DNA from: Fibrobacter sp. UWEL | GTDB lineage: Bacteria; Fibrobacterota; Fibrobacteria; Fibrobacterales; Fibrobacteraceae | DNA length: 64,000 nucleotides | Direction of reading: 5' to 3' | NCBI RefSeq assembly: GCF_900142535.1 | Contig: NZ_FRBE01000014.1 | Span: 1-64,000 of the forward strand | Shown: piece after piece, positions 1 to 64,000 of the stretch | Layout: the number at the start of each line of letters is the position of its first letter | Position numbering within the stretch: the first letter of the stretch is position 1 | Made by a program: the position numbers and the translations under genes | The notes under the pieces: model-generated | Told to the model about the DNA's origin: nothing | Seen by the model: the letters and a program-made list of their open reading frames with translations, nothing else | Database searches by the model: none

Positions 1-66
1 GTAGATGTAAAGATTGCCTACGAATGGGAATCGGAATCGAGAGAATCATCTAGCAAGGCTGCCTAA
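1..66 (+). CDS. 3' end of a truncated upstream gene
   Basis: Reading frame 1 is open from the window edge and stops at TAA 64-66, leaving 21 residues (tail ESSSKAA). The start lies outside the window. Nothing about function can be said from so short a tail. It ends 55 bases before the giant gene and is on the same strand, so the two could share a transcript, although the gap is AT-rich and may hold the giant gene's own promoter. Confidence 0.45.
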   Translation, partial: VDVKIAYEWESESRESSSKAA

Positions 67-121
67 ATGCTTCCACACATGTTGATGATGCCTCAATAAA
101 ATTTATAAGTAAGATTACAAA

Positions 122-3100
122 ATGAACATGAAAAGAATAAAGAAATCCGTCAAGAAGTCCACCAAGAACAACTACCGTATTGAGGCTCTTGAACCTCGCC
201 TGATGATGAGCGCCGACCCAGTCATTGATGTGGACGATCTCAGTAACCTTTCTACGCAATTCGAGACAATTTCGGATAGAGTATTTGACGAAACGACTTC
301 TTTGTTCAATACGTTTTGTGTGATTGACGCGGAACTGGATAACCTTAATATTGCAGACAGGGTAAATAACGGCGTCAATTCGATCAAGGACCTTGTCGAG
401 GATTCGCTCGCTACCGCCAAAGGAACTCTTCAGAACCTTCTTGGTGATGCTTCAACCTATATAAAGGGCGAAGTAGATAATTTCAATGATAATATTGCTG
501 CACAGGCAGAAAGCACACAAAGTGCTATAACGCAAATAAGCCTCAAAGATTTTGCCACGAAGTACTTAAAGGATTTCGTTAATGCTCACCCTGAATATAA
601 AGATTTCACGTTTAACTATACAGACTCAAAACTTGTCGTGGAATATGACCTTGAGACAGTTAAAGAAATTGGGAGCCTCGAGATTATCGCCGGAGGTGAG
701 ACCTTCAATTTGACTGGCGATGGAACAAACCTTGCCGTCAATGCAAGTATAAGTGCCGAAATAGAGCTGGATGCGGATGTATCTGGTACAATGCTGGACA
801 ATGTTAGCGATATTGGCTCACCGACCGTTGCCGCAAAAAGCCTTGATGTTTCGATTGCCAACCTCGGCCTGAATGCAGAATTCCTCGGGTTTGGGATAAC
901 TGAAGTAGATAACGATTCCACGCCGGATCTAAAAATCAGCTATAATGCGGAGCAGGAAACCCCGTCGGCTTCCGTTGATGTTGATTTGGAGTTTAGCCTG
1001 TCTCCTGCAAATGCAGATAGTCTCCCCTTTATGTTCAAAGAAGGGGAAATGCTTAAAATATCCAAGGTTGGGACGGATTTCGAACTGAAAATTCCGGATA
1101 TCGTAAAAAATGAAAGCTTTACTCTTGCGGATTTTGCCGGATCGCTGAAAAATATAGAACTTGATAAGCTCCCCTTCCTGAAATCCCATGCAAGCGAATT
1201 GAAAAATGCCTTGGATAAGATAACGGAACTTGAAAATTATTGGGCGAAAGTTTCCATGGCCTTCGGTGGTGCCGTTGAAAAAGTCGAAGGGGAAACGGAT
1301 GCTTTCCAGCTAAAAATCAGCCAGCTGGCCTCGTGGCTTGGAAAGTTTGTCGGTGACAAAGCCGACGAAATGAAGGAAAATGTAAAGCAAATAAGCCTAG
1401 CGACGCTCAATGGAGGAAATGTTGGCTCTTTGGTGAATGTGTTCGATGGCATTACTGACTTTACAAGTGCGACCGATACCCTTGGGTTGAAGACAGGAGA
1501 CAATACCTTGAGGCTTTTCCTGACTGCAAATTCGGGAACCCTTGAAAAGCTCAATCTGAACTTGATTGAACTCGAAGATTTGCTCATGGAAGCGACAATT
1601 GAGCTCGATGTGACCATAAATGTCAGTTCCGAAGGCAAGGTGAGTTTCGGGTCTGTTGCTGTCGGTGACTTTACAGCCTCAATTACTAAAAAAGAATCGG
1701 TGACCAAGGAGTTGGATTTAGGGCTTTTTACGGCGTCCATTGAAAATCTCAAAGCCAAGTACCAAATCAAAGTTGACTCCGCTAATGGTTCAAAGGTGAC
1801 AAGCACGCTTGAATTATCCTGTGGACAACTATCTCTCAAGTCTGGCTCGATCGATATTTTTGGACCGGTAGCAGACCAGAATATTTCGTACAACTTTAGC
1901 GAAGACATCTGGATTTTCCCAGAAGCAATCAAAAAATATACCAGCCTTACGGGTGATACCTTGGTGAACCAGGTCGCTATTTACCTGGATACCGTGCAGA
2001 CGGCGCTCCGTGGCTTGATCGAGAAAAATGTGAAACTGGACTTCTTGGGCGGTTCGACAGATACGATTGTCAATATTGTAGATAAAGTCGAAAAAGTCGT
2101 GTTCGGTGAAAAAGGTCTTGACAGTCTAGGCAAAATAGATGATTCTTTGGTGAAGGTTGGTTTGCTGAAGTATGTGGACGGAGCCTATACAAAGAACTTT
2201 GCCGATTTTGCGGATTTTCAGAAGGTATTCAATTACTCTTGGGCTCATTTTGTTCTGGGGAAGGACCTTAATCAAATAGAGACTGTTCTAAAATCGACCG
2301 ATATGGAAATCCAAAAATCTCTAGACTTTCTTGATATAGAGTTCATGGATAAAAATGGTAAAGAGCTTGTCCAGAAAATTGAATCCGATGTCGAGGAGGA
2401 AGTTGCGGCTGAAGTTGCTGATGCTACTGAAGTTGCACTCCTCGATCATTGTAAACTGACATTTAATTTGGGCTTCAACTTTGCCAAGGTCTTTGACCTG
2501 AACTTTGAGAATACATTGAAAAGCGGTGGCCTAGTGGGCGTGTCTACGAACGGTTTTGCGACGGCAAGCGGGAATGCCGGTATGAGCTTTACCCTGGACA
2601 TTCACTTTAGCTCCGAGACCATCGGTGAAGATACCGAGCTGCCTGCAAGTATAGAAAGGGAGAATAGTTCTTATTCGATTTTCTCCCTGCCTGAGGAATA
2701 TACACTGGACAGTGAATTGACATTCAATGTCATCGACAAGGATGACAAATCGGAACTTGCTACCATCAAAGGCCAGGAGAAATACGGGATTTCTGGCACG
2801 TCGACATGGACTGTGATTCCTGCAGGGACATCCGGCAAAAATGTCGAGATTTCCGTGACATCCTCAAAAGACCGCTTGCTTGTCACTAATGATGCCAAAT
2901 TTGATTTGGAAAGAGGCAAAGATGTGAACGCCTTCTCGGAACTTCGTCTTACCAGTTCGAACCTGCAGACGACCTTCCTTGCAGAAAATGTTTCGGAAGA
3001 TGGAAAAATAAAAATCTACGTCAAAAAGCAAAATCCTAGTGCTCCGCCGACATCTGTAGGGAATCCAGTCGAGATTGAAATAGACTTGGCCGAGGTTATG

Positions 3101-6100
3101 GGCGGGGATTTTTATAAGGAAATTCTGTGGGAGAGTGATTTGAAGGGCCGGCTTAATGAGTTCTTCTCGCTGCAAAAGTCGGACGACATTCCCCTTTTGG
3201 AGGTTAAGGACTCTATTATTGGTAGCGGCCGTTCCGTCATGAATACTTTTGGCCTCTATGTAGTGGATGTGGTGGAATCTACAAATACAAGTGGTGCTAA
3301 AGAATACTCGATCCGGTTCGGCTGCGACCCGAAACGCTTGCAAGATTATGTGCAGGGCGACAATGGCGACCCCAGCGGCCTTTACTATGAACTTTGCGAT
3401 GCCGCGGGCGTTAATGTCACCTATATGCGCATTTCCGGTGAAATCAAGCCGAGCGCTACCTTGGGCGAGGCTGGTATTTTGATCGGGACGGATACCTTTT
3501 TCCCTGCCGAAATGGTGTCTACCTTATACGAAACAGCAACGGAAAGAGATAATGTCCTCAGTGATTTTAGAAAAAATCATCCTATCTTGGAATCAGTATT
3601 GACGTATACTTCATTTGATGTGGAGGATGCCAATGATGCAAGCAAAACAAAATATGGCGTTTCGGTTTCTGGAACAAATGTGACTATCAGTAATAGCGTT
3701 GCACGGTTGCTCATCTCCAAAACAGATGGCTCTTCAACAACCTCGAACTCGTATATTGTTAATACCGAAAACTGTCATAACTTTTCAAGCCTCGCAAATG
3801 CAATCAAGGATGCCAATGTGCCTGGAATCAAGGATGTTCAGGTCGTCAACGGCAAACTTGTGTTTATAACCGATGTAGATGTGACCGTAAAACTGGAGGG
3901 GACTCCATTAGACGCCGAGAAGGGTGATTTTAAGATAAAGGGTTATGATCCCATCGATTTCCAGGACCTCAAGAAGGGCTCTGAAGTGCTAACCCTTAGT
4001 GGCTCTACGACTATATACGATGTCGTAGCGGCTGTTAATCAGGAATTGGATGAAAGTGGCGTTTCTCTGTATTATAACGATACTGAAGGCAAGGCCATGG
4101 ACCACCTGGAGTTTCGTAGTGCCAATCCATTCTCATTGGAAAATATCGGTGCCAGCACGGTACTGCAGGGGCTCGGGTTCGTGGCAGGCGAAGCCCGTGC
4201 AGATGGTAAAGGCGAGTATAGGATTGTGGGCGCCACGCTTACGGGACCTGACTGGTCGAAGCTTTTCTCGTTGGAATCTATAGAAGATGCTAAAATCAAG
4301 TTGAGCGCAGATGCGACGTTCCAAATCGGCGCGGATATCAGTTTCTTCAAGGATCCTGTAGCGTCTGGAGATAACTATAAGATTACCCTTTCTGAAGAAT
4401 CTGCCCAGTATCCGATTGATGAAGGCGGCCTCTTGATGGTGGGCTCCGACTATTATCGTGTACTGGGTGTGGGGTCGGAAGAAATTTCCGGAAAAACGTA
4501 CAAAGTTATTATCGTATCAAAAGGTGCCGTAAATGCTGAAGGGTCGGACTTTGTGGCCACGAAGGATAGCGTTGCCACCTATGTGGCTAGCGCAAATGCG
4601 AGCGTCGGCTTCTTGGGTGTAGATGCCGCTGTTGACGGCAGTATTAGGGTCTCTGCAGAAATGAATCTCAAGAAGGATTCTGCGGCCACTGAGACTTCTT
4701 CGGATAAGGATGCTATTACAGGCAATATCCTCGGGTTTGACTATGAAATGACATTCGATGTGACATCCGCCGATACAGAAGAGGAAACCGATGCGGATGT
4801 ACCTAAGTTTGAGCTAATGGCATGGAGCTCAATTGGCGACGAAACATATAAAGTAGCAAGCGGCGATGTATCGTTGCGAAAACCTGTAGATGGTGTTCCT
4901 AATTCCCCTTCTACCACTGTAGGTCCCTATGCTGTTACGTCAAGTTTTAATTTAGATGATGGCTTTTCACAAATGGTGGGGGATCTGAAGAGTATTTCCG
5001 TTGAGCAGATATTTACCGTTTTGGAAAATGTCGTTGACCGAATCGCTGAAACTACTAAGAAAACGAATGATGTGAAGATACCCGTCATCAACAAGTCGGT
5101 GGGCGACCTCGTGAATGTGGCCAATGACCTTCGCGATATCGTGAGTAAATTGCGTCAGGAGAAGGTGACAAACTTCCAGCAGCTGGTGAAACTGCTCAAG
5201 GCGCAGCTTGAAGATTTCGGGCTTACTGCTTATGAGGGTGCAAGCGGCGCTGTGAAGGATTTGATAGAGCTTGATGTTGTCCCTGTTGAGGAAGATGGGA
5301 TTACCAAGTATCAGCTTGCCATCGACTTCAACATCGATAAGGGTTTCAAGGATTCTTACGAGTTCAACTTCGGTAATGGAACTGTTGGAGTAAATGGCAG
5401 TGCTGCCCTTGAAGTACAAGGAGACTTCTGGTTTACCTTGGGGGCAAAAATAAACCTGAATTCTACGAGCATAGATCTTTCGCTTGAAAACGCTATCCAG
5501 TTCGGCGCCAATGTCGAAATTCTGGGCGATAAGCTCAGCTTCAACCTCGGGGTGGATGGCCTAAGCGATTCTGCTGCGGGCGCGTTCCTCAAGAACCTCA
5601 TTACTGTAGGGGCCAAGGACAATACGGCGTACGTGTACGGCAAGGCCGAGCTGCTTGGGTCGTATGGTAATAGTGGTTTATCTGTCACTGGCTTTGATGC
5701 TTTGCATACTCCCTTTAATTTCGCCCTTCCGGCGGTCGTATTAGGCAAGCTCCCGGTGAGCGTGTGCGGCGTGGACATGGGTGAGATAAAGCTCGGTGAA
5801 TGGACTAACTCTGTAAATTGCCCTGATTCTGCAGATGAAGCGAAAAATGGCCTGACTTCCATATTCGATGATTTCAAAAATGCCTGGTTGGCAACAGCCA
5901 ATGGTTCGGGTGATGCTGCTAGCCTGACGACAGCGAGAAACGATTTGAATGCGAAGGCCATTATCATTGAAAAGGGTACTTTTGCTGAATCCTCCAGCAA
6001 GTCAAACTTTGATTTTGACCTTTATACCGGTCCCAAAGATGAAACTCCCGATTCCGGCACCTTAGTTGCCGATGTTTCCGGTGTGTACGACAAGATTATC

Positions 6101-9100
6101 GAGTACTCCAACTTTGGTACCATGGACTGGTTTGAAAAAATCAAGCTTGTCGTGGGCGCTCTCAACAACATGCTCGATTCGCTCGAGGGGAACCTTAACG
6201 GCAACCTTGCCAGCACCATGAAATCGATGCCGGTTATTGGCGATGCCCTTTCGAACGGAGTTGACTTCTTGAGTGTGCTCAAGAAGAAGGTTCTGGAACC
6301 GCTTTCGAACTACCTGTATGAATCGACTGGCCTTACCGCCGAACTTCTCGCTCAAAAACTGGATTCTCTGTTCTCTGGCTATTTTGATGAGGAAACTTTC
6401 GCATTGTTGCCCCCGGTGGATAATAATGACCTTTGGAAACGTTCAAAGCAAGGCACCTGGTACCGTTCTGGGGATGGTTTTGCCGAGTGGTACTTGAACC
6501 TTGGGCAGGTCTATTCGCTGGGCCGTAATATCGATTTGAACCTTGGGCTACCAGGCCTAGGCCTCGAGACCAATGGCGGTGTAAGCCTTTCGCTTGATTG
6601 GAACCTGCAGTTCGGTTTCGGTGTCTCACAAGAGAATGGGTTCTACTTTATTTTTGATGATGGCAACGAACTCGATGTGATTGCGCAGGCAAGCCTTAAT
6701 GGCAAGATCATCGGCAAACTGGCTGGCCTTGGGCTTGAACTGGACGCCTCTGACGCTGATGCTGCGAAAATTAAACTTTCGCTCGGTGTGGACCTAGGTG
6801 GAAAAAATGGGGGTACTGATGTAGGCAAAGGGCTTTTGCTCGATGAAACTGAGAAAGCCGCTTATGATGCCAAGTCTAATGAATCCGAGAAAAAAGAGTA
6901 CTTGGAAACCCTTAGGGCTGATGCTACCCGTGAATTGAAGAATCTCAGTACCGTCAATGTTGCCCAAGCCATATCAATGCCTGTGTTCAGCTATGATGCG
7001 AGCGTGAACCTCAATCTCGGCCTTATGGTGGGTATTGCTAGTGACCTCAAGATTTCGGATGAAAGTACGCCCAAGTTCCCGAATATTACAGGAATTTTTG
7101 TGTTCAGTTGGGCATATGGTAGTGCATCAGAATCTACTGATAATGCTATCCAACGACTTGGATTCCAAAATTTGGAATTTGATATGGGCTCGTTTATTGG
7201 CGGCGTATTGGGCCCCATTGTTTCTAAAATCCAGAAGGTGGTGGAACCTTTGGAACCGCTTATCGAGTTCCTTACCACGCCGTTCCCGGTTCTTGACGAT
7301 TTGGGTATAGAAATTACACCACTTGACCTCGCGAAGAAATTCGGTAATGCGAAATCGTTTGATGACAGCATGGTCTATGCCATCAAGGATCTCATTGCCA
7401 TGAGCAAGAAAATTTCTGCGGCAAAGGGAAAGAGCCTGAAACTGAGTTTGGGTAATTTTGATTTGATAGGTGGAGATGGCGACTATTTTGATGCTTTGGA
7501 TGTCTTAAATGGCTATAAATCAAAAGATTCTTTAAATTCGTCTATAGCTGATTATGCGCCTTCGTTAAATACTGCACCAGACAGTAAAAATTCCATCAAT
7601 AATCAAGCCAATTCTATGATGGCTGCAAATGGCTTCAATAAGTCGGAAAAAGATGGCAAAAGCGATTGGACGTTCATTTGGGATGAACCGTCAAAAATCT
7701 TCCAGTTGCTGCTGGGTAATGACGTGCCTCTTGTTGAATACGATATGCCGGCTTTGAGGTTTGACTTCAACTGGGATACCTTTGTCCGTATCTGGGGACC
7801 GTTGGGTGTGCGCCTGGGTGTTTCGTTCAATGCGTCTATCGACCTTGCCTTTGGCTACGATACTCTGGGTATTCGCCAATGGGTGGGTGGCGGCTACAAG
7901 GATTTCGGCTCACTTCTGAACGGCTTCTACGTGAACGACCTCGACAAGAATGGTAATGACATCAATGAACTTTCGTTCTATGGCGGTGTAAAGGCTTCTG
8001 CAGAACTCAATGCAGGTGTAAGTGCTGGCGTTGGCGGTGGCGTCGGTATCGATGTCGGGTTCAACCTGTACGACCCCAACAAGGATGGCAAAATTCGCTT
8101 GAACGAAATCGCGACCTTGTTCAAGGAAGAGGGCCTGTTCGGGTTCTTTGATGTGAATGGTAAGATTACGGCGAAGCTGTATGCGTATGTTGACCTGTGG
8201 CTCACCAAGAAGGAATGGAATATTACAGACGATATAACGCTGTTCAGCTTCGAATACACGCATAGTACACCCCCTGTCATGGCGTCTGAAGCCAATGGCG
8301 ACGTGGTAGCGAACATTGGCCCGAATTCTACGAGCCGCGTGGCGACTGATGATATAAATCCGTCTCTTGATGATGGTGATGAAACGCTGAATCTTTATCT
8401 TGATGACTTATCTGTATATAAAGAAAGTAATAAAGAAAAAAAGTACGGCTCAATTAAAGAAAAAGACGGAAAATTATTGGTTGACGCTGGTGCCGGAAAC
8501 GATAGAATTACTTTATTTGGAAATTTCAATCGCAATATCGAAATCAATGGCGGTGACGGAGACGATTTCATAGACCTTTCCGGGTTGACAATCAATGGAG
8601 ACCATTCCGTTATTATTTGGGGTGGTGCGGGTAACGATACCATCATCGGTGCCGCAGGTCTCAACATCATCTTCGGCGATATGGGTGTGGCCCGTATCGA
8701 GGAAAAGGAAGAGGAAGAAGGTAACAAGAGTTATAAGTATGTTGCCGAAGCGAATGTGGACGCAAACGTTGCTGGCCAGGATACCATTTATGGCGGTTCC
8801 TACCGCGACATCATATTCGGTGGTGCCGGTATAGACCAAATCAACGGCGGTACAGGCAATGACCTCATCTTTGGCGATGGCGGGCGAGCCTTGTTTGATG
8901 GTGCGGATAATTGGGCCAGCGTGGATGGAAACGATAAGACGACATATGATTATACGAAAATATTTGGGGATGTTAAGACTAACAGCGCGGCAATCGATCG
9001 TACGGACATCAGCCTCGATGGTGCCAATGATGTTCTGATTGGCGGCGCCGGTGACGACGCGATTTATGGTGGCGGCGGTCATGACTACATCGATGGTGCT

Positions 9101-12100
9101 GCCGGTGAGGACACACTTGATGGTGGTAAGGGTAACGATCGCATTCTTGGCGGCTCTGACAGTGATAACATAAGCGGCGGCGAAGGCATGGACATGATTT
9201 TCGGCGATCGCTTTGCGGACAGCGGTGCTGAATTTTTATTTAATTTTGTGGCGCCCTTCACAGCAGAATCCTTTAGCGAAGACTTCAAGGCCGCATACAA
9301 TGTGCCCGGCGAAAAAATCAATGCAAAGTCCTTCGACATTAATTTGGATGAAGACAAAGGTCGGGGAATAAACAAAAATAAGTATAAAGATAATCTAACC
9401 ACAATATTGGGCTCTGATGCCGTGAAAAAGGTATACGTAGCGGATACCACTACGACTCGCGCTACCGACTACATTTCTGGCAACGATGGCGACGACCTCA
9501 TCTTCGGTGACGGTGGTGCACATGATGGCGAAACAGATTACATTGAAGGCGGAATCGGTAACGACCTTATCGATGGCGACGGCGGCAATGACACCATTAA
9601 TGGTGGTATCGACAACGATGTGATTTACGGCGGCGCTGGCGATGATATCATTGATGGCGGAGCTGGGAACGATAGTCTCTACGGTGATGAAGGCTTTACT
9701 GCGTATGGCGAAAAGGAAGGGTTTGAAACGCTGGCGGATGGTTCCGTTACTCCGACAGATTCTGCCGGCATCAAGGAATACATCGATAACAAGCTGGCGT
9801 TTGGTGATAACCTCGGGATTGGCAAAAAGCTTTATACCAATGCTAAGAGTACGACTACGGAATCTGGCAACGACAAGATTGTTACCGGTCCGGGCATGGA
9901 CTTCGTGGATGGCCAGGACGGTAGCGACAAGATTATCGTGAACCTCATGGGCGAAAGCGTGACAAGCTACGCAAACGTTACTGATTCCGGTGTGAATGGT
10001 TCTGATTCTCTGACGGTCGAGGGGACCGAGGTCGATGACGATTTGCTTATGCGCATGAACAAAACGCATAAACTTGGTTTCGTTGCTCTGCTGCCCGATA
10101 CTTTGAATCAACTGGAGGGCGAACAGAAGACCGCCGATGATCTTTCGAAGAATACGAACATCGAACGCGTCAATTTTACAAATGCGATGGATGTCGTGAA
10201 CCTGAACGGCAACGGCGGAAAGGACACGATTAGGATTGACGGTACGGCGAAGGTCACGAATGTGGATGGTGGTGCAGGTTCGGATACTATCCAGGTGGGC
10301 CAACTCTACAACTCGGAACGCAACGACCAATCTTCTGCGGTTGTTACCGTGAATGATGCCTTTGATACAGTGAAGACCTCCGAAGAGAAGTACCTGAGCG
10401 ATGGCGTTACCGATAATACAACGCTCAATGTGGATGGAGGCCTTGATGAAGATTTCCTGCTTACGCTGGGCAACAAAGGCCGTTTAAATATGGCCGGTGG
10501 CAAGGGAGACGACGCTTTTGTCATTGCAAGCTATAGCGTGGAAGACCCGGATAATATGGTTGAAGGCCCTGACGGAGTTAAAACCCCGAAGCTTGTCGCC
10601 ATCAAGAAGGGGCCCGTTTCCATTGACGGTGGCGACGGTAATGATTCGCTGCTGATTGGCGGCACGAATGGCGATGATAGTATTGTCGTTTCCAAGGAAG
10701 GCGTGTTGAGCAACGTGGTGGGTGTTAAGGCGGCCGGTGTCGAAAAGACAACGTTCGACGCGGGCGCCGGGGATGACATCTTTGACGTGGTGAGCTCCAA
10801 TGCGAATGACGCGACCATCATCAATGGCGGCAAGGGCAACGATACTGTTGTCGCGGGCGGCCTCCAGGAATCCATGACCCTGTATAGCGCGGAAACCGAT
10901 GGACAGTCATGCTTTGTGAAGTACGAAGTCTTCGAACCCGCTGAAGAGGGCAAGGATGAGAAGGTCCTTGAATCCCATTCCGACAAGTTTGTTGTTATCG
11001 ACACGTCCTTGAATACACCTGCGGTATTCATTTCGGGCGACGCCCAAACAATTACCGACCCGCAAATTTCTATTTCGGAAGGTTCCGCGAAAACATTCTA
11101 CCTTCGTGCATCGAATATCGCTGAAGGAGAGACTGTCAAGGTGCAACTTATGGCGCCGATGGTTTCCTCAAATGACTTTATGCGTGGCGATCGCGGACTT
11201 TTGATTGCAGCTTGTGTTGGCTCGAAATTGTACAATGGTACGGTCAAGTTTGATTCTACGGGTGCCGTCATCGAAGGCTCTGACTCCAATTGCGTTTCTG
11301 GCTACGGAGAAACCATCGACCTCTACCTTGATGCCTCTCACACTAGTGTGGAAATTAGCGTATTCGCCTTGAATGATCTGTTTGTGGAAAGCGAGGCGAG
11401 CAAGTCCATCTCCATCTCCAGCGCGCAAGTTAATGCAGCTGGTGAGGTTGTCAAGGAACTCTCGAAGTCGATGACCGTTGCCCCTGTCAAGGTGGTTTCG
11501 GATTCTGGTGTGCGCGACACGATTAATTTGCTGACCTATGCCGAAGAGTTTTCGGGCTCTGCAAGTGTTTCGCTCCCGAAGGGCCTTGGGAGTAAGGTCG
11601 CGGCTGTTTATGCTGCAGGTGTAAATAATGCTTTGACCTTAGGTACCGACTATTCGGTTGATATCGATACGCTTAACATAAAGACCGCCACGTATATCGG
11701 TAAAAAGATTGTGGTCTTGTTCCGCGGTTCGAATATGCGAATTGATGGGGCAAAAGCGACGCTTGTTTACGATGACTTGAGTCAGCTTGATGTCCAGTTC
11801 ACAGATGAAGCTGGTTCCCAAAAAACTGTCCTAGCTGAAGGTGCGGTGAGACCCGCTGGCGTGACTGCGCTTGAGGGCGTATACTATAGGCTTGAAGGGA
11901 ACACCATAGTGTTCTTCAACAGCGGTAACAAGCGCCTTATGACGTTGCACGGCACCCTTAGTGTGAGCCTCAAGACCAGTGCGCCGGCTGCATCCGCTGG
12001 TGTTGCAGCATCGAGTGCGACATCAACGCCTACGGGCACAATCCCGAGTGAAGCTGTCGCTAGCGAAACCCAGCAAGTGTCTGTCCCAGCTATTTCTATA

Positions 12101-15100
12101 GCCGAACACTCTTCTATGTTGGTGGAAACAGAAGGCGAAAATGAACCGAATTCTGTGACGTATGCGGTAACCTGCAATAAGGATATCGCCGAAGGCGAAA
12201 CCCTGACTGTCAGGATATCTGCGATAGACGCTGTCCGCGATATGGGTGAAGATCCTACCCAGCAGCTCACGATCGGTGCGGTTATCCCTGAAGAAGTCCT
12301 TGCCGCCCTTGTTGCCGAAAACAGCGATTTCAAGAGCGATGATTTCATTGCCAAAGACAGCGCTAACAGCAAATATGTCATATTGACATTTACGTCTAAG
12401 ATTAAATCGTTCAACATTACTGTTACTGCTAAGGCCGACGATTTTTCTGAAACCTATGGCGTGACAACGGTTATGGAAGGGGATAACCTCATTGGCGACA
12501 TTGATGGTGCTGTATATGCCTATGGCGAAGGTACCAGCATGGATATTTCGACGGATTCTCCGTCGCTCCTCAGGTACAACCATAGGATAGAACCCGACGA
12601 TGAATCGGAACAGGTGGGTGTCGCGTCTGAACAGGCGGAACTTAAATATATTGTCGCGAGCAAGTACAACGAGAAGAACGAGTATCCTTCTGATGCCTTG
12701 AAGGCGATTGGGAACCTTGATGCCAAAACATTGACCGTTGCTCTCACCGCTATTGATCCCGAGGCCGATGCAGAAGGCTACAAATTCGAAGAAGGTAAGT
12801 ATAAAGGAAAGACGGTGCGTTTTGTCGCCAATGACAGCGAGAATGGCATCAAAGTTGGCGAAAATGAAAACGCGAAGGAATCGGAATGGTTCCGGATAAA
12901 CGAATGCAAGCTCTCCGAAGGCAATATTGTGCTTACCTTGAACAAGGCTGTCGTTGGTTTCGATGCTGCCAATTCGATGGTGTTGTTCTCTACGCCCAAG
13001 GATTACCTCTTTGTGGATGAAAAGACCTGCGTTGATCGTATTTTCGTGAATAACCAGTCTGCTTCGACGGATGCAAATAGTACATTTGAAGCCTTTGCCA
13101 CCAAGCTCGCTGAAATGAATTTCGACCCCACCAAGACTTATACCGGCGAAGAGGTTGCCCAAATCGCGGCGGAACTTGGCTTGGTTGGCATGGATGCCGA
13201 AAATGTCCTGAGTTTCTTTAAGAATGTAAGCGAAACGGAAGGCTCCATGAACATGGACCCGAACGCGTTGCGCTTCACGCATACTGAAATTGGTAAACGT
13301 GGTATTTCTGTTTCGGATTTCGAGTTCGGCGAATACAACCTTGGCACGGGTTCCGATACAGTCGATATTTCCAAGACGCTGCACCGCGAAGACGGCTTCC
13401 AGACATTCACGGTCGTGAATACGGGTGATATCAATTCCGCAAAGAGTAATACGGTTGGCGAGGTAATCGGGACTGCTACTTTCAGCGCCTCTAGTGTTTC
13501 TGCCGCAGGACTTTTCCATTATGACATAGCTGTTGATACGGGAGTAACGTTCGAAAAGACCGCGGAAGATACCAGAATCTATTACGTGGATGCCGAAATC
13601 GTCAAGACAGAGAATGGTGAAACAGAAGTCGTGGGCACTCAGCGCCGCGAGATTGTCGATGTGTTTGACAGCATCTCGGGTTTTGATGTCAAGGATGACT
13701 TTATCCTTCGCGACGGTGAAAGTATTGCGGGGTTCACGTTCATTCAGGCAAAGTTCGATGACATCATCAATGTCAACAGCTACAAGGAAGATGTGGCCTC
13801 TACCGTCATCGCGGAGAGCGTTGTGGTTGATTTGGATGAAGAAGAAACCGACGAATCGCCTGCTACTGAAGCTGAAGAGTCCGATACCGAAGAAACCGTC
13901 GTAATGGATGGTTTTGCGTATAACTACACGATTAAAGACGAAAACGCCGCGACAATCGAAGCAAGCGTTGCTGCCGCTACCGAAGCGGGTAAGTCAATCT
14001 ATGTAGATGCAAAACTCAGCGATGGTACTACCCAGCGTAGGCTAGTCGTGGCTGGGTCGCTCACATCCTCGAGTTTCCGCACGGATCGCGCATTCACGCT
14101 CCCATCAGATGACTCCATCTACATTAAGAGTTTCTCGTTCGGTTATGGTTACGTGGGTGACGGCCAGCTCGTCGTGAACGCCGAAAGCGGCAACGACCAA
14201 ATTTTTGGTGTCAATCCCGATGTTACGCGTAATGACATGGTGCTTTTCGGTGGCAAGGGTGCTGACTATATCAACGTGAGCCAGGGTGGTATTGCCTTCG
14301 GTGACATGGGTGTGGTTGAGTACGCTAGCCTTACGAAGGCTGATGAATTTACAACCAGGCTCGGTTACGAGCTTATTGATGATGAACCCGAAACCATTCA
14401 CACGACTATTGCGAAGGATGCCAGTGGCAAGCTTGACAAGCAGACCGATGGCATACGTCGTAACGCTACGAATGTCCGGTCGGTCGCCGATGATATTGGC
14501 GATATTGACATGATTACTCTCGGCGGTACGGACAGTAACGTGATTGGTGGTGCAAAGGGCGATGTGCTCTCGGTTTCGGGAAACATGAACGTGGTGCTTG
14601 GCGATAGTGGCTCTGTGCAGTACGACGCTGGCAACCTTGAAAATGCCGTGTATGGTGATTCCGTGGGTAAGGGCTTGCATATCGTTGAGACGACCTCCGA
14701 TGACATCGGTGGTGTGGACAACATCTCCATCAGTGGCGGCAAGAATATTGCGATGGGCGGCTTCGCTGGCGATGACATCCGCATTACTGGTGCTGATAAC
14801 ATTGCGGCAGGTGATGGCGGTAAGCTCGAAGTATTCGAAAAGCGTCAGGTTCTCGAAACGACGAGCGATGAACTCGGTGGCGAGGATTTCATTACCACGG
14901 GTGACGGTGCGAACGTCGTGCTTGGCGGAACAACGCACGATGTCATTCACACGGGGGACGGAAACGATACCATCGTGGGCGATGGCGGCAAGGTCGTCAT
15001 GGATCTCAACCGCAACGCTCTCCTTGTGACGAACGAAGGGCACGACATTCCTGTGCTTGAAGGCGAGGGCGAAAATGCCGCTCTCAAGAGTAGTGCGGGC

Positions 15101-18100
15101 AAGGACCGGATAGACGCCGGTGACGGTGACAACGTGGTAATGGGCGGTCTCGATAACGATACGATTGACACCGGGACCGGTAAGGATGTCGTCTTTGGCG
15201 ACAACGCCTATGCGACATTCCGCGGCAATGCTTCCGAGGCGCAGAACCAGTTGGACGAACTCCAAAACATCCCTACCATTTACGATGAATCGACCCTCAG
15301 TTTCAACTTCCAGGGGCCTGCCCAGACGGGTGTTGCCGCAAACGAGCAGGCCGGTGCCGTTGCTGACTACACCTTCAGCCAAATGGATGAAACCACGGGC
15401 GAATTCGTGGATGTTACCGAGCATGCGGACTATCGCGTTGGCAACTGGAACAATATTAAGAACCCCTCCGGCATCGAGGCGGGCACCTATGGTAACGAGG
15501 ATGACGAAATTGTGCTGTTCGACAACGGCTCCCGTGCTAGTGCCGTGAGCGTAACGTACGGCGCAACCGAGGCCCACCGCATTGACACGACCACGGGGCA
15601 ACAGATACGTTTGCACGGCTACGATCAGAGCAATAAGGTTCACGGTTCCGACCCGGGCGACGTAAACCTGATGAAGAGCGGCCTGGATACGAGCCGCAAC
15701 AACGACCAGACCAAGCTGCTTGTACAGGTTGACGGCCTCTCGCAATACTTTACGGATTATGACGTGGTAGTTTACCTTGATATGGTCCGTGAAAATTCCT
15801 GGTCACCCGACAGTGTCCGCATGGTTACTCTCTACCGCGACTATGTGGACAAAAATGGAGTGTCCCACAGCGATGTAGCCGGGTGCTACTTTGTGAATGA
15901 CCCTGAGTCGAATACGTTCAACGGCAACTGGATTGTCGCTACGGCTACGACTGCCGAACAGGCCAGGGACGCAAGGGATATCGCGGGTAACCCGGTATAT
16001 GCCAATTGCGTCATATTCAAGGGTATCAGTGGAGACCGGTTCCATGTCGAGATTACCGATGGCGACCCCAGCAACGGTCAGAACGGCAAGGACCGTGCTG
16101 GCATTGCGGGCATACAGGTGCGCGGTCGCCACCACAAGCAGGACGTGGCTGCATCGACAGATATTGCCTATGGCGGAAACGATACCGTCAGGACATCCGG
16201 TGGCGACGATATCGTCGTGGGCGGGACAGGCAATGACCAAATCAACGCTTACGGTGACGAACATTACGGTATCAATGACAATGACGTGGTTTTTGGCGAC
16301 AATGCCAAGATGCTGTTCACCGACCGCGATGACGCCGCCACTACGGCATCCACGATAACGACCGCGGAATCCGTCATTTCGACTGACATGTCTGCCACCT
16401 ATGACGACACCATTTTGACTGGCGACGGTGATGATACGGTGGTGGGCGGCCTCGGTGTCGACAAGATTGATGCTTCTGCGACTCCCACCGCTGATGGGAC
16501 TCTTGATGGGGTTGATGTCGTGTCGCTCAACTTCGTGGATATCTCCACGCCGGAAAGCCTGCTTATGCGACAGGGCGAGTCTGCCGGTGTCGTTGTCGAT
16601 TCGAACTGGCACAATGTTTACCAAGCTGGCTCGCAGCAGAGGGAATTCGGACAGGACCCGACGGACGTGCATTTCCGTTACCATATCAACGGCAATAACG
16701 ACGCCCCGACAGAAAAGGTTAACGCGTCCATGGATGCTGACACCGGCAACAATAAAATGTTCAAGACCTATGTCTGCGGTCAGGCCCATGACACGCTTAC
16801 GCTTGAACTCTCCAACATACCCGCAAGCGAGAGCGATCCACGCGATGTCTATGTTTACATAAGCGGAATCGACAACGAGCGCGACGGTTACGACTATATT
16901 TTCAAGATTACGGGTAGCAACGGCCAGACCTACTTCCTTAACGACTGGATGGGCGACTGTTTTGATGGGGAATACAAGCAGGTCACCTGTACCAGCTATC
17001 AGAAGGGGGCTCTTGCATCTGGCATAACACCGAATGTTACGATGATTGGCAACTATGTTGTGTTCCGCAATGTGAAGGCTAGTTCGCTTACGGTAAGCAT
17101 TAGTCGTTATGATTCCACCATGGGAGATGCGAAGTGGAACAATATTCCCGTATTTAGCGGTGTGCAGATTGTGAAGAGCTCTCTGCCGACCGAGGCTATC
17201 GAAGTTGGTGGCGACCACGACAAGGACCTTGTTTTTGGTGACGAGGCTAGGTTGCTCTTTGATTTGGATATCCCGTTCGCGGGTGACGAGAACGTAGCCG
17301 ACTACAGGAACAGGGTAATTACATCGGAATCGGTTGCAATGACTGACGGCAATGTTGCGAAGGGTGCTGGCGATACGATTGTGACTGGCAAGGACCGCGA
17401 TGTCGTCGTAGGTGGTGAAGGAATTGACGAAGTCTATTGCGGTGCTGGTGACGACGTGGTTATTGGTGACAGGGCATCGCTTAAGGTGGAGCACAACAAT
17501 CCTATCGGCGTGTTCAGCCAGAATGTCGAGATTGTCCTTGAGGACAACGACTATACCAAGGCACAGAGGCGGCGTTTCGTCGATGGCGACACCGGTATGA
17601 GCGTAAACGAGATGCAAGACCAGGTTAGGCAGGGGCGTATCGAGGGCATAGCCCTTGAGACTGCTGGCGACACGGGCGACCACGTGTATGACGAATCGTC
17701 CAAGAACCTCGTGTTCAACGGAAATCTGACTGCAACTGGATTCGAAGTCCCGGACATCGAATTTGCCGGTTCTGAAACGGCACCGGACGATGGCAATAAC
17801 CAGACGGAGCCCGACGACAACAATACTCAGCCCCAGGATGGCGAAACCGGGAATGGTGAAACCGGCAACGGGCAAGGCGGTGAAACCGGGAATGGCGAAA
17901 CCGGCAACGGGCAAGGCGGTGAAACCGGGGACGGCGAAACCGGCAACGGGCAAGGCGGTGAAACCGGGAATGGCGAAACCGGCAACGGACAGGGCGATGA
18001 ACCCGGCATAACGACCATAGAGTCGTACGACATGCAAACTCCGCTGTTCCTTACTGCCGGTGAAACTGTGAAGGTCGTTTTCCACGAGTTCTACCGTGAC

Positions 18101-18328
18101 ACAAACTATGTCCCCAACCTGAAACTTATCATTATCGGAAGTCAGGGCCGGTTCCCGGCTATCGATGTTGACCTTGAAACTGCTACCGGACCGCTGCACC
18201 TGGATATTCCGAGCACGTGGTGGTACTCGGTGGATGTGCCGGACCAGCCGAATGGCGAAAACGGTTGTTTCGAGATCTATTTCAGAGCGGAAGAAGACTC
18301 CGTAGTGGTAGTATCCATCGCGCAGTAG
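122..18328 (+). CDS. giant LEPR-XLL-type RTX-like secreted protein (6068 aa)
   Basis: Very large, acidic, predicted exported protein. The N-terminus has a Lys/Arg-rich stretch (residues 4-15) followed by LEPRLMMSAD at 23-32, the LEPR-XLL type motif known from giant proteins of several thousand residues; no classical signal peptide is visible. Residues about 50-2750 are beta-rich repetitive sequence. A canonical EF-hand loop (DPNKDGKIRLNE) sits at 2651-2662. Calcium-binding nonapeptides of GGxGxD type are dense at about 2788-3190 and recur near 3370-3580, 4690-5040, 5346-5400 and 5700-5790. Two regions near 3640-3800 and 3980-4160 look Calx-beta-like. Two similar beta domains (about 5050-5340 and 5465-5695) precede a Gly/Glu/Thr linker and a final domain of about 110 residues. 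The next two genes follow directly on the same strand and probably export it. Likely an adhesin or other surface or released protein; the exact role is unknown. Confidence 0.88.
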   Translation: MNMKRIKKSVKKSTKNNYRIEALEPRLMMSADPVIDVDDLSNLSTQFETISDRVFDETTSLFNTFCVIDAELDNLNIADRVNNGVNSIKDLVEDSLATAKGTLQNLLGDASTYIKGEVDNFNDNIAAQAESTQSAITQISLKDFATKYLKDFVNAHPEYKDFTFNYTDSKLVVEYDLETVKEIGSLEIIAGGETFNLTGDGTNLAVNASISAEIELDADVSGTMLDNVSDIGSPTVAAKSLDVSIANLGLNAEFLGFGITEVDNDSTPDLKISYNAEQETPSASVDVDLEFSLSPANADSLPFMFKEGEMLKISKVGTDFELKIPDIVKNESFTLADFAGSLKNIELDKLPFLKSHASELKNALDKITELENYWAKVSMAFGGAVEKVEGETDAFQLKISQLASWLGKFVGDKADEMKENVKQISLATLNGGNVGSLVNVFDGITDFTSATDTLGLKTGDNTLRLFLTANSGTLEKLNLNLIELEDLLMEATIELDVTINVSSEGKVSFGSVAVGDFTASITKKESVTKELDLGLFTASIENLKAKYQIKVDSANGSKVTSTLELSCGQLSLKSGSIDIFGPVADQNISYNFSEDIWIFPEAIKKYTSLTGDTLVNQVAIYLDTVQTALRGLIEKNVKLDFLGGSTDTIVNIVDKVEKVVFGEKGLDSLGKIDDSLVKVGLLKYVDGAYTKNFADFADFQKVFNYSWAHFVLGKDLNQIETVLKSTDMEIQKSLDFLDIEFMDKNGKELVQKIESDVEEEVAAEVADATEVALLDHCKLTFNLGFNFAKVFDLNFENTLKSGGLVGVSTNGFATASGNAGMSFTLDIHFSSETIGEDTELPASIERENSSYSIFSLPEEYTLDSELTFNVIDKDDKSELATIKGQEKYGISGTSTWTVIPAGTSGKNVEISVTSSKDRLLVTNDAKFDLERGKDVNAFSELRLTSSNLQTTFLAENVSEDGKIKIYVKKQNPSAPPTSVGNPVEIEIDLAEVMGGDFYKEILWESDLKGRLNEFFSLQKSDDIPLLEVKDSIIGSGRSVMNTFGLYVVDVVESTNTSGAKEYSIRFGCDPKRLQDYVQGDNGDPSGLYYELCDAAGVNVTYMRISGEIKPSATLGEAGILIGTDTFFPAEMVSTLYETATERDNVLSDFRKNHPILESVLTYTSFDVEDANDASKTKYGVSVSGTNVTISNSVARLLISKTDGSSTTSNSYIVNTENCHNFSSLANAIKDANVPGIKDVQVVNGKLVFITDVDVTVKLEGTPLDAEKGDFKIKGYDPIDFQDLKKGSEVLTLSGSTTIYDVVAAVNQELDESGVSLYYNDTEGKAMDHLEFRSANPFSLENIGASTVLQGLGFVAGEARADGKGEYRIVGATLTGPDWSKLFSLESIEDAKIKLSADATFQIGADISFFKDPVASGDNYKITLSEESAQYPIDEGGLLMVGSDYYRVLGVGSEEISGKTYKVIIVSKGAVNAEGSDFVATKDSVATYVASANASVGFLGVDAAVDGSIRVSAEMNLKKDSAATETSSDKDAITGNILGFDYEMTFDVTSADTEEETDADVPKFELMAWSSIGDETYKVASGDVSLRKPVDGVPNSPSTTVGPYAVTSSFNLDDGFSQMVGDLKSISVEQIFTVLENVVDRIAETTKKTNDVKIPVINKSVGDLVNVANDLRDIVSKLRQEKVTNFQQLVKLLKAQLEDFGLTAYEGASGAVKDLIELDVVPVEEDGITKYQLAIDFNIDKGFKDSYEFNFGNGTVGVNGSAALEVQGDFWFTLGAKINLNSTSIDLSLENAIQFGANVEILGDKLSFNLGVDGLSDSAAGAFLKNLITVGAKDNTAYVYGKAELLGSYGNSGLSVTGFDALHTPFNFALPAVVLGKLPVSVCGVDMGEIKLGEWTNSVNCPDSADEAKNGLTSIFDDFKNAWLATANGSGDAASLTTARNDLNAKAIIIEKGTFAESSSKSNFDFDLYTGPKDETPDSGTLVADVSGVYDKIIEYSNFGTMDWFEKIKLVVGALNNMLDSLEGNLNGNLASTMKSMPVIGDALSNGVDFLSVLKKKVLEPLSNYLYESTGLTAELLAQKLDSLFSGYFDEETFALLPPVDNNDLWKRSKQGTWYRSGDGFAEWYLNLGQVYSLGRNIDLNLGLPGLGLETNGGVSLSLDWNLQFGFGVSQENGFYFIFDDGNELDVIAQASLNGKIIGKLAGLGLELDASDADAAKIKLSLGVDLGGKNGGTDVGKGLLLDETEKAAYDAKSNESEKKEYLETLRADATRELKNLSTVNVAQAISMPVFSYDASVNLNLGLMVGIASDLKISDESTPKFPNITGIFVFSWAYGSASESTDNAIQRLGFQNLEFDMGSFIGGVLGPIVSKIQKVVEPLEPLIEFLTTPFPVLDDLGIEITPLDLAKKFGNAKSFDDSMVYAIKDLIAMSKKISAAKGKSLKLSLGNFDLIGGDGDYFDALDVLNGYKSKDSLNSSIADYAPSLNTAPDSKNSINNQANSMMAANGFNKSEKDGKSDWTFIWDEPSKIFQLLLGNDVPLVEYDMPALRFDFNWDTFVRIWGPLGVRLGVSFNASIDLAFGYDTLGIRQWVGGGYKDFGSLLNGFYVNDLDKNGNDINELSFYGGVKASAELNAGVSAGVGGGVGIDVGFNLYDPNKDGKIRLNEIATLFKEEGLFGFFDVNGKITAKLYAYVDLWLTKKEWNITDDITLFSFEYTHSTPPVMASEANGDVVANIGPNSTSRVATDDINPSLDDGDETLNLYLDDLSVYKESNKEKKYGSIKEKDGKLLVDAGAGNDRITLFGNFNRNIEINGGDGDDFIDLSGLTINGDHSVIIWGGAGNDTIIGAAGLNIIFGDMGVARIEEKEEEEGNKSYKYVAEANVDANVAGQDTIYGGSYRDIIFGGAGIDQINGGTGNDLIFGDGGRALFDGADNWASVDGNDKTTYDYTKIFGDVKTNSAAIDRTDISLDGANDVLIGGAGDDAIYGGGGHDYIDGAAGEDTLDGGKGNDRILGGSDSDNISGGEGMDMIFGDRFADSGAEFLFNFVAPFTAESFSEDFKAAYNVPGEKINAKSFDINLDEDKGRGINKNKYKDNLTTILGSDAVKKVYVADTTTTRATDYISGNDGDDLIFGDGGAHDGETDYIEGGIGNDLIDGDGGNDTINGGIDNDVIYGGAGDDIIDGGAGNDSLYGDEGFTAYGEKEGFETLADGSVTPTDSAGIKEYIDNKLAFGDNLGIGKKLYTNAKSTTTESGNDKIVTGPGMDFVDGQDGSDKIIVNLMGESVTSYANVTDSGVNGSDSLTVEGTEVDDDLLMRMNKTHKLGFVALLPDTLNQLEGEQKTADDLSKNTNIERVNFTNAMDVVNLNGNGGKDTIRIDGTAKVTNVDGGAGSDTIQVGQLYNSERNDQSSAVVTVNDAFDTVKTSEEKYLSDGVTDNTTLNVDGGLDEDFLLTLGNKGRLNMAGGKGDDAFVIASYSVEDPDNMVEGPDGVKTPKLVAIKKGPVSIDGGDGNDSLLIGGTNGDDSIVVSKEGVLSNVVGVKAAGVEKTTFDAGAGDDIFDVVSSNANDATIINGGKGNDTVVAGGLQESMTLYSAETDGQSCFVKYEVFEPAEEGKDEKVLESHSDKFVVIDTSLNTPAVFISGDAQTITDPQISISEGSAKTFYLRASNIAEGETVKVQLMAPMVSSNDFMRGDRGLLIAACVGSKLYNGTVKFDSTGAVIEGSDSNCVSGYGETIDLYLDASHTSVEISVFALNDLFVESEASKSISISSAQVNAAGEVVKELSKSMTVAPVKVVSDSGVRDTINLLTYAEEFSGSASVSLPKGLGSKVAAVYAAGVNNALTLGTDYSVDIDTLNIKTATYIGKKIVVLFRGSNMRIDGAKATLVYDDLSQLDVQFTDEAGSQKTVLAEGAVRPAGVTALEGVYYRLEGNTIVFFNSGNKRLMTLHGTLSVSLKTSAPAASAGVAASSATSTPTGTIPSEAVASETQQVSVPAISIAEHSSMLVETEGENEPNSVTYAVTCNKDIAEGETLTVRISAIDAVRDMGEDPTQQLTIGAVIPEEVLAALVAENSDFKSDDFIAKDSANSKYVILTFTSKIKSFNITVTAKADDFSETYGVTTVMEGDNLIGDIDGAVYAYGEGTSMDISTDSPSLLRYNHRIEPDDESEQVGVASEQAELKYIVASKYNEKNEYPSDALKAIGNLDAKTLTVALTAIDPEADAEGYKFEEGKYKGKTVRFVANDSENGIKVGENENAKESEWFRINECKLSEGNIVLTLNKAVVGFDAANSMVLFSTPKDYLFVDEKTCVDRIFVNNQSASTDANSTFEAFATKLAEMNFDPTKTYTGEEVAQIAAELGLVGMDAENVLSFFKNVSETEGSMNMDPNALRFTHTEIGKRGISVSDFEFGEYNLGTGSDTVDISKTLHREDGFQTFTVVNTGDINSAKSNTVGEVIGTATFSASSVSAAGLFHYDIAVDTGVTFEKTAEDTRIYYVDAEIVKTENGETEVVGTQRREIVDVFDSISGFDVKDDFILRDGESIAGFTFIQAKFDDIINVNSYKEDVASTVIAESVVVDLDEEETDESPATEAEESDTEETVVMDGFAYNYTIKDENAATIEASVAAATEAGKSIYVDAKLSDGTTQRRLVVAGSLTSSSFRTDRAFTLPSDDSIYIKSFSFGYGYVGDGQLVVNAESGNDQIFGVNPDVTRNDMVLFGGKGADYINVSQGGIAFGDMGVVEYASLTKADEFTTRLGYELIDDEPETIHTTIAKDASGKLDKQTDGIRRNATNVRSVADDIGDIDMITLGGTDSNVIGGAKGDVLSVSGNMNVVLGDSGSVQYDAGNLENAVYGDSVGKGLHIVETTSDDIGGVDNISISGGKNIAMGGFAGDDIRITGADNIAAGDGGKLEVFEKRQVLETTSDELGGEDFITTGDGANVVLGGTTHDVIHTGDGNDTIVGDGGKVVMDLNRNALLVTNEGHDIPVLEGEGENAALKSSAGKDRIDAGDGDNVVMGGLDNDTIDTGTGKDVVFGDNAYATFRGNASEAQNQLDELQNIPTIYDESTLSFNFQGPAQTGVAANEQAGAVADYTFSQMDETTGEFVDVTEHADYRVGNWNNIKNPSGIEAGTYGNEDDEIVLFDNGSRASAVSVTYGATEAHRIDTTTGQQIRLHGYDQSNKVHGSDPGDVNLMKSGLDTSRNNDQTKLLVQVDGLSQYFTDYDVVVYLDMVRENSWSPDSVRMVTLYRDYVDKNGVSHSDVAGCYFVNDPESNTFNGNWIVATATTAEQARDARDIAGNPVYANCVIFKGISGDRFHVEITDGDPSNGQNGKDRAGIAGIQVRGRHHKQDVAASTDIAYGGNDTVRTSGGDDIVVGGTGNDQINAYGDEHYGINDNDVVFGDNAKMLFTDRDDAATTASTITTAESVISTDMSATYDDTILTGDGDDTVVGGLGVDKIDASATPTADGTLDGVDVVSLNFVDISTPESLLMRQGESAGVVVDSNWHNVYQAGSQQREFGQDPTDVHFRYHINGNNDAPTEKVNASMDADTGNNKMFKTYVCGQAHDTLTLELSNIPASESDPRDVYVYISGIDNERDGYDYIFKITGSNGQTYFLNDWMGDCFDGEYKQVTCTSYQKGALASGITPNVTMIGNYVVFRNVKASSLTVSISRYDSTMGDAKWNNIPVFSGVQIVKSSLPTEAIEVGGDHDKDLVFGDEARLLFDLDIPFAGDENVADYRNRVITSESVAMTDGNVAKGAGDTIVTGKDRDVVVGGEGIDEVYCGAGDDVVIGDRASLKVEHNNPIGVFSQNVEIVLEDNDYTKAQRRRFVDGDTGMSVNEMQDQVRQGRIEGIALETAGDTGDHVYDESSKNLVFNGNLTATGFEVPDIEFAGSETAPDDGNNQTEPDDNNTQPQDGETGNGETGNGQGGETGNGETGNGQGGETGDGETGNGQGGETGNGETGNGQGDEPGITTIESYDMQTPLFLTAGETVKVVFHEFYRDTNYVPNLKLIIIGSQGRFPAIDVDLETATGPLHLDIPSTWWYSVDVPDQPNGENGCFEIYFRAEEDSVVVVSIAQ
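8483..9690 (+). repeat. main RTX-like nonapeptide repeat block inside the giant gene
   Basis: This coding segment (residues about 2788-3190) holds the densest set of GGxGxDxIxG-like nonapeptides, for example GGAGDDAIYGGGG and GGDGGNDTINGG, interrupted by two non-repeat inserts. Such repeats bind calcium in parallel beta rolls and usually fold only outside the cell, where calcium is plentiful. This supports secretion of the protein but does not by itself mean type 1 secretion. Confidence 0.8.
17840..17995 (+). repeat. four 39-bp tandem repeats encoding a GETGNG linker
   Basis: Four in-frame copies of a 39-bp unit encode the 13-residue unit GETGNGETGNGQG (the third copy has one Asn to Asp change). 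They form a flexible linker between the body of the giant protein and its last roughly 110 residues. The near identity of the copies at DNA level indicates recent expansion and probable copy-number variation between strains. Confidence 0.95.
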
Positions 18329-18347
18329 CGTCTGGCACGGGAAAACT

Positions 18348-20507
18348 ATGCCTCTCGATAAACAGCGTAAAATCTTCCATGAGTCGTGGTATCGCCTGGC
18401 CGGGAGCAGGATTGCTCTGCGGTCCAGTGTTCGTGTACATCGACAAATGTACCGAGGCATTCTCTGGTATGTACTTTACGAGCCGTTTACGAACCAGTAT
18501 TTTCGCTTGCCGCAGGGGGCTTACTCCTTTGTTTCACGCCTTTCTTCAAAAAGGACTGTCGGCGAAATTTGGAACTCCATGCTTGAAAGTGGTGAAGGGG
18601 ATATTCCCGGACAGGGCGAAGTCATTGAAATGCTTGCCCAGCTTTACCAGGCGAACATGCTGCTCTATGACGGTGTTGAAGATGGAACAAAACTTTTTGA
18701 GCGAGACAAGAAACGAAATCGCAAAAAAGTCAAGTCCACCCTGCTAAACATCTTTTTCCTTCGTATTCCCGTTTTTGATCCGGACCCGCTTCTGAATCGG
18801 CTTCGTTGGCTTATACGCATCTTAATCAGCAAGCCCATGTTTCTTGTTTGGCTCGCGACAGTCTTTGTTGCCGTTAAGTATGGGATTGAAAACTTCGATG
18901 CGCTCAAGGATCAAAGTGCAGGCTTCCTGTCCCCATCCAATATCGTCTGGGTGTATGTCTGCACCGTTTTTGTAAAGCTGTTCCATGAATTTGGGCATGC
19001 GAGCGTCGTCAAGAAATATGGCGGCGAGGTCCATACGCTGGGCGTGATGTTCATGCTGCTAGCCCCCTTGCCCTATGTGGATGCCACGGCAAGCTGGTCT
19101 TTCCGTAAAAAGAGGCATAGAGCCTTTGTTGGTGCTGCAGGAATGCTATTTGAATTCTTTATAGCTTCGGTGGCGCTGATTCTTTGGGCAAATCTTGGCG
19201 GAGGTACTGCAAGGGCTCTGTGCTACAACGTCTTTATCATCTGCTCGGTTTCTACAGTCCTGTTCAACGTAAACCCGCTCATGCGCTTTGATGGCTACTA
19301 CATTCTGACAGACTTGCTGGATATGCCGAATCTGCAACAGCATTCCGCAAGGCATTTGCAGTATCTTCTGGAGCGTTATGTCTTTAGAAAGCGTGATGCG
19401 GAGCCAGTTGCCTTTACCGTAAGCGAAAAGCTGATTTATACATTCTATGGAATTGCAAGCGCAATTTACAGGTTCTTCCTGTTTGCAGGTTTTATCGTCG
19501 CCATTTCAGCTCATTACTTGATTCTTTCCTTTATCATGGGAATTCTTCTGTGCCTGACCATGGTTGTTATTCCTGTGGGCAAGTTTATCAGGTATGTCTT
19601 TTGGGAACCAGCCCTTTCAAGAGTCCGAAACAGGGCTGTCTTTGTAACAATCTTATTCTTCTCGGTGTTGCTAGGAATTCTGTTTGGCTTGCCTGTTCCC
19701 GACACGTTTACCGCCCCTGGAGTATTGGAGGCCCGTCGCTATGAAAATACAATTGCCACCGAGGGCGGCTTTGTCAGCAGGGTTTACAAGAACAGCAACA
19801 GTTCTGTTAAAAAGGGTGATACCCTACTGTTGCTTCGTAATAGTGAATTGCAATATGCCATTGATGGAAAACGAGCCGAAATTCAAGAAGCAAAACAAAT
19901 GTACAATCGGGCGCTAAGTGAAGCCCCGGAGAATATGTCACCGTTGAAAAAGAGGATTGCCGTTTTAAGGCAGGAGTTGGCTGAACTTGAAAAGAGCAAG
20001 CGTGAACTTGCCTTGATTGCGGGCATAGACGGTGTGTGGAGTGCTCCCGGAATCGAAGACTATGTAGGGCGTTGGGTTGGAAAGGGTGATTCCGTTGGGA
20101 TTTTACTTGATACAACTTCCTTTGACTTTTTGGCTGTGGTAAACCAGGAAGAAGGTGCTAGGTTGTTTGGACAGCGGCCCATCCGCATTTCGGTCCGTCT
20201 GCATGGCGATGTGTTCAAGGAATTGCAGGTTGTATCTGCAAAGGCAATCCCCAGCGCCCAGGATCGACTGCCTTCCAATGCCCTTGGGTGGTTCGGTGGC
20301 GGCGATGTCGAAACAAGGAGCGACGGAACGTCGGAACAGACTGCGGAGCCTGTTTATTTACTGCGGGCAGAACTGCCAGATTCCGTTGGTGTTCGTGGAC
20401 TGCATGGCCGGACTGGTAAAATACACTTGTTGCTGGGCTACACACCGCTAGCCACGCAGGGCATTCGCAAGATTCGCCAGGCTTTGCAAAAATACTATAG
20501 AATGTAA
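18348..20507 (+). CDS. PqqD-like / M50 metalloprotease-like / HlyD-like membrane fusion protein
   Basis: A 719-residue protein in three parts. Residues about 15-110 resemble a PqqD-type winged-helix domain, which in other systems binds peptide leaders. Residues about 135-450 form a polytopic membrane region with the M50 zinc-protease signature HEFGH at 213-217 and NPLMRFDGYY at 309-318, so both metal-ligand motifs are intact. Residues about 455-719 resemble a HlyD-type barrel-sandwich adaptor with a coiled coil (about 500-565), expected to lie in the periplasm. The gene begins 19 bases after the giant gene and its stop codon overlaps the start of the SecA-like gene. Inferred role: recognise, process or guide the giant protein across the inner membrane. 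Proteins with an M50 core plus an adaptor are known from bacteriocin and giant-protein loci, but the reaction here is unproven. Confidence 0.82.
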   Translation: MPLDKQRKIFHESWYRLAGSRIALRSSVRVHRQMYRGILWYVLYEPFTNQYFRLPQGAYSFVSRLSSKRTVGEIWNSMLESGEGDIPGQGEVIEMLAQLYQANMLLYDGVEDGTKLFERDKKRNRKKVKSTLLNIFFLRIPVFDPDPLLNRLRWLIRILISKPMFLVWLATVFVAVKYGIENFDALKDQSAGFLSPSNIVWVYVCTVFVKLFHEFGHASVVKKYGGEVHTLGVMFMLLAPLPYVDATASWSFRKKRHRAFVGAAGMLFEFFIASVALILWANLGGGTARALCYNVFIICSVSTVLFNVNPLMRFDGYYILTDLLDMPNLQQHSARHLQYLLERYVFRKRDAEPVAFTVSEKLIYTFYGIASAIYRFFLFAGFIVAISAHYLILSFIMGILLCLTMVVIPVGKFIRYVFWEPALSRVRNRAVFVTILFFSVLLGILFGLPVPDTFTAPGVLEARRYENTIATEGGFVSRVYKNSNSSVKKGDTLLLLRNSELQYAIDGKRAEIQEAKQMYNRALSEAPENMSPLKKRIAVLRQELAELEKSKRELALIAGIDGVWSAPGIEDYVGRWVGKGDSVGILLDTTSFDFLAVVNQEEGARLFGQRPIRISVRLHGDVFKELQVVSAKAIPSAQDRLPSNALGWFGGGDVETRSDGTSEQTAEPVYLLRAELPDSVGVRGLHGRTGKIHLLLGYTPLATQGIRKIRQALQKYYRM

Positions 20508-22453
20508 TGGACTTGACGCACGATTACAGGCTCACTTCGTTAAAGCACGTGGAAAAAATCCCCGTGGGTATTGACGCCTTCGTGTTTAGGCTTAAAGGTC
20601 GTTTTAAAAGCCGTTCTTCTATCATTCGGAAAATGCTGAAAACAGCGCGCAAGATCGATGGTCAAAGCAAAAACTTTTCGACAAAAAATGATGCTGAACT
20701 GAAAGAACGGATTGTCCATCTATCGGATCTCTTCAAGCGTCCTGTCACTGATTCCGTGTTACGAGAAGCCTTCGCCTTGATGCAAGAAGCAGTTGTTCGC
20801 ACCATGGGCTACAGGCCTTATGTTGAACAGATTGCGGGAGCCTTGTGCCTTTACCATGGCTATATAGCGGAAATGTCCACCGGCGAAGGCAAGACAATCA
20901 CTGCTGCCATGTGTGCCGCAATCCGTGGGCTTTCTGGGCAACCTTGCCATGTGATTACCGCCAATGACTATTTGGCTGGTCGTGACGCCCAAATCATGAA
21001 GCCGCTGTACGATTTTTGCGGAATTACCGTGGGTGCAGTTACCTCGGCAATGAAGCCTGACGAAAGAAAGAACGGATATTCAGCTTCGGTTACCTATTCC
21101 ACGGCGAAGGAAGTTCTTGCCGATTTTCTACGGGATCGTATAGCCATGGGCAAGATGCAAAACTTTTCGAAGCGTCTTCTTGATAGATTCAGCTTGCAAG
21201 GTGGTCAGTTTGGAAAGGGCGTCGTACAACGTGGACTTTGTACTGCCATCGTAGATGAGGCGGACAATGTGTTGATTGACGAGGCCGTGACCCCACTCAT
21301 CATATCCCGTGAAAACAAGAACGAAGGCTTTAACGAAAGTTGCAAAATCGCTTTCGAACTTTCAAAGAAAATGAGGGAAGGCGAAGATTTCCTTGTGGAT
21401 GGAAAACTTCGTGCAATCCATTTTTTAAGGGACTTTGAAGACATGCAGGAAGACTCCTCGATGCAGGGTTTTTCAAAGGCCGCTTTCTTGAAGGACCTTG
21501 TTCGGCAGGCTCTTACAGCCCGGTATCTTTTCTTTTCAGGGCGACAGTATGTTGTAGAAAAAGGCAAGATTGTGATTGTCGATGAATCTACTGGGCGAAA
21601 AATGCCAATGCGTTCCTGGAACGGGGGCCTCCACCAAATGATAGAACTCAAGGAAGGTCTGGAACTTTCAGGTCTTAAGGAAACGGAGGCTCGAATGAGC
21701 TTTCAGAGATTCTTCAGGTTGTACAGGAATTTTTCCGGCATGACCGGTACTGGCAAGGAGGCTCTTGGTGAATTCTGGACAATTTATGGAGCGCCTGTGT
21801 TGTGCGTTCCAAACCATCGCCCCTGCAAACGTAAAATTTCCCGCATCCGCACATATTCAAAGAAAAGTGCCAAACGAGCAGCCATTGTTTCGGAAGTCTT
21901 AAAAATCCATAAGTGTGGGCGGCCGATTCTTATTGGAACCAAGGACATTGACGAAAGTGAAAACCTTGCAGAAATGATTGCTGCAAAGGGTCTCAAATGC
22001 TGCATTATCAATGCGGTTCGCAGCGATGACGAAGCTGCAATTATTGCCGATGCTGGTCAAATGGGTGCGATAACGGTGGCTACAAACATGGCTGGCCGAG
22101 GAACAGACATCAAGATTCCCGCACAGGTAAAGAAATTGGGCGGTCTCCATGTGATTGCAACCGAGTGCAATCCGTCGTCACGGATAGACCGCCAGCTTTT
22201 TGGCCGCGCAGCAAGACAAGGGGACCCGGGAAGCGCGAGTCACTACGCAAGTTTTGAAGATGACGTGCTACGCAGGAATTTGCCGGGAACCATATCCGCA
22301 ATCTTTAGCCGCCTGGGGTTGTTTTCTGCCTTGGCTGTTCGTTGGGCTCAGTACCGTGCTGGACACAAGGATTACCAGAACAGGTTGGCGGTGCAACGAA
22401 CGGACTCCTGGCTGGAAGATTCCCTGGGATTCAGCGGAAACGACGTTGGTTAA
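20507..22453 (+). CDS. short SecA-like translocase ATPase
   Basis: A 648-residue SecA homologue, clearly shorter than housekeeping SecA (about 850-900 residues). Visible motifs are Walker A MSTGEGKT at 123-130, Walker B with the adjoining SecA signature DEADNVLIDEAVTPLIIS from 250 (usually DEVDSILIDEARTPLIIS), NMAGRGTDI, and motif VI GRAARQGDPGSA (usually GRSGRQGDPGSS). The C-terminal zinc-binding tail is absent and the scaffold and wing regions are reduced. The start codon overlaps the previous stop (TAATG), so it is translationally coupled to the M50-HlyD gene. Likely powers export of the giant protein, alone or with SecYEG. Because of its size and context it is an accessory SecA, not the housekeeping one. 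Confidence 0.88.
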   Translation: MDLTHDYRLTSLKHVEKIPVGIDAFVFRLKGRFKSRSSIIRKMLKTARKIDGQSKNFSTKNDAELKERIVHLSDLFKRPVTDSVLREAFALMQEAVVRTMGYRPYVEQIAGALCLYHGYIAEMSTGEGKTITAAMCAAIRGLSGQPCHVITANDYLAGRDAQIMKPLYDFCGITVGAVTSAMKPDERKNGYSASVTYSTAKEVLADFLRDRIAMGKMQNFSKRLLDRFSLQGGQFGKGVVQRGLCTAIVDEADNVLIDEAVTPLIISRENKNEGFNESCKIAFELSKKMREGEDFLVDGKLRAIHFLRDFEDMQEDSSMQGFSKAAFLKDLVRQALTARYLFFSGRQYVVEKGKIVIVDESTGRKMPMRSWNGGLHQMIELKEGLELSGLKETEARMSFQRFFRLYRNFSGMTGTGKEALGEFWTIYGAPVLCVPNHRPCKRKISRIRTYSKKSAKRAAIVSEVLKIHKCGRPILIGTKDIDESENLAEMIAAKGLKCCIINAVRSDDEAAIIADAGQMGAITVATNMAGRGTDIKIPAQVKKLGGLHVIATECNPSSRIDRQLFGRAARQGDPGSASHYASFEDDVLRRNLPGTISAIFSRLGLFSALAVRWAQYRAGHKDYQNRLAVQRTDSWLEDSLGFSGNDVG

Positions 22454-22462
22454 TGTAAGTTT

Positions 22463-23920
22463 TTACCACCAGAGCTTTAGACGCAGGTAGTCGATTGCCT
22501 GATGCGAAAGAATCCACCAGAGAGTTCGCTTTCCGGCGAAAATCTTCGCGATGCCAGTCATGCCGGGACGAAACCACTCCGGTGTATATCGAACAAACTC
22601 GCCACGTACGGCAAAGGTATTTTCCTGATCCTTTACTGTTGCTGTCGGACTCATGAGGGTTGTCCTAAATCTATACACGTAGTCCGGGTGGCTCTTGATT
22701 CCCATCAGGCCTTCTCCGCCAATTTGAACGTTGTTTACTTCCAGTTCGCTTACATCGGCTTCCATGTATATATCCTTAATTGAAGCCATCTGGAAAAGTT
22801 CACTGCCTTGATTTACGTGGGCACCAATCCTTTTTTGCAGGTCTCCTTCAATGATAACGGCGCTGTCCGATTCGCAACGGATTACAGAACGGTTTAACTT
22901 GTAGCGTACAGTCTTGAGCCTGGCCTGAGTCTGGGCGAGTTTTGCCTGTTGGATTCGCAAATCAGCAAGTTGCTTGTTCGCCTGGGCTTTCTGGATTTCC
23001 CTTTTGTTATCCTGCTCCTGTGCAAGCAGGTCCGCTTCTTCCAGCTTTAAATCCTTCTGATCGAGCCTCAGTAGTTCATCGCCCTTATAGACGATGTCGC
23101 CTGGTTTTACGTTTACGCTCTTTATGAATCCATCAAACGGTGCGCTTATGTAGGTGATGTGGTCTGTCTTTAGCATGGCCGGAGAACTGACCCTGTATTC
23201 TATCGGGACTAGCGTAGCGAACAAAATGAATCCTAATAAAAGAATGCCGATAAGTTTTGCCCACGTATGTTCGTGTCCAAGCAACTTTGCAAACGCGCTC
23301 CTTATTGCATGAACGAGCCTTTTGCCAAACCATCCGCTTTTCTTGTGAAGTTCTTCTAGCCTTGCGCTTACAAGCGAGGCTGTAAGATATATTTGCGTTG
23401 CTTCATCATTTCCGAAAGGTTTGGACGTTCTTTCACATGTAAGAATCGCAATGGTATCGTCACCCCGACGCACAGGCACAGAAAGCAAATTACCCGCACC
23501 ATGGGTCTTGCTGTAATATTCGTGAACATGGGTTACGATGGAAGAATCTTCAGCCTGCGCTGGATAGGCGATGTTTGCATCCTGTTCGTATGCCTCTTCC
23601 ATGGCATTTTCAAGGTCTCGGACCACCTGCATCTTTTTTTCAAAATGATCCGTATGGCTTATTGCGGCAAGTACAACGTAGTCGTGCTTGACCATGCCAA
23701 GGCTCACTCGTTCTGCATGGTGCCGATCCGCAATTTCGCCAGTAAGCGCGAGACTAGCCGTCTTGAAAGTTTTTGCTTCTCCCACAATCCTCACGACATC
23801 CAGCATCTCGCTCATCTGCCCAATCTTGGAACTCGTTGTTTGCAACGCGTTCTGCAATGCCTTGATAACAGCGTTTTGGTCAAATTGAGGCTTTTCTGGA
23901 TTTTCTTTAGTCATGGGCAT
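22463..23920 (-). CDS. GAF domain-HlyD membrane fusion protein
   Basis: A protein of about 485 residues. Residues about 40-190 look like a GAF-type sensory domain, followed by one membrane helix near 225-245 and a HlyD/AcrA-like adaptor: a half-lipoyl motif (APFDGFIKSV), a coiled-coil hairpin, and a second half ending in a beta-barrel. GAF would be cytoplasmic and the adaptor periplasmic. Two in-frame ATGs (23920 and 23914) are possible; the upstream TTG/ATG extension is Phe-rich and unlikely. The gene is convergent with the SecA-like gene, only 9 bases between the stops, so the 3' ends of the transcripts probably overlap. By position and domains it is likely the second adaptor of the export machine, perhaps gating it in response to a ligand. 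Confidence 0.83.
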   Translation of the reverse strand: MPMTKENPEKPQFDQNAVIKALQNALQTTSSKIGQMSEMLDVVRIVGEAKTFKTASLALTGEIADRHHAERVSLGMVKHDYVVLAAISHTDHFEKKMQVVRDLENAMEEAYEQDANIAYPAQAEDSSIVTHVHEYYSKTHGAGNLLSVPVRRGDDTIAILTCERTSKPFGNDEATQIYLTASLVSARLEELHKKSGWFGKRLVHAIRSAFAKLLGHEHTWAKLIGILLLGFILFATLVPIEYRVSSPAMLKTDHITYISAPFDGFIKSVNVKPGDIVYKGDELLRLDQKDLKLEEADLLAQEQDNKREIQKAQANKQLADLRIQQAKLAQTQARLKTVRYKLNRSVIRCESDSAVIIEGDLQKRIGAHVNQGSELFQMASIKDIYMEADVSELEVNNVQIGGEGLMGIKSHPDYVYRFRTTLMSPTATVKDQENTFAVRGEFVRYTPEWFRPGMTGIAKIFAGKRTLWWILSHQAIDYLRLKLWW

Positions 23921-24378
23921 ACGAGTAATATTTGGGAAAAATAAAAAAAATAAGGGAAACACAGGGATAGAATTTTTACATAAAACCCAGTTTCAAAGAG
24001 TTATCAAAGATTGTCTCACCTAAACATTGATAGCTAATGAGCTAAATTCCAAAGAAATCTTTTTTACGATTTGCAAATTTTCGCACATCGTCCCAAAGTT
24101 TTGCAGAATTAAGCAAGCACCACTACAGGACGTGTACAGCGTTTTTTTAGTTCATCCAGCTAAATTACTTGTTTATTCCCAAAACGCCTGTACAACGCTT
24201 TGCAAGCTGCTGTTTGCTTGTTCTACGTAATTACCCTTAATTTTTTTTCTGCAGGGCACTATGAGTTGAGTATGAGGATTTTTTATATAAAAGTTTTCTA
24301 TTCAATATCTGAGAATAGTTATTACTCATACTTCTACTAACTAATTATTCTCCTACTACTTCTACTACTATATAAGGC
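23921..24378. other. AT-rich region without genes between export locus and prophage-like element
   Basis: About 460 bases with no convincing gene. It carries the 5' region of the GAF-HlyD gene, a long dyad built on TGTACA (24133-24194, listed separately), a weaker 8-bp inverted pair (AGTATGAG at 24269, CTCATACT at 24325) and CTACTA runs. It forms the left edge of the prophage-like element and may hold an attachment or replication site, but no attachment core could be identified. Confidence 0.5.
24133..24194. repeat. long inverted repeat with TGTACA ends
   Basis: The left arm TGTACAGCGTTTT (24133-24145) and right arm AAAACGCCTGTACA (24181-24194) are complementary apart from one extra C, separated by about 35 bases. 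The outer hexamer TGTACA is itself palindromic. The arrangement suggests protein binding at two sites rather than a transcription terminator. Confidence 0.6.
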
Positions 24379-24462
24379 TTGCAAATTTTTGTTGCGACCC
24401 GTTGCCAACTTTTGCCAGTTGCAAAGGGCGTTTGCATTTTGTTGCTAATCGCTGCGAATTGC
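24379..24462. repeat. helically phased TTGC array (two degenerate 40-bp units)
   Basis: TTGC (once CTGC) starts at 24379, 24392, 24402, 24412, 24419, 24432, 24442, 24452 and 24459. The spacings 13, 10, 10, 7 occur twice, defining two diverged 40-bp direct repeats and the start of a third. Phasing near one helical turn suggests cooperative protein binding, as in iterons or operator arrays. It lies just downstream of the repressor gene's terminator. Confidence 0.6.
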
Positions 24463-24473
24463 AAAACAATCAA

Positions 24474-24503
24474 CAAAAAAATTGGGTTCCCTAAGGAACC
24501 CAA
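24474..24503 (-). terminator. Rho-independent terminator of the repressor gene
   Basis: A perfect 9-bp stem (TTGGGTTCC at 24482-24490 with GGAACCCAA at 24495-24503) and a 4-base loop is followed on the minus strand by a run of seven to eight T residues. It ends the leftward repressor transcript. Confidence 0.88.
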
Positions 24504-24540
24504 AGGATTATTATGCCAAAACTCAAAGACTGTCTCAAAG

Positions 24541-24864
24541 TCACTTTGACTGGACTTGAACATCTGTATCTTTTCCCTGCAGAGCAAGCAGGCCATTCCG
24601 TACGATTGCAGCGCATTCCTCCGGAGAAAGAACAACCTCCCCGCGAATCTCCTGTGCGTGACGCTCCTTTATCGCCTGCCAAAGCTCCGGAGTAAATAAC
24701 TCGTCAATATCCATGCCAGTTTCCAGGAGGCGCTGGCATACTTCATAGCTGGGCGTGGACTTGCCTTTCTTCCAGGCAGTGATGCTTGAGGCGTTCAAGC
24801 CCAGCTCTGCAGCCAGGCTGTTGGCGTTACGATTTGTACGGGAGAGAAATTTTTCGATGTTCAT
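24541..24864 (-). CDS. Cro/CI-type helix-turn-helix repressor
   Basis: A 107-residue protein with an N-terminal HTH_3-type DNA-binding domain (residues 1-55; NANSLAAELGLNASSITAWKKGK contains the two helices). The rest is an Ala/Glu-rich segment without a visible LexA-like protease domain, so it is a short repressor of Cro/CI type. It is transcribed divergently from the small-gene operon that starts at 24979. The -10 element lies only six bases before the ATG, so the mRNA is probably leaderless, as for lambda cI. Likely controls the element's rightward operon and itself. Confidence 0.8.
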   Translation of the reverse strand: MNIEKFLSRTNRNANSLAAELGLNASSITAWKKGKSTPSYEVCQRLLETGMDIDELFTPELWQAIKERHAQEIRGEVVLSPEECAAIVRNGLLALQGKDTDVQVQSK

Positions 24865-24870
24865 GCAACA

Positions 24871-24899
24871 AATTTAAACAAAATTTGCATAATAGTCAA
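24871..24899 (-). promoter_or_regulatory. repressor promoter, apparently leaderless
   Basis: On the minus strand TTGACT (24899-24894), a 17-base spacer and TAAATT (24876-24871) are followed by six bases and the repressor ATG at 24864, so transcription should begin at or next to the ATG. The spacer contains the motif TTTGCATA (plus strand 24884-24891), which recurs in the opposing promoter and may be the operator. Confidence 0.65.
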
Positions 24900-24928
24900 A
24901 TAATTTTTGATAAAATTTAATTTCCCTC

Positions 24929-24957
24929 TTGAATTTTTGCATAGAAGTGAATAAATT
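24929..24957 (+). promoter_or_regulatory. rightward promoter of the prophage-like operon
   Basis: TTGAAT (24929-24934), a 17-base spacer and TAAATT (24952-24957) form a sigma-70-type promoter for the genes from 24979 onward. The spacer contains TTTGCATA (24936-24943), identical to the 8-mer in the divergent repressor promoter, as expected for shared operator sites. Confidence 0.6.
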
Positions 24958-24978
24958 TTGTAAAGAAAACAAATAAGT

Positions 24979-25173
24979 TTGAATAATACGCAAGATAATT
25001 TGAATACAAGGCAACAGAAGGTTTGGCAGGTCGGCATTACCGAACAGGCCAAGCAGGCGCTGATGGAACTTTCCAAGCGAAACAGGGACAAGGGAGTGCC
25101 AACCACTCAAGGTATGATCGCTTCCGCTTTGATTTTAAGGGCCTATGAAAATGGCGAATCCGTTCTGGGCTAA
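24979..25173 (+). CDS. small protein, first gene of the prophage-like operon
   Basis: A 64-residue protein starting at TTG (24979); no ATG is available near the start. The sequence is basic and helical (KQALMELSKRNRDKGVPTTQ, then a hydrophobic helix), which would fit a small ribbon-helix-helix or other DNA-binding protein, but no family is recognised. It overlaps the next gene by 29 bases in another frame and sits about 20 bases after the rightward promoter. The position corresponds to that of Cro-like or other early regulators in phages. Confidence 0.5.
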   Translation: MNNTQDNLNTRQQKVWQVGITEQAKQALMELSKRNRDKGVPTTQGMIASALILRAYENGESVLG

Positions 25174-25621
25174 GGTTTCATTCAGTGACTTCATAAAGCA
25201 TTTCCGTAAAATGACGGACGATCAAATCGTCGCCGATATCAAGGAGTCCATGGACGTTCTTGAGGACGCTATTTCCGATGGGACCAGCTTTGGCGCGTTC
25301 CTTGTTCGCATTTCCCAGGAAAGGATAAAGCTACGTGGCGAAGTGAACAGGGCAAACGCACTTGCAGGCCATGAAAAAGCAGGTCATGAAATCAGGAATC
25401 CAAGGCCACCAAAACCACAGCCCAAGTTTCCATCAAAGGAAGATCTTTACGATTTCTGCGCAGAGAGTTCACTTGATGAATCGCTTGCGCGTGAATGGTT
25501 CGAAATAACACTCAGTAGAGGAGGTAAGACGCGAGAAGGAACGATAATTGAAAACTGGAAGGGTGCAGTCACGAGATATGTGGAAGCGCGACTGAAAAAC
25601 CTTGAAAAGGACACCAAATGA
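25145..25621 (+). CDS. hypothetical prophage-like protein
   Basis: A 158-residue protein; ATG at 25145 or 25151. A helical N-terminal half is followed by a proline-rich hinge (RPPKPQPKFP) and a C-terminal half (about 95-150) that includes the segment YDFCAESSLDESLAREWFE and resembles short domains seen in phage replication or nuclease-associated proteins. I do not recognise a specific family. The stop overlaps the next ATG (ATGA), which indicates a tight operon. Confidence 0.6.
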   Translation: MKMANPFWAKVSFSDFIKHFRKMTDDQIVADIKESMDVLEDAISDGTSFGAFLVRISQERIKLRGEVNRANALAGHEKAGHEIRNPRPPKPQPKFPSKEDLYDFCAESSLDESLAREWFEITLSRGGKTREGTIIENWKGAVTRYVEARLKNLEKDTK

Positions 25622-25809
25622 AAAACGAAATCCAGAACACCAATGGATTAAAGCTCAATGACCTGTCCCGGACAGCGGTTCTTATCGCAAACGTCGTTTG
25701 CACTTTGCCTGCAATGATTTTGCGCGAGTTTCAGCTTGAAGGATTGGTCAATGAATTTCAAGAAGAAAAGAAAGAGTTCAGAAATATGAATCTCGAAAGG
25801 AGCAAATAG
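25618..25809 (+). CDS. small hypothetical protein
   Basis: A 63-residue protein whose ATG overlaps the preceding stop. The middle has a hydrophobic segment (AVLIANVVCTLPAMIL) followed by a charged helical tail, which might be an amphipathic or membrane helix. No family is recognised. Its main support is gene packing: 4-base overlap upstream and a 4-base gap to the next gene. Confidence 0.5.
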   Translation: MKNEIQNTNGLKLNDLSRTAVLIANVVCTLPAMILREFQLEGLVNEFQEEKKEFRNMNLERSK

Positions 25810-25813
25810 AAAA

Positions 25814-26728
25814 ATGTCGAACGAAATGATTTCTCAAAGCCAGGGCACCAGCGGAATGCTGGTAGATACAGGTTTCATGATGAGCTTGAGCGAACTCAAG
25901 CTGCGCGCAAATATGGTCGGACAGCTCAAGCGCGAACTGATGGTGGATAAGGTCCACTTCGGTACTATTCCGGGCTGTGGCGACAAGCCCACGCTCCTGA
26001 AAAACGGAGCAGAACTTCTGTGCATGGCGTTCCGTCTTGCAAGCGGAACCCACGCAGACATTAACGATCTGGGTAACGGTCACCGCGAATACACCGTCAC
26101 GACCACGCTCACCAGCGGTGGCGAACTTGTGGCAACTGGAATCGGAAGCTGCAGCACAATGGAGAGCAAGTACCGTTATCGCGGAAGCGAACTTGAAAAT
26201 ACCGGAAAACCTGTTCCGAAGGAATACTGGAACAAGAAAGACCCCTCGACCCTTGGTGGCAAGGGCTTTACCGCGAAGAAGGATGAAAACGGTCGCTGGA
26301 TGATTTTCAAGAAGGGCGACAAGAAACTTGAAAATCCGGATATTGCGGACGTCTATAACACCGTCCTGAAGATGGCCTCGAAGCGTTCGCTCATTGACGC
26401 GGTTCTCAAGGCAACAGGCGGAAGCTGTGAGTTCACCCAGGACCTTGAAGATACTGTCGAGAATGTCCCGATGGATCAGCCGCCGGAATACTACGGCGAA
26501 GAACCGTTCCCGAACGCGACCGCCCAGGCGCCACAACAGGAACAGACTGGCGACCGCAAGACAAAGTTCATTGGCGTTTGCAACAAGATGAACCAGCCTG
26601 CAATCAAGGAAGCTCTACGCAGATTCAACTGCGAGAAGCTGGAGGACCTTAACGAAGGACAGCTGGACGATTTCTATCGCGAGGCGAAGAAGATTGAAAA
26701 TGACATGATGCAGGAGGTGAATTTCTAA
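25814..26728 (+). CDS. phage recombination-module protein (unnamed family)
   Basis: A 304-residue protein. Residues about 25-70 carry the pattern LKRELMVDKVHFGTIPGC, then KPTLLKNGAELLCMAFRL, which I recognise from a widespread group of phage and prophage proteins usually found among single-strand annealing and replication genes. Residues 150-200 include TVLKMASKRSLIDAVLKATG, also typical of that group and reminiscent of RecT/Erf-associated proteins. The C-terminal part is a linker plus a small helical domain. Function is not proven; a role in DNA recombination or annealing is inferred. Its stop overlaps the next start (TAATG). Confidence 0.7.
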   Translation: MSNEMISQSQGTSGMLVDTGFMMSLSELKLRANMVGQLKRELMVDKVHFGTIPGCGDKPTLLKNGAELLCMAFRLASGTHADINDLGNGHREYTVTTTLTSGGELVATGIGSCSTMESKYRYRGSELENTGKPVPKEYWNKKDPSTLGGKGFTAKKDENGRWMIFKKGDKKLENPDIADVYNTVLKMASKRSLIDAVLKATGGSCEFTQDLEDTVENVPMDQPPEYYGEEPFPNATAQAPQQEQTGDRKTKFIGVCNKMNQPAIKEALRRFNCEKLEDLNEGQLDDFYREAKKIENDMMQEVNF

Positions 26729-27768
26729 TGCAAGCTACACTCAAGAATGCAGAGGCCAAGATGATTACCGAAAACGTTGAAGAATCCGTTGAAATCCAGG
26801 TGATTGAAATTGAAAATCCCAATGCCGTTATGCTTGTGGACGAAGGAAAGCAGTTCGTAATCAAGACGGACTGCAAGGACCCGGAAACCCTGTTCATGGA
26901 TAAGGACAATTTCCTTCCCATGATTAAGCAGGTCAAGAAGATCGCGCGTGGACTTGTTGCAGACGTGCATACCGAAAATGGCTACAAGGCTCGCAAGGCT
27001 TTGAACGCAAAGCTCGCGAAGCTCAAGAACGCCATCGAGGACGAAGGCAAGAAGGTCGCTGCAGCGCTCAAGGCGAAGCCCAAGAAGGTTGACGAAACCC
27101 GTCGAACCATCAAGGAAACGCTGGAAATGCTGCAGGAGGAAACCATGGCTCCGATCCGCGCGATTGAGGCGCGCCAGGCGGAAATCGTGGATATTACCAA
27201 CCTTCCGGCAACAGCCATCGGCTGTGACAGCGCAGGCTGTCAGCAGGTGCTTGAGGCGATCAACAGCCACGAACGTGATGCGGACTATTGGGATGAAAGC
27301 TATGCCGAAGCGATGGACGCCATCAAGGACGCAAGGCGCCAGGTTGAGGGCATCAAGGCAAGTGCTGAAAAGCAGGAAGCCGAACGTGCCGAACTTGAAA
27401 AGCTGCGCGCCCAGCAGGCTGAATTTGAAAAGGCGGCAAGGGAAAAAGCGGAAGCTGAAAAGCGTGAAGCCGAGGAACAGCTTCGCAAGGCACAGATGGA
27501 GGCGCAAGCCGCCAAGCTGGATGCAGAACGCGCAAAGCAGGCTGCAGCCGAAGCGGAGAAGCTGACCCACGTTGACTGTGGCGAGGCGGATGCCAGGGTT
27601 ACGCGTGAGTCCATGCTTTTCCCCAGCGATGAACAGGAATATAAGCGTCTCGTAAATCGCGAGGTGCTTGAGGACTTGCAACGTTATGGCATTGGCGAAG
27701 AACTTGCCAAGCAGCTTATAACGGATATCGTTCATGGTAAGGTGCGTCACCTCCGCGTGATGTACTAG
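26728..27768 (+). CDS. DUF1351-like phage protein with long coiled coil
   Basis: A 346-residue protein. Residues about 60-160 resemble DUF1351-type phage proteins that accompany recombination genes. Residues about 190-285 are a very long Ala/Glu/Lys coiled coil, and the C-terminal 55 residues form a small helical domain (RYGIGEELAKQLITDIVHGKV). Transcribed with the preceding gene by overlapping start and stop. Probably a partner or scaffold in the same recombination module. A strong terminator follows about 30 bases downstream. Confidence 0.65.
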   Translation: MQATLKNAEAKMITENVEESVEIQVIEIENPNAVMLVDEGKQFVIKTDCKDPETLFMDKDNFLPMIKQVKKIARGLVADVHTENGYKARKALNAKLAKLKNAIEDEGKKVAAALKAKPKKVDETRRTIKETLEMLQEETMAPIRAIEARQAEIVDITNLPATAIGCDSAGCQQVLEAINSHERDADYWDESYAEAMDAIKDARRQVEGIKASAEKQEAERAELEKLRAQQAEFEKAAREKAEAEKREAEEQLRKAQMEAQAAKLDAERAKQAAAEAEKLTHVDCGEADARVTRESMLFPSDEQEYKRLVNREVLEDLQRYGIGEELAKQLITDIVHGKVRHLRVMY

Positions 27769-27798
27769 ACTCTGGACGACACCTATAGCAGGCGCGTT

Positions 27799-27827
27799 TC
27801 CGGTGCGCGATATCACCGGATTTTTTT
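27799..27827 (+). terminator. terminator after the recombination gene pair
   Basis: Stem TCCGGTG (27799-27805) pairs with CACCGGA (27814-27820), followed by seven T residues. It ends or attenuates the first part of the prophage-like operon. Confidence 0.8.
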
Positions 27828-27861
27828 CTGACTAAAAAATCAAAACCATAAAAAAAGAGGT

Positions 27862-28137
27862 ATGACCATGCACTATGAATCCCGTGCAAAATTTGATGAA
27901 ACTTTCGCCAACGTCGCAGGCGTAACAGCAAGCGAGATGAAGGCCAGCTTTGACGAAGTACAGCAGGCTTACAGATGGATCGAGGCTGTTGCCGCTGAAT
28001 GTACGAACGTCGCGCTTGAGGGTAGGATTCGCTTTACCATTTTCCATCTGGACGGGGAGAGGCTTGTCGAGAGGGAGTATTTCACTTACGAACATAAGGA
28101 AAAGGTTTCGTGGAACAAGATAAAAAGCATAACATAG
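27862..28137 (+). CDS. hypothetical prophage-like protein
   Basis: A 91-residue protein with a good ribosome site (AAGAGG) before ATG 27862; a second ATG follows two codons later. Predominantly helical then beta, with no recognised family. It overlaps the next gene, which begins at GTG 28110 in another frame, by 28 bases, as is common in compact phage operons. Confidence 0.6.
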   Translation: MTMHYESRAKFDETFANVAGVTASEMKASFDEVQQAYRWIEAVAAECTNVALEGRIRFTIFHLDGERLVEREYFTYEHKEKVSWNKIKSIT

Positions 28138-28556
28138 ACGAACGTTATGTGCGGGAACTGGAGCGGACTGTGGCCCAGCTCAAGGAAGAACTGCGCATTG
28201 CGAACGTCAACTGTTCCGTCAATGTTCAGGAGAGGAACTGTGCCCTTTCCAGTCTCGCAGAATCCAAGGATGTGAACAGCATCCTTGACTTTAGGAATTG
28301 TCAGCTTCACAAACTGGCTCTCCATGCGTTGCACGCTTGCTTTCTCTGGAGAGCAAGATTTCTTCAAGTTACGCTGGAACAGTTTGAGAAGCCCGACGCT
28401 AAAATGTTACGCCATCGAAATGAACTCCTGGTTTGGAGTGCCATTTTCGAGGAAGCATGGAAAAGGGACGTGAAGAAATTCCGTTCCTTTTTTCCACAGG
28501 ACTTTATGAGACGCATGAGAGTGCGTCACAATCTTGAGGGCGTGAATCATGGATGA
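28110..28556 (+). CDS. hypothetical coiled-coil protein
   Basis: A 148-residue protein starting at GTG 28110. Residues 8-40 (YVRELERTVAQLKEELRIA) predict a coiled coil; the rest is helical with Cys and His scattered but no clear metal site. No family recognised. Overlaps both neighbours by a few bases, so it belongs to the same operon. Confidence 0.6.
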   Translation: MEQDKKHNIDERYVRELERTVAQLKEELRIANVNCSVNVQERNCALSSLAESKDVNSILDFRNCQLHKLALHALHACFLWRARFLQVTLEQFEKPDAKMLRHRNELLVWSAIFEEAWKRDVKKFRSFFPQDFMRRMRVRHNLEGVNHG

Positions 28557-28845
28557 TTTTGAAAAGGAAATCTGTTCAATCATTGCCATGGTTGACGCAA
28601 ATAACAGGCTGGAATGCCTGCGCAAGGTCTATCGAGAGACCGTACTTGAAGATGGAGAAGGGAAGAATATCCCGCTGGAGCGTAAACAGTTCGCTGTGGC
28701 GGAAAGTCTCACGAAGGGCTACCTGGAAGCCGCCTTTCGTCTAGGCGTTCCTGTGGAACGTCTTTTGAACGAGCTTATGATCAATTTCACGCTGCCTTTC
28801 GTGGCAGCGATCCACAAACTTGAAACGAAGGAAGGCGAAGAATGA
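28549..28845 (+). CDS. hypothetical helical protein
   Basis: A 98-residue all-helical acidic protein. ATG 28549 overlaps the end of the previous gene and its stop overlaps the ATG of the next gene. No family is recognised; the context is the tail end of the prophage-like operon. Confidence 0.6.
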   Translation: MDDFEKEICSIIAMVDANNRLECLRKVYRETVLEDGEGKNIPLERKQFAVAESLTKGYLEAAFRLGVPVERLLNELMINFTLPFVAAIHKLETKEGEE

Positions 28846-29171
28846 CTGCGGATGAACTTCTTACAAAGACCGACCTGGAGAAGGCTGTTTCCACCTTGAA
28901 AAACGAGCTTTTAGACTCCATTAGCGCTATGATTGGAGGTGGAACTGCAGCCGGAAGCCGCGTTCTTAATGTCAAGCAGGCAGCAGAATATCTCAAGTGT
29001 GCCGAGGACACCGTCAGAAAGCGTGCTCAACGTGGAGAAATCGCCTATTCAAAAGACGGTCGCGACTTAAAATTCTACATTAGCGACCTAGATGAATACT
29101 TGCGTTCTAAAAGGATTATGTCGGTTGATGAGGCTTCACAAAAAGCGTCACTTCTGCGTCACTTTAGATAG
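28842..29171 (+). CDS. excisionase-like helix-turn-helix protein
   Basis: A 109-residue protein. The N-terminal third is a helical extension; residues about 45-95 form a MerR/excisionase-type winged HTH (VLNVKQAAEYLKCAEDTVRKRAQRG, then a YISDLDEYL ending). Such HTH_17 proteins act as recombination directionality factors or regulators. No integrase gene is next to it, so it may be a remnant or may act with an integrase elsewhere. It is the last gene of the overlapping series from 28110. Confidence 0.72.
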   Translation: MTADELLTKTDLEKAVSTLKNELLDSISAMIGGGTAAGSRVLNVKQAAEYLKCAEDTVRKRAQRGEIAYSKDGRDLKFYISDLDEYLRSKRIMSVDEASQKASLLRHFR

Positions 29172-29256
29172 GTGCAAACGCTCTGAAACCCTTATAAATA
29201 AAGGAATCTAGCGAAATTGGCGTTTTAATGAACAACTACAACCCGAAGAGATAGAT

Positions 29257-29312
29257 AGAGGTTAGAGACTAGAGATTAGAAACTAGGATACAGGGTATAG
29301 GGTATAGATGTT
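29257..29312. repeat. heptamer tandem array, eight units
   Basis: Eight consecutive 7-bp units of form AGRRNNY (AGAGGTT, AGAGACT, AGAGATT, AGAAACT, AGGATAC, AGGGTAT twice, AGATGTT). The array lies in the 270-base gap right of the prophage-like element. The rest of that gap shows no gene. Confidence 0.75.
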
Positions 29313-29385
29313 TGCGGGAGAGGAACCTTACCGGAAATAAAAAAGATGAAACATCCCTAAATCATCTGCACTTGCATCCTTCAGA

Positions 29386-29420
29386 CCTAACCCCTAGAAC
29401 CTAGCCCCTAGACCCTAAAA
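29386..29420. repeat. heptamer tandem array, five units, opposite orientation
   Basis: Five consecutive 7-bp units beginning CCTA (CCTAACC, CCTAGAA, CCTAGCC, CCTAGAC, CCTAAAA). Read on the other strand they are TAGG-type units related to the array at 29257, so the two arrays are in inverse orientation about 75 bases apart. Confidence 0.7.
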
Positions 29421-29444
29421 AGTTTTAACATCAAGAGGTACAAT

Positions 29445-30179
29445 ATGTCTTATACAGATGAAGCAAAGAATAACTTCAAGGCTCTCACCAAGAATCCTTA
29501 TCCTGGTCGTGGCATCGTTCTCGGCACCAGCCCCGATGGTAAGTCCTTCGTGCAGGTTTACTGGATCATGGGCCGCAGCGTCAACAGCCGCAACCGCGTG
29601 TTCGAAATGGAAGCAAAGACTGGCTTCATGAAGACTAAGGCTTTCGATGAAAGCAAGCTCACCGACCCGCACCTCATCATTTACTATCCGGCTCGCCACA
29701 CTGCCGACGTGCAGATCATTACCAACGGCGACCAGACCGATACCATCTATGACGCCATCAAGTTGGGCGGCACTTTCGAAAGTGCTTTGGCAACTCGTCA
29801 GTACGAAGACGACGCTCCCAACTTCACTCCGCGTATCTCCGGTATCCACTACAAGAACGCTCAGCCGGCTTTGTACAAATTAAGCATCCTCAAGTCCCGT
29901 AACAACTGCGAAGATGCGGGCTGCGAACGTGCTACTTTCGAGTTCGAAAAGGCTCTCCCGGGTCTTGGCCACTTCATCAGCACTTACGTGACTGACGGCA
30001 AGCCCATTCCTTCCTTTGAAGGTTCTCCGAAGCTCATGCCCATCTTCGACACTGCCGAAGAAAACCTGAAGAAGTACTGGAATGCCCTGGACAAGGACAA
30101 CAAGGTTTCCCTGATGGTTAAGGTCATCGACCGCAAGACTTTCAAGGCAAAGACCTTGATCGTGAACAAAAATAAATAG
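29445..30179 (+). CDS. IMP cyclohydrolase, archaeal PurO-like
   Basis: A 244-residue cytoplasmic protein. The N-terminal segment YPGRGIVLGTSPDGKSFVQVYWIMGRS resembles the start of the PurO / IMP cyclohydrolase-like family (PF07826 type), which closes FAICAR to IMP in the last step of purine synthesis; most bacteria use the PurH cyclohydrolase domain instead. The length fits the family (about 200-250). Ribosome site AAGAGG precedes ATG. It is a single-gene unit between the heptamer arrays and a hairpin. Whether this strain also has a bifunctional PurH cannot be seen here. Confidence 0.72.
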   Translation: MSYTDEAKNNFKALTKNPYPGRGIVLGTSPDGKSFVQVYWIMGRSVNSRNRVFEMEAKTGFMKTKAFDESKLTDPHLIIYYPARHTADVQIITNGDQTDTIYDAIKLGGTFESALATRQYEDDAPNFTPRISGIHYKNAQPALYKLSILKSRNNCEDAGCERATFEFEKALPGLGHFISTYVTDGKPIPSFEGSPKLMPIFDTAEENLKKYWNALDKDNKVSLMVKVIDRKTFKAKTLIVNKNK

Positions 30180-30181
30180 CT

Positions 30182-30209
30182 AGGTGAGGTGCCGCGGCAC
30201 TCGCCTCTT
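30182..30209 (+). terminator. hairpin between convergent genes
   Basis: An imperfect 11-bp stem around GCGC (30182-30206) follows the IMP cyclohydrolase stop, with only a short T run. It probably ends transcription of that gene and may serve the convergent regulator as well. Confidence 0.45.
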
Positions 30210-31570
30210 TACTTCTCCACCACGTTTCCTAAAATGTGGTGGATTTTCTTTTTGCCGTAGAATGCGTCGGGATTGCTTAGGTAGTAGAAGATATGTTCCA
30301 CCAGTGCTTCCGTGTTGAAGTCATAGGAGGGTAGGCGGAGCAGGTAGCTTTCGGCGGAGTTGTCAAAGGCGATGTAGTGAATGTCTTCCGGCAATTCCAT
30401 TTCAAGAAAGAGCCCGGCGATTTCGTCATTGACGCATACCCAGGGAATGCTCTCGGCAACGCAATCGGATTTACGAGCCTGCTGGATCAAATCCTTCAGC
30501 TTTTCTTTTTCGAGATTGCGGGCGTACATTTCCACGTTTTGCTTTTCGACCGTCTTTCGGGCGATTTCCTTATAATCCCAGGGACTTGCATATTGACTGT
30601 CCACAAAGGGATGTACCATCAGGCCGGATTCCTTCAAGCCTTCCATTCGGTCTATGGACCAGGAACTGTTATGGTAGGGGGAGAAGTAGTTGACTTCCGT
30701 GTACCCTCTGGATTTGAGGAATCGTCCCATCTCCAAACCGGGCTTGATTCCGAAGGTGGAGTTAAAGAATACCCAGTTATCCTTCTTGATAAACTGTCTA
30801 GGTACATTTTCCTCGGGATGTTCCCACCAGACTGCTACGGGAATCTTCGTGTTCACGAAATATTCCAGCAAAGGCTTGAAGGTCTGTACCAGCAGGGTAG
30901 AGATAATGATGCCCACTGCGTTAGGAAAGTCCTGAATCCTGCAGGGATTGCCGCTTCTGTCAAAAAGGGCGGATGTGTCTGCATTATAGCCCAGCAGGAT
31001 GAGTTTATACTGGTTTTTACCTGCCGTCTTGTAGACGTATCGTAAAAAATCAAGTTCGCGTTCACTTTCGGCAGTGAATCCGCCCCAGCTGTTACAGCGG
31101 GTAACGAATACAATCTGGCTCAGGTTGGAACGTTGTCTTCCTGTATCACGCTGTTTAAAGTTGTAGTGTCGTCCAGATTTGGTTAAAATACCACTTTCCA
31201 CTTTGTCATTCAGGAACTTTCTGAGCGTATTCTGGGATACGTCATAACGGATTGAAAGTTCCTTACTCTGGGGGAGAGGCTGGGAAAGTTTGATGTTTCC
31301 GCTTTCCAGGTCCCGATCAAACATCTGGCTTAACTTTTCCATGGTGGAAAGTTTCACGACAGGAACGTTATTGGCCATAGGGACGTTTCCCCAGAAACAT
31401 CCTTTTCCCTGGATCTTGCAAATGGTTTTGTCTGCTGCTAGCTGGTTTAACGCTGCCTGGACCGTACCGGAAGATACTCCGTACGTATTCATGAGGGTGC
31501 GAACGGAGGGGAGACGGTCCCCGTCGTTATGTTCGGAACTTAGCAACGCTTTTATAATTCTTTCTTTCAC
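30209..31570 (-). CDS. GntR-type regulator with second winged helix and sugar-binding-like domain
   Basis: A 453-residue regulator starting at GTG 31570; the upstream ATG is out of frame. Residues 1-65 are a GntR winged helix (DGDRLPSVRTLMNTYGVSSGTV). Residues about 85-140 form a second winged helix of the same kind (QSKELSIRYDVSQNTLRKFL). Residues about 150-440 resemble a LacI-type periplasmic-binding-like effector domain. A double DNA-binding head is unusual. It follows the licheninase gene on the same strand but beyond a strong terminator, so it likely has its own promoter. Sugar-responsive control of nearby hydrolases is plausible but unproven. Confidence 0.75.
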   Translation of the reverse strand: MKERIIKALLSSEHNDGDRLPSVRTLMNTYGVSSGTVQAALNQLAADKTICKIQGKGCFWGNVPMANNVPVVKLSTMEKLSQMFDRDLESGNIKLSQPLPQSKELSIRYDVSQNTLRKFLNDKVESGILTKSGRHYNFKQRDTGRQRSNLSQIVFVTRCNSWGGFTAESERELDFLRYVYKTAGKNQYKLILLGYNADTSALFDRSGNPCRIQDFPNAVGIIISTLLVQTFKPLLEYFVNTKIPVAVWWEHPEENVPRQFIKKDNWVFFNSTFGIKPGLEMGRFLKSRGYTEVNYFSPYHNSSWSIDRMEGLKESGLMVHPFVDSQYASPWDYKEIARKTVEKQNVEMYARNLEKEKLKDLIQQARKSDCVAESIPWVCVNDEIAGLFLEMELPEDIHYIAFDNSAESYLLRLPSYDFNTEALVEHIFYYLSNPDAFYGKKKIHHILGNVVEK

Positions 31571-31605
31571 ATGCTTTAAGATAATAAAAAAGCTTTTCTA
31601 GGGTA

Positions 31606-31638
31606 TAAAAAACCTGTGCGGCTTGCGTCGCACAGGTT
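31606..31638 (-). terminator. strong terminator after the licheninase gene
   Basis: Stem AACCTGTGCG (31611-31620) pairs perfectly with CGCACAGGTT (31629-31638). On the minus strand it is followed by a T run, so it ends the leftward licheninase transcript. Confidence 0.9.
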
Positions 31639-31662
31639 GGGTTGTTTGGGGTTGGAGTCTTT

Positions 31663-32790
31663 TTAGAGGTCGAAGTCCACGCGGTAACGGGCTGCACCAG
31701 CCTTATTTACACGTTCACCCTTAGCGTTAAAGGTGCCGCGGCTCTTCTTGTTCATATGAACTTCCTTCAAATTCTTGATTCCGTCCGGGATAACCTGCTG
31801 CTGGCTGCTGGAGCTGACCTGCGGCTGCCAGGGATTTACGGTTGCGGAGGAGGAAACGGGTTGCTGCCAGGGATTTGCAACGGAAGAAGAGGAAACAGGC
31901 TGCTGCCAGGGGTTCTGTGCCTGACTACTGGAAGACTTCACCTGCTGAGCGCTGCTGGAAGACTTAGGCTGTGCTTGACTGCTGGAACTTGCAACGGGGG
32001 AGGGTTCGTTGTCCTTGGGAACCTGGCCGTTAAACATTTCCTGACCCTTCTTGGTGAGGGCGAGAATCAGCATGCCTTCCTTGGAGTAAATGTTCTTGTC
32101 GGTGAGGTCCACACGGTTGCCATCAAAGGTCCAGTCGCCCTTGCTCCAACGCTGGGAATTGAAGGTGTCGAAATCGTCGGTCCAATCCAGAGTGAAATCT
32201 GAACCATCGGGACCCTGGCCAGGAGTGTACTTATATCTCTTGACCCAGTTGATGAACTGGAAAATAGGAAGCTTGTTGTCGTCGAATGCGCCAACCCAGT
32301 CCACGGATTCAGAGGACCATAGGTTGAATCGGAGGCCCTGTGCCTTAGTCAAGTTGGAAACCTGACCACCTTCAGTTTTGCGAACTTCAACACCGTCCAA
32401 AGTCCATCTCACATAATTGGGAGTCCATTCCAGACCGTAGGTATGGAATGCTGCGGTTGCGGCGGGGCTTACTGTATGGTGCTTTTCACTTGTAATCTGC
32501 TGAGTAGCCGTACCCGTAATGATATTGGACTGGAAGCTGCCCGGGTTCTTGCCCAGGACTTCAATATCCACTTCCACCCAGGGACGGCCATCCTTAATTT
32601 CGGAGCCATTGGCATAGAGGAACATGGAGCTGACTGTACCGGAAGTTGCACCCATCATCATGCGGGCTTCGTATTTGCCGTACATCCATTCTTCATTAGA
32701 GTAGAGTTCTGCGCCAGAGTATGCTTTATTTTGTGCCATAACTGATACTGTTGCCACTGCAAGAAATGCCAGTGTTTTTTTGAGATCCAT
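31663..32790 (-). CDS. circularly permuted GH16 1,3-1,4-beta-glucanase (licheninase)
   Basis: A 375-residue secreted endoglucanase acting on mixed-linkage glucans. ATG 32790 follows the ribosome site GGAGT; the open frame further upstream is spurious. Signal peptide at residues 1-19 or 20. The catalytic motif WVEVDIEVLG places the nucleophile at Glu73 and the acid/base at Glu77. The order of the GH16 halves is swapped relative to the Bacillus enzyme (the segment with DWTDDFDTF comes last), exactly as in the F. succinogenes enzyme I recall. A Ser-rich linker region (about 265-335; repeats of SSSS and PWQQPVSSS) leads to a basic C-terminal tail ending RYRVDFDL. This is the best taxonomic marker in the window. 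Confidence 0.95.
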   Translation of the reverse strand: MDLKKTLAFLAVATVSVMAQNKAYSGAELYSNEEWMYGKYEARMMMGATSGTVSSMFLYANGSEIKDGRPWVEVDIEVLGKNPGSFQSNIITGTATQQITSEKHHTVSPAATAAFHTYGLEWTPNYVRWTLDGVEVRKTEGGQVSNLTKAQGLRFNLWSSESVDWVGAFDDNKLPIFQFINWVKRYKYTPGQGPDGSDFTLDWTDDFDTFNSQRWSKGDWTFDGNRVDLTDKNIYSKEGMLILALTKKGQEMFNGQVPKDNEPSPVASSSSQAQPKSSSSAQQVKSSSSQAQNPWQQPVSSSSVANPWQQPVSSSATVNPWQPQVSSSSQQQVIPDGIKNLKEVHMNKKSRGTFNAKGERVNKAGAARYRVDFDL

Positions 32791-32903
32791 TTGTACTCCT
32801 TTCTCGTACACCAGTAATAAATTACATCCCTTTTGCATTCTCCACAATGTTTTGAAATAGTATGGTGGAATAACTGTATCAAATGAATTTGTGCGGGGTA
32901 AAA

Positions 32904-32933
32904 GAAAGAGCGTCTTTTCAAAAAAAGACGCTC
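32904..32933 (-). terminator. terminator of the LuxR-TPR gene
   Basis: Perfect 11-bp stem GAGCGTCTTTT (32908-32918) with AAAAGACGCTC (32923-32933) and T-rich flanks on the minus strand. It lies downstream of the LuxR-TPR gene and upstream of the licheninase promoter region, insulating the two. Confidence 0.8.
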
Positions 32934-33077
32934 CCCTTTCCTCCTAACTACCAAGGAATTCCTAAACAAAGTTCAAGGAACCAACCTAACCTTATGACTA
33001 AAAAATAGGAAGTTAAACATTTATTAACCATAGCCCAATTGGGTTATGGTTTAGTACTAAACGGTCTCTGTATGGGT

Positions 33078-34439
33078 TTATTTATGAAAAAGATTGCTCA
33101 CCAATCCCATAAGGAAGTTCCTCTGGGTAGGGGAGATGCCAACGATGAATCGTTCCAGGTCTTGCTGGGAAAAGTTGGCGTGATACTGGAAGAACAATTC
33201 AATTTGCTTCTTGCTTTCTTCCTGATTTCCCTTCTTGTTATTGCATGCGATGAGGAAAAGTCTTGCAAAAGGGATTTCCGGATGGAACATAAGCACCTGG
33301 TTTGAAATCTGCTCGCATTCGTCGTATCTTCCTAGCATGAGGTAGACTAGACCTTTTGCTACGAAATGGAATGGCTGCTGAAATGCGCCAGGTACAAACT
33401 GATCGTATATTTCCAAATGCTTAAGAGCCTCATCCTGACGATCCAGGAGCATGTATATCTGGGCCAGCAACCTTCTGGTTATGATGCAGAGGGGGTTAAT
33501 TTCCAAGATTGCTTCGAAATAGGTGATGGCCTCGTTCTTGTTCCCGATAAGGATGTTGTAGAGGGCCATGGTAAACATGGAATTGGTGGAATTGGGCGTA
33601 TCGCGCATGGTGTTACAGGCAATTTCACCTATTTTTCTGGTATATTCCTCACCATCAATCCAATGTTCTGCAATAGCCATGTAATAACCCGAGGCCAGGG
33701 TACAGGAGATAAAGTCCTTGTTTCCTTCTGTTTTCAGGATCTCTTGCAGTGTATTCTGGCTGGCTTCAAAATCTTTTCGGATGCGATTCTCGTATTTGAT
33801 GGACGCGTAGCTACAGGCATACCACCAAGCAGGAGTGGAATCGGGGTTAGCTTCGTATACGCTGGTGGCGGATAGCATCATTTCCCGGTACAGTCGAATG
33901 ACAATTTGAGCAGATAATAGTTTTATCTGGTCGCTATTCTCTATTCGCTGAAGGTTGGACCAGAGCAATGCGGAATTATCTGCCTGGTATAAGGAAATGA
34001 ATAAGGCCTGTTTCTCTTCCTGTGGGGCCGACAGCTTGATTTGATAGACGCAGTCATCGGTTACCTCGTTCATCTGGCAGATCTTGATCTGGAACAGACG
34101 ATAGCCATAAAGAGCCTCGATAATGGAGAGGAAAAGGCTATGGGCCAGGGGCGAATTCTTTATGTCGTCATTATGACCGATAACGATGGTCACTTCCTGT
34201 TTTTTTACAGGTGCCTTGAATAAACTTGATGCAAAGGATGCGGCTTCCGTTCGGTTTGTGACATCCATGATCTTATAGATGTTGGCGAGATGGACCTTAA
34301 CCGTATTTTCGGATATGTTGAGAGCACGGCAGATTTCGCCGTTGGTAAGACCTTTTCGTAATAGGTCTAGAATTTCGAGTTGACGGCTTGTCAATTCTTG
34401 TTTCTTCGTTCTCTCTAACATGATTTCAAATTTAAGCAT
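33078..34439 (-). CDS. LuxR-type HTH regulator with TPR-like domain
   Basis: A 453-residue protein; ATG 34439 or 34421. The LuxR/GerE helix-turn-helix is at the N-terminus (LTSRQLEILDLLRKGLTNGEICRALNISENTVKVHLANIY, about 17-57), the reverse of most response regulators. The rest is helical with tetratricopeptide-like repeats in the second half (about 250-400; EAILEINPLCIITRRLLAQIYMLLDRQDEALKHLE). No receiver or ATPase domain is seen. Probably a transcription factor controlled by a protein partner through its TPR domain. Single gene, target unknown; licheninase lies downstream on the same strand but behind a terminator. Confidence 0.78.
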   Translation of the reverse strand: MLKFEIMLERTKKQELTSRQLEILDLLRKGLTNGEICRALNISENTVKVHLANIYKIMDVTNRTEAASFASSLFKAPVKKQEVTIVIGHNDDIKNSPLAHSLFLSIIEALYGYRLFQIKICQMNEVTDDCVYQIKLSAPQEEKQALFISLYQADNSALLWSNLQRIENSDQIKLLSAQIVIRLYREMMLSATSVYEANPDSTPAWWYACSYASIKYENRIRKDFEASQNTLQEILKTEGNKDFISCTLASGYYMAIAEHWIDGEEYTRKIGEIACNTMRDTPNSTNSMFTMALYNILIGNKNEAITYFEAILEINPLCIITRRLLAQIYMLLDRQDEALKHLEIYDQFVPGAFQQPFHFVAKGLVYLMLGRYDECEQISNQVLMFHPEIPFARLFLIACNNKKGNQEESKKQIELFFQYHANFSQQDLERFIVGISPTQRNFLMGLVSNLFHK

Positions 34440-34626
34440 TCATAACCGTTTTTTATAGGACTGGCCTGAAAATATATGATATAAAAAACTCACAATGCAA
34501 GATTCAGTGAGAATGAAAAAACATAAAGGGAATACTTGCTTTTATGTGCACTTATATTTATATTATGGTGTACAAATAAGCAAGTGAAATAAAAGGCACG
34601 AATTTTATTAATCAGTGGGTTGTTTT

Positions 34627-35892
34627 ATGGATGTTAGGGAAAAACTGAATATTTTAGCGGACGCTGCAAAGTATGACGTATCCTGTTCCTCTAGCGGATC
34701 CAACCGTTCCACTCCCAAGGGTGGGATGGGGAATGGTTGTCAAGCAGGGGTGTGCCATACCTGGGCTGCTGATGGCAGATGCATTTCCCTTCTAAAGGTC
34801 TTGATGAGTAATGCCTGCAAGTATGATTGCGCCTATTGCGTCAATCGCCGCAGTAACGATATCCCTCGGGCCACATTTACTCCTAAAGAACTGATAAATC
34901 TTACTCTGGAGTTTTATCGCAGGAATTATATCGAGGGGCTCTTTTTGAGTTCTGCAGTGGTGGGGAGTCCCGATGCCACTATGGAAATGCTGGTGAAGGT
35001 GGCAAAAGAACTCCGGACGGTGCATAAATTTGGGGGCTACATCCATCTGAAGGCGATTCCTGGTGCATCTCCCAGCTTGCTGCACGAGGCGGGGCTTTAC
35101 GCCGACCGCAGTAGCGTGAACATCGAGATTCCTTCCGATCAGTCCCTCCAGTATCTGGCTCCCGAAAAGAATCACGCCAGTATCTACAAGCCAATGAACT
35201 ATCTGGCGGAGCGCAAGCTAGAATACAATGCCGGTGGTAATTTCTCAAGATACACCCCAAGGTTCTTGCCTGCGGGGCAGAGCACTCAGATGATCGTAGG
35301 TGCCTCCGGAGAGACGGATTTTCAGATATTGACCTTGTCCAATGGGTTCTACAAGCAACAGCAGATGAAACGCGTCTATTTTTCCGGATATGTGCCCATC
35401 AATGCGGATAAGCGTCTGCCTGTTATTACCACAAAGCCCCCTCTGGTTCGTGAACATAGGCTGTATCAGGCCGACTGGTTGATGCGTTTTTATAATTTCC
35501 AGTATAACGAAATTTTGGACGAACAGCATCCCAATCTAGATTTGGAATTGGATCCGAAAATCGGGTGGGCACTGCGCCATCCGGAGTTTTTCCCCATCGA
35601 TATCCAGACGGCTGACTACGAAATGTTGTTACGTGTCCCCGGTATTGGAGTCCGTTCGGCGAAACTCATTGCTTCTGGTCGTCGTTATGGCAAGATTCGT
35701 CTTGAAAGCCTCAAGAAGATGGGGGTGGTCCTGAAGCGTGCAAAATACTTCATCTACCATCCGGATACTCCCGCCAGCCTCCGCAGGCTTTATCCCGAAA
35801 TGATCCGCCCCCTGCTAATCCAGCAAACGAAACCTCAGCAACTTAACTTTCTGGATGTGCTAGATACAAAACCCGCCCTATTAACAGCATAA
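34627..35892 (+). CDS. radical SAM protein of the DNA modification/repair type (TIGR03916-like)
   Basis: A 421-residue protein from ATG 34627 (MDVREKLNILADAAKYDVSC is the usual start of the family; the GTG four codons earlier is less likely). The radical SAM cluster motif CKYDCAYC is visible (Cys x3 Cys x2 Cys), preceded by CQAGVCHTW. The C-terminal third has a helix-hairpin-helix (LRVPGIGVRSAKLIASGRRYG) that suggests DNA binding. The family is normally paired with a DUF4130 protein and often a uracil-DNA-glycosylase-like gene; the DUF4130 partner follows at 36034. The reaction is unknown. Confidence 0.85.
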   Translation: MDVREKLNILADAAKYDVSCSSSGSNRSTPKGGMGNGCQAGVCHTWAADGRCISLLKVLMSNACKYDCAYCVNRRSNDIPRATFTPKELINLTLEFYRRNYIEGLFLSSAVVGSPDATMEMLVKVAKELRTVHKFGGYIHLKAIPGASPSLLHEAGLYADRSSVNIEIPSDQSLQYLAPEKNHASIYKPMNYLAERKLEYNAGGNFSRYTPRFLPAGQSTQMIVGASGETDFQILTLSNGFYKQQQMKRVYFSGYVPINADKRLPVITTKPPLVREHRLYQADWLMRFYNFQYNEILDEQHPNLDLELDPKIGWALRHPEFFPIDIQTADYEMLLRVPGIGVRSAKLIASGRRYGKIRLESLKKMGVVLKRAKYFIYHPDTPASLRRLYPEMIRPLLIQQTKPQQLNFLDVLDTKPALLTA

Positions 35893-35898
35893 AAAAAT

Positions 35899-36024
35899 CA
35901 TAACTCATACCTCATAACTCATACCTCATAACTCATACCTCATAACTCGTATCTCATAACTCATACCTCATAATTCGTATCTCATAACTCATAATTCATA
36001 ATTCATAATTCATAATTCATAACT
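35899..36024. repeat. heptamer tandem array, 18 units
   Basis: Exactly 18 consecutive 7-bp units (126 bp): CATAACT, CATACCT, CATAATT and CGTATCT in mixed order. It fills nearly the whole gap between the radical SAM gene and its DUF4130 partner, ending nine bases before the latter's ATG. On the minus strand the units read AGTTATG or AGGTATG, similar in period and base pattern to the arrays near 29.3 kb. Confidence 0.92.
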
Positions 36025-36033
36025 AGTCTCTCT

Positions 36034-36915
36034 ATGCTCTCCATTCTGTATGATTCAACTTTTGATGGCTTCCTCAGTGTGGTTTTTGAAATCTACCGTC
36101 AGCGTCTTTCCGTAGGGGCCATTACCCCAGATCGCGTGGAAGGCGCTTCCGAAGATATGTTCATGCAGCCTTTCTGGGTGGAAACCAATCCGGACTCCGC
36201 CCGACGTTTAAAGCGGGCAATCGTCAATGCTGCCAGTCAGGACGTTCTTTACCTGCTGGATACGGTTTTTCGTTCGGAGGAGCCCGGCGTGGAGATGAAA
36301 ATGCTTGCTTTCCTCCGGAAGTTGTTTTCCGGCGTGGATCCCAACTACGGGAAAAACGCTACCTCCGAGGAAATGTTACCTCTGTACATGATCGCACGTT
36401 CTGTCCGTCGAGAAGCGGGGGATATGCGAGGCATGGTTCGTTTTACAAAGCTGGAAGATGGAACGTACTTCTCGGAAATTGAACCTAAGTACGATATTGT
36501 GACCTACCTGACCAGCCATTTCCGCAGCCGTTTTGCCAATGAGCGTTGGGCTATTTACGATTCCAAGCGTAATTACGGGATTTATTATGATGGGGTAGGG
36601 GTGATGGAAGTTTCTGTCCCTGATATCAAGCAGGTTACCGCAGGGTTGCCTCCCGATGTAATGACCCAGATGTGGAAGGATTTCTATAAGGCAATTTCCA
36701 TTAAGGAACGTGAAAATCCAAAACTTCTTCGCAGGTGTTTGCCGGTTCGCTACTGGAAACATTTGCCCGAGAGGGAGTCTTCTCCCATTTCCTGGCAGGA
36801 ATCCGACTGGGTGAATCCAGGCTTTTCCCGGTCTGAAAAATCGCTTTTGCTGCCCTCGGAGGTGGCTAAGGCGAATTCCGCTAGGCAGGTGGCGCTTCAT
36901 TGTGGATCTCGTTGA
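36034..36915 (+). CDS. DUF4130 (TIGR03915-like) DNA-metabolism protein
   Basis: A 293-residue protein. The start MLSILYDSTFDGFLSVVFEIY and the central part fit the DUF4130 family, predicted to work with the radical SAM protein just upstream in a DNA modification or repair step. The family is sometimes fused to a uracil-DNA glycosylase domain; here the length matches the short form without it, and no glycosylase gene is adjacent. The 18-unit heptamer array lies immediately upstream and could affect its translation. Confidence 0.8.
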   Translation: MLSILYDSTFDGFLSVVFEIYRQRLSVGAITPDRVEGASEDMFMQPFWVETNPDSARRLKRAIVNAASQDVLYLLDTVFRSEEPGVEMKMLAFLRKLFSGVDPNYGKNATSEEMLPLYMIARSVRREAGDMRGMVRFTKLEDGTYFSEIEPKYDIVTYLTSHFRSRFANERWAIYDSKRNYGIYYDGVGVMEVSVPDIKQVTAGLPPDVMTQMWKDFYKAISIKERENPKLLRRCLPVRYWKHLPERESSPISWQESDWVNPGFSRSEKSLLLPSEVAKANSARQVALHCGSR

Positions 36916-37014
36916 TGAACTGTCTCCACATTTTTTGATTTCTTGAGAAAAAAGCCGTAAATTAGCCGTAAATTGTGTTATCTTTATTTTTGAATAAATG
37001 GAGAAAATCTTTAT

Positions 37015-38631
37015 ATGAACATGACATCGGTCAAACCTGGCTTTTTTGTACAAGACCGTTTTCTGTATAGTAAGGATAACGAGCAGACTGTTCTTCGCGG
37101 CGTGAACCATATGTTCATCTGGACGGACCGCGAAGGTAAGACTATTCCCGAAATTGCAAAGACAGGCGCAAACTGTGTTCGAATCGTCTGGAATACCCGT
37201 GGTCGTGTGAGCGATCTGGACAATATTATCAGCCTTTGCATTTCAAACGGCATGATTCCCATTCCCGAGATTCACGATACGACCGGTAACTGGGATAAAC
37301 TGCCGGATGCACTTTCTTTCTGGCTTCGTGAAGAAACCTTGCAGATGATTAACAATCATCAGCAGTATTTGATTATCAACGTAGGTAATGAACCGGGTGC
37401 CAAGGTACAGGATCCCGAGGAATTCTTCTTTGCCTACAATCTGATTGTGACCAAGATGCGTGCCGCTGGTATCCGCGTTCCCATCATGATTGATGCCGAT
37501 ATGTGGGGCCAGAGCGAAAAGAATATTATGGAAGTGGGCCCGCGCCTGATTCAGGCTGATCCTGAACACAACCTGCTGTTCTCTATTCACATGTGGTGGC
37601 CTTCCGAACTTCATAATGCAGAAGCAACGGGTTATGCGACTGTGGAAGATCGTGTGAAGGGCGTTCTCAAGGCTTCCGTGGATAAGAAGCTCCCTCTGGT
37701 TGTTGGTGAATTTGCTCCTGTTGCCGTCGGTGGTGCCAAGGACATTCCCTACAAGCTGATCATGGCCGAAGCGGAACGTTTGAATATTGGCTGGATGGCC
37801 TGGAGTTGGGGCCCTGGTAACTTTGATAGTCCTGAAATGGATATGACCGTCCATGGTTCCGTCAATACTCTGGTTCCCTGGGGTAAGGAAATCTGCCTGG
37901 ATAGCCCCAACGGGATTCAAAATACCAGTGTTATTCCCAATTTCATCCAGAACAAGGATTACGTTACTGAATCTCAGATTCCGGTTTCCAACTTGATCAA
38001 GAACGGAGACTTCTCTGCAGAGGAACCTCTTTCCGGCTGGATGGTGGACTTCTGGGGTGGTAAGGCTAACGTCAAGACCGAAGGCGGTATAGCCCGATTC
38101 GAAATCAAGAATGGGGGCAAGGAATCTTGGAACTTGCAATTCAAGCAAAAGCTGGATCTCCGTAATGGCGTGACCTATGTCTTTAGCATGCGTGCCAAGG
38201 CGGATAAGCCTCGTACCTTGAATGTGAATATCAAGAAGGATTCCGATAACTATACGCCTTACGCAAATGGTCGTATTCTGGACTTGTCCACCAGCTGGCA
38301 GAACTTCAGCTGGAAGTTTACTATGAAGGAAGAAACCGACCCGGAAGCTCTGTTGATTTTCGACATGGGTGGCGTTCCCATTTCCTGGACTCTCTCTGAC
38401 ATTTCCCTGGTGAAAGCCCGCAGTGTGGCGGATCGTTTGAACAGAACCTTCCAGCGCAACGTGCAGAAGAACTCCGGTTACTTCAACGCTCCTAACGGTC
38501 CCTGGGAACTTCACTTGTATTCCAAGTCTGGCGATCTCCTTGAGGTTTTGGACAAGGGTAAAGGTGGGGAAGGCATGCGCCAGTATCCTAAGATGGAGCT
38601 GGGAGGCATCCTGGTGGTGAAGGATTTGTAA
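37015..38631 (+). CDS. GH5 beta-mannanase-like enzyme with carbohydrate-binding module, no signal peptide
   Basis: A 538-residue protein. Residues about 8-300 are a GH5 catalytic domain with the pattern of the bacterial beta-mannanase subfamily (GH5_8-like): VLRGVNHMFIW, IAKTGANCVRIVW, NVGNEPG (acid/base Glu), LLFSIHMWW, LVVGEFAP (nucleophile Glu) and GWMAWSWGPG. Residues about 320-465 look like a CBM4/9-type beta-sandwich. The C-terminal 60 residues resemble a short tail with WELHLYSKSGDLL. The N-terminus begins directly with mature-enzyme sequence and no in-frame upstream start was found, so the protein appears to lack a signal peptide. Function as mannanase is inferred; other GH5 activities are possible. 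Confidence 0.8.
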   Translation: MNMTSVKPGFFVQDRFLYSKDNEQTVLRGVNHMFIWTDREGKTIPEIAKTGANCVRIVWNTRGRVSDLDNIISLCISNGMIPIPEIHDTTGNWDKLPDALSFWLREETLQMINNHQQYLIINVGNEPGAKVQDPEEFFFAYNLIVTKMRAAGIRVPIMIDADMWGQSEKNIMEVGPRLIQADPEHNLLFSIHMWWPSELHNAEATGYATVEDRVKGVLKASVDKKLPLVVGEFAPVAVGGAKDIPYKLIMAEAERLNIGWMAWSWGPGNFDSPEMDMTVHGSVNTLVPWGKEICLDSPNGIQNTSVIPNFIQNKDYVTESQIPVSNLIKNGDFSAEEPLSGWMVDFWGGKANVKTEGGIARFEIKNGGKESWNLQFKQKLDLRNGVTYVFSMRAKADKPRTLNVNIKKDSDNYTPYANGRILDLSTSWQNFSWKFTMKEETDPEALLIFDMGGVPISWTLSDISLVKARSVADRLNRTFQRNVQKNSGYFNAPNGPWELHLYSKSGDLLEVLDKGKGGEGMRQYPKMELGGILVVKDL

Positions 38632-38661
38632 TCCAGAACTAAACCATCAAAGAATTTTTTA

Positions 38662-38690
38662 AGACTCCGGTTCGTCCGGGGTCTTTTTTT
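38662..38690 (+). terminator. terminator after the GH5 gene
   Basis: Stem AGACTCCGG (38662-38670) with CCGGGGTCT (38676-38684), loop TTCGT, then a T run. Clear Rho-independent terminator. Confidence 0.9.
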
Positions 38691-38790
38691 TACTTGCTTA
38701 TAGATCCTTCGGGGTCGTATCCTATATGGATTATATGACATATATCATGCTTTTTTGTATTTCTGTATCTTGAAATTGTGCTAAAAATGC

Positions 38791-38889
38791 TTGTATCATA
38801 GGGGAAAATGGCTAAAAATGATAAAAAATCTAAAATTTGTATCATAGCCTATTGACTATGATAAATTTTAGATGTATATTTGTATCATA
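38791..38889 (+). promoter_or_regulatory. TTGTATCATA motif, three copies upstream of the TIGR02147 gene
   Basis: TTGTATCATA occurs at 38791, 38837 and 38880, the last running into the ATG. The middle copy forms an 8-bp perfect inverted repeat: TATCATAG at 38840-38847 with CTATGATA at 38856-38863. This looks like an operator set, probably for autoregulation by the encoded protein. Confidence 0.6.
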
Positions 38890-39728
38890 TGAAAAACGTG
38901 TTGGAATACAATAATTTTCGCCTGTACATCCGCGACTACTATGCGGAACGGAAGGATCGTTCCGGCTTTACATGGCGTGATTTTGCCCGCGATGCAGGCT
39001 ATTCCTCCCCGGTTTTCTTAAAGCTTGTCTGTGACGGAAAGTCCAACCTGAGTGAAGTGGGCGTAGAACGCGTTGCTTCCGCCATGGGTCTTGTAGGTGT
39101 GGATCTGCAATATTTCCGTCTTCTGGTTTCCTTTAACCAGGAAAAGAATCTGGACAAGCAAAAAGTTTTCTTCGCAGAAATGCGTAAGCTGGCCAGGGAA
39201 AATTCCGTGACTCTGGTTGGTGAGGAACAGTACGATTATTTCGAAAACTGGTTGAATCCGGTCATTCGCGAACTGGCTCCCGCTAGCAAGGCTCCTACTG
39301 CAGCAAAGCTTGCTGGCCAGTGCATTTTTGATGCGGATGTTCCTCAGGTGAAGAAATCCCTGAAGTTGCTTGAAAAGACCGGCTTGCTGAAGAAGAATGA
39401 AGATGGCTCCTACGAACAGGATGCAAAGTCCATCTCCAGTGGTGATCTGAATGTGGCTTCCATGGCGATTCGTCAGATGCATCGCCAGATGGGCGAGCTT
39501 GCCGTGAAGGCTCTGGATCAGGTTCCCCTGAACGAACGCGATATTTCTGGTTTGACCATGGGCATTTCCGAATCCGCCTACCAGAAAATCGTTAAGGAAA
39601 TTGCTGATTTTCGCCGTCGTATTACCGCTATTGCTGTGGAATCCGCTGGTGAACAGCGCGTATATCGCTTGAACATGCAGTTGTTCCCTCTTACAAAGAC
39701 CTTTGGTCAGGAGGATGACGATGTTTAA
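38889..39728 (+). CDS. TIGR02147-family protein (Fibrobacter-type regulator)
   Basis: A 279-residue protein starting at ATG 38889; the earlier in-frame TTG lies inside the operator motif and is unlikely. The start NVLEYNNFRLYIRDYYAERK and the HTH-like part GFTWRDFARDAGYSSPVFLKLVCDGKSNLS fit the TIGR02147 family, which is expanded in Fibrobacter and reads as a DNA-binding protein with a C-terminal helical effector domain. The gene overlaps the following lipoprotein gene by eight bases. It probably controls that operon; its signal is unknown. Confidence 0.85.
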   Translation: MKNVLEYNNFRLYIRDYYAERKDRSGFTWRDFARDAGYSSPVFLKLVCDGKSNLSEVGVERVASAMGLVGVDLQYFRLLVSFNQEKNLDKQKVFFAEMRKLARENSVTLVGEEQYDYFENWLNPVIRELAPASKAPTAAKLAGQCIFDADVPQVKKSLKLLEKTGLLKKNEDGSYEQDAKSISSGDLNVASMAIRQMHRQMGELAVKALDQVPLNERDISGLTMGISESAYQKIVKEIADFRRRITAIAVESAGEQRVYRLNMQLFPLTKTFGQEDDDV

Positions 39729-41112
39729 GTGGTATCAAATTTTGAGTTTGATCGTGGCCTCTTCCGCAGTTGGCTTTGTGGCTTGCTCTACGGATTTGGC
39801 TGGCGGCGTTAGCGAAGAGACGAATTCTCTTGCTGGTATTCTTCTGGATACCAAGGGTAATTCTGTTGCTGGTGTTCCTGTCGTTGCTCGTCATATGTAC
39901 GTGGATACCTTGGTCTACACCGATACAACGGATGCTTCCGGCAAGTTTACTCTCCCGCTGTCCAGACAGGGTATTTACGGCATTTCTGCAGAATCTGAAT
40001 CGCAGGCTCTTTATAAGACGGTTCGCTATTCTGGAAAGAAGATTGAAAGTCTCTCTCTGGAAATGTCGGAAGTTACTTCCGTGAAGGGTCGTGTGGTTTT
40101 GGATTCCAGTCTGATGGCAAAGGGCGTTGTGGTCTACCTGCCAGGTACATCCTGGTCTGCCGAAGCTGATTCTTCGGGGGCATTCGAGTTTAAGAGTATC
40201 CCCGTCGGATCTTACGCCGTGCTGGTGGGATCTCCGGATCCCATGCGCTATGTGAATGCGGCTTACCTGTTGGATGCGACGACGGATGATGCAATCCTTT
40301 CCGGCCCGCTGCCCACAAGCGACGAAAACCTGTTTGTAGATGATGGCGATTCCGTCAGCTATAATTTCGGTTCTACGGAAGATGCCGGTAGTAAGAATGT
40401 GATTCAGCTGCCTTTGTCTACGGAATACGGCCTGTTCAGCTGGTGGTCCATGGACTACGAGACTGTAAATGGAACCCAGCGCACTCTTCGCGATGCCCGC
40501 GGCAATGCAGATGGCATTTTGCTTTATGGGAACGCCCAGTTGGTGGATGGAGTGCTAGACAAGGCTCTGTCTCTCCGCGGTGCAGAACAGTTCGGTGTGG
40601 TAGAAAATGACAATGGCGCTCTGGATAGTGCAGAACAGTTCACCATAGAACTTCTGCTCCATCTGGATTCTGCAGAGTCTGGCTCTAGCTATCGTAAGAA
40701 TATTATGGGCAAGCTGGGATTTGGCGCTGACGGTGATCACGATGTATTCAGTCTCGCCCTTGTGGAAGGTGGCTGCGGCGTCGAGGATGCTCGACTTGCA
40801 TTCTTCCTGGCAGATGGATCAGGCGACAGTCTGTCTTGTGAAAATGCAGCCGTGTCCAACAAGAACGTTGAATTTGGTTCCTGGTTCCACCTTGTGGTGG
40901 TCTATGATGCCGGAATGATAAGGATGTATGAAAACGGAAATCTAGTAGCTGAAAAGGAGACTCAAATTAAGCTGCTAGGGGGGTCGGATGAGCCGATTTT
41001 CTTCGGAAAAGAAAGCTTGAATCTCATGCTGGATGATGTGCGATTGGGTAAAAAAGCAATAACTTCAGCTGATGTACTGTACAGGTACAATCTCAAGGGA
41101 GGTGCACTATGA
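39721..41112 (+). CDS. lipoprotein with carboxypeptidase-regulatory-like and LamG-like domains
   Basis: A 463-residue protein from ATG 39721 (the GTG 18 bases earlier lies inside the previous gene). Signal peptide with lipobox VGFVAC near residue 22. Residues about 35-95 and 100-165 are carboxypeptidase-regulatory-like beta domains (SLAGILLDTKGNSVAGVPV, VKGRVVLDSS). Residues about 235-455 form a LamG/concanavalin-like sandwich (FSWWSMDYETVNGTQRTLRDARGNADGIL), a common glycan- or protein-binding fold. Translation is coupled to the TIGR02147 gene upstream and to the PAS gene downstream (ATGA). Likely an outer-surface binding lipoprotein; ligand unknown. Confidence 0.82.
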   Translation: MFKWYQILSLIVASSAVGFVACSTDLAGGVSEETNSLAGILLDTKGNSVAGVPVVARHMYVDTLVYTDTTDASGKFTLPLSRQGIYGISAESESQALYKTVRYSGKKIESLSLEMSEVTSVKGRVVLDSSLMAKGVVVYLPGTSWSAEADSSGAFEFKSIPVGSYAVLVGSPDPMRYVNAAYLLDATTDDAILSGPLPTSDENLFVDDGDSVSYNFGSTEDAGSKNVIQLPLSTEYGLFSWWSMDYETVNGTQRTLRDARGNADGILLYGNAQLVDGVLDKALSLRGAEQFGVVENDNGALDSAEQFTIELLLHLDSAESGSSYRKNIMGKLGFGADGDHDVFSLALVEGGCGVEDARLAFFLADGSGDSLSCENAAVSNKNVEFGSWFHLVVVYDAGMIRMYENGNLVAEKETQIKLLGGSDEPIFFGKESLNLMLDDVRLGKKAITSADVLYRYNLKGGAL

Positions 41113-41609
41113 ATACCATCGAAATGAACACTGTGGAGTTAGCCTCTTTCGAGGTGAACGCTCAGGGTCGTCTCATTAGCGGAAACAAGCGTTTCTGCCG
41201 TATGTTCGGGTTCGCCGAATCCGAAGTCCAGTGGCACTATGTTACTGACCTGTATCGTCATGTCAACGATTGGAACGATTTCAGGAACGCTGCTGAAGGA
41301 GATCGCTTCGAAGCTCGAATCAAGAATCGCAAGGGCCGTAGCTTTGACTGCGTCATCATTCGTGAAGTCTTCACCAACAATGATGGCGAAATGTGCTTCC
41401 GTAACGTAGTTCTCCGTAAGGGAGAAGTCGCTAGTGTCGCACCTGCAACTCAGAGCCGCACTCTGGTTTACCTGGCTCGTTGCTCTCATTGCGGGACTCA
41501 CGTTCGCGTATCCAACATGGGTGAAACCCGCCTTCGCATGCTTTGCGACGGTTGCGCTGCTAGCGCTTATCCGGAAGCATATCATCTGAAGGAAGCTGCA
41601 GCAAAGTAA
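41109..41609 (+). CDS. PAS-domain protein with C-terminal zinc-ribbon-like motif
   Basis: A 166-residue cytoplasmic protein. Residues about 8-100 fit a PAS fold (ASFEVNAQGRLISGNKRFCRMFGFAESEV). Residues about 122-155 contain CSHCGT and CDGC separated by 20 residues, spacing that suits a zinc ribbon. No kinase, GGDEF or output domain is present, so it probably acts by binding protein or nucleic acid. Its ATG overlaps the lipoprotein stop. The pairing of PAS with a zinc ribbon in such a small protein is unusual. A terminator follows at 41677. Confidence 0.75.
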   Translation: MNTIEMNTVELASFEVNAQGRLISGNKRFCRMFGFAESEVQWHYVTDLYRHVNDWNDFRNAAEGDRFEARIKNRKGRSFDCVIIREVFTNNDGEMCFRNVVLRKGEVASVAPATQSRTLVYLARCSHCGTHVRVSNMGETRLRMLCDGCAASAYPEAYHLKEAAAK

Positions 41610-41676
41610 TTCTCCCTATAGTGAACCTAAGCCCCCCATGGCGCACCTCGAGAATTTCACAATCACAGAACAAAAG

Positions 41677-41709
41677 AAAGCCGTCGGACCTGCTACTCCG
41701 GCGGCTTTT
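41677..41709 (+). terminator. terminator of the TIGR02147-lipoprotein-PAS operon
   Basis: A 12-bp stem (AAAGCCGTCGGA at 41677-41688 with TCCGGCGGCTTT at 41697-41708, one G-T pair) followed by T residues. Confidence 0.88.
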
Positions 41710-41773
41710 CCTTATTTATAGGGGATTGAGTCCGAAGGCGGTCTAGTTCTGCGATAAATAAAGAACGTAAAAT

Positions 41774-41803
41774 AAGAAAGGCGATCCGAAGACCGCCTTT
41801 CTT
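41774..41803 (-). terminator. terminator of the omega-like gene
   Basis: Perfect 10-bp stem AAGAAAGGCG (41774-41783) with CGCCTTTCTT (41794-41803). On the minus strand it follows the 105-residue gene and leads into a T-rich stretch. Confidence 0.8.
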
Positions 41804-41844
41804 AAACTGTTTTTTGTAGGAGTTTCAGCTCTTAAACTTCGCTC

Positions 41845-42162
41845 TTAGACTTCACCAAAGGCGTCGTCGGCTGCTGCAGTAACCTGCTGAGCGTTTTCTG
41901 CTGTCATTTCGCGTTCTTCAGCAACTTCTTCAACGTTAGCGAAGTCGTTAGCCTTCTTGTCGGAAATGGAGAGCTTGCCTTCCTTGAACTTGTACATAGC
42001 GATGGTGGTGGGCTTCTTGGTCAACTGAATGTAACCCTGGCCTGCCTGCTTGTTGATGAAGCGAGCTTCCTGTGCCATCATAACAACAGCGCGGAAGACA
42101 GAACCCTGACATTCTTCACTTGCGTAAATATCGTCAAGATAAACTCTCTGATCGTCAGCCAT
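41845..42162 (-). CDS. possible RNA polymerase omega subunit
   Basis: A 105-residue acidic cytoplasmic protein. The segment VFRAVVMMAQEARFINKQ, then KKPTTIAMYKFKEGKLS, follows the omega/RPB6 pattern (a helix rich in Ala with a final basic residue, followed by KPTTIAL-x-E-x-x-x-GKL). Length and acidic tail also suit omega. It is diverged enough that the call stays tentative. It is a single gene between a terminator and the tRNA-Ser unit. If right, it would assist assembly of the beta-prime subunit. Confidence 0.55.
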   Translation of the reverse strand: MADDQRVYLDDIYASEECQGSVFRAVVMMAQEARFINKQAGQGYIQLTKKPTTIAMYKFKEGKLSISDKKANDFANVEEVAEEREMTAENAQQVTAAADDAFGEV

Positions 42163-42206
42163 CTTAGTACCTCAAGTTAGGTTTTTTGTTTCGAAACTTA
42201 TCCTAC

Positions 42207-42251
42207 AAAAAATTTCTGAAATGTTCTTGAAAAACATCTCAGAAATTTTTT
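42207..42251 (-). terminator. terminator after tRNA-Ser
   Basis: An imperfect hairpin between TTTCTGA-ATGTT (42213-42225) and AACAT-TCAGAAA (42233-42245) with an A run to its left, which reads as a T run on the minus strand. It lies directly downstream of the tRNA. Confidence 0.7.
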
Positions 42252-42253
42252 AG

Positions 42254-42338
42254 AAGAGGGAGAGGGATTCGAACCCTCGTTACCGCGAGGTAAACACGCT
42301 TTCCAAGCGTGCGCCTTCAACCACTCGGCCATCCCTCC
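42254..42338 (-). tRNA. tRNA-Ser (anticodon GGA)
   Basis: A class II tRNA of 85 bases on the minus strand. It starts GGAGGGATGGCCGAGTGG, has the anticodon arm CACGC with loop TTGGAAA (anticodon GGA), a long variable arm and the T arm with TTCGAAT. The acceptor stem has a G-T pair at position 1-72 and the discriminator base reads as T, where Ser tRNAs normally have G. The CCA end is not encoded. Its promoter is listed separately. Confidence 0.9.
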
Positions 42339-42352
42339 AAGGATGTGCGCCA

Positions 42353-42381
42353 AATATATAATTATAATTGACGCTTGTCAA
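42353..42381 (-). promoter_or_regulatory. tRNA-Ser promoter
   Basis: On the minus strand TTGACA (42381-42376), 17-base spacer, TATATT (42358-42353). The predicted start is about eight bases before the tRNA's 5' end. A consensus -35 and near-consensus -10 fit a strong stable-RNA promoter. Confidence 0.85.
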
Positions 42382-42454
42382 GGGATATGGGGCTTTTTTC
42401 TGCATTTTTTTTTGAAAAAACTTAACTTTTATCAAAAATTGCAGTGCAAAACCC

Positions 42455-44143
42455 TTAATACTTGCTTAATTCGTCCCAGACGGTCTGCATCAAGGGCTCG
42501 ATAGTCTTGGCAGTAAAGTCAAAATTGATGTTTGCAGCCTTGAACATCTCCGGAACAGACACGCTGTAGCCCAAACTTTCTGCCTTGAACAGGTCGTTTA
42601 TGGCCTTTTCGGGATCCTTCTTGAAGTTTGCCCATACCTGGAGCGCTCCCAGCTGGGCAATACCGTATTCAATATAGTAGAAGGGGCATTCAAACAGGTG
42701 AAGCTGCTTCTGCCACATATTATTGCGGTACACTTCAAGTCCGGAATAGTCCACCCCGGCGTCATAGCGGTCCATAATGCCGGTCCAGATCTTTTCTCGG
42801 TCTGCTGCGGTGTGGTTGGGACGGCTGTAAAGTTCATGCTGGAAGCTGTCGATGCTAGCCACCCAGGGGAACAACCAGATCACGTCTTCCAGCTCGTTGC
42901 TGGCGCTGCGAGCAAGGTTTTCAGCATTGTCGCCGTAGAATGGCTTCAAGTTGGACATGCCAATCAGTTCCATGCTCATGCTGGCCACTTCCGCAAATTC
43001 CGAGGGAACATCGCGATAAGCCAGGATGGGCTGGTTAGCCAAAGCAAACTGGTGGAAAGAATGTCCGGACTCGTGGAGCAGCGTATAGATGTCGCGGTCC
43101 GTCTTGGCGGAATTCATGAAAATGAAGGGGAGGCTGGATTCGTCAAAACCAATCTGGTAGCCGCCGGGAGCCTTACCCAGGCGGGAATCCGGATCGATCA
43201 GTTTCTGTGCCTGCATCTGGCGGGCCCACTTGCCTGCCTGCGGGTGAATGCTTTCAAAAATCTGGTCCACCTTCTCGATCAGTTCGTCACCAGACTGATA
43301 GGGGGTGAGGGGGGCGCGGTTCAGCGGGTCGACGCTCAAGTCCCAAGGACGAAGTGCTGCAAGGCCCATCTTGGCGGCGCGCTTCTTGTAAATTTCCTTC
43401 AGCAGCGGGAGTACCAGCTTCTCCACACTTTCGTGGAAATCCTTGCAATGCTTGGGCGTGTAGTCACGACGCTTTGCCATGTAGATGAAATCGATGTAAT
43501 CCTTGCAGTGAGCGTTCTTCGCAATCTTGTTTCGGATGGCGAACAGTTCATCGAAAGACTTGTCCAGAGCTTCCTTATCCTGCATGCGGCGTTCCCAGGT
43601 GACGCGCCATGCCTTTTCACGAAGGTCACGGTCCGTACGTTCTAGGTAGGCGCCCAACTGCTGCAGGGTCTGAACCTTACCGTCAAATTCCACGCTCATG
43701 CCGCCGGTGATTTTCTGGTAAGCCTGGATGGCCTTTACTTCTTCCGTTTCCAGCGGAATGTTTTCGGGGCTGAACAGGTCCAGGGATACCTGGATGCTCT
43801 TGAACCACACGCCGAATTCGTCCTTCAGCAAATCCTTTGCGGGATGTGCCATCAACTTCTTGTTCAGTTTGTCGTCGTATTCGCTGGTAATGGGATCCAC
43901 ATTTTCGACGAAGGATTCGTAGGCCTTTGCGGCTTCTTCGTCTGCAGTATTGCAAGTCATGGCCACATAGCGGCGGCAGGAAATTTCGCTAAGAACAGAA
44001 CCCAGTTCGCTCCACTTCATAATCCAGGCTCGAAGGGCGGCGGGGGAGTTCTCGATCTGTTCTTCCAACAGCTGGCTGAACAATGATTCTACTTGCTTGA
44101 CGTCATCGACGTTAAAATTTTCAGGAACAAAAAAGCGACTCAT
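42455..44143 (-). CDS. M3-family oligoendopeptidase (PepF-like)
   Basis: A 562-residue cytoplasmic zinc peptidase. The metal site HESGH is at residues 357-361 within LLHESGHSFHQFALANQP; the third ligand is expected in the helix after EVASMSMELIG. Length is normal for PepF/M3B enzymes (about 560-600). It probably trims peptides left by other proteases. The gene ends close to the tRNA promoter. It is followed by no obvious terminator before 42381 and lies 33 bases downstream of the lipoprotein gene on the same strand, so the two may be co-transcribed. Confidence 0.9.
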   Translation of the reverse strand: MSRFFVPENFNVDDVKQVESLFSQLLEEQIENSPAALRAWIMKWSELGSVLSEISCRRYVAMTCNTADEEAAKAYESFVENVDPITSEYDDKLNKKLMAHPAKDLLKDEFGVWFKSIQVSLDLFSPENIPLETEEVKAIQAYQKITGGMSVEFDGKVQTLQQLGAYLERTDRDLREKAWRVTWERRMQDKEALDKSFDELFAIRNKIAKNAHCKDYIDFIYMAKRRDYTPKHCKDFHESVEKLVLPLLKEIYKKRAAKMGLAALRPWDLSVDPLNRAPLTPYQSGDELIEKVDQIFESIHPQAGKWARQMQAQKLIDPDSRLGKAPGGYQIGFDESSLPFIFMNSAKTDRDIYTLLHESGHSFHQFALANQPILAYRDVPSEFAEVASMSMELIGMSNLKPFYGDNAENLARSASNELEDVIWLFPWVASIDSFQHELYSRPNHTAADREKIWTGIMDRYDAGVDYSGLEVYRNNMWQKQLHLFECPFYYIEYGIAQLGALQVWANFKKDPEKAINDLFKAESLGYSVSVPEMFKAANINFDFTAKTIEPLMQTVWDELSKY

Positions 44144-44176
44144 ACGATCCTTTTACTTACAAACTATTTCGTGACT

Positions 44177-44854
44177 CTAGGACTTCTTGAATTGACCCAG
44201 CCAGCGGTTTACGACAGTATCGACAATATACTTCATGGCCTGTTCCTTCAGATTCTTCTTTTCTTCTTCAGAAACAAAACGGCTCATGGAAAATTCTAGC
44301 GGAACAATCTCTCCGCCACTCTGGAGGGAAACATCCAGCTTTCCTGTAAAGTACAAGGTGTCCACTTTCATCAGGTGGAATAGACTTCCGTCAATAGGCA
44401 TGATGGCCTGGACTTGAATTTGATTCTGGCCCGGAACTAACAGCACGGAATCCTTCAGATCTACCGGGAGGGTAGCGATGGTATCCAACTTCATGACCGC
44501 TTTCAGGTCCTTGATCCACAAGGTGTCCTTATGGGTGCTCTGGGCAGAAAGGGTAGCGGTCAGGAACACGCGGCCAATCTCTTGATCAATGAGGCCCTGG
44601 GTCAGATTCTTCACGAATTCAAGAACCTTCGGGTCGGGGAGGAAGCCGTTACTCTTGGGGAATAGATTGGGATAAATCATGACAGAATCCAGGGCCACAC
44701 CCTGGAAATCCAGCTTAGTATGCTGAATAATATCCGCAGCAGAAAGCTTGCGGACTACTGCACAGCTGCAGAGGCTTGCAGCAAAAATTGCCAGCAGTGC
44801 AACTCCTGCGAACTTCATGTATGTCTTTTTTAATACAGAACGATCAATACTCAT
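44177..44854 (-). CDS. small lipoprotein of unknown function
   Basis: A 225-residue protein with N-terminal signal and lipobox (LLAIFAASLCSC). The start could be ATG 44854 or ATG 44818; the latter gives a more typical lipoprotein signal (MKFAGVALLAIF). The mature part is beta-rich with alternating hydrophobics (DTLYFTGKLDVSL), reminiscent of LEA14-like or lipid-binding folds, but no family is recognised. The C-terminus is a basic helix. Probably sits in the envelope; may be co-transcribed with the M3 peptidase 33 bases downstream. Confidence 0.72.
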   Translation of the reverse strand: MSIDRSVLKKTYMKFAGVALLAIFAASLCSCAVVRKLSAADIIQHTKLDFQGVALDSVMIYPNLFPKSNGFLPDPKVLEFVKNLTQGLIDQEIGRVFLTATLSAQSTHKDTLWIKDLKAVMKLDTIATLPVDLKDSVLLVPGQNQIQVQAIMPIDGSLFHLMKVDTLYFTGKLDVSLQSGGEIVPLEFSMSRFVSEEEKKNLKEQAMKYIVDTVVNRWLGQFKKS

Positions 44855-44911
44855 GGTATATCTTATATCGTAAGTTTTATCCAAACTGCAAATATAAAAA
44901 TTTCCAGTAAC

Positions 44912-44946
44912 AAAAAATCCAGCCTAAAAAAGGGCTAGATTTTTTT
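44912..44946 (-). terminator. terminator downstream of purF
   Basis: A stem of AAAATCCAGCC with GGCTAGATTTT (one C-A mismatch) around 44914-44942, flanked by A and T runs so that it can act on both strands. It ends the leftward purF transcript. Confidence 0.75.
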
Positions 44947-44959
44947 GTGTCTTGAAATC

Positions 44960-45018
44960 AAGATCCTCGAGCATAGCCGAGGGGCGAAAACGCCGAAGGT
45001 GGCTGAGCTTGTCGAAGC
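44960..45018. repeat. intergenic repeat of the GCTTCGACAAGCTCAGC type
   Basis: Starting one base after the purF stop on the minus strand, the sequence reads GCTTCGACAAGCTCAGCCAC, then two GC-rich inverted elements (GGCGTTTTCGCC; CCTCGG with CCGAGG). This motif is a dispersed intergenic repeat known from many bacterial genomes. It abuts the stop codon, so insertion next to the coding end is likely. Confidence 0.65.
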
Positions 45019-46482
45019 CTACTTCTTGTCTTCTTCAGCGTGGCAGGGGCAATGATAGCAATCGCCGGTTTCTGCGTAGTCCTTACCGGTCCAGCAGAAA
45101 GTGCACAGCTGATCTTCCGGAAGACCGATGGCCTGGATCAAGTCGTCGATGCGCTGGAATGCCAGAGTAGTCAGGTTCAGGTTGCGACGGATGTAGTCCA
45201 CCATTTCCTTGTATTCCGGGGAATCCGGATTGGTATACTTGTCCAGATCTGCATTTTCGCCTTCCTTTTCGCGAATGTAACGACGAGTGATCAGGTCGTA
45301 CACGCTCTTGGAACGGGAGAAGTTGATGAACTTACAGGGATAGACCAGGGGAGGGCAGGCAATACGCATATGGGTTTCCTTACAGCCCATAGAGTAGAGC
45401 TTTTCAGCCTGCTTACCCAGCTGTGTACCGCGGACAATGGAGTCGTCGCAGAATACCAGGCGCTTGTTGTCGATGAGGCCCGGAATAGGAATGAGCTTCA
45501 TGGATGCAACGTGTTCACGCTGACGCTGGTCCTGAGGCATAAAGGAGCGTGCCCAGGTCGGAGTGTACTTCACAAACGGACGTGCGAACTTGATGCCTGC
45601 TTCGTGAGCGTAGCCGAGAGCATGAGAGGTACCGGAGTCGGGGATACCGCAAGCAGCGTCGGCTTCTGTGGGGGTGCGCTTTGCAAGTGCGGAACCGCAG
45701 CGGTAGCGGGTCATTTCCACATTGCGGCCTTCGTAGGCAGATGCCGGATAGCCGTAGTAAACCCACAGGAAGGAGCAGATTGCCATCTTCTTGCCCGGTT
45801 CAACCAGAGTGTTGATTCCATCCGGGGTCAGTTCAGCGATTTCGCCGGGACCCAGGTCACGAACGTGGTTGTAGCCCAGGTTGGGGAGAGCGCAGCTTTC
45901 CTGAACGGCGATCATGGCGCCATCCTTCTGGCCGATCACGATAGGAGTACGGCCCCACTTGTCGCGGGAGGCGTAGAACTTGCCGGTGCTGTCCATGACG
46001 AGAACAGAGCAGCTACCCTTGATCTTCTGCTGAACGTAGTTCAAGCCTTCCACGATGGAATTCTGGGTGGCGATTAAAGCGGAAACCACTTCGGTAGGAC
46101 CAACCATACCGCTGGTGGTAGAATACTGCAGCTGCATGCAGTTGTTCTGGAACAGTTCGTTCTTCAAGTCTTCGATGTTGGAGATGAGGCCCACGGTCAC
46201 CAGGGCGAAAGTGCCCAGCTTGCAGGTCATCACCAGCGGCTGCGGATCAGTATCAGAAATGACTCCCAGGCCCACGTTGCCGGCGAAAGTTGCCAGGTCG
46301 TGTTCGAACTTGCTGCGGAACGGAGTGTTCTGGATGTTGTGAATGGAACGATGGAAATTGCCATCGGCCTTCAGAACAGCCATACCGCCGCGGTGAGTGC
46401 CCAGGTGAGAATGATAGTCGGTTCCGAAGAAAAGATCGGTTACGCAATCCTTCTTGGAAATAACGCCACAAAAGCCGCCCAT
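45019..46482 (-). CDS. purF: amidophosphoribosyltransferase-like (PurF variant)
   Basis: A 487-residue protein with the N-terminal glutamine amidotransferase fold (YHSHLGTHRGGMAVL, GNVGLGVISDTDPQPL) and the C-terminal phosphoribosyltransferase loop (NKRLVFCDDSIVRGTQ). It catalyses the first committed step of purine synthesis, PRPP plus glutamine to phosphoribosylamine. In standard PurF the catalytic Cys directly follows the start Met or a propeptide; here the N-terminus is MGGFCGV, so Cys5 aligns with the nucleophile and a four-residue leader would have to be removed. The C-terminus has a Cys-rich tail (CTFCWTGKDYAETGDCYHCPCH). It belongs to a diverged PurF subgroup I also recall from Bacteroidetes, where the Cys is sometimes lacking. 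Confidence 0.85.
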   Translation of the reverse strand: MGGFCGVISKKDCVTDLFFGTDYHSHLGTHRGGMAVLKADGNFHRSIHNIQNTPFRSKFEHDLATFAGNVGLGVISDTDPQPLVMTCKLGTFALVTVGLISNIEDLKNELFQNNCMQLQYSTTSGMVGPTEVVSALIATQNSIVEGLNYVQQKIKGSCSVLVMDSTGKFYASRDKWGRTPIVIGQKDGAMIAVQESCALPNLGYNHVRDLGPGEIAELTPDGINTLVEPGKKMAICSFLWVYYGYPASAYEGRNVEMTRYRCGSALAKRTPTEADAACGIPDSGTSHALGYAHEAGIKFARPFVKYTPTWARSFMPQDQRQREHVASMKLIPIPGLIDNKRLVFCDDSIVRGTQLGKQAEKLYSMGCKETHMRIACPPLVYPCKFINFSRSKSVYDLITRRYIREKEGENADLDKYTNPDSPEYKEMVDYIRRNLNLTTLAFQRIDDLIQAIGLPEDQLCTFCWTGKDYAETGDCYHCPCHAEEDKK

Positions 46483-46767
46483 ATAGACTCCTTAAAAATG
46501 GGATTTAGTACGGCAAATTTAGAAATCTTATAGAAAAAACAAGTCACTGGATATAAGATTAAGAAATAAATAAGCCTTAACTGACTCCCCTTTTTTTTAT
46601 AAACGCAAGACTGCCGATAATGCGGATTATGTAAACTAAAGTCTAGAAATAAAATCTTGCACTGTTTTCCGTGTTTGAAATTTTTGCAAAACCTTCTGCA
46701 TTGCGACCTGTAATATTGTGTGATACGCAAAATATCTTTATAAAAAATTTAGTATGGAGACATAAAG
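46483..46767. other. intergenic region between divergent purF and GH43 genes
   Basis: About 285 AT-rich bases holding the promoters of both genes. No small gene, strong hairpin or regulator site could be identified with confidence. The GH43 ribosome site is GGAGA just before 46768. Confidence 0.5.
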
Positions 46768-48894
46768 ATGTTTGGAAAAATCGTAACGATTTCTTCTGTT
46801 TTGGCATGCGCCGCTTTTGCGCAGATGCCTATCATTACCACGAACTATACGGCAGACCCTGCGCCCGTTGTACATGGCGATACAATCTACCTGTACACGA
46901 CCCATGACGAAGACGATGCGGACGGGTTCGTCATGTATGACTGGCTTCTTCACACGTCCACGGATATGGTGAACTGGACAAGCCATGGTGCCGTCGCTGG
47001 CTTGACGGACATCAAGTGGAGTACAAGAACCAACGGAGCCTGGGCCGAACAGGTGGTATTTCGCAACGGAAAATGGTACATGTACGTTCCTATTCACGGA
47101 AACGGAATATCCGTTCTGGTGGCTGACAACCCCTATGGTCCTTTTACGGATCCTCTGAATAAGGCTCTGGTCTGGCAGCGTGAGCACTGGAACGATATTG
47201 ACCCGACCGTTTGGATTGATGATGACGGCCAGGCCTATATGTATTGGGGAAATCCGGATTTGTACATGATCAAGCTGAATGAAGATATGATCAGTACCAG
47301 TGGTTCCATCGTAACGCACCCCAAGATCAAGGATTACCAGGAAGGCCCCTGGTTCTACAAGCGTGGAAGCCATTACTATATGTCTTTTGCCTCCACATGC
47401 TGTGCCGAAGGTATCGGTTACGCCATGAGCGACTCCCCCACGGGTCCTTGGACTTACAAGGGCGATGTGATGCCCCATTCTTCCCGCAGTAACGGAAACC
47501 ACCCGGGTATTGTGGATTATAAGGGCCATTCTTACGTTTTTGGCCATCATTATGAACTTTGGCGCATGAAATCTAACAAGATGGGCCTGAAATTTGAGCA
47601 TAAGGAACGTCGCTCCGTTGGTGTATCCGAAATGACTTACAATGCAGACGGTACCATCCAGAAAATTGACTGGTGGCCGGATAATGGCGTGGCCCAGCTG
47701 GAGGATTTTGACCCTTACAAGCGCATCGAGGCAGAAACCATGTCCTGGGGCGAAGATGTGAAGGTCCGCAAGGGCAGTACGCCGGGCAATACAATCCTTA
47801 CAAAGATTGGCGACGGAAAGTATACCAAGATTAGTGGCGTAGATTTTGGTGACGCTGGCGCGGAAACATTCTCCGCATCCGTTCTGTCTGTAAAGAAGGC
47901 TTCTTCTGTGACTGTCCGCTTAGATAAGGTTGATGGTGAAATCATTGCCAAGGCAGAATTTACCGCAGATGGTCTGGTGACGGTTCCTGCTTCTGGTGCA
48001 GTGGGATTGCACGATGTATTCTTTGTATTCGCCGGCGATTTCGAGGCTGACTACTGGGAATTTGAAAACAGCGCAACTGCCGTTCCCCAAGGCCCATTCT
48101 GCAAGGAATTGCTTACCAATCCCGAAGCCAAGTGCAGCCTGCCTGTTGTGGGCGCAAAGGTCGAAGGCGCAAAGAACTTCATCGACTTCGAGAATTATGA
48201 CGTAGGCGGCTCCAGCAAGGCCTACTACGACATGGACGTAGAAAACCAGGGTGGCGAATACCGCGAAGACCGCGTGGACATCGTAGCCATGAAGGACGCC
48301 AACGGCGACGGCTATGCTGTGGGCTACACCAAGAAGGGCGAATGGCTGGAATATACCGTTGACGTTCAGGCAGAAGGTATCCTCCCCTACGAGCTTTCCT
48401 ATGCCACAGGCATGGATAATGGCAGCGTGCTGCTCTTTATGGATGGCAAGCAGATTACGGATGAAATTGCCCTAACGGGAACTGGCGACTGGGATACTTA
48501 TGCAACCGTAAAGGGGAAAACCTCTGAAAAACTGACCAAGGGCGAGCATGTCTTTAAGGTTCTGGTCACCAGCGATTACGTGAACCTGGACTGGATTGTC
48601 TTTGGTGAAAGCGAAAAGAGTGCCCTGGAAATGCGAAATGTTGTTGACGAGCCTATAGACTCCATCAAGACGAATATTGAAGTTCGGTTCCCTGGGAAAA
48701 ATGCGATTGTATTCTCTAATAATAGTGTTGAATACAAGGTTTTTGACCTGATGGGGCATCAGCTGGGTGTAATCCGCCAGAATGGTGAAATTTCCATAAC
48801 GGATCTTAAGACGGAATTGAAAAACGCAGGATTCCACAACGGGATTTACCTCATTCGAACTTCTGCTGGAAAGTCTTTTAAAATTAATTTCTAG
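46768..48894 (+). CDS. secreted GH43 arabinofuranosidase/xylosidase-like enzyme with two CBM6-like modules
   Basis: A 708-residue protein. Signal peptide at residues 1-18. GH43 five-bladed propeller at about 20-310: Asp30 in NYTADPAPV is the likely base, Asp145 in WNDIDPTVW the modulator and Glu192 in QEGPWFY the acid. A CBM6-like module at about 316-435 (RIEAETMSWGEDV) and a second at about 470-612 (FIDFENYDVGG) follow. The last roughly 75 residues resemble a T9SS-type sorting tail (VEYKVFDLMGHQLG, HNGIYLIRTSAGKSFKINF). Probably removes arabinose or xylose side groups from hemicellulose at the cell surface. Single gene with a strong terminator. Confidence 0.88.
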   Translation: MFGKIVTISSVLACAAFAQMPIITTNYTADPAPVVHGDTIYLYTTHDEDDADGFVMYDWLLHTSTDMVNWTSHGAVAGLTDIKWSTRTNGAWAEQVVFRNGKWYMYVPIHGNGISVLVADNPYGPFTDPLNKALVWQREHWNDIDPTVWIDDDGQAYMYWGNPDLYMIKLNEDMISTSGSIVTHPKIKDYQEGPWFYKRGSHYYMSFASTCCAEGIGYAMSDSPTGPWTYKGDVMPHSSRSNGNHPGIVDYKGHSYVFGHHYELWRMKSNKMGLKFEHKERRSVGVSEMTYNADGTIQKIDWWPDNGVAQLEDFDPYKRIEAETMSWGEDVKVRKGSTPGNTILTKIGDGKYTKISGVDFGDAGAETFSASVLSVKKASSVTVRLDKVDGEIIAKAEFTADGLVTVPASGAVGLHDVFFVFAGDFEADYWEFENSATAVPQGPFCKELLTNPEAKCSLPVVGAKVEGAKNFIDFENYDVGGSSKAYYDMDVENQGGEYREDRVDIVAMKDANGDGYAVGYTKKGEWLEYTVDVQAEGILPYELSYATGMDNGSVLLFMDGKQITDEIALTGTGDWDTYATVKGKTSEKLTKGEHVFKVLVTSDYVNLDWIVFGESEKSALEMRNVVDEPIDSIKTNIEVRFPGKNAIVFSNNSVEYKVFDLMGHQLGVIRQNGEISITDLKTELKNAGFHNGIYLIRTSAGKSFKINF

Positions 48895-48977
48895 TGAGAA
48901 AAGAACCCCGCCGCGTCCGACGAGGTTCCTTACTGAAAGTTGCTATCGATTTATATAGCAAAAACCGACGTTCGCCG

Positions 48978-49015
48978 GTGCGTATGGAAATGTAGAATCC
49001 CATACGCACTTTTTT
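48978..49015 (+). terminator. terminator after the GH43-CBM6 gene
   Basis: Stem GTGCGTATGG (48978-48987) with CCATACGCAC (49000-49009), then six T residues. Confidence 0.9.
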
Positions 49016-49101
49016 CGTTTCAGGACGATCTTTGATAACTATGGGTTGCAAAATGAACAAAAATGCAACTTCTGTTTGCAAAATGACCTATTTTCCCGGG
49101 T

Positions 49102-49152
49102 TGTTCAAATTGAAACACATTCCTGGGATTTTGGAATTGGCACGTTTTTTGC
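49102..49152 (+). promoter_or_regulatory. sigma-54-type promoter upstream of grpE
   Basis: TGGCAC (49138-49143), five bases, TTGC (49149-49152) matches the -24/-12 consensus exactly. About 20 bases upstream a near-palindrome TGTTCAAATTGAAACA (49102-49117) may bind a regulator. No CIRCE element is visible. Confidence 0.75.
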
Positions 49153-49216
49153 GAAATAAACGGCGAAAATTAACAAAATGGGGCTTTGACCCGATAAATA
49201 CACAAGGAATTATTAA

Positions 49217-49861
49217 ATGGCTGACGAAAATTTGCAGGAACCCACCGCCGAAGAACGCGCAAAGTTTGAACAGGATCTGGAGAACGTAATGAAGGAAGCT
49301 GCCAAGGCTGAACAGGCCGAGGCTGCCCAGGACTCCCCCGCTGACGCTGCTGTAGATGCTTCTGCTACCGCAGATCAGGCTGAACCCGCTCCCGAATCCA
49401 CCGAATCTGCCGAAGATGTCCTGAAGGCTGAACTGGCTGCCGCCAACGACCGTAACCTGCGTTTGATGGCTGAATTCGACAATTTCCGTCGCCGTAGCGC
49501 CCGTGAACAGCTTGATATTATCGAAACTGCCAACGGTAAGCTCCTGGAAAAGCTTTCTGAAGTTCTGGACAATTTCGAACGAGCTTTCGCCGCAGAAAAC
49601 AAGGCCAAGGATTTGGACACCTTCGAAAAGGGTATGCAGATGATTCACGATCAGTTCGCCAAGGTTTTGACCGATGCTGGTCTCGAACAGCTGGATCCCA
49701 CTGGTGAAGAATTTGACCCCAATTGCCACGAAGCACTCATGCAGCAGCCTTCCGAAGAAGTTCCGGAAAATCACGTGGTGACTGTATTCATGAAGGGTTA
49801 CAAGCTGAAAAACAAGATCCTGAAGCCCGCTAAGGTGATTGTTTCATCTGGTAAACTTTAA
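49217..49861 (+). CDS. grpE: nucleotide exchange factor GrpE
   Basis: A 214-residue protein. An acidic Ala/Glu-rich N-terminus (1-70) leads into the GrpE coiled coil (LKAELAAANDRNLRLMAEFDNFRRRSARE) and the C-terminal beta domain ending KPAKVIVSSG. It promotes ADP release from DnaK. It begins the chaperone cluster and is followed after 125 bases by dnaK, which has its own promoter. Start ATG follows the weak site AAGGAA. Confidence 0.95.
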   Translation: MADENLQEPTAEERAKFEQDLENVMKEAAKAEQAEAAQDSPADAAVDASATADQAEPAPESTESAEDVLKAELAAANDRNLRLMAEFDNFRRRSAREQLDIIETANGKLLEKLSEVLDNFERAFAAENKAKDLDTFEKGMQMIHDQFAKVLTDAGLEQLDPTGEEFDPNCHEALMQQPSEEVPENHVVTVFMKGYKLKNKILKPAKVIVSSGKL

Positions 49862-49868
49862 TAGGATT

Positions 49869-49910
49869 TGTTTCAAAATAAAACGATTTACTGTTTGGCA
49901 CGGGATTTGC
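49869..49910 (+). promoter_or_regulatory. sigma-54-type promoter upstream of dnaK
   Basis: TGGCAC (49896-49901), five bases, TTGC (49907-49910) again matches the -24/-12 consensus. The upstream motif TGTTTCAAAATAAAAC (49869-49884) resembles the one before grpE. The dnaK start lies about 75 bases downstream. Confidence 0.75.
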
Positions 49911-49986
49911 TTTAAAAGTTGCGAAACAGAAAAATGGCCTAGATAAGATTGAAACGGCCCCAAGATATTAAATAGGAGACTCAAAA

Positions 49987-51888
49987 ATGAGCAAGATTAT
50001 TGGTATTGACCTCGGTACAACTAACAGCTGCGTTTCCGTTATGGAAGGTGGCAAGCCGGTAGTGATCGCTAACGCAGAAGGCTTCCGCACTACCCCGTCT
50101 ATCGTTGCTTTCGGCAAGAACGGCGAACGTCTGGTTGGCCACGTTGCTAAGCGCCAGGCTATCACCAACCCCGAAAAGACTATCTACTCCATCAAGCGTT
50201 TCATGGGCCGCTCTGCTGGCGAATGCTCCGCTGTAGAAAAGAACATGCCCTACCATCTGGTTGGTGCAGGTTCCGATCCTATCCGCGTTCAGATCGACGA
50301 CAAGCAGTTCGCTCCTCCTGAAATTTCTGCAGCAGTTCTTCAGACCATGAAGAAGATTGCCGAAGACTACCTGGGCGAAACCGTTTCCCAGGCTGTGATT
50401 ACTGTTCCGGCATACTTCAACGATGCTCAGCGTCAGGCTACTAAGGACGCTGGTAAGATCGCTGGCCTCGAAGTTCTCCGTATCGTGAACGAACCGACCG
50501 CTGCTGCACTCGCCTACGGCCTTGACTCCAAGAAGAGCGAAAAGGTTGCCGTTTATGACCTTGGTGGTGGTACCTTCGATATCTCCATCCTGGAAATCGA
50601 CGACGGTATGTTCTCTGTGAAGTCCACCAACGGCGACACCATGCTGGGTGGTGACAACTTCGACGAAGTGATCATCGACTGGATCAACGACGAATTCAAG
50701 AAGGAAAATCCCTCCATCGACCTGAAGAAGGACAAGATGGCTCTCCAGCGTTTGAAGGACGCTGCTGAAAAGGCAAAGATTGACCTTTCCGCTACTACTT
50801 CTACCAACATCAACCTCCCCTTCATCACCGCTGATGCAACTGGCCCCAAGCACTTGGACCTGACTCTCAGCCGTGCAAAGTTCGATCAGCTGACCGCTCA
50901 CCTGGTGGAACGTTCCATGGAACCCTGCCGCAAGGCTCTCGCAGACTCCGGCCTCAGCCTGTCTGAAATCGATGAAGTGATCCTGGTTGGTGGTTCTACC
51001 CGTATTCCGGCCGTTCAGGAAGCTGTTAAGAAGTACTTCGGCAAGGAACCCAACAAGACTGTGAACCCGGATGAAGTTGTGGCTATCGGTGCTGCAGTTC
51101 AGGGCGCAGTTCTTAGCGGCGACTCCGCTGTGAAGGACGTGCTCCTCCTGGACGTGACCCCGCTTTCTCTGGGTATCGAAACTCTCGGTGGCGTCATGAC
51201 CAAGCTCATCGACCGTAACACCACTATCCCCACCAAGAAGAGCCAGGTGTTCTCTACCGCCGAAGACAACCAGCCGGCAGTGACCATCCATGTTCTCCAG
51301 GGCGAACGTGAATTTGCTCGCGACAACCGTACCCTCGGTAAGTTCGACCTCACCGACCTGCCCAAGAAGCCCCGTGGCGTTCCGCAGATCGAAGTGACCT
51401 TCGACATCGACGCTAACGGTATCGTCCACGTTTCCGCTAAGGATAAGGAAACCGGTAAGGAACAGTCCATCAAGATTACTTCCTCCAGTGGCCTTTCCGA
51501 AGACGAAATCAACAAGATGGTTAAGGATGCCGAAGCTAACGCTGCCAAGGATAAGGAACAGCGCGAACTGGTGGACATCAAGAACCAGGCCGAACAGATG
51601 GCTTACCAGGCTGAAGGCCAGATCAAGGAATTCGGCGACAAGCTGCCGGCCGACACCAAGGCTCAGCTGGAAGCTGCTATCCAGGAAATCAAGGACAAGA
51701 AGGACAACGGTACCAAGGAAGAAATCAAGGCCGCTATGGACAAGCTCCAGGGCATGATTAGCTCCATGGCTCAGGCCGCCGGTGCAAACCAGGCTCAGCC
51801 GGGTCCGCAGCCGGGCGCTTCTGAACAGCCCAAGTCCGACAAGAAGAACGACGGCCCCGAAGTCGTTGACGCTGAAGTCGTTGACTAA
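49987..51888 (+). CDS. dnaK: molecular chaperone DnaK (Hsp70)
   Basis: A 633-residue protein of normal length. The ATPase domain carries the family signatures [11 protein letters not shown] (phosphate-binding loop 1), [14 protein letters not shown] and [13 protein letters not shown]; the substrate-binding domain starts near residue 390 with [14 protein letters not shown]. The C-terminal tail is PG/AQ-rich and ends EVVDAEVVD, close to the EEVD-like tail of bacterial Hsp70. Ribosome site TAGGAGA precedes the ATG. It folds proteins with GrpE and DnaJ, both adjacent. Confidence 0.98.
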
Positions 51889-51940
51889 TTAAAGTCACCG
51901 TGGGCGCGGGGCTCGCGCCTCCCCCATGGCCAAGCATTTA

Positions 51941-51979
51941 GGATTCGCCCGAAACCGGGCAATCCTTTTTGTGTATAAT
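51941..51979 (+). terminator. dnaK terminator followed by a -10-like element before dnaJ
   Basis: Stem GGATT-GCCCG with CGGGC-AATCC (51941-51965, loop AAAC, one bulged C) and five T residues form a terminator. Right after it TATAAT (51974-51979) is a candidate -10 for dnaJ, 15 bases before its ATG, although no clear -35 is seen. So dnaJ may be transcribed separately from dnaK. Confidence 0.65.
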
Positions 51980-51994
51980 AGTCGCGAGGCAATT

Positions 51995-53140
51995 ATGGCA
52001 GATAAAAGAGATTATTACGAAGTTCTAGGCGTCGGTAAGGACGCAAGTGCTGACGAAATCAAGCACGCTTATAAGAAGCTTGCCATCAAGTACCATCCGG
52101 ACAAGAACCCGGGTGACAAGGAAGCCGAAGAAAAGTTCAAGGAAGCTGCAGAAGCTTACGACGTTCTCTCCAATCCCGAAAAGCGCAAGAACTACGACCA
52201 GTTTGGCTTTAACGCACCTGGTGGCGGTTTCGGCGGTGGCGGATTTGGTGGCGGTGGCTTCGGAAGTTTCGAAGACATCTTCAGCCAGTTTGGCGATATC
52301 TTTGGCGGTGGCTTTGGTTTTGGCGGCGGTCGCGGTGGCCGTGCCCGTAAGGCAGGTCCTCCCCGTGGTAACGACCTTCAGATCAAGGTTGCTCTTAGCT
52401 TTAAGGAAATCTTCGACGGTTGTACCAAGAAGGTTCGCCTGAAGCGTTATACCCCTTGTACCGAATGTAACGGCAAGGGTGGTGAAAATGTTTCTGAATG
52501 TAGCACCTGTCATGGTACCGGTCGTGTACGCCGTGCATCCGGTGGTTTCTTCCAGATGATTTCTGAAAGCGCCTGCCCCACTTGTAATGGTATGGGCGAA
52601 GTGGTTGCAAAACCCTGTTCTGCTTGCCGTGGCGAAGGCCGTGTGCAGGAAACAGAAGAAATCTCCATCAAGATTCCGGCAGGTGTTTCTGAAGGCCAGT
52701 ACTTGAACCTCCGTGGCGAAGGTAACTGCGGTCCTCGTGGCGGTGCCAGCGGCGACTTGCTTGCTGTTGTCACGGAAAAGCCTGATGACTTCTACACCCG
52801 CGAAGGCGATGACCTGCACTGCGAAGTGAAGGTTCCTGTACACCGTCTGGTTCTTGGCGGTACCCAGCGCATTCCTACCCTGGAAGGCGATGAAGTGCAG
52901 ATCAAGATTGCGGCAGGCACTCAGGCTGGTAGCATCTTGCGCCTCCGCGAGCAGGGTCTGTACCCGCTGAACAAGCGTGGCGACCGCGGAAGCCTCTACG
53001 TTGAAATCGGCGTGGACATTCCTAAGGACCTGTCCAAGGAAGAAAAGGAACTTTACCAGAAGCTGGCCGAACTCCGCAAGGACAAGGAAACCGCTCAGGA
53101 AGAGTCTTTCCTGGACAAGATGAAGAATCTGTTCAAGTGA
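51995..53140 (+). CDS. dnaJ: co-chaperone DnaJ (Hsp40)
   Basis: A 381-residue protein from ATG 51995 ([13 protein letters not shown]); the frame upstream crosses the terminator and is not coding. J domain at 1-70 with HPD in [16 protein letters not shown]; Gly/Phe-rich region at about 75-125; four CxxCxGxG zinc repeats at about 150-225 ([36 protein letters not shown]); C-terminal peptide-binding domains. It delivers substrates to DnaK and stimulates its ATPase. Confidence 0.97.
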
Positions 53141-53150
53141 CACCTTTAGG

Positions 53151-53200
53151 TGTCATTCCGAGCGAAGTCCGCTTGTCATTCCGAGCGAAGTCGAGGAATC
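53151..53200. repeat. two copies of the GTCATTCCGAGCGAAGTC dispersed repeat
   Basis: TGTCATTCCGAGCGAAGTC occurs at 53151-53169 and again at 53174-53192, the second continuing with GAGGAATC. This is a dispersed intergenic repeat that also occurs at 55066 and, in a variant form, at 55793. It lies just after dnaJ. Confidence 0.85.
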
Positions 53201-53215
53201 TAAAGCATTAAAATG

Positions 53216-53246
53216 TCCCGAGACCACCATGGTCCCGGGATTTTTT
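53216..53246 (+). terminator. terminator after dnaJ
   Basis: Stem TCCCGAGACCA (53216-53226) with TGGTCCCGGGA (53230-53240), one mismatch, followed by six T residues. Confidence 0.88.
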
Positions 53247-53275
53247 CTATATGAAACAATTTGTTCTATCTACAA

Positions 53276-53298
53276 CGCAAAATGACGTTCATTTTGTG
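53276..53298. promoter_or_regulatory. operator-like inverted repeat upstream of the lipoprotein/radical SAM operon
   Basis: CGCAAAATGA (53276-53285) and TCATTTTGTG (53289-53298) form a 9-of-10 inverted repeat with a 3-base spacer. A second, wider pair GAAACAA (53253) and TTGTTTC (53302) surrounds it. Candidate regulator binding site about 85 bases before the first gene. Confidence 0.5.
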
Positions 53299-53380
53299 AT
53301 TTTGTTTCATTTACTTGCTTTTTTATTCCCACAGGGGTTATAGAAAACTTATTTTATCTTCAAGAGTTAGGAGGTTTCTT

Positions 53381-53980
53381 TTGAAAATCGAGAAGAAGAG
53401 AATAACTGCGGAATCCAAGTGGAGTACTGCAACAAAGAGTGGTTTGGCTGCTTTGATGGGTTTGAGCGCCGCGGCTTCCATGGTTGCTTGCGCAGATAGT
53501 GGAGCTCCGGCTGGTCCCGAAGAGACTCCCGAGCCGGAGGGAGGTGTTATTGCCCCGGATACGGAATATCCCAGTGATTCTATCGGTTCCTCAAGCTCCA
53601 ATCAGGTGGTTGTCGACATTCCCAAGAGCTCCAGCTCTGTGGATATGGATTTGCTCAGTAGTGCTTCTTGGCAGGATCCACCCCTTGAAGCCGGTGTACC
53701 TATCATTGATTATCCAGAAACCACATTTGTGGAAGTCAGTAGCTCCGGTGAAGAGTCCAGTAGCTCTGTTGAAGAAATCCTTTCCAGCTCTTCTTTGGAG
53801 TCCAGCAGCTCTTCTGTAGAAAGCAGTTCTTCTGAGAAAACTGATTTTTGCGATTTATCTCCTCAGTCACCTCTCTGTCCTTGTGATAGTAACGTGCATA
53901 TTTGCCCTGATCCCGATGATCCGGAAAATATGATTGTCAGCATGGTCACTACTTTCGAATCCACTGATATTGACGTATGA
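53381..53980 (+). CDS. Ser-rich lipoprotein, probable partner or substrate of the adjacent radical SAM protein
   Basis: A 199-residue protein. The start is taken as TTG 53381 because AGGAGG lies six bases before it; the open frame further upstream has no ribosome site. The N-terminus is a lipoprotein signal (KSGLAALMGLSAAASMVAC). The middle is a low-complexity Ser/Glu linker (about 70-150). The C-terminal 45 residues carry four Cys (CDLSPQSPLCPC, HIC) and an acidic end. It overlaps the radical SAM gene (ATGA), indicating coupled translation. The pattern resembles the lipoprotein of radical SAM/lipoprotein systems; the Cys-rich end may be the modified part. Confidence 0.72.
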   Translation: MKIEKKRITAESKWSTATKSGLAALMGLSAAASMVACADSGAPAGPEETPEPEGGVIAPDTEYPSDSIGSSSSNQVVVDIPKSSSSVDMDLLSSASWQDPPLEAGVPIIDYPETTFVEVSSSGEESSSSVEEILSSSSLESSSSSVESSSSEKTDFCDLSPQSPLCPCDSNVHICPDPDDPENMIVSMVTTFESTDIDV

Positions 53981-55167
53981 ACCTAGTGCTTTGCCTTACG
54001 GAACAGTGCAACTTGCGCTGTTCTTACTGTTATTATAAGGATCTTCAGAGCGACCGCGCTAATGTGATGAGTCGCGAGACCATGGAGGCGGCCATCAGGC
54101 TCTGCCTGGACCGTACGCTGTCCTTTAAGCAGAAGTACATGAACATCACGTTCTTCGGTGGAGAGCCACTGATTCGTAAGGATGAAATCTACGCGGGAAC
54201 GGAGTATGCCAAAGGCGTTGTGGCGGAGGCTATGGATTCCGGCCGGGCCCCCAAGGATTTTGACCTGCGGTTCGCCATCAATACGAACGGCACCTTGTTT
54301 GACGAACAGATGCTGGATTTCTGCGAAAAGGAAAATTTCCGTATCTACATTTCTGTAGATGGCCCGGCCTTGCAGCACAACATTTCCCGCCGCACCGTGG
54401 GCGACGCAGGCAGTTTTGAAGCCATGTACAAGCACCTCCCCCGCATTTCCAAGATGAATACGGTGGCGCTTTGCACGGTGACCCGTGAGCACGTTCCCCA
54501 CCTTTTCGAAGGCGTCAAATGGATTCACGAGCAAGGTTTCCGCTCCATGACCACCAGCATCGACTTTGACGGGAAATGGACCAGCGAGGACTTTGAAAAG
54601 CTGGCTTTGCAGTACCAGAAGATGGCTATGTACTGGCTGGAATGCCGCCAGAAGGGCGACCGATTTGCCCTCGGCACCATCCAGGACAAGATCAAGTTGC
54701 GCCTGCAGAATTTGCGATTCCGCCAGTATTCCTGCCACGTTTATAACGGAGCCATGGGCGTTGCCACCAACGGAAACATTTTCCCCTGCACCCGCTTTAT
54801 CACTTCCAAGGATAATCCGCCCTACGTTCAGGGCAATGTTTTTACGGGCTTTGATGAAGAAGCCTGCAAAATCATCAAGGATTTTTTGGACCATGATAAA
54901 AAGGAGTGCGAAGGCTGCGCCTTAAAGCATCGCTGTGTGGCTCATGAATGCGCCTGCACCTCTTTTTATACCACAGGTTCCATCGAAGGCGTTTCTCCGG
55001 AAGTCTGCACCCACGAACGCATGCTCACCGAAATCACCGACGCTTTGGTGGAAAAACTCTTGTATCGTCATTCCGAGCGAAGTCGAGGAATCTATGGTGA
55101 CACATTCCTTCCTCATAAGTGTTATACTTGTGTATCGAGTGTTCTCGGTTTAACAAGGTCTTTATGA
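53977..55167 (+). CDS. radical SAM/SPASM protein, probable peptide maturase
   Basis: A 396-residue protein. The radical SAM motif CNLRCSYC is at residues 11-18. A SPASM-like region follows at about 245-350 with YSCHVYN, FPCTRF, then CEGCALKHRCVAHECAC and a last Cys at about 350, so auxiliary iron-sulfur clusters are expected, as in sactipeptide or other peptide maturases. From residue 364 the protein reads RHSERSRGI, the translation of the dispersed repeat at 55066, so the last 33 residues are not family sequence. The gene overlaps both neighbours by ATGA. I infer it modifies the lipoprotein encoded upstream; the FibroRumin or rSAM/lipoprotein families are possible names. Confidence 0.82.
   Translation: MNLVLCLTEQCNLRCSYCYYKDLQSDRANVMSRETMEAAIRLCLDRTLSFKQKYMNITFFGGEPLIRKDEIYAGTEYAKGVVAEAMDSGRAPKDFDLRFAINTNGTLFDEQMLDFCEKENFRIYISVDGPALQHNISRRTVGDAGSFEAMYKHLPRISKMNTVALCTVTREHVPHLFEGVKWIHEQGFRSMTTSIDFDGKWTSEDFEKLALQYQKMAMYWLECRQKGDRFALGTIQDKIKLRLQNLRFRQYSCHVYNGAMGVATNGNIFPCTRFITSKDNPPYVQGNVFTGFDEEACKIIKDFLDHDKKECEGCALKHRCVAHECACTSFYTTGSIEGVSPEVCTHERMLTEITDALVEKLLYRHSERSRGIYGDTFLPHKCYTCVSSVLGLTRSL
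55066..55092. repeat. dispersed repeat inserted in the 3' end of the radical SAM gene
   Basis: CGTCATTCCGAGCGAAGTC followed by GAGGAATC is the same repeat as at 53174, here inside an open frame, where it encodes RHSERSRGI and carries the frame on to a stop at 55165-55167. Confidence 0.88.
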
Positions 55168-55736
55168 AAATCGTGATTTTGAATGCAAGTCCCCGCCCCA
55201 AGGGTAATATCAGTACCATGCTTCACACTATGGAAGAAGAATTGTTGTCTCGCGGGGACCAAGTGGAATTTGTGGATGTGAGCAAGCTGCAGGTTCGCCC
55301 GTGCATTGGCTGCATGAAATGCCGTAGCAGCAAAAAGTGTGTTCTCGCAGAAGATGATTCCCAACGGGTTTTGCGCTTGATTCAGGAAAGTGACGGTCTG
55401 ATTGTGGGCTCGCCCTGCTATTGGGGAAACATGACGGGACAATTGAAGATGTTGTTTGATCGAATGGCCTACGGCATGCTGGACGACAGCAACCACGGAT
55501 TCCCCAAGCCTTTGCTGAAAGGGAAAAAGGCCATTATTGTCAGTACTTGTACTACCCCATGGCCGTTCAATGTTTGGTTTAAGCAATCCGCGGGGGCTGT
55601 GCGGGCTATTAAGGAAGTAATCGGCTGGAGCGGTTTCAAGATTGTGGGCGTTGTGCAGAAAGGCGGTACCCATATGAAACAAGGCTTGACGGACCGCGAA
55701 ATTATGAAATGCCGTAAAATCGTCCAGAAGTTTTAG
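55164..55736 (+). CDS. NADPH-dependent FMN reductase / flavodoxin-like protein
   Basis: A 190-residue cytoplasmic flavoprotein from ATG 55164, which overlaps the radical SAM stop. The N-terminal phosphate loop NASPRPKGNIS and the flavin-binding GSPCYWGNMTGQLKMLFDR are typical of the NADPH-dependent FMN reductase family. It also has the iron-sulfur-flavoprotein-like cysteine motif CIGCMKC near residue 45. It may supply electrons to the adjacent radical SAM enzyme. A terminator follows. Confidence 0.85.
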   Translation: MKIVILNASPRPKGNISTMLHTMEEELLSRGDQVEFVDVSKLQVRPCIGCMKCRSSKKCVLAEDDSQRVLRLIQESDGLIVGSPCYWGNMTGQLKMLFDRMAYGMLDDSNHGFPKPLLKGKKAIIVSTCTTPWPFNVWFKQSAGAVRAIKEVIGWSGFKIVGVVQKGGTHMKQGLTDREIMKCRKIVQKF

Positions 55737-55758
55737 ACAATACTCCTAACGTAAACGA

Positions 55759-55789
55759 AGTCCCGAGAGCGATCTCGGGGCTTTCTTTT
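55759..55789 (+). terminator. terminator of the radical SAM operon
   Basis: A 10-bp stem AGTCCCGAGA (55759-55768) with TCTCGGGGCT (55773-55782), loop GCGA, then T residues. Confidence 0.9.
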
Positions 55790-55792
55790 GGA

Positions 55793-55836
55793 ATGTCATC
55801 CTGAGCGAAGTGCCGGAGGCACGAAGTCGAAGGATC
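55793..55836. repeat. variant dispersed repeat abutting the GH30 stop codon
   Basis: TGTCATCCTGAGCGAAGTG, then a GCCGGAGGC palindrome and CGAAGTCGAAGGATC, running directly into the GH30 stop codon on the minus strand. It is a longer variant of the repeat at 53151 and 55066. Confidence 0.8.
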
Positions 55837-57872
55837 TATTTCACGATTTTCAGGAGCAGGCTGCGGCGGGACTGGTCCTTGACTTGTATGATGTAACTTT
55901 GGCGGCTGAAGCTGCCTAAAGGTATCGTTGCGGGGCCGTTAATCTGGCGACGGGTCAGCAGCGCACCTTGCAAGTCGCGGATGGTCAATTCCATGGGCTG
56001 AACTGGAGCAGTGATATGCAGGTCTCCCCCGCTCTTGAAAGCTGTTATGAATCCGGCAAAAAGCCCGCGAGCCACGATTCCCAACTCAATGGTGTCGGCG
56101 ACACTTGTGTCAGCAATCGTTGTATCTGCTTTGCTGGTATCTGCCACAGTGGTGTCCGGCTCCACAAAAGGATGGTTCGGATCCTTCACGATCAACTTGA
56201 AGGTCATTTTGCTTTCGCAGCCAGAACCATTTGTAAATGTGGTCTTGTAGTAACCGCTGCTTTGCCACTGCAAATTCTTGAAGTAGACTTCGCGGCCCAC
56301 CTGGTAGAAATCGTTGGGACCATTCCAAATCCAGCGGCCACCCTCCCAAGGATGAGGGCCAATGACCAGAGAATCTCCAGGATTTACGGTAATCTCTGTA
56401 GATTCGTTCCAGCCGCCGTTATGGATTTTTACGTAAGGAATAATGGTGTCGGCGATGCACTTTCCTTCGCCCTTGACGCCATCGATGACCAAGGTGACCA
56501 TGGACTGGGCCGCTGCGGTCACGTTCAGTGATTTGCCGGAAATATCAATGTCGGAATCAGCCTTCAGTGCGGCAGGCAAAGTAAAGCGATGGACCTTTGC
56601 CTTAGTTCCAACATCATCAAACTTGCCCAAGTCGAAAGTGTATTTAACATCGGTAGAGCCCGTGTTCAGCGCCACCAGCACCAGGGAACCGTCTTCACGA
56701 ATGGCTGCCAGAGTGTTGTCTATGTCGGTGTCGATGAAACGAGACCCGGGACGAATCACCCGGCTAAAGGCGGCGTGCATGTAAAAGCGGGGCGCGTAGG
56801 AGAAAGTCTGCTTTTTATGGTCCGCCACAATGGTACGCCAGTTTTCCGCCGGATCGGAAAGCTGCCAGTCCACCCAGGCATTGGCGTGCATATCCCGCAA
56901 GTCGTGGAGAATCACGTTGGCCATCCAGAGGGTAATATCCAGGTCGCCGCTACGGTGCAGCGGGCCGGATTCCGACTGCCAAATCCTCTTGTCGTTGGCA
57001 AACGCCGCATTGTAAAGCTTACCGCGGGAATCGTAACCGGAATAGCTGTGAGTGTTCACCTGGAACATGTAGGACTTGGCTTCGGCACTGTAGCTGTTAA
57101 AGCGGGCCAGGGCGTCACCGATATTGGATTCGTCAGCTGCACTGACGGACGTTTCCGGGAAAAGACCTTTCTTCTTTAAGGCCTTCCCCAGTTCCACAAT
57201 CATGTCGGATTGATTATTCTTGAATCCGCAACCTTCCTGATCGCCGTTGGACTTCCACCAGCCTGCGCTAGGTTCGTTAAATGGTTCCACCGTACGGAAT
57301 GTAATACCCCATTCTTCCTTAAAATGTTTGGCCACTTCGGACAGATAATCGGCGAAATCGTCGTAATAATCAGCCTTCAGGTTGTCTGCGCCGTTTTCCC
57401 CACCAGAAACGCAGCCGCTCTTGGTCATCCACCAGGGAGGAGAATTGGAAAACGCCTCGAAAATGGGATTTTTCACCTTCTTGGCCAGGCCGAAAAGGAT
57501 GTTTCGTTGGGTGGGGTCCGCGGTCCAGTCGAAATCGCCCTTTTCCGTAGGCTTGTAGCCGGGAACCGCCGCTCCCCCGTCGCCCTTGGTCAAATGGTTG
57601 TGGCCCGGCTGGTCTCCCCCGCCGATGTTGTAGCGGAAAATGTTGTAACCCAGGCCCGAATCCGGGTCCGCGATGGCTCCCAAGAGTTTTGTATAGTTGG
57701 ATTCGCTCCAAGCGCCGGCAAGCTCCGCCCACCAGCAAAGACTGGTTCCCCAGCCCTCGAAAACCTGGTACTTTTTGCCTGGATCTACGGTTACTTTTGT
57801 CTGTGCGTCGGCGGCACCAAATAAAAATGCTACACCCACGGCCGCCCCAATAAACTTCTTACCCAATTCCAT
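55836..57872 (-). CDS. secreted GH30 glycosidase, endo-beta-1,6-galactanase-like, with Ig-like domain and sorting tail
   Basis: A 678-residue protein. Signal peptide at 1-23 (ending GAADA). GH30 catalytic region at about 28-460: FEGWGTSLCWWAELAG, SNSPPWWMTKSG, acid/base Glu200 in VEPFNEPSAGWW and nucleophile Glu301 in WQSESGP. The SNSPPWWM and NEPSAGWW blocks resemble endo-beta-1,6-galactanases. Residues about 480-570 are an Ig-like accessory domain (GPHPWEGGRWIWNGP) that recurs in the divergent GH43 protein. A Thr/Asp-rich linker leads to a T9SS-like tail (LTIRDLQGALL, SYIIQVKDQ). Likely acts on type II arabinogalactan side chains. It is divergent from the GH43 gene at 58032. Confidence 0.85.
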   Translation of the reverse strand: MELGKKFIGAAVGVAFLFGAADAQTKVTVDPGKKYQVFEGWGTSLCWWAELAGAWSESNYTKLLGAIADPDSGLGYNIFRYNIGGGDQPGHNHLTKGDGGAAVPGYKPTEKGDFDWTADPTQRNILFGLAKKVKNPIFEAFSNSPPWWMTKSGCVSGGENGADNLKADYYDDFADYLSEVAKHFKEEWGITFRTVEPFNEPSAGWWKSNGDQEGCGFKNNQSDMIVELGKALKKKGLFPETSVSAADESNIGDALARFNSYSAEAKSYMFQVNTHSYSGYDSRGKLYNAAFANDKRIWQSESGPLHRSGDLDITLWMANVILHDLRDMHANAWVDWQLSDPAENWRTIVADHKKQTFSYAPRFYMHAAFSRVIRPGSRFIDTDIDNTLAAIREDGSLVLVALNTGSTDVKYTFDLGKFDDVGTKAKVHRFTLPAALKADSDIDISGKSLNVTAAAQSMVTLVIDGVKGEGKCIADTIIPYVKIHNGGWNESTEITVNPGDSLVIGPHPWEGGRWIWNGPNDFYQVGREVYFKNLQWQSSGYYKTTFTNGSGCESKMTFKLIVKDPNHPFVEPDTTVADTSKADTTIADTSVADTIELGIVARGLFAGFITAFKSGGDLHITAPVQPMELTIRDLQGALLTRRQINGPATIPLGSFSRQSYIIQVKDQSRRSLLLKIVK

Positions 57873-58031
57873 ACCCTAAAAATCAATTATTTTAGGGGAA
57901 AGCGGACATATTTTCTCTCTGGAATATGGATAAATCGTCCTTTCAAAATGTTCTTTTTCAATACTGGATTGTCTTACATAACGTATATTCATAAAAGCGT
58001 TGTTATTTCCGCGTTAAAAGGTTGGGTTTTT
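57873..58031. other. shared promoter region of divergent GH30 and GH43 genes
   Basis: 160 AT-rich bases between two divergent hydrolase starts; the open frame from 57948 that extends the GH43 gene lacks a ribosome site. No operator could be picked out by eye, but common control is likely. Confidence 0.5.
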
Positions 58032-59903
58032 ATGAGTTTGAAAGGGTTTTCAAGGGGCTTTCCGTCCGTAATTTTAAGTTTCGGCGTGTTTACCGCTATG
58101 GCCAATGCCGCAAATCTCTCCGATTGTGCCAACAAGCTGACTCTGGACGCACCTTTGAGTAATCTCTATAAGGATTTGACTCTCCCTGCCAATGGCGAAA
58201 GTATTTCAGGATGCGAAGGGGTGCGTTTTTACTGGAAATCCACTGATACGACCTTCTTGAAAAATGACGGAACCATTGCCGCCCGCCTCATTAACGAGAA
58301 TCATTCGGTACAGCTGTCTGTGGACTTGACTGACGGCAACCAGATGGTGACCAAGAAGTTTGACATTTCCATCCATGGTTACGAGCCCTACTCCAATTAC
58401 CTTTTCATTTACTTTCCGGCCAACGACAACGAGAATATTTACTACGCCATCAGTAATGACGGCTACAGCTTTACTGCAATGAACGGCGGAAAGCGGGTGG
58501 TGGCTGCGGATACGGTAAGTCTTAAGAAGGGCTTGCGAGATCCTCATATTTTGCGCGCTCCCGACGGCTACTTCTACATGGTCAATACCGACATGAAGAG
58601 TGCTGAAGGCTGGGCAAGTAACCGCGGCATGGTTTTGATGCGTTCCAAGGATTTGATTAGCTGGACCCATAGTACGGTTCATTTTCCGGACAAATACAAG
58701 GGCACAAACTTCGCCAACGTCACACGCGTCTGGGCTCCCGAAACCATCTGGGACAAGGATTACGTGAATACTGACGGTAGCAAGGGCCGCCTGATGATTT
58801 ACTACTCCCTGCTGACCAATGACGGAACCATTCCCTACGACAAAGTTTACTACCAGTACGCCAACGATGACTTTACCGACGTGCTAGGCACGCCCACCTA
58901 CTTCTTCGATCGAGGTTCCGCCACCATCGACATGGACATTGTCTATAACGAGAAGGACAGCCTCTATCACGGTTTCTTCAAGAACGAAAAGCTGGGCGGT
59001 ATCGGCAAGGTCACCGCACGTAAGCTGACGGCGCCGGCGGGCAAGGAAGGCTCCCAGTGGAGCGAACCTTCGGCAAACCTCCAGCAGACTACCGAGGCTG
59101 TGGAAGGGGCTGGCGTATTCAAGCTCATCAATCAGGATTCCTGGATCTTGATGTACGACTGCTATATGAACGGCCATTATCAATTCACCAGCAGCCCGGA
59201 CCTGACCAACTTTACCTTCGTCCAGGACACCAAAATGGCGGGAGCGTTCACTCCTCGCCACGGCACTGTCATTCCTATTTCTGCGGAGGAAACGGCAGCC
59301 CTCATGAAGGCCTTCCCCACTTCTGATTTTGAGCCTCGCGTGATTGATATTCCTGCCACCGTTGCAAAGTTGGACGGTGGCAAGACTGCCGTGGAACCTT
59401 GCTCCGGCACCAAGATTATCCCCTACTCCAAGGTAGGTGGCGGTAGCTGGAATGAATCTTTGGACCTGCTAGTGGAACCAGGCGCAAGTGTAACTTTTGG
59501 CCCTCATCCCTGGGATGGCAAGATTTGGAGCTGGAGCGGCCCGGCTGATTTTGATGCAACCACACGAGAAGTGGTCCTGAAGGATTTGCAGTGGCAAAAT
59601 AGCGGTATTTACACCATCGAATATACCAACGAAACGGGCTGCAAGTCCTACGAAAAAATCAAGCTGGTGGTGAACGATCCGGAACATCCCTACGTAGAAC
59701 CTAACACAACGCATGAAGATTCTATACCAGATGCAATTGGTGCTGCCCGCGACCTTCGTTTTGACCCTGCTCCCATTCGCGTTCAGTATTTCGACATGAA
59801 CGGCAACTTGCTTCGTGGCGTACCCAGACAACCCGGCGTTTACCTCCGCAGGGAATACCAAAATAACGGCCTTGTGAAAGTCACAAGGACCAGAGTCAAA
59901 TAG
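58032..59903 (+). CDS. secreted GH43-like enzyme with the same Ig-like domain
   Basis: A 623-residue protein from ATG 58032. Signal peptide at 1-26. Residues about 120-460 resemble a GH43 propeller: KGLRDPHILRAPDGYFYMVNTDM gives a candidate catalytic Asp170, and VWAPETIW a conserved blade. Exact acid and modulator residues are not assigned. A preceding beta domain (about 30-118) is Ig-like. The C-terminal accessory domain (about 485-575; GPHPWDGKIWSWSGP, DLQWQNSGIY) matches that of GH30 next door. The tail (IRVQYFDMNGNLL, QPGVYLRREY) looks like a T9SS sorting tail. With GH30 it may form an arabinogalactan-degrading pair; exact specificity is unknown. Confidence 0.82.
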   Translation: MSLKGFSRGFPSVILSFGVFTAMANAANLSDCANKLTLDAPLSNLYKDLTLPANGESISGCEGVRFYWKSTDTTFLKNDGTIAARLINENHSVQLSVDLTDGNQMVTKKFDISIHGYEPYSNYLFIYFPANDNENIYYAISNDGYSFTAMNGGKRVVAADTVSLKKGLRDPHILRAPDGYFYMVNTDMKSAEGWASNRGMVLMRSKDLISWTHSTVHFPDKYKGTNFANVTRVWAPETIWDKDYVNTDGSKGRLMIYYSLLTNDGTIPYDKVYYQYANDDFTDVLGTPTYFFDRGSATIDMDIVYNEKDSLYHGFFKNEKLGGIGKVTARKLTAPAGKEGSQWSEPSANLQQTTEAVEGAGVFKLINQDSWILMYDCYMNGHYQFTSSPDLTNFTFVQDTKMAGAFTPRHGTVIPISAEETAALMKAFPTSDFEPRVIDIPATVAKLDGGKTAVEPCSGTKIIPYSKVGGGSWNESLDLLVEPGASVTFGPHPWDGKIWSWSGPADFDATTREVVLKDLQWQNSGIYTIEYTNETGCKSYEKIKLVVNDPEHPYVEPNTTHEDSIPDAIGAARDLRFDPAPIRVQYFDMNGNLLRGVPRQPGVYLRREYQNNGLVKVTRTRVK

Positions 59904-59914
59904 TCCTAACGAAT

Positions 59915-60124
59915 CTACTTTACTGCTGCGGCGTCTTTTGCGTGTGCGAGAGACGCTGATGCTACATGCTTTCGTTTGGGAACATTGTGTCGCCTGACGG
60001 GACCGTTCCCTGCATGGGTTGGCATCGCATTCGCCTTTGCCGAGAGAGTGTTCGTGACGTGGGCTTCACCCACGGATTCGCATTGACCGGTAAATAGGTG
60101 GTGGTTCATTGCCATACTATTCAA
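59915..60124 (-). other. unexplained block with a 69-codon open frame
   Basis: A GC-richer block between the GH43 gene and the TetR promoter. On the minus strand it is open for 69 codons with His near the start and many Lys, Arg and Ala at the end (PVRRHNVPKRKHVASASLAH). It also has a small hairpin (CGTGGG with CCCACG). It could be a small gene, a repeated element or a structured RNA; nothing here decides. No ribosome site is visible before the ATG codons. Confidence 0.35.
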
Positions 60125-60232
60125 GATACTAAAAGTTTTTTATTTGTCAACTTTCAGATGCCTTGGGTTGCTTGATTTGGAGTCCAAATTTCATAAAAAT
60201 TCACATTTTTCCAGAATTCTGGGCGTAATCTC

Positions 60233-60280
60233 TTGACGGGCTAACGAACGTTAGCTAGATTAAGGCTAACGAACGTTAGC
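60233..60280 (+). promoter_or_regulatory. TetR promoter with twin operators
   Basis: TTGACG (60233-60238), 17 bases, TAGATT (60256-60261). The 16-base palindromic element GCTAACGAACGTTAGC (7-bp arms, AA centre) lies at 60240-60255, exactly filling the spacer, and again at 60265-60280, at the start of the mRNA and two bases before the ATG. The two centres are 25 bases apart. Strong evidence for autorepression. Confidence 0.88.
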
Positions 60281-60282
60281 TT

Positions 60283-60909
60283 ATGGCGGTTGAAATGAAA
60301 GAAGAGCAATCTACAATACATTCCACAAAGGATCGAATTCTGAATGCTGCCTTGGACCTTTTTGCAGAAAAGGGTTACGAAGGTGCGTCTGTGGATATGA
60401 TTGCCGCCGCTGCAGGAATCAAGGGTCCTTCCCTGTACAAGCATTTCAAGGGCAAGGACCAGATTCTAGACGCCTTGATTACCAAGGTGGACGAATACTA
60501 TGCCGCGAATTTCAACGCTGCCGGTAATCAGGGACAACTGCCGGAGTCTATGGAACAGCTGACTCGTATGGCTTTTGCCAAGGTCAACTTCACCATGCAT
60601 GACGAAATGATTCAAAAGACTCGTCGCCTGCTGACGCTGGGGCAGTTCCGCAATCCTCGCTTAAGTGAATTGGCTACCCTTCATGGAATTACCGCCATCC
60701 AGACTATGTTCCAAAAAATGTTTGCAGCCATGATGAAAGCAGGCTCAATGAAGAACGATGACCCCGCAATTTTGGCTATGGAGTTTGCTGCGCCAGTTTC
60801 CTTGCTGATTCAAATGTACGATCGTGACCCGTCTAAGGACAAGGAAATCCAGAAGTTGGTGAAGGCCCACATGAAGCACTTTGCGGACACTTACGGGAAG
60901 AAGGTTTAG
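60283..60909 (+). CDS. TetR-family transcriptional repressor
   Basis: A 208-residue regulator. N-terminal TetR HTH at about 15-60 (RILNAALDLFAEKGYEGASVDMIAAAAGIKGPSLYKHF is the typical block); the C-terminal part is an all-helical ligand-binding domain. Almost no untranslated leader or ribosome site is seen, because the second operator ends two bases before the ATG. It probably represses itself and maybe the small membrane-protein gene downstream. Ligand unknown. Confidence 0.9.
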   Translation: MAVEMKEEQSTIHSTKDRILNAALDLFAEKGYEGASVDMIAAAAGIKGPSLYKHFKGKDQILDALITKVDEYYAANFNAAGNQGQLPESMEQLTRMAFAKVNFTMHDEMIQKTRRLLTLGQFRNPRLSELATLHGITAIQTMFQKMFAAMMKAGSMKNDDPAILAMEFAAPVSLLIQMYDRDPSKDKEIQKLVKAHMKHFADTYGKKV

Positions 60910-60985
60910 TTATGCTGTGTAGTCAGGAATTCATTGTAGTGTGCTAATTCGCGTAAGTTAAGGTGTTATAGGTAAAGAGGTTTTT

Positions 60986-61351
60986 ATGAAAACGAAAATA
61001 ACGAAAGTATTATCGATAGGCGTTATCGCCATGGGCGTAGTTCACTGCGCAGCCACTTTCACTCCGGTAATTGCAGGTAAGCTTGCAACTCTTGATGCAG
61101 GAGCACAGACTGCGTTTCTCTACATGAGCTTGATGTGCGGCGCATTGCTGATTTTGGGCGGAGCGCTATCCGTGATGCTTGCTGGAAAAATGGCTGAATA
61201 CTCTTTTTTGCGCAAGCCTTTCCTTTTTACGCTGATTATTCTGGCCATAGACGGCGTGATGGCTGCATACGCTATGCCTAAAAATCCTTGCGCTTGGGCG
61301 GTTCTTGTTTTGACACTTCCGTTGCTTGCGATAAATATCAAGAGGTCGTAA
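60986..61351 (+). CDS. small four-helix membrane protein
   Basis: A 121-residue protein with four predicted membrane helices (about 7-29, 42-66, 76-94, 97-117). No motif identifies it. Ribosome site AAAGAGG precedes the ATG. The stop overlaps the following ATG (TAATG), so it is coupled to the GNAT gene. It lies 76 bases after the TetR gene and may be its target. Confidence 0.72.
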   Translation: MKTKITKVLSIGVIAMGVVHCAATFTPVIAGKLATLDAGAQTAFLYMSLMCGALLILGGALSVMLAGKMAEYSFLRKPFLFTLIILAIDGVMAAYAMPKNPCAWAVLVLTLPLLAINIKRS

Positions 61352-61752
61352 TGATTGCCTATTCGGACACTCACGAATTTACTGCGGAACAACTGCAGGA
61401 CTTGTTCCTTTCGGTGGAATGGTCCTCGGGGCATTACCCAGAAAAACTTGTTGTGGCCATGCAACATTTTGAAACCGTGTATACTGCATGGGATGGAGAC
61501 AAGTTGGTTGGGCTCGTCTGTGCCATGGACGACAGCATCATGACTGCATATGTTCATTACATGCTGATTCGACCGGAGTATCAACACCAGGGCATAGGCA
61601 AAAAGCTTCTGGAATACATCAAGGAAAAGTACAAGGACTATCTGCGGATTGTCCTAGTTGCTTACGACAAGGAAATCGGTTTTTACGAACATTGCGGATT
61701 TGAAAAAGGCAAGGATGATAGTCCCATGTTCATCACTAGTCTATGGACTTAA
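61351..61752 (+). CDS. GNAT-family N-acetyltransferase
   Basis: A 133-residue protein from ATG 61351; the earlier part of the open frame lies within the previous gene. Acetyl-CoA-binding motif A is visible (RPEYQHQGIGKKLLEYI, about 70-90), and the C-terminal part has GFYEHCGFEKG. Substrate unknown. It is coupled to the upstream membrane protein and only 14 bases before the DUF3795 gene. Confidence 0.85.
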   Translation: MIAYSDTHEFTAEQLQDLFLSVEWSSGHYPEKLVVAMQHFETVYTAWDGDKLVGLVCAMDDSIMTAYVHYMLIRPEYQHQGIGKKLLEYIKEKYKDYLRIVLVAYDKEIGFYEHCGFEKGKDDSPMFITSLWT

Positions 61753-61766
61753 ATAAGGAAAACAAT

Positions 61767-62108
61767 ATGTGTAAGAACATCGCTGTATGTGGCTTGAATT
61801 GCGAAAAATGCGACGCCTATATCGCAACCAAGAACAACGATAACGAGCTTCGCGAAAAGACAGCGAAGAAGTGGGCCGAGATGAACAACGCTCCGGAAAT
61901 CACTGCAGAAACCATCAACTGCACCGGTTGCCGCGGCACTGGCGTCAAGTTCTATTTCTGCAGCCACCTCTGCCCCATCCGCAAATGCGCTGTAGAAAAA
62001 GGCTTCGATCATTGCGGCTTGTGTCCGAACATGGAAAACTGCGAAACCGTAAAGATGATTCACGGCAACAATCCCGACGCCAAGAACAATCTTTGCGGAT
62101 TGAAATGA
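61767..62108 (+). CDS. DUF3795-like cysteine-rich protein
   Basis: A 113-residue protein from ATG 61767 with ribosome site AAGGAA. It has at least ten Cys arranged as CGLNCEKCDAY, CTGCRGTG, CSHLCPIRKC, and CGLCPNMENC, the pattern of DUF3795 proteins. Likely binds zinc or an iron-sulfur cluster; the role is unknown. Same direction and close to the GNAT gene, so probably one operon. Confidence 0.82.
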   Translation: MCKNIAVCGLNCEKCDAYIATKNNDNELREKTAKKWAEMNNAPEITAETINCTGCRGTGVKFYFCSHLCPIRKCAVEKGFDHCGLCPNMENCETVKMIHGNNPDAKNNLCGLK

Positions 62109-62212
62109 TTTGATTCTGCGAAAAAAGTAAATGCAAGTGACAGATTCGCTGCATACCAGTGTTTCAAAGAGTAAAGGGCGAAACCCAGCCCAAAGTTTAT
62201 CAAGGAGAAAAT

Positions 62213-62794
62213 ATGAAACGTGTGTTTTTTGGATTGATTGTCTTGGCTATTGGCATCGTGATGTTGCTTCGTGCCTTGGGAATTATTGATCTAGAATGGA
62301 TGAACAATCTTGAATGGAGAATGTACATCGTTCCTGCAATCGTCATTCTTGTTGGTCTACGGATTGTATTTGGCGGTTGCAAATGTGGCTGCAGCAACGG
62401 TCATTGTGATCACCACTGCCACAGCGATAATATGTGTGAAAAGAAAGCCGCTGACTCCATGGATGATAGCGGATTCTTGAAAATTGAAACTCTGCTTTCG
62501 GGCCAGAAGTACAATCTGAATGGAGAAAATTTTTCTGGCGCAAAAATCAGTGCTATGCTGGGCGGAGTCTCTCTAGATTTACGTGGCGCAAATTTCCCCG
62601 CTGAAAGTGAAATCAAGGTAAGTACTTTTATGGGTGGTGCCGACATTTTTGTTCCTAAGGACGTCAAGGTGGAAGTTTCTTCCTCCTGCATTTGTGGCGG
62701 TGTTAAGAACGTGAAGCCCTTAAGTGAAGTCGGTGAAAAGGTTTTGCGAATTCATGCAGAATGCCTTTTCGGCGGCGTAGACATTAAGTACTGA
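62213..62794 (+). CDS. LiaF-like membrane protein
   Basis: A 193-residue protein from ATG 62213 (ribosome site AAGGAG). Two membrane helices at about 3-20 and 36-54 (DUF5668-like) are followed by a Cys/His-rich loop (CKCGCSNGHCDHHCH, possibly metal-binding) and a C-terminal LiaF/DUF2154-like beta-helix (about 95-193; ISAMLGGVSLDLRG, STFMGGADIFVPKDV, LFGGVDIKY). LiaF proteins modulate envelope-stress sensing. No LiaRS-type kinase gene lies next to it. Confidence 0.8.
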   Translation: MKRVFFGLIVLAIGIVMLLRALGIIDLEWMNNLEWRMYIVPAIVILVGLRIVFGGCKCGCSNGHCDHHCHSDNMCEKKAADSMDDSGFLKIETLLSGQKYNLNGENFSGAKISAMLGGVSLDLRGANFPAESEIKVSTFMGGADIFVPKDVKVEVSSSCICGGVKNVKPLSEVGEKVLRIHAECLFGGVDIKY

Positions 62795-62823
62795 TTGTCG
62801 GCAAATATTGTAGATTCCGTTCT

Positions 62824-63348
62824 ATGAATCTTGAAACTGAACGATTGATTTTAAGGCGCTGGAGCATTGAGGATGCCCCACGTCTATTTGAACTTGCCTG
62901 CGATCCTATAATTGGAGAACGTGCGGGTTGGCCACCCCACAAGAGTGTAGAAGAAAGTGAGAAAGTAATTCGTGTGGCTTTCGATAGCGAAACGGTGTGG
63001 GCCGTCGTACAAAAATCTGATGGACAAATCATAGGATGTACTGGTTATATGCCCGCGGCCTCGGTGGACATTCCCTGTGGTATGAACGAGAGAATCGCAG
63101 GTTATTGGATCGGTAAACCCTATTGGAATCAAGGCTATTGTACGGAGTCTTTACTGCGGGTTATCCATCATGCTTTCGAAGAAAAACATTTGAACGCTCT
63201 GGTCAGTAGTCACTTCATTGACAATCCTGCTTCCGGTCGAGTTCTAACCAAGTGCGGTTTTAAATTAATCCCTGGCTTATTTTATGATGCGGGGCTTTAT
63301 ACTGGTAAAGACCGTCCCATGCGAGTTTTGAGATTAGAGAACAAGTAG
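62824..63348 (+). CDS. GNAT acetyltransferase, RimJ/RimL-like
   Basis: A 174-residue protein. It starts with the typical LETERLILRRW block and contains GYWIGKPYWNQGYCTESLLRVI as acetyl-CoA motif A and NPASGRVLTKCGFKL near the end. Such enzymes acetylate protein N-termini or small amines; the substrate is unknown. It begins 27 bases after the LiaF-like gene. Confidence 0.88.
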   Translation: MNLETERLILRRWSIEDAPRLFELACDPIIGERAGWPPHKSVEESEKVIRVAFDSETVWAVVQKSDGQIIGCTGYMPAASVDIPCGMNERIAGYWIGKPYWNQGYCTESLLRVIHHAFEEKHLNALVSSHFIDNPASGRVLTKCGFKLIPGLFYDAGLYTGKDRPMRVLRLENK

Positions 63349-63370
63349 AAATTACCATATAACCAAAACG

Positions 63371-63398
63371 AAACGGCCGCACTTGAGTGCGGTCGTTT
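63371..63398. terminator. bidirectional terminator between convergent genes
   Basis: A 12-bp stem AAACGGCCGCAC (63371-63382) with GTGCGGTCGTTT (63387-63398), loop TTGA, one G-T pair, with A and T runs on the two sides. It serves both the GNAT gene and the convergent 63406-63966 gene. Confidence 0.9.
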
Positions 63399-63405
63399 TC
63401 TCTAA

Positions 63406-63966
63406 TTACTCGATGGTGAAGTAGGTATCGTAGTAGATGAAGGGGCGCTTCTTCTTTTTCTTGAACTTGCCCTTTCCACCGCCTTCCAGTTCGGAAACCA
63501 GATCCTGGATACCGCCCATGTCAATCTTGTTGGGATCATCGCCGTCTTCGTCCGGTTCCTTCACCTTGAAGTAAGGAATCACCAGATCAAAGTCTTCCTT
63601 GTCAGCATCCTTTTCAAAGTTGAAGGAGTATTCCGTTTCAGTATTGCCGTCCTTGACCTTCTTGCTGGAAATGCTGACGCTAACCAGACGAGCGGGAAGA
63701 GACACTGCGTCAAACTGAACAATCATATCCAGGGCGTATTCTTCCAGAGGAAGGGTGGTTCTGGAGAAGCAGAAATCACCTACACTATTGAAAACGCCGT
63801 CCAGTTCCACACCGTACTTCATCAAATCGCGAAGCATGATATGAGTTGCGCCATATTCCATAGCCTTCAAGGTAAACTTAGACTTGACCATGAGCTGGTG
63901 CAACTTCAGGGAGTATTTATCCAGGCGAGAAGCCAGGTTCATTTGCATTTTAAATTCTTTTGCCAT
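63406..63966 (-). CDS. hypothetical cytoplasmic protein
   Basis: A 186-residue protein from ATG 63966; the frame upstream of it has no ribosome site. The N-terminal half is helical (LASRLDKYSLKLHQLMVKSKFTL), the middle is beta-rich, and residues about 130-170 are acidic and Gly-rich, ending in a Lys-rich run (GGGKGKFKKKKKR) before a short hydrophobic tail. No family is recognised. It ends at the shared terminator. Its promoter lies near the right edge of the window. Confidence 0.7.
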   Translation of the reverse strand: MAKEFKMQMNLASRLDKYSLKLHQLMVKSKFTLKAMEYGATHIMLRDLMKYGVELDGVFNSVGDFCFSRTTLPLEEYALDMIVQFDAVSLPARLVSVSISSKKVKDGNTETEYSFNFEKDADKEDFDLVIPYFKVKEPDEDGDDPNKIDMGGIQDLVSELEGGGKGKFKKKKKRPFIYYDTYFTIE

Positions 63967-64000
63967 ATTCGTTCCTATTTGCGTCTGCAAATATAATTAA

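Follow-up and report, generated by a model that had tools for sequence, protein, structure and literature searches.

The lipoprotein gene and the radical SAM/SPASM maturase gene that overlap in the window (the 64,000-nucleotide stretch of Fibrobacter sp. UWEL DNA analyzed here) are likely to form a two-part protein-modification system acting on the pre-lipoprotein, in which the maturase probably modifies its lipoprotein partner, a candidate substrate, before export. Several lines of comparative evidence point to this: the pair is kept in 37 of 37 close loci, 34 of them with an ATGA overlap, at different chromosomal sites and with arrays of up to five lipoproteins; the lipoprotein motifs are under purifying selection; the enzyme has complete cluster ligands and a CteB-like fold; and lipoprotein pairing recurs at 29 of 56 loci outside Fibrobacter. 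Some seven bacterial phyla contain pairs of this kind, which have been neither named nor assigned a function. An earlier, sequence-only reading had proposed an operon of three genes; all three are indeed there (Table 1), but only the first two appear to form the system, and the pair belongs to a wider cross-phylum family.

Table 1. Features of the lipoprotein-maturase locus and its 3' neighbor in the window.
Feature	Position	Strand	Basis
AGGAGG Shine-Dalgarno	53369..53374	+	Precedes TTG start of lipoprotein; read directly, perfect match
Lipoprotein, 199 aa, candidate maturase substrate	53381..53980	+	ORF; belongs to 67-sequence family adjoining maturase
Signal peptide, n-region (M)KIEKK.., candidate leader	53381..53488	+	IEK invariant 67/67; cross-phylum n-region profile similarity
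Lipobox Cys37, predicted lipidation site	53489..53491	+	Cys invariant 67/67
G-motif copy 1, PEGGVIAPDTE	53534..53566	+	More frequent in family lipoproteins than in shuffles
DIP..S block VVVDIPKSSSSVDMDLLSSA	53606..53665	+	Ile and Ser invariant 67/67; pN/pS 0.14
G-motif copy 2, LEAGVPIIDYP	53684..53716	+	More frequent in family lipoproteins than in shuffles
C-terminal Cys segment NVHICPDPDDPENMIV, invariant Cys175	53891..53938	+	Cys invariant 67/67
SMVTTFESTD motif	53939..53968	+	S, M, T, D invariant 67/67; pN/pS 0.11
ATGA stop/start overlap, lipoprotein/maturase	53977..53980	+	Kept in 34/37 loci
Radical SAM/SPASM maturase, 396 aa here, ~362 aa in relatives	53977..55167	+	Pfam PF04055 4.5e-15, alignment, model
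CxxxCxxC radical SAM cluster motif (C11, C15, C18)	54007..54030	+	Invariant in maturase alignment
SPASM region C253-x12-G-x4-C271, CX2CX5CX4CXC (C311, C314, C320, C325, C327)	54733..54957	+	Cys invariant
Last SPASM ligand C344	55006-55008	+	Invariant in maturase alignment
C-terminal read-through of dispersed repeat, outside conserved enzyme	55063..55164	+	Relatives end near residue 362
Flavoprotein, NADPH-dependent FMN reductase-like, CX2CX2CX5C	55164..55736	+	Pfam FMN_red (PF03358, 4.6e-22) / Flavodoxin_2

The source genome (3.53 Mb) has Fibrobacter succinogenes and Fibrobacter sp. MAGs as its near named relatives, and close maturases were found across the genus in a search of 151 genomes. 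Eighty regions were taken, of which 37 loci, including the window, have a maturase at at least 61% identity. A lipoprotein ending in a common C-terminal motif is encoded directly upstream of the maturase in every one of them, the arrangement of a precursor gene beside its maturase that is looked for in RiPP pathways. The conservation of this neighborhood in other genomes was one of the points on which the sequence-only reading had staked itself, and it held. The ATGA overlap was detected by script in 33 loci and by eye in one more (L050, where it lies one base off the start that the script assumed). The genes that flank the pair are dnaJ and a glucanase gene in the window and the nearest relatives, and in many other loci the pair follows the genes for the large and small subunits of acetolactate synthase (gene names read from sequence in both settings); thus, the pair stays together at different chromosomal sites. 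No peptidase, transporter or RRE gene was seen to be conserved beside the pair in the Fibrobacter loci examined.

The window lipoprotein (TTG start at 53381, stop at 53978-53980) has a signal peptide ending in the lipobox MVAC. The linker that follows is long and Ser-rich, and the final 45 residues contain four Cys, in line with the Ser-rich linker and short Cys-rich end noted in the sequence-only reading. The proposal of that reading that the Cys-rich end would be the modified segment captured a conserved region but was incomplete, the most conserved C-terminal residues being one Cys together with SMV.T(F/Y)E..D. No Pfam or NCBIfam family was found for this lipoprotein or for the tested lipoproteins of related loci. 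An alignment was made of 67 lipoproteins from the close Fibrobacter loci; since these were gathered through the C-terminal motif, its presence in all of them is partly by construction, although the directly upstream lipoproteins carry it independently of how the family was collected. Besides the lipobox Cys, judged by alignment, invariant positions in 67/67 comprise the N-terminal I-E-K, one Gly of the signal peptide, the Ile and Ser of DIP..S, one C-terminal Cys, and the S, M, T and D of the SMV motif. The pN/pS values of the signal n-region (0.21), the DIP block (0.14) and the SMV motif (0.11), compared with 0.46 in the remaining linker, place all three segments under purifying selection relative to the linker. 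The C-terminal Cys and the SMV motif are universal in class I lipoproteins, and certain class II lipoproteins do not carry the C-terminal motif.

From one to five tandem lipoproteins, often two to five, precede a single enzyme at each locus. A profile search covered 121 genomes. Among the matches listed, the strong ones lie at maturase loci, the source genome has just one of them, and genomes without a close maturase have none. Weak matches away from maturase loci are confined to the n-region, and include two small lipoproteins, L211:402-758 and L213:175-684 (minus strand), whose n-region reads MKIE(K/R) and which also carry a TAG(M/I) motif. The stretch read around these two contains no maturase gene, and they are possible substrates in trans.

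The radical SAM motif of the window maturase reads CNLRCSYC, and all 42 sequences in an alignment of the Fibrobacter enzyme family keep C11, C15 and C18 together with C253, C271, C311, C314, C320, C325, C327 and C344. The enzyme thus has the CxxxCxxC motif and the ligands for two auxiliary clusters that broadly define radical SAM/SPASM maturases, and the SAM cluster and SPASM-like cysteines noted from sequence turn out to be a complete ligand set. The Fibrobacter motif, CX2CX5CX4CXC, has one Cys above the canonical CX2CX5CX3C, and the Pfam SPASM score of the window maturase is only 14.2 bits, below the cut-off. Because the protein starts 10 residues before CxxxCxxC, it has no N-terminal recognition domain; nor was any small conserved neighbor other than the lipoproteins seen that could represent an RRE or PqqD-like protein, as judged from the gene neighborhoods read. 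The predicted model is of good quality (pLDDT 86.5), with a fold nearest to CteB, anSME and ChlB. The best PDB matches, and the nearest solved structure, are those of the SCIFF maturase CteB (5why/5wgg; sequence 5.7e-23, Foldseek 9.8e-20, TM ~0.7), although CteB is matched only from its residue 99 onward, so that the N-terminal part of CteB with its recognition domain has no counterpart in the window maturase.

Among named families, the PapB ranthipeptide maturases (NF047865; PapA/PapB, freyrasin), which are SPASM peptide maturases, gave the top score (214.2 bits, full-length). Membership was rejected, as the curated cut-off is 340; moreover, the substrate of PapB is not a lipoprotein, unlike the candidate substrate in the window pair, and the PapB-like L198, with CX2CX5CX3C, lacks the additional Cys of the window maturase. 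The idea of a radical SAM enzyme with a lipoprotein is already present in NCBIfam as TIGR04133/TIGR04134 (rSAM_w_lipo and lipo_with_rSAM), which likewise describe a radical SAM/SPASM enzyme beside a lipoprotein, but the window enzyme is outside that family: the maturase scores 25.6 bits against a TIGR04133 cut-off of 425, and the lipoprotein gives no match to the TIGR04134 model.

A scan of an 84,980-species genome collection, from which 80 loci were sampled, showed that nearly all sampled enzymes outside Fibrobacter have CX2CX5CX3CXC. In a quick tree, these CXC enzymes and those of Fibrobacter split from six non-CXC rows, L198 included, with 97% SH-aLRT support, and one non-CXC row (L171) falls inside the clade. 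The maturase belongs to this unnamed clade, which is distinct from PapB and TIGR04133. Upstream sequence sufficed for scoring at 56 CXC loci outside Fibrobacter. At 29 of them a lipobox ORF, called by a home-made rule, ends within -100 to +60 of the enzyme start, compared with 6 of 512 background intervals (1.2%); an additional P.Y(P/A/K) before the lipobox was found in 24 of the 56 and in 0/512 of the background. The organisms belong to Bacillota, Verrucomicrobiota, Kiritimatiellota, Planctomycetota and Myxococcota, with one proteobacterium that is unclassified; counting Fibrobacterota, the phyla number seven.

One type of partner consists of small lipoproteins, most of 47-150 aa, with repeats such as LAGDVAV. 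A second type, observed beside CXC-type SPASM enzymes (L129, L131, L132, L138, L152, L160 and L143), consists of ~250-aa lipoproteins with an N-terminal K.Y..P.YP and the motif HG.GRG..GCVSVAPP.FLSEEEA; the one tested is in neither Pfam nor NCBIfam. The Fibrobacter lipoprotein profile matches the small-lipoprotein profile over the n-region and lipobox (prob 75, E 2.4e-5), compared with a match to the hydrophobic part only in a control with unrelated lipoproteins (prob 26, E 7e-4). The small and ~250-aa profiles match likewise (prob 82, E 1.1e-5, against 7.8 in the small-lipoprotein control), and the Fibrobacter profile gave nothing beyond signal-peptide level against the ~250-aa lipoproteins. 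We hold with moderate confidence that the n-region may be shared between phyla, given that signal peptides resemble each other anyway. A lipoprotein is not an obligatory partner, because Fibrobacter class III maturases from within this clade (L066, L071, L074, L079, L081, L094, L096, L098) precede small Lys-rich proteins encoded 11-40 nt downstream; these are ~70-180 aa long, have no signal peptide, mostly lack Cys, and may represent a class of substrates that stays in the cytosol.

Because radical SAM enzymes are sensitive to oxygen and reside in the cytosol, and the maturase has no signal peptide, modification would be expected in the cytoplasm. The maturase would be translated coupled to the lipoprotein, keeping both levels matched, and would act on the pre-lipoprotein there. 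Substrate recognition would be RRE-free, through the n-region of the signal peptide (possibly) and/or the C-terminal motif. One or more residues of the part to be exposed later would be changed; the likeliest sites lie near the invariant C-terminal Cys and SMV.T(F/Y)E..D, or near G-x-V-x-V motifs in other members. Sec export and lipidation would follow, signal peptidase II cutting off the signal peptide as a candidate leader, and the modified segment would finally be tethered to the envelope through a Ser-rich stalk. The suggestion of the sequence-only reading that the product stays attached to the envelope as a lipoprotein is consistent with this route. A tentative extension, which we consider somewhat short of an even chance, is that such pairs represent phylum-spanning, envelope-displayed lipoprotein RiPPs, in which the n-region would serve as leader, signal peptidase II as protease and the Sec/lipoprotein pathway as exporter, with the CXC-type SPASM enzyme as the sole dedicated gene.

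The explanation first put forward, a three-gene operon with the flavoprotein as dedicated reductant, draws on the overlapping genes of the window, where ATGA is real at both junctions (53977-53980 and 55164-55167), and on the nature of the third product, an FMN reductase-like protein that carries CIGCMKCRSSKKC (CX2CX2CX5C) and resembles iron-sulfur flavoproteins. It is nevertheless highly improbable. The set of three was sought in relatives, and whereas the lipoprotein-maturase pair was always kept, the flavoprotein adjoins only 4 of the 37 maturases (window, L039, L042, L043); absent beside the other 33, it was discarded as a conserved third gene, and a role as dedicated reductant is not supported. 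In L039, L042 and L043 it is separated from the maturase by ~49-107 nt, without overlap, so that the second junction is not conserved. In the window this overlap is accidental, because a repeat is read into the 3' end of the maturase gene: relatives mostly end near 361-373 aa and the window adds the last ~34 codons. The dispersed 28-nt repeat GTCATTCCGAGCGAAGTCGAGGAATCTA is found at 53175-53202 and 55067-55094 and recurs across the genome, with 11 copies when up to two mismatches are allowed; one copy extends the maturase coding sequence. It is also unlikely, though less so, that the C-terminal motif serves as a signal for sorting or binding rather than as a site of modification, and that the enzyme acts elsewhere, being merely co-transcribed. 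Conserved C-termini can be sorting signals, and Ser-rich lipoproteins are common in Fibrobacter; however, such a signal would not account for the pairing in 37/37 loci, for arrays ahead of a single enzyme, or for the recurrence of the pairing in other phyla with different lipoproteins.

Within the preferred reading, that of a two-part modification system, two chemistries were weighed. A PapB-like, ranthipeptide-type thioether from the invariant C-terminal Cys to a nearby Asp, Glu or other residue is possible but rather doubtful. PapB is the best NCBIfam match and tolerates Cys-Xn-Asp with n = 0-6 (PMC9413430), and the C-terminal Cys is followed by an acidic residue at Cys+2 in 51/67 lipoproteins. 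Nevertheless, the score is below the PapB cut-off, Cys-X3-Asp/Glu at the invariant Cys is found in just 17/67 (CPDPD in the window), 8/67 have no acid within 7 residues, and the candidate motif is Cys-free in class III and in many clostridial partner proteins from this clade. At 17/67, Cys-X3-Asp was rejected as a conserved motif, and the substrate pattern of PapB does not describe the family. Two sequences from other phyla (VTVCEP and VQICPD) resemble the Fibrobacter Cys segment NVHICPD.

A C-C cross-link, epimerization or similar change on the Cys-free G-x-V-x-V or SMV.T(F/Y)E may be entertained with a little more weight than the thioether, because Cys-X3-Asp is unconserved and many partners lack a motif Cys, but it too falls short of being probable. 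Taken as guides rather than tests, because the patterns were chosen after seeing the data, the motif counts speak for it: G[DE][VIT].[VI] occurs 12 times versus 0.6 expected in clostridial and related lipoproteins of other phyla, the G-motif 50 times versus 9.8 in shuffles in class II and 41 versus 10.2 in the small lipoproteins of other phyla, and G[IVDM][PI] 20 times versus 4.9 in class III proteins. Proteins with G-type motifs are also often without Cys. In class I, however, the equally post hoc G-motif excess is weaker (72 versus 30.1 in shuffles, two copies being in the window lipoprotein), about half of the lipoproteins have no G-motif, and the Cys is invariant. Comparable by description is the cyclopropylglycine maturase TvgB, a radical SAM enzyme acting on short Cys-free Gly/Val repeats (TVGG; PMC9062424), although the precursor in that system, a small peptide and not a lipoprotein, comes with dedicated oxidase and peptidase/transporter genes.

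If the two-part system is real, it would place radical-SAM chemistry on the envelope of bacteria that live in the rumen and gut (Fibrobacter, Oscillospiraceae, Akkermansia), and it would show a RiPP without its own recognition domain, protease or transporter. To our knowledge, peptide modifications by radical SAM enzymes have been described chiefly for small peptides, whether secreted or intracellular, and for a few enzymes. A search of the literature on radical SAM enzymes with lipoproteins, signal peptidase II or Fibrobacter found no description of such a pair, although subscription journals are largely outside its coverage and may contain one. The pair is small enough for co-expression and mass spectrometry. 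Elsewhere, the source genome also encodes a true TIGR04133 enzyme (L209:2607-4488; 602.8 bits); the gene after it codes for a separate Ser-linked lipoprotein that scores below the TIGR04134 cut-off.
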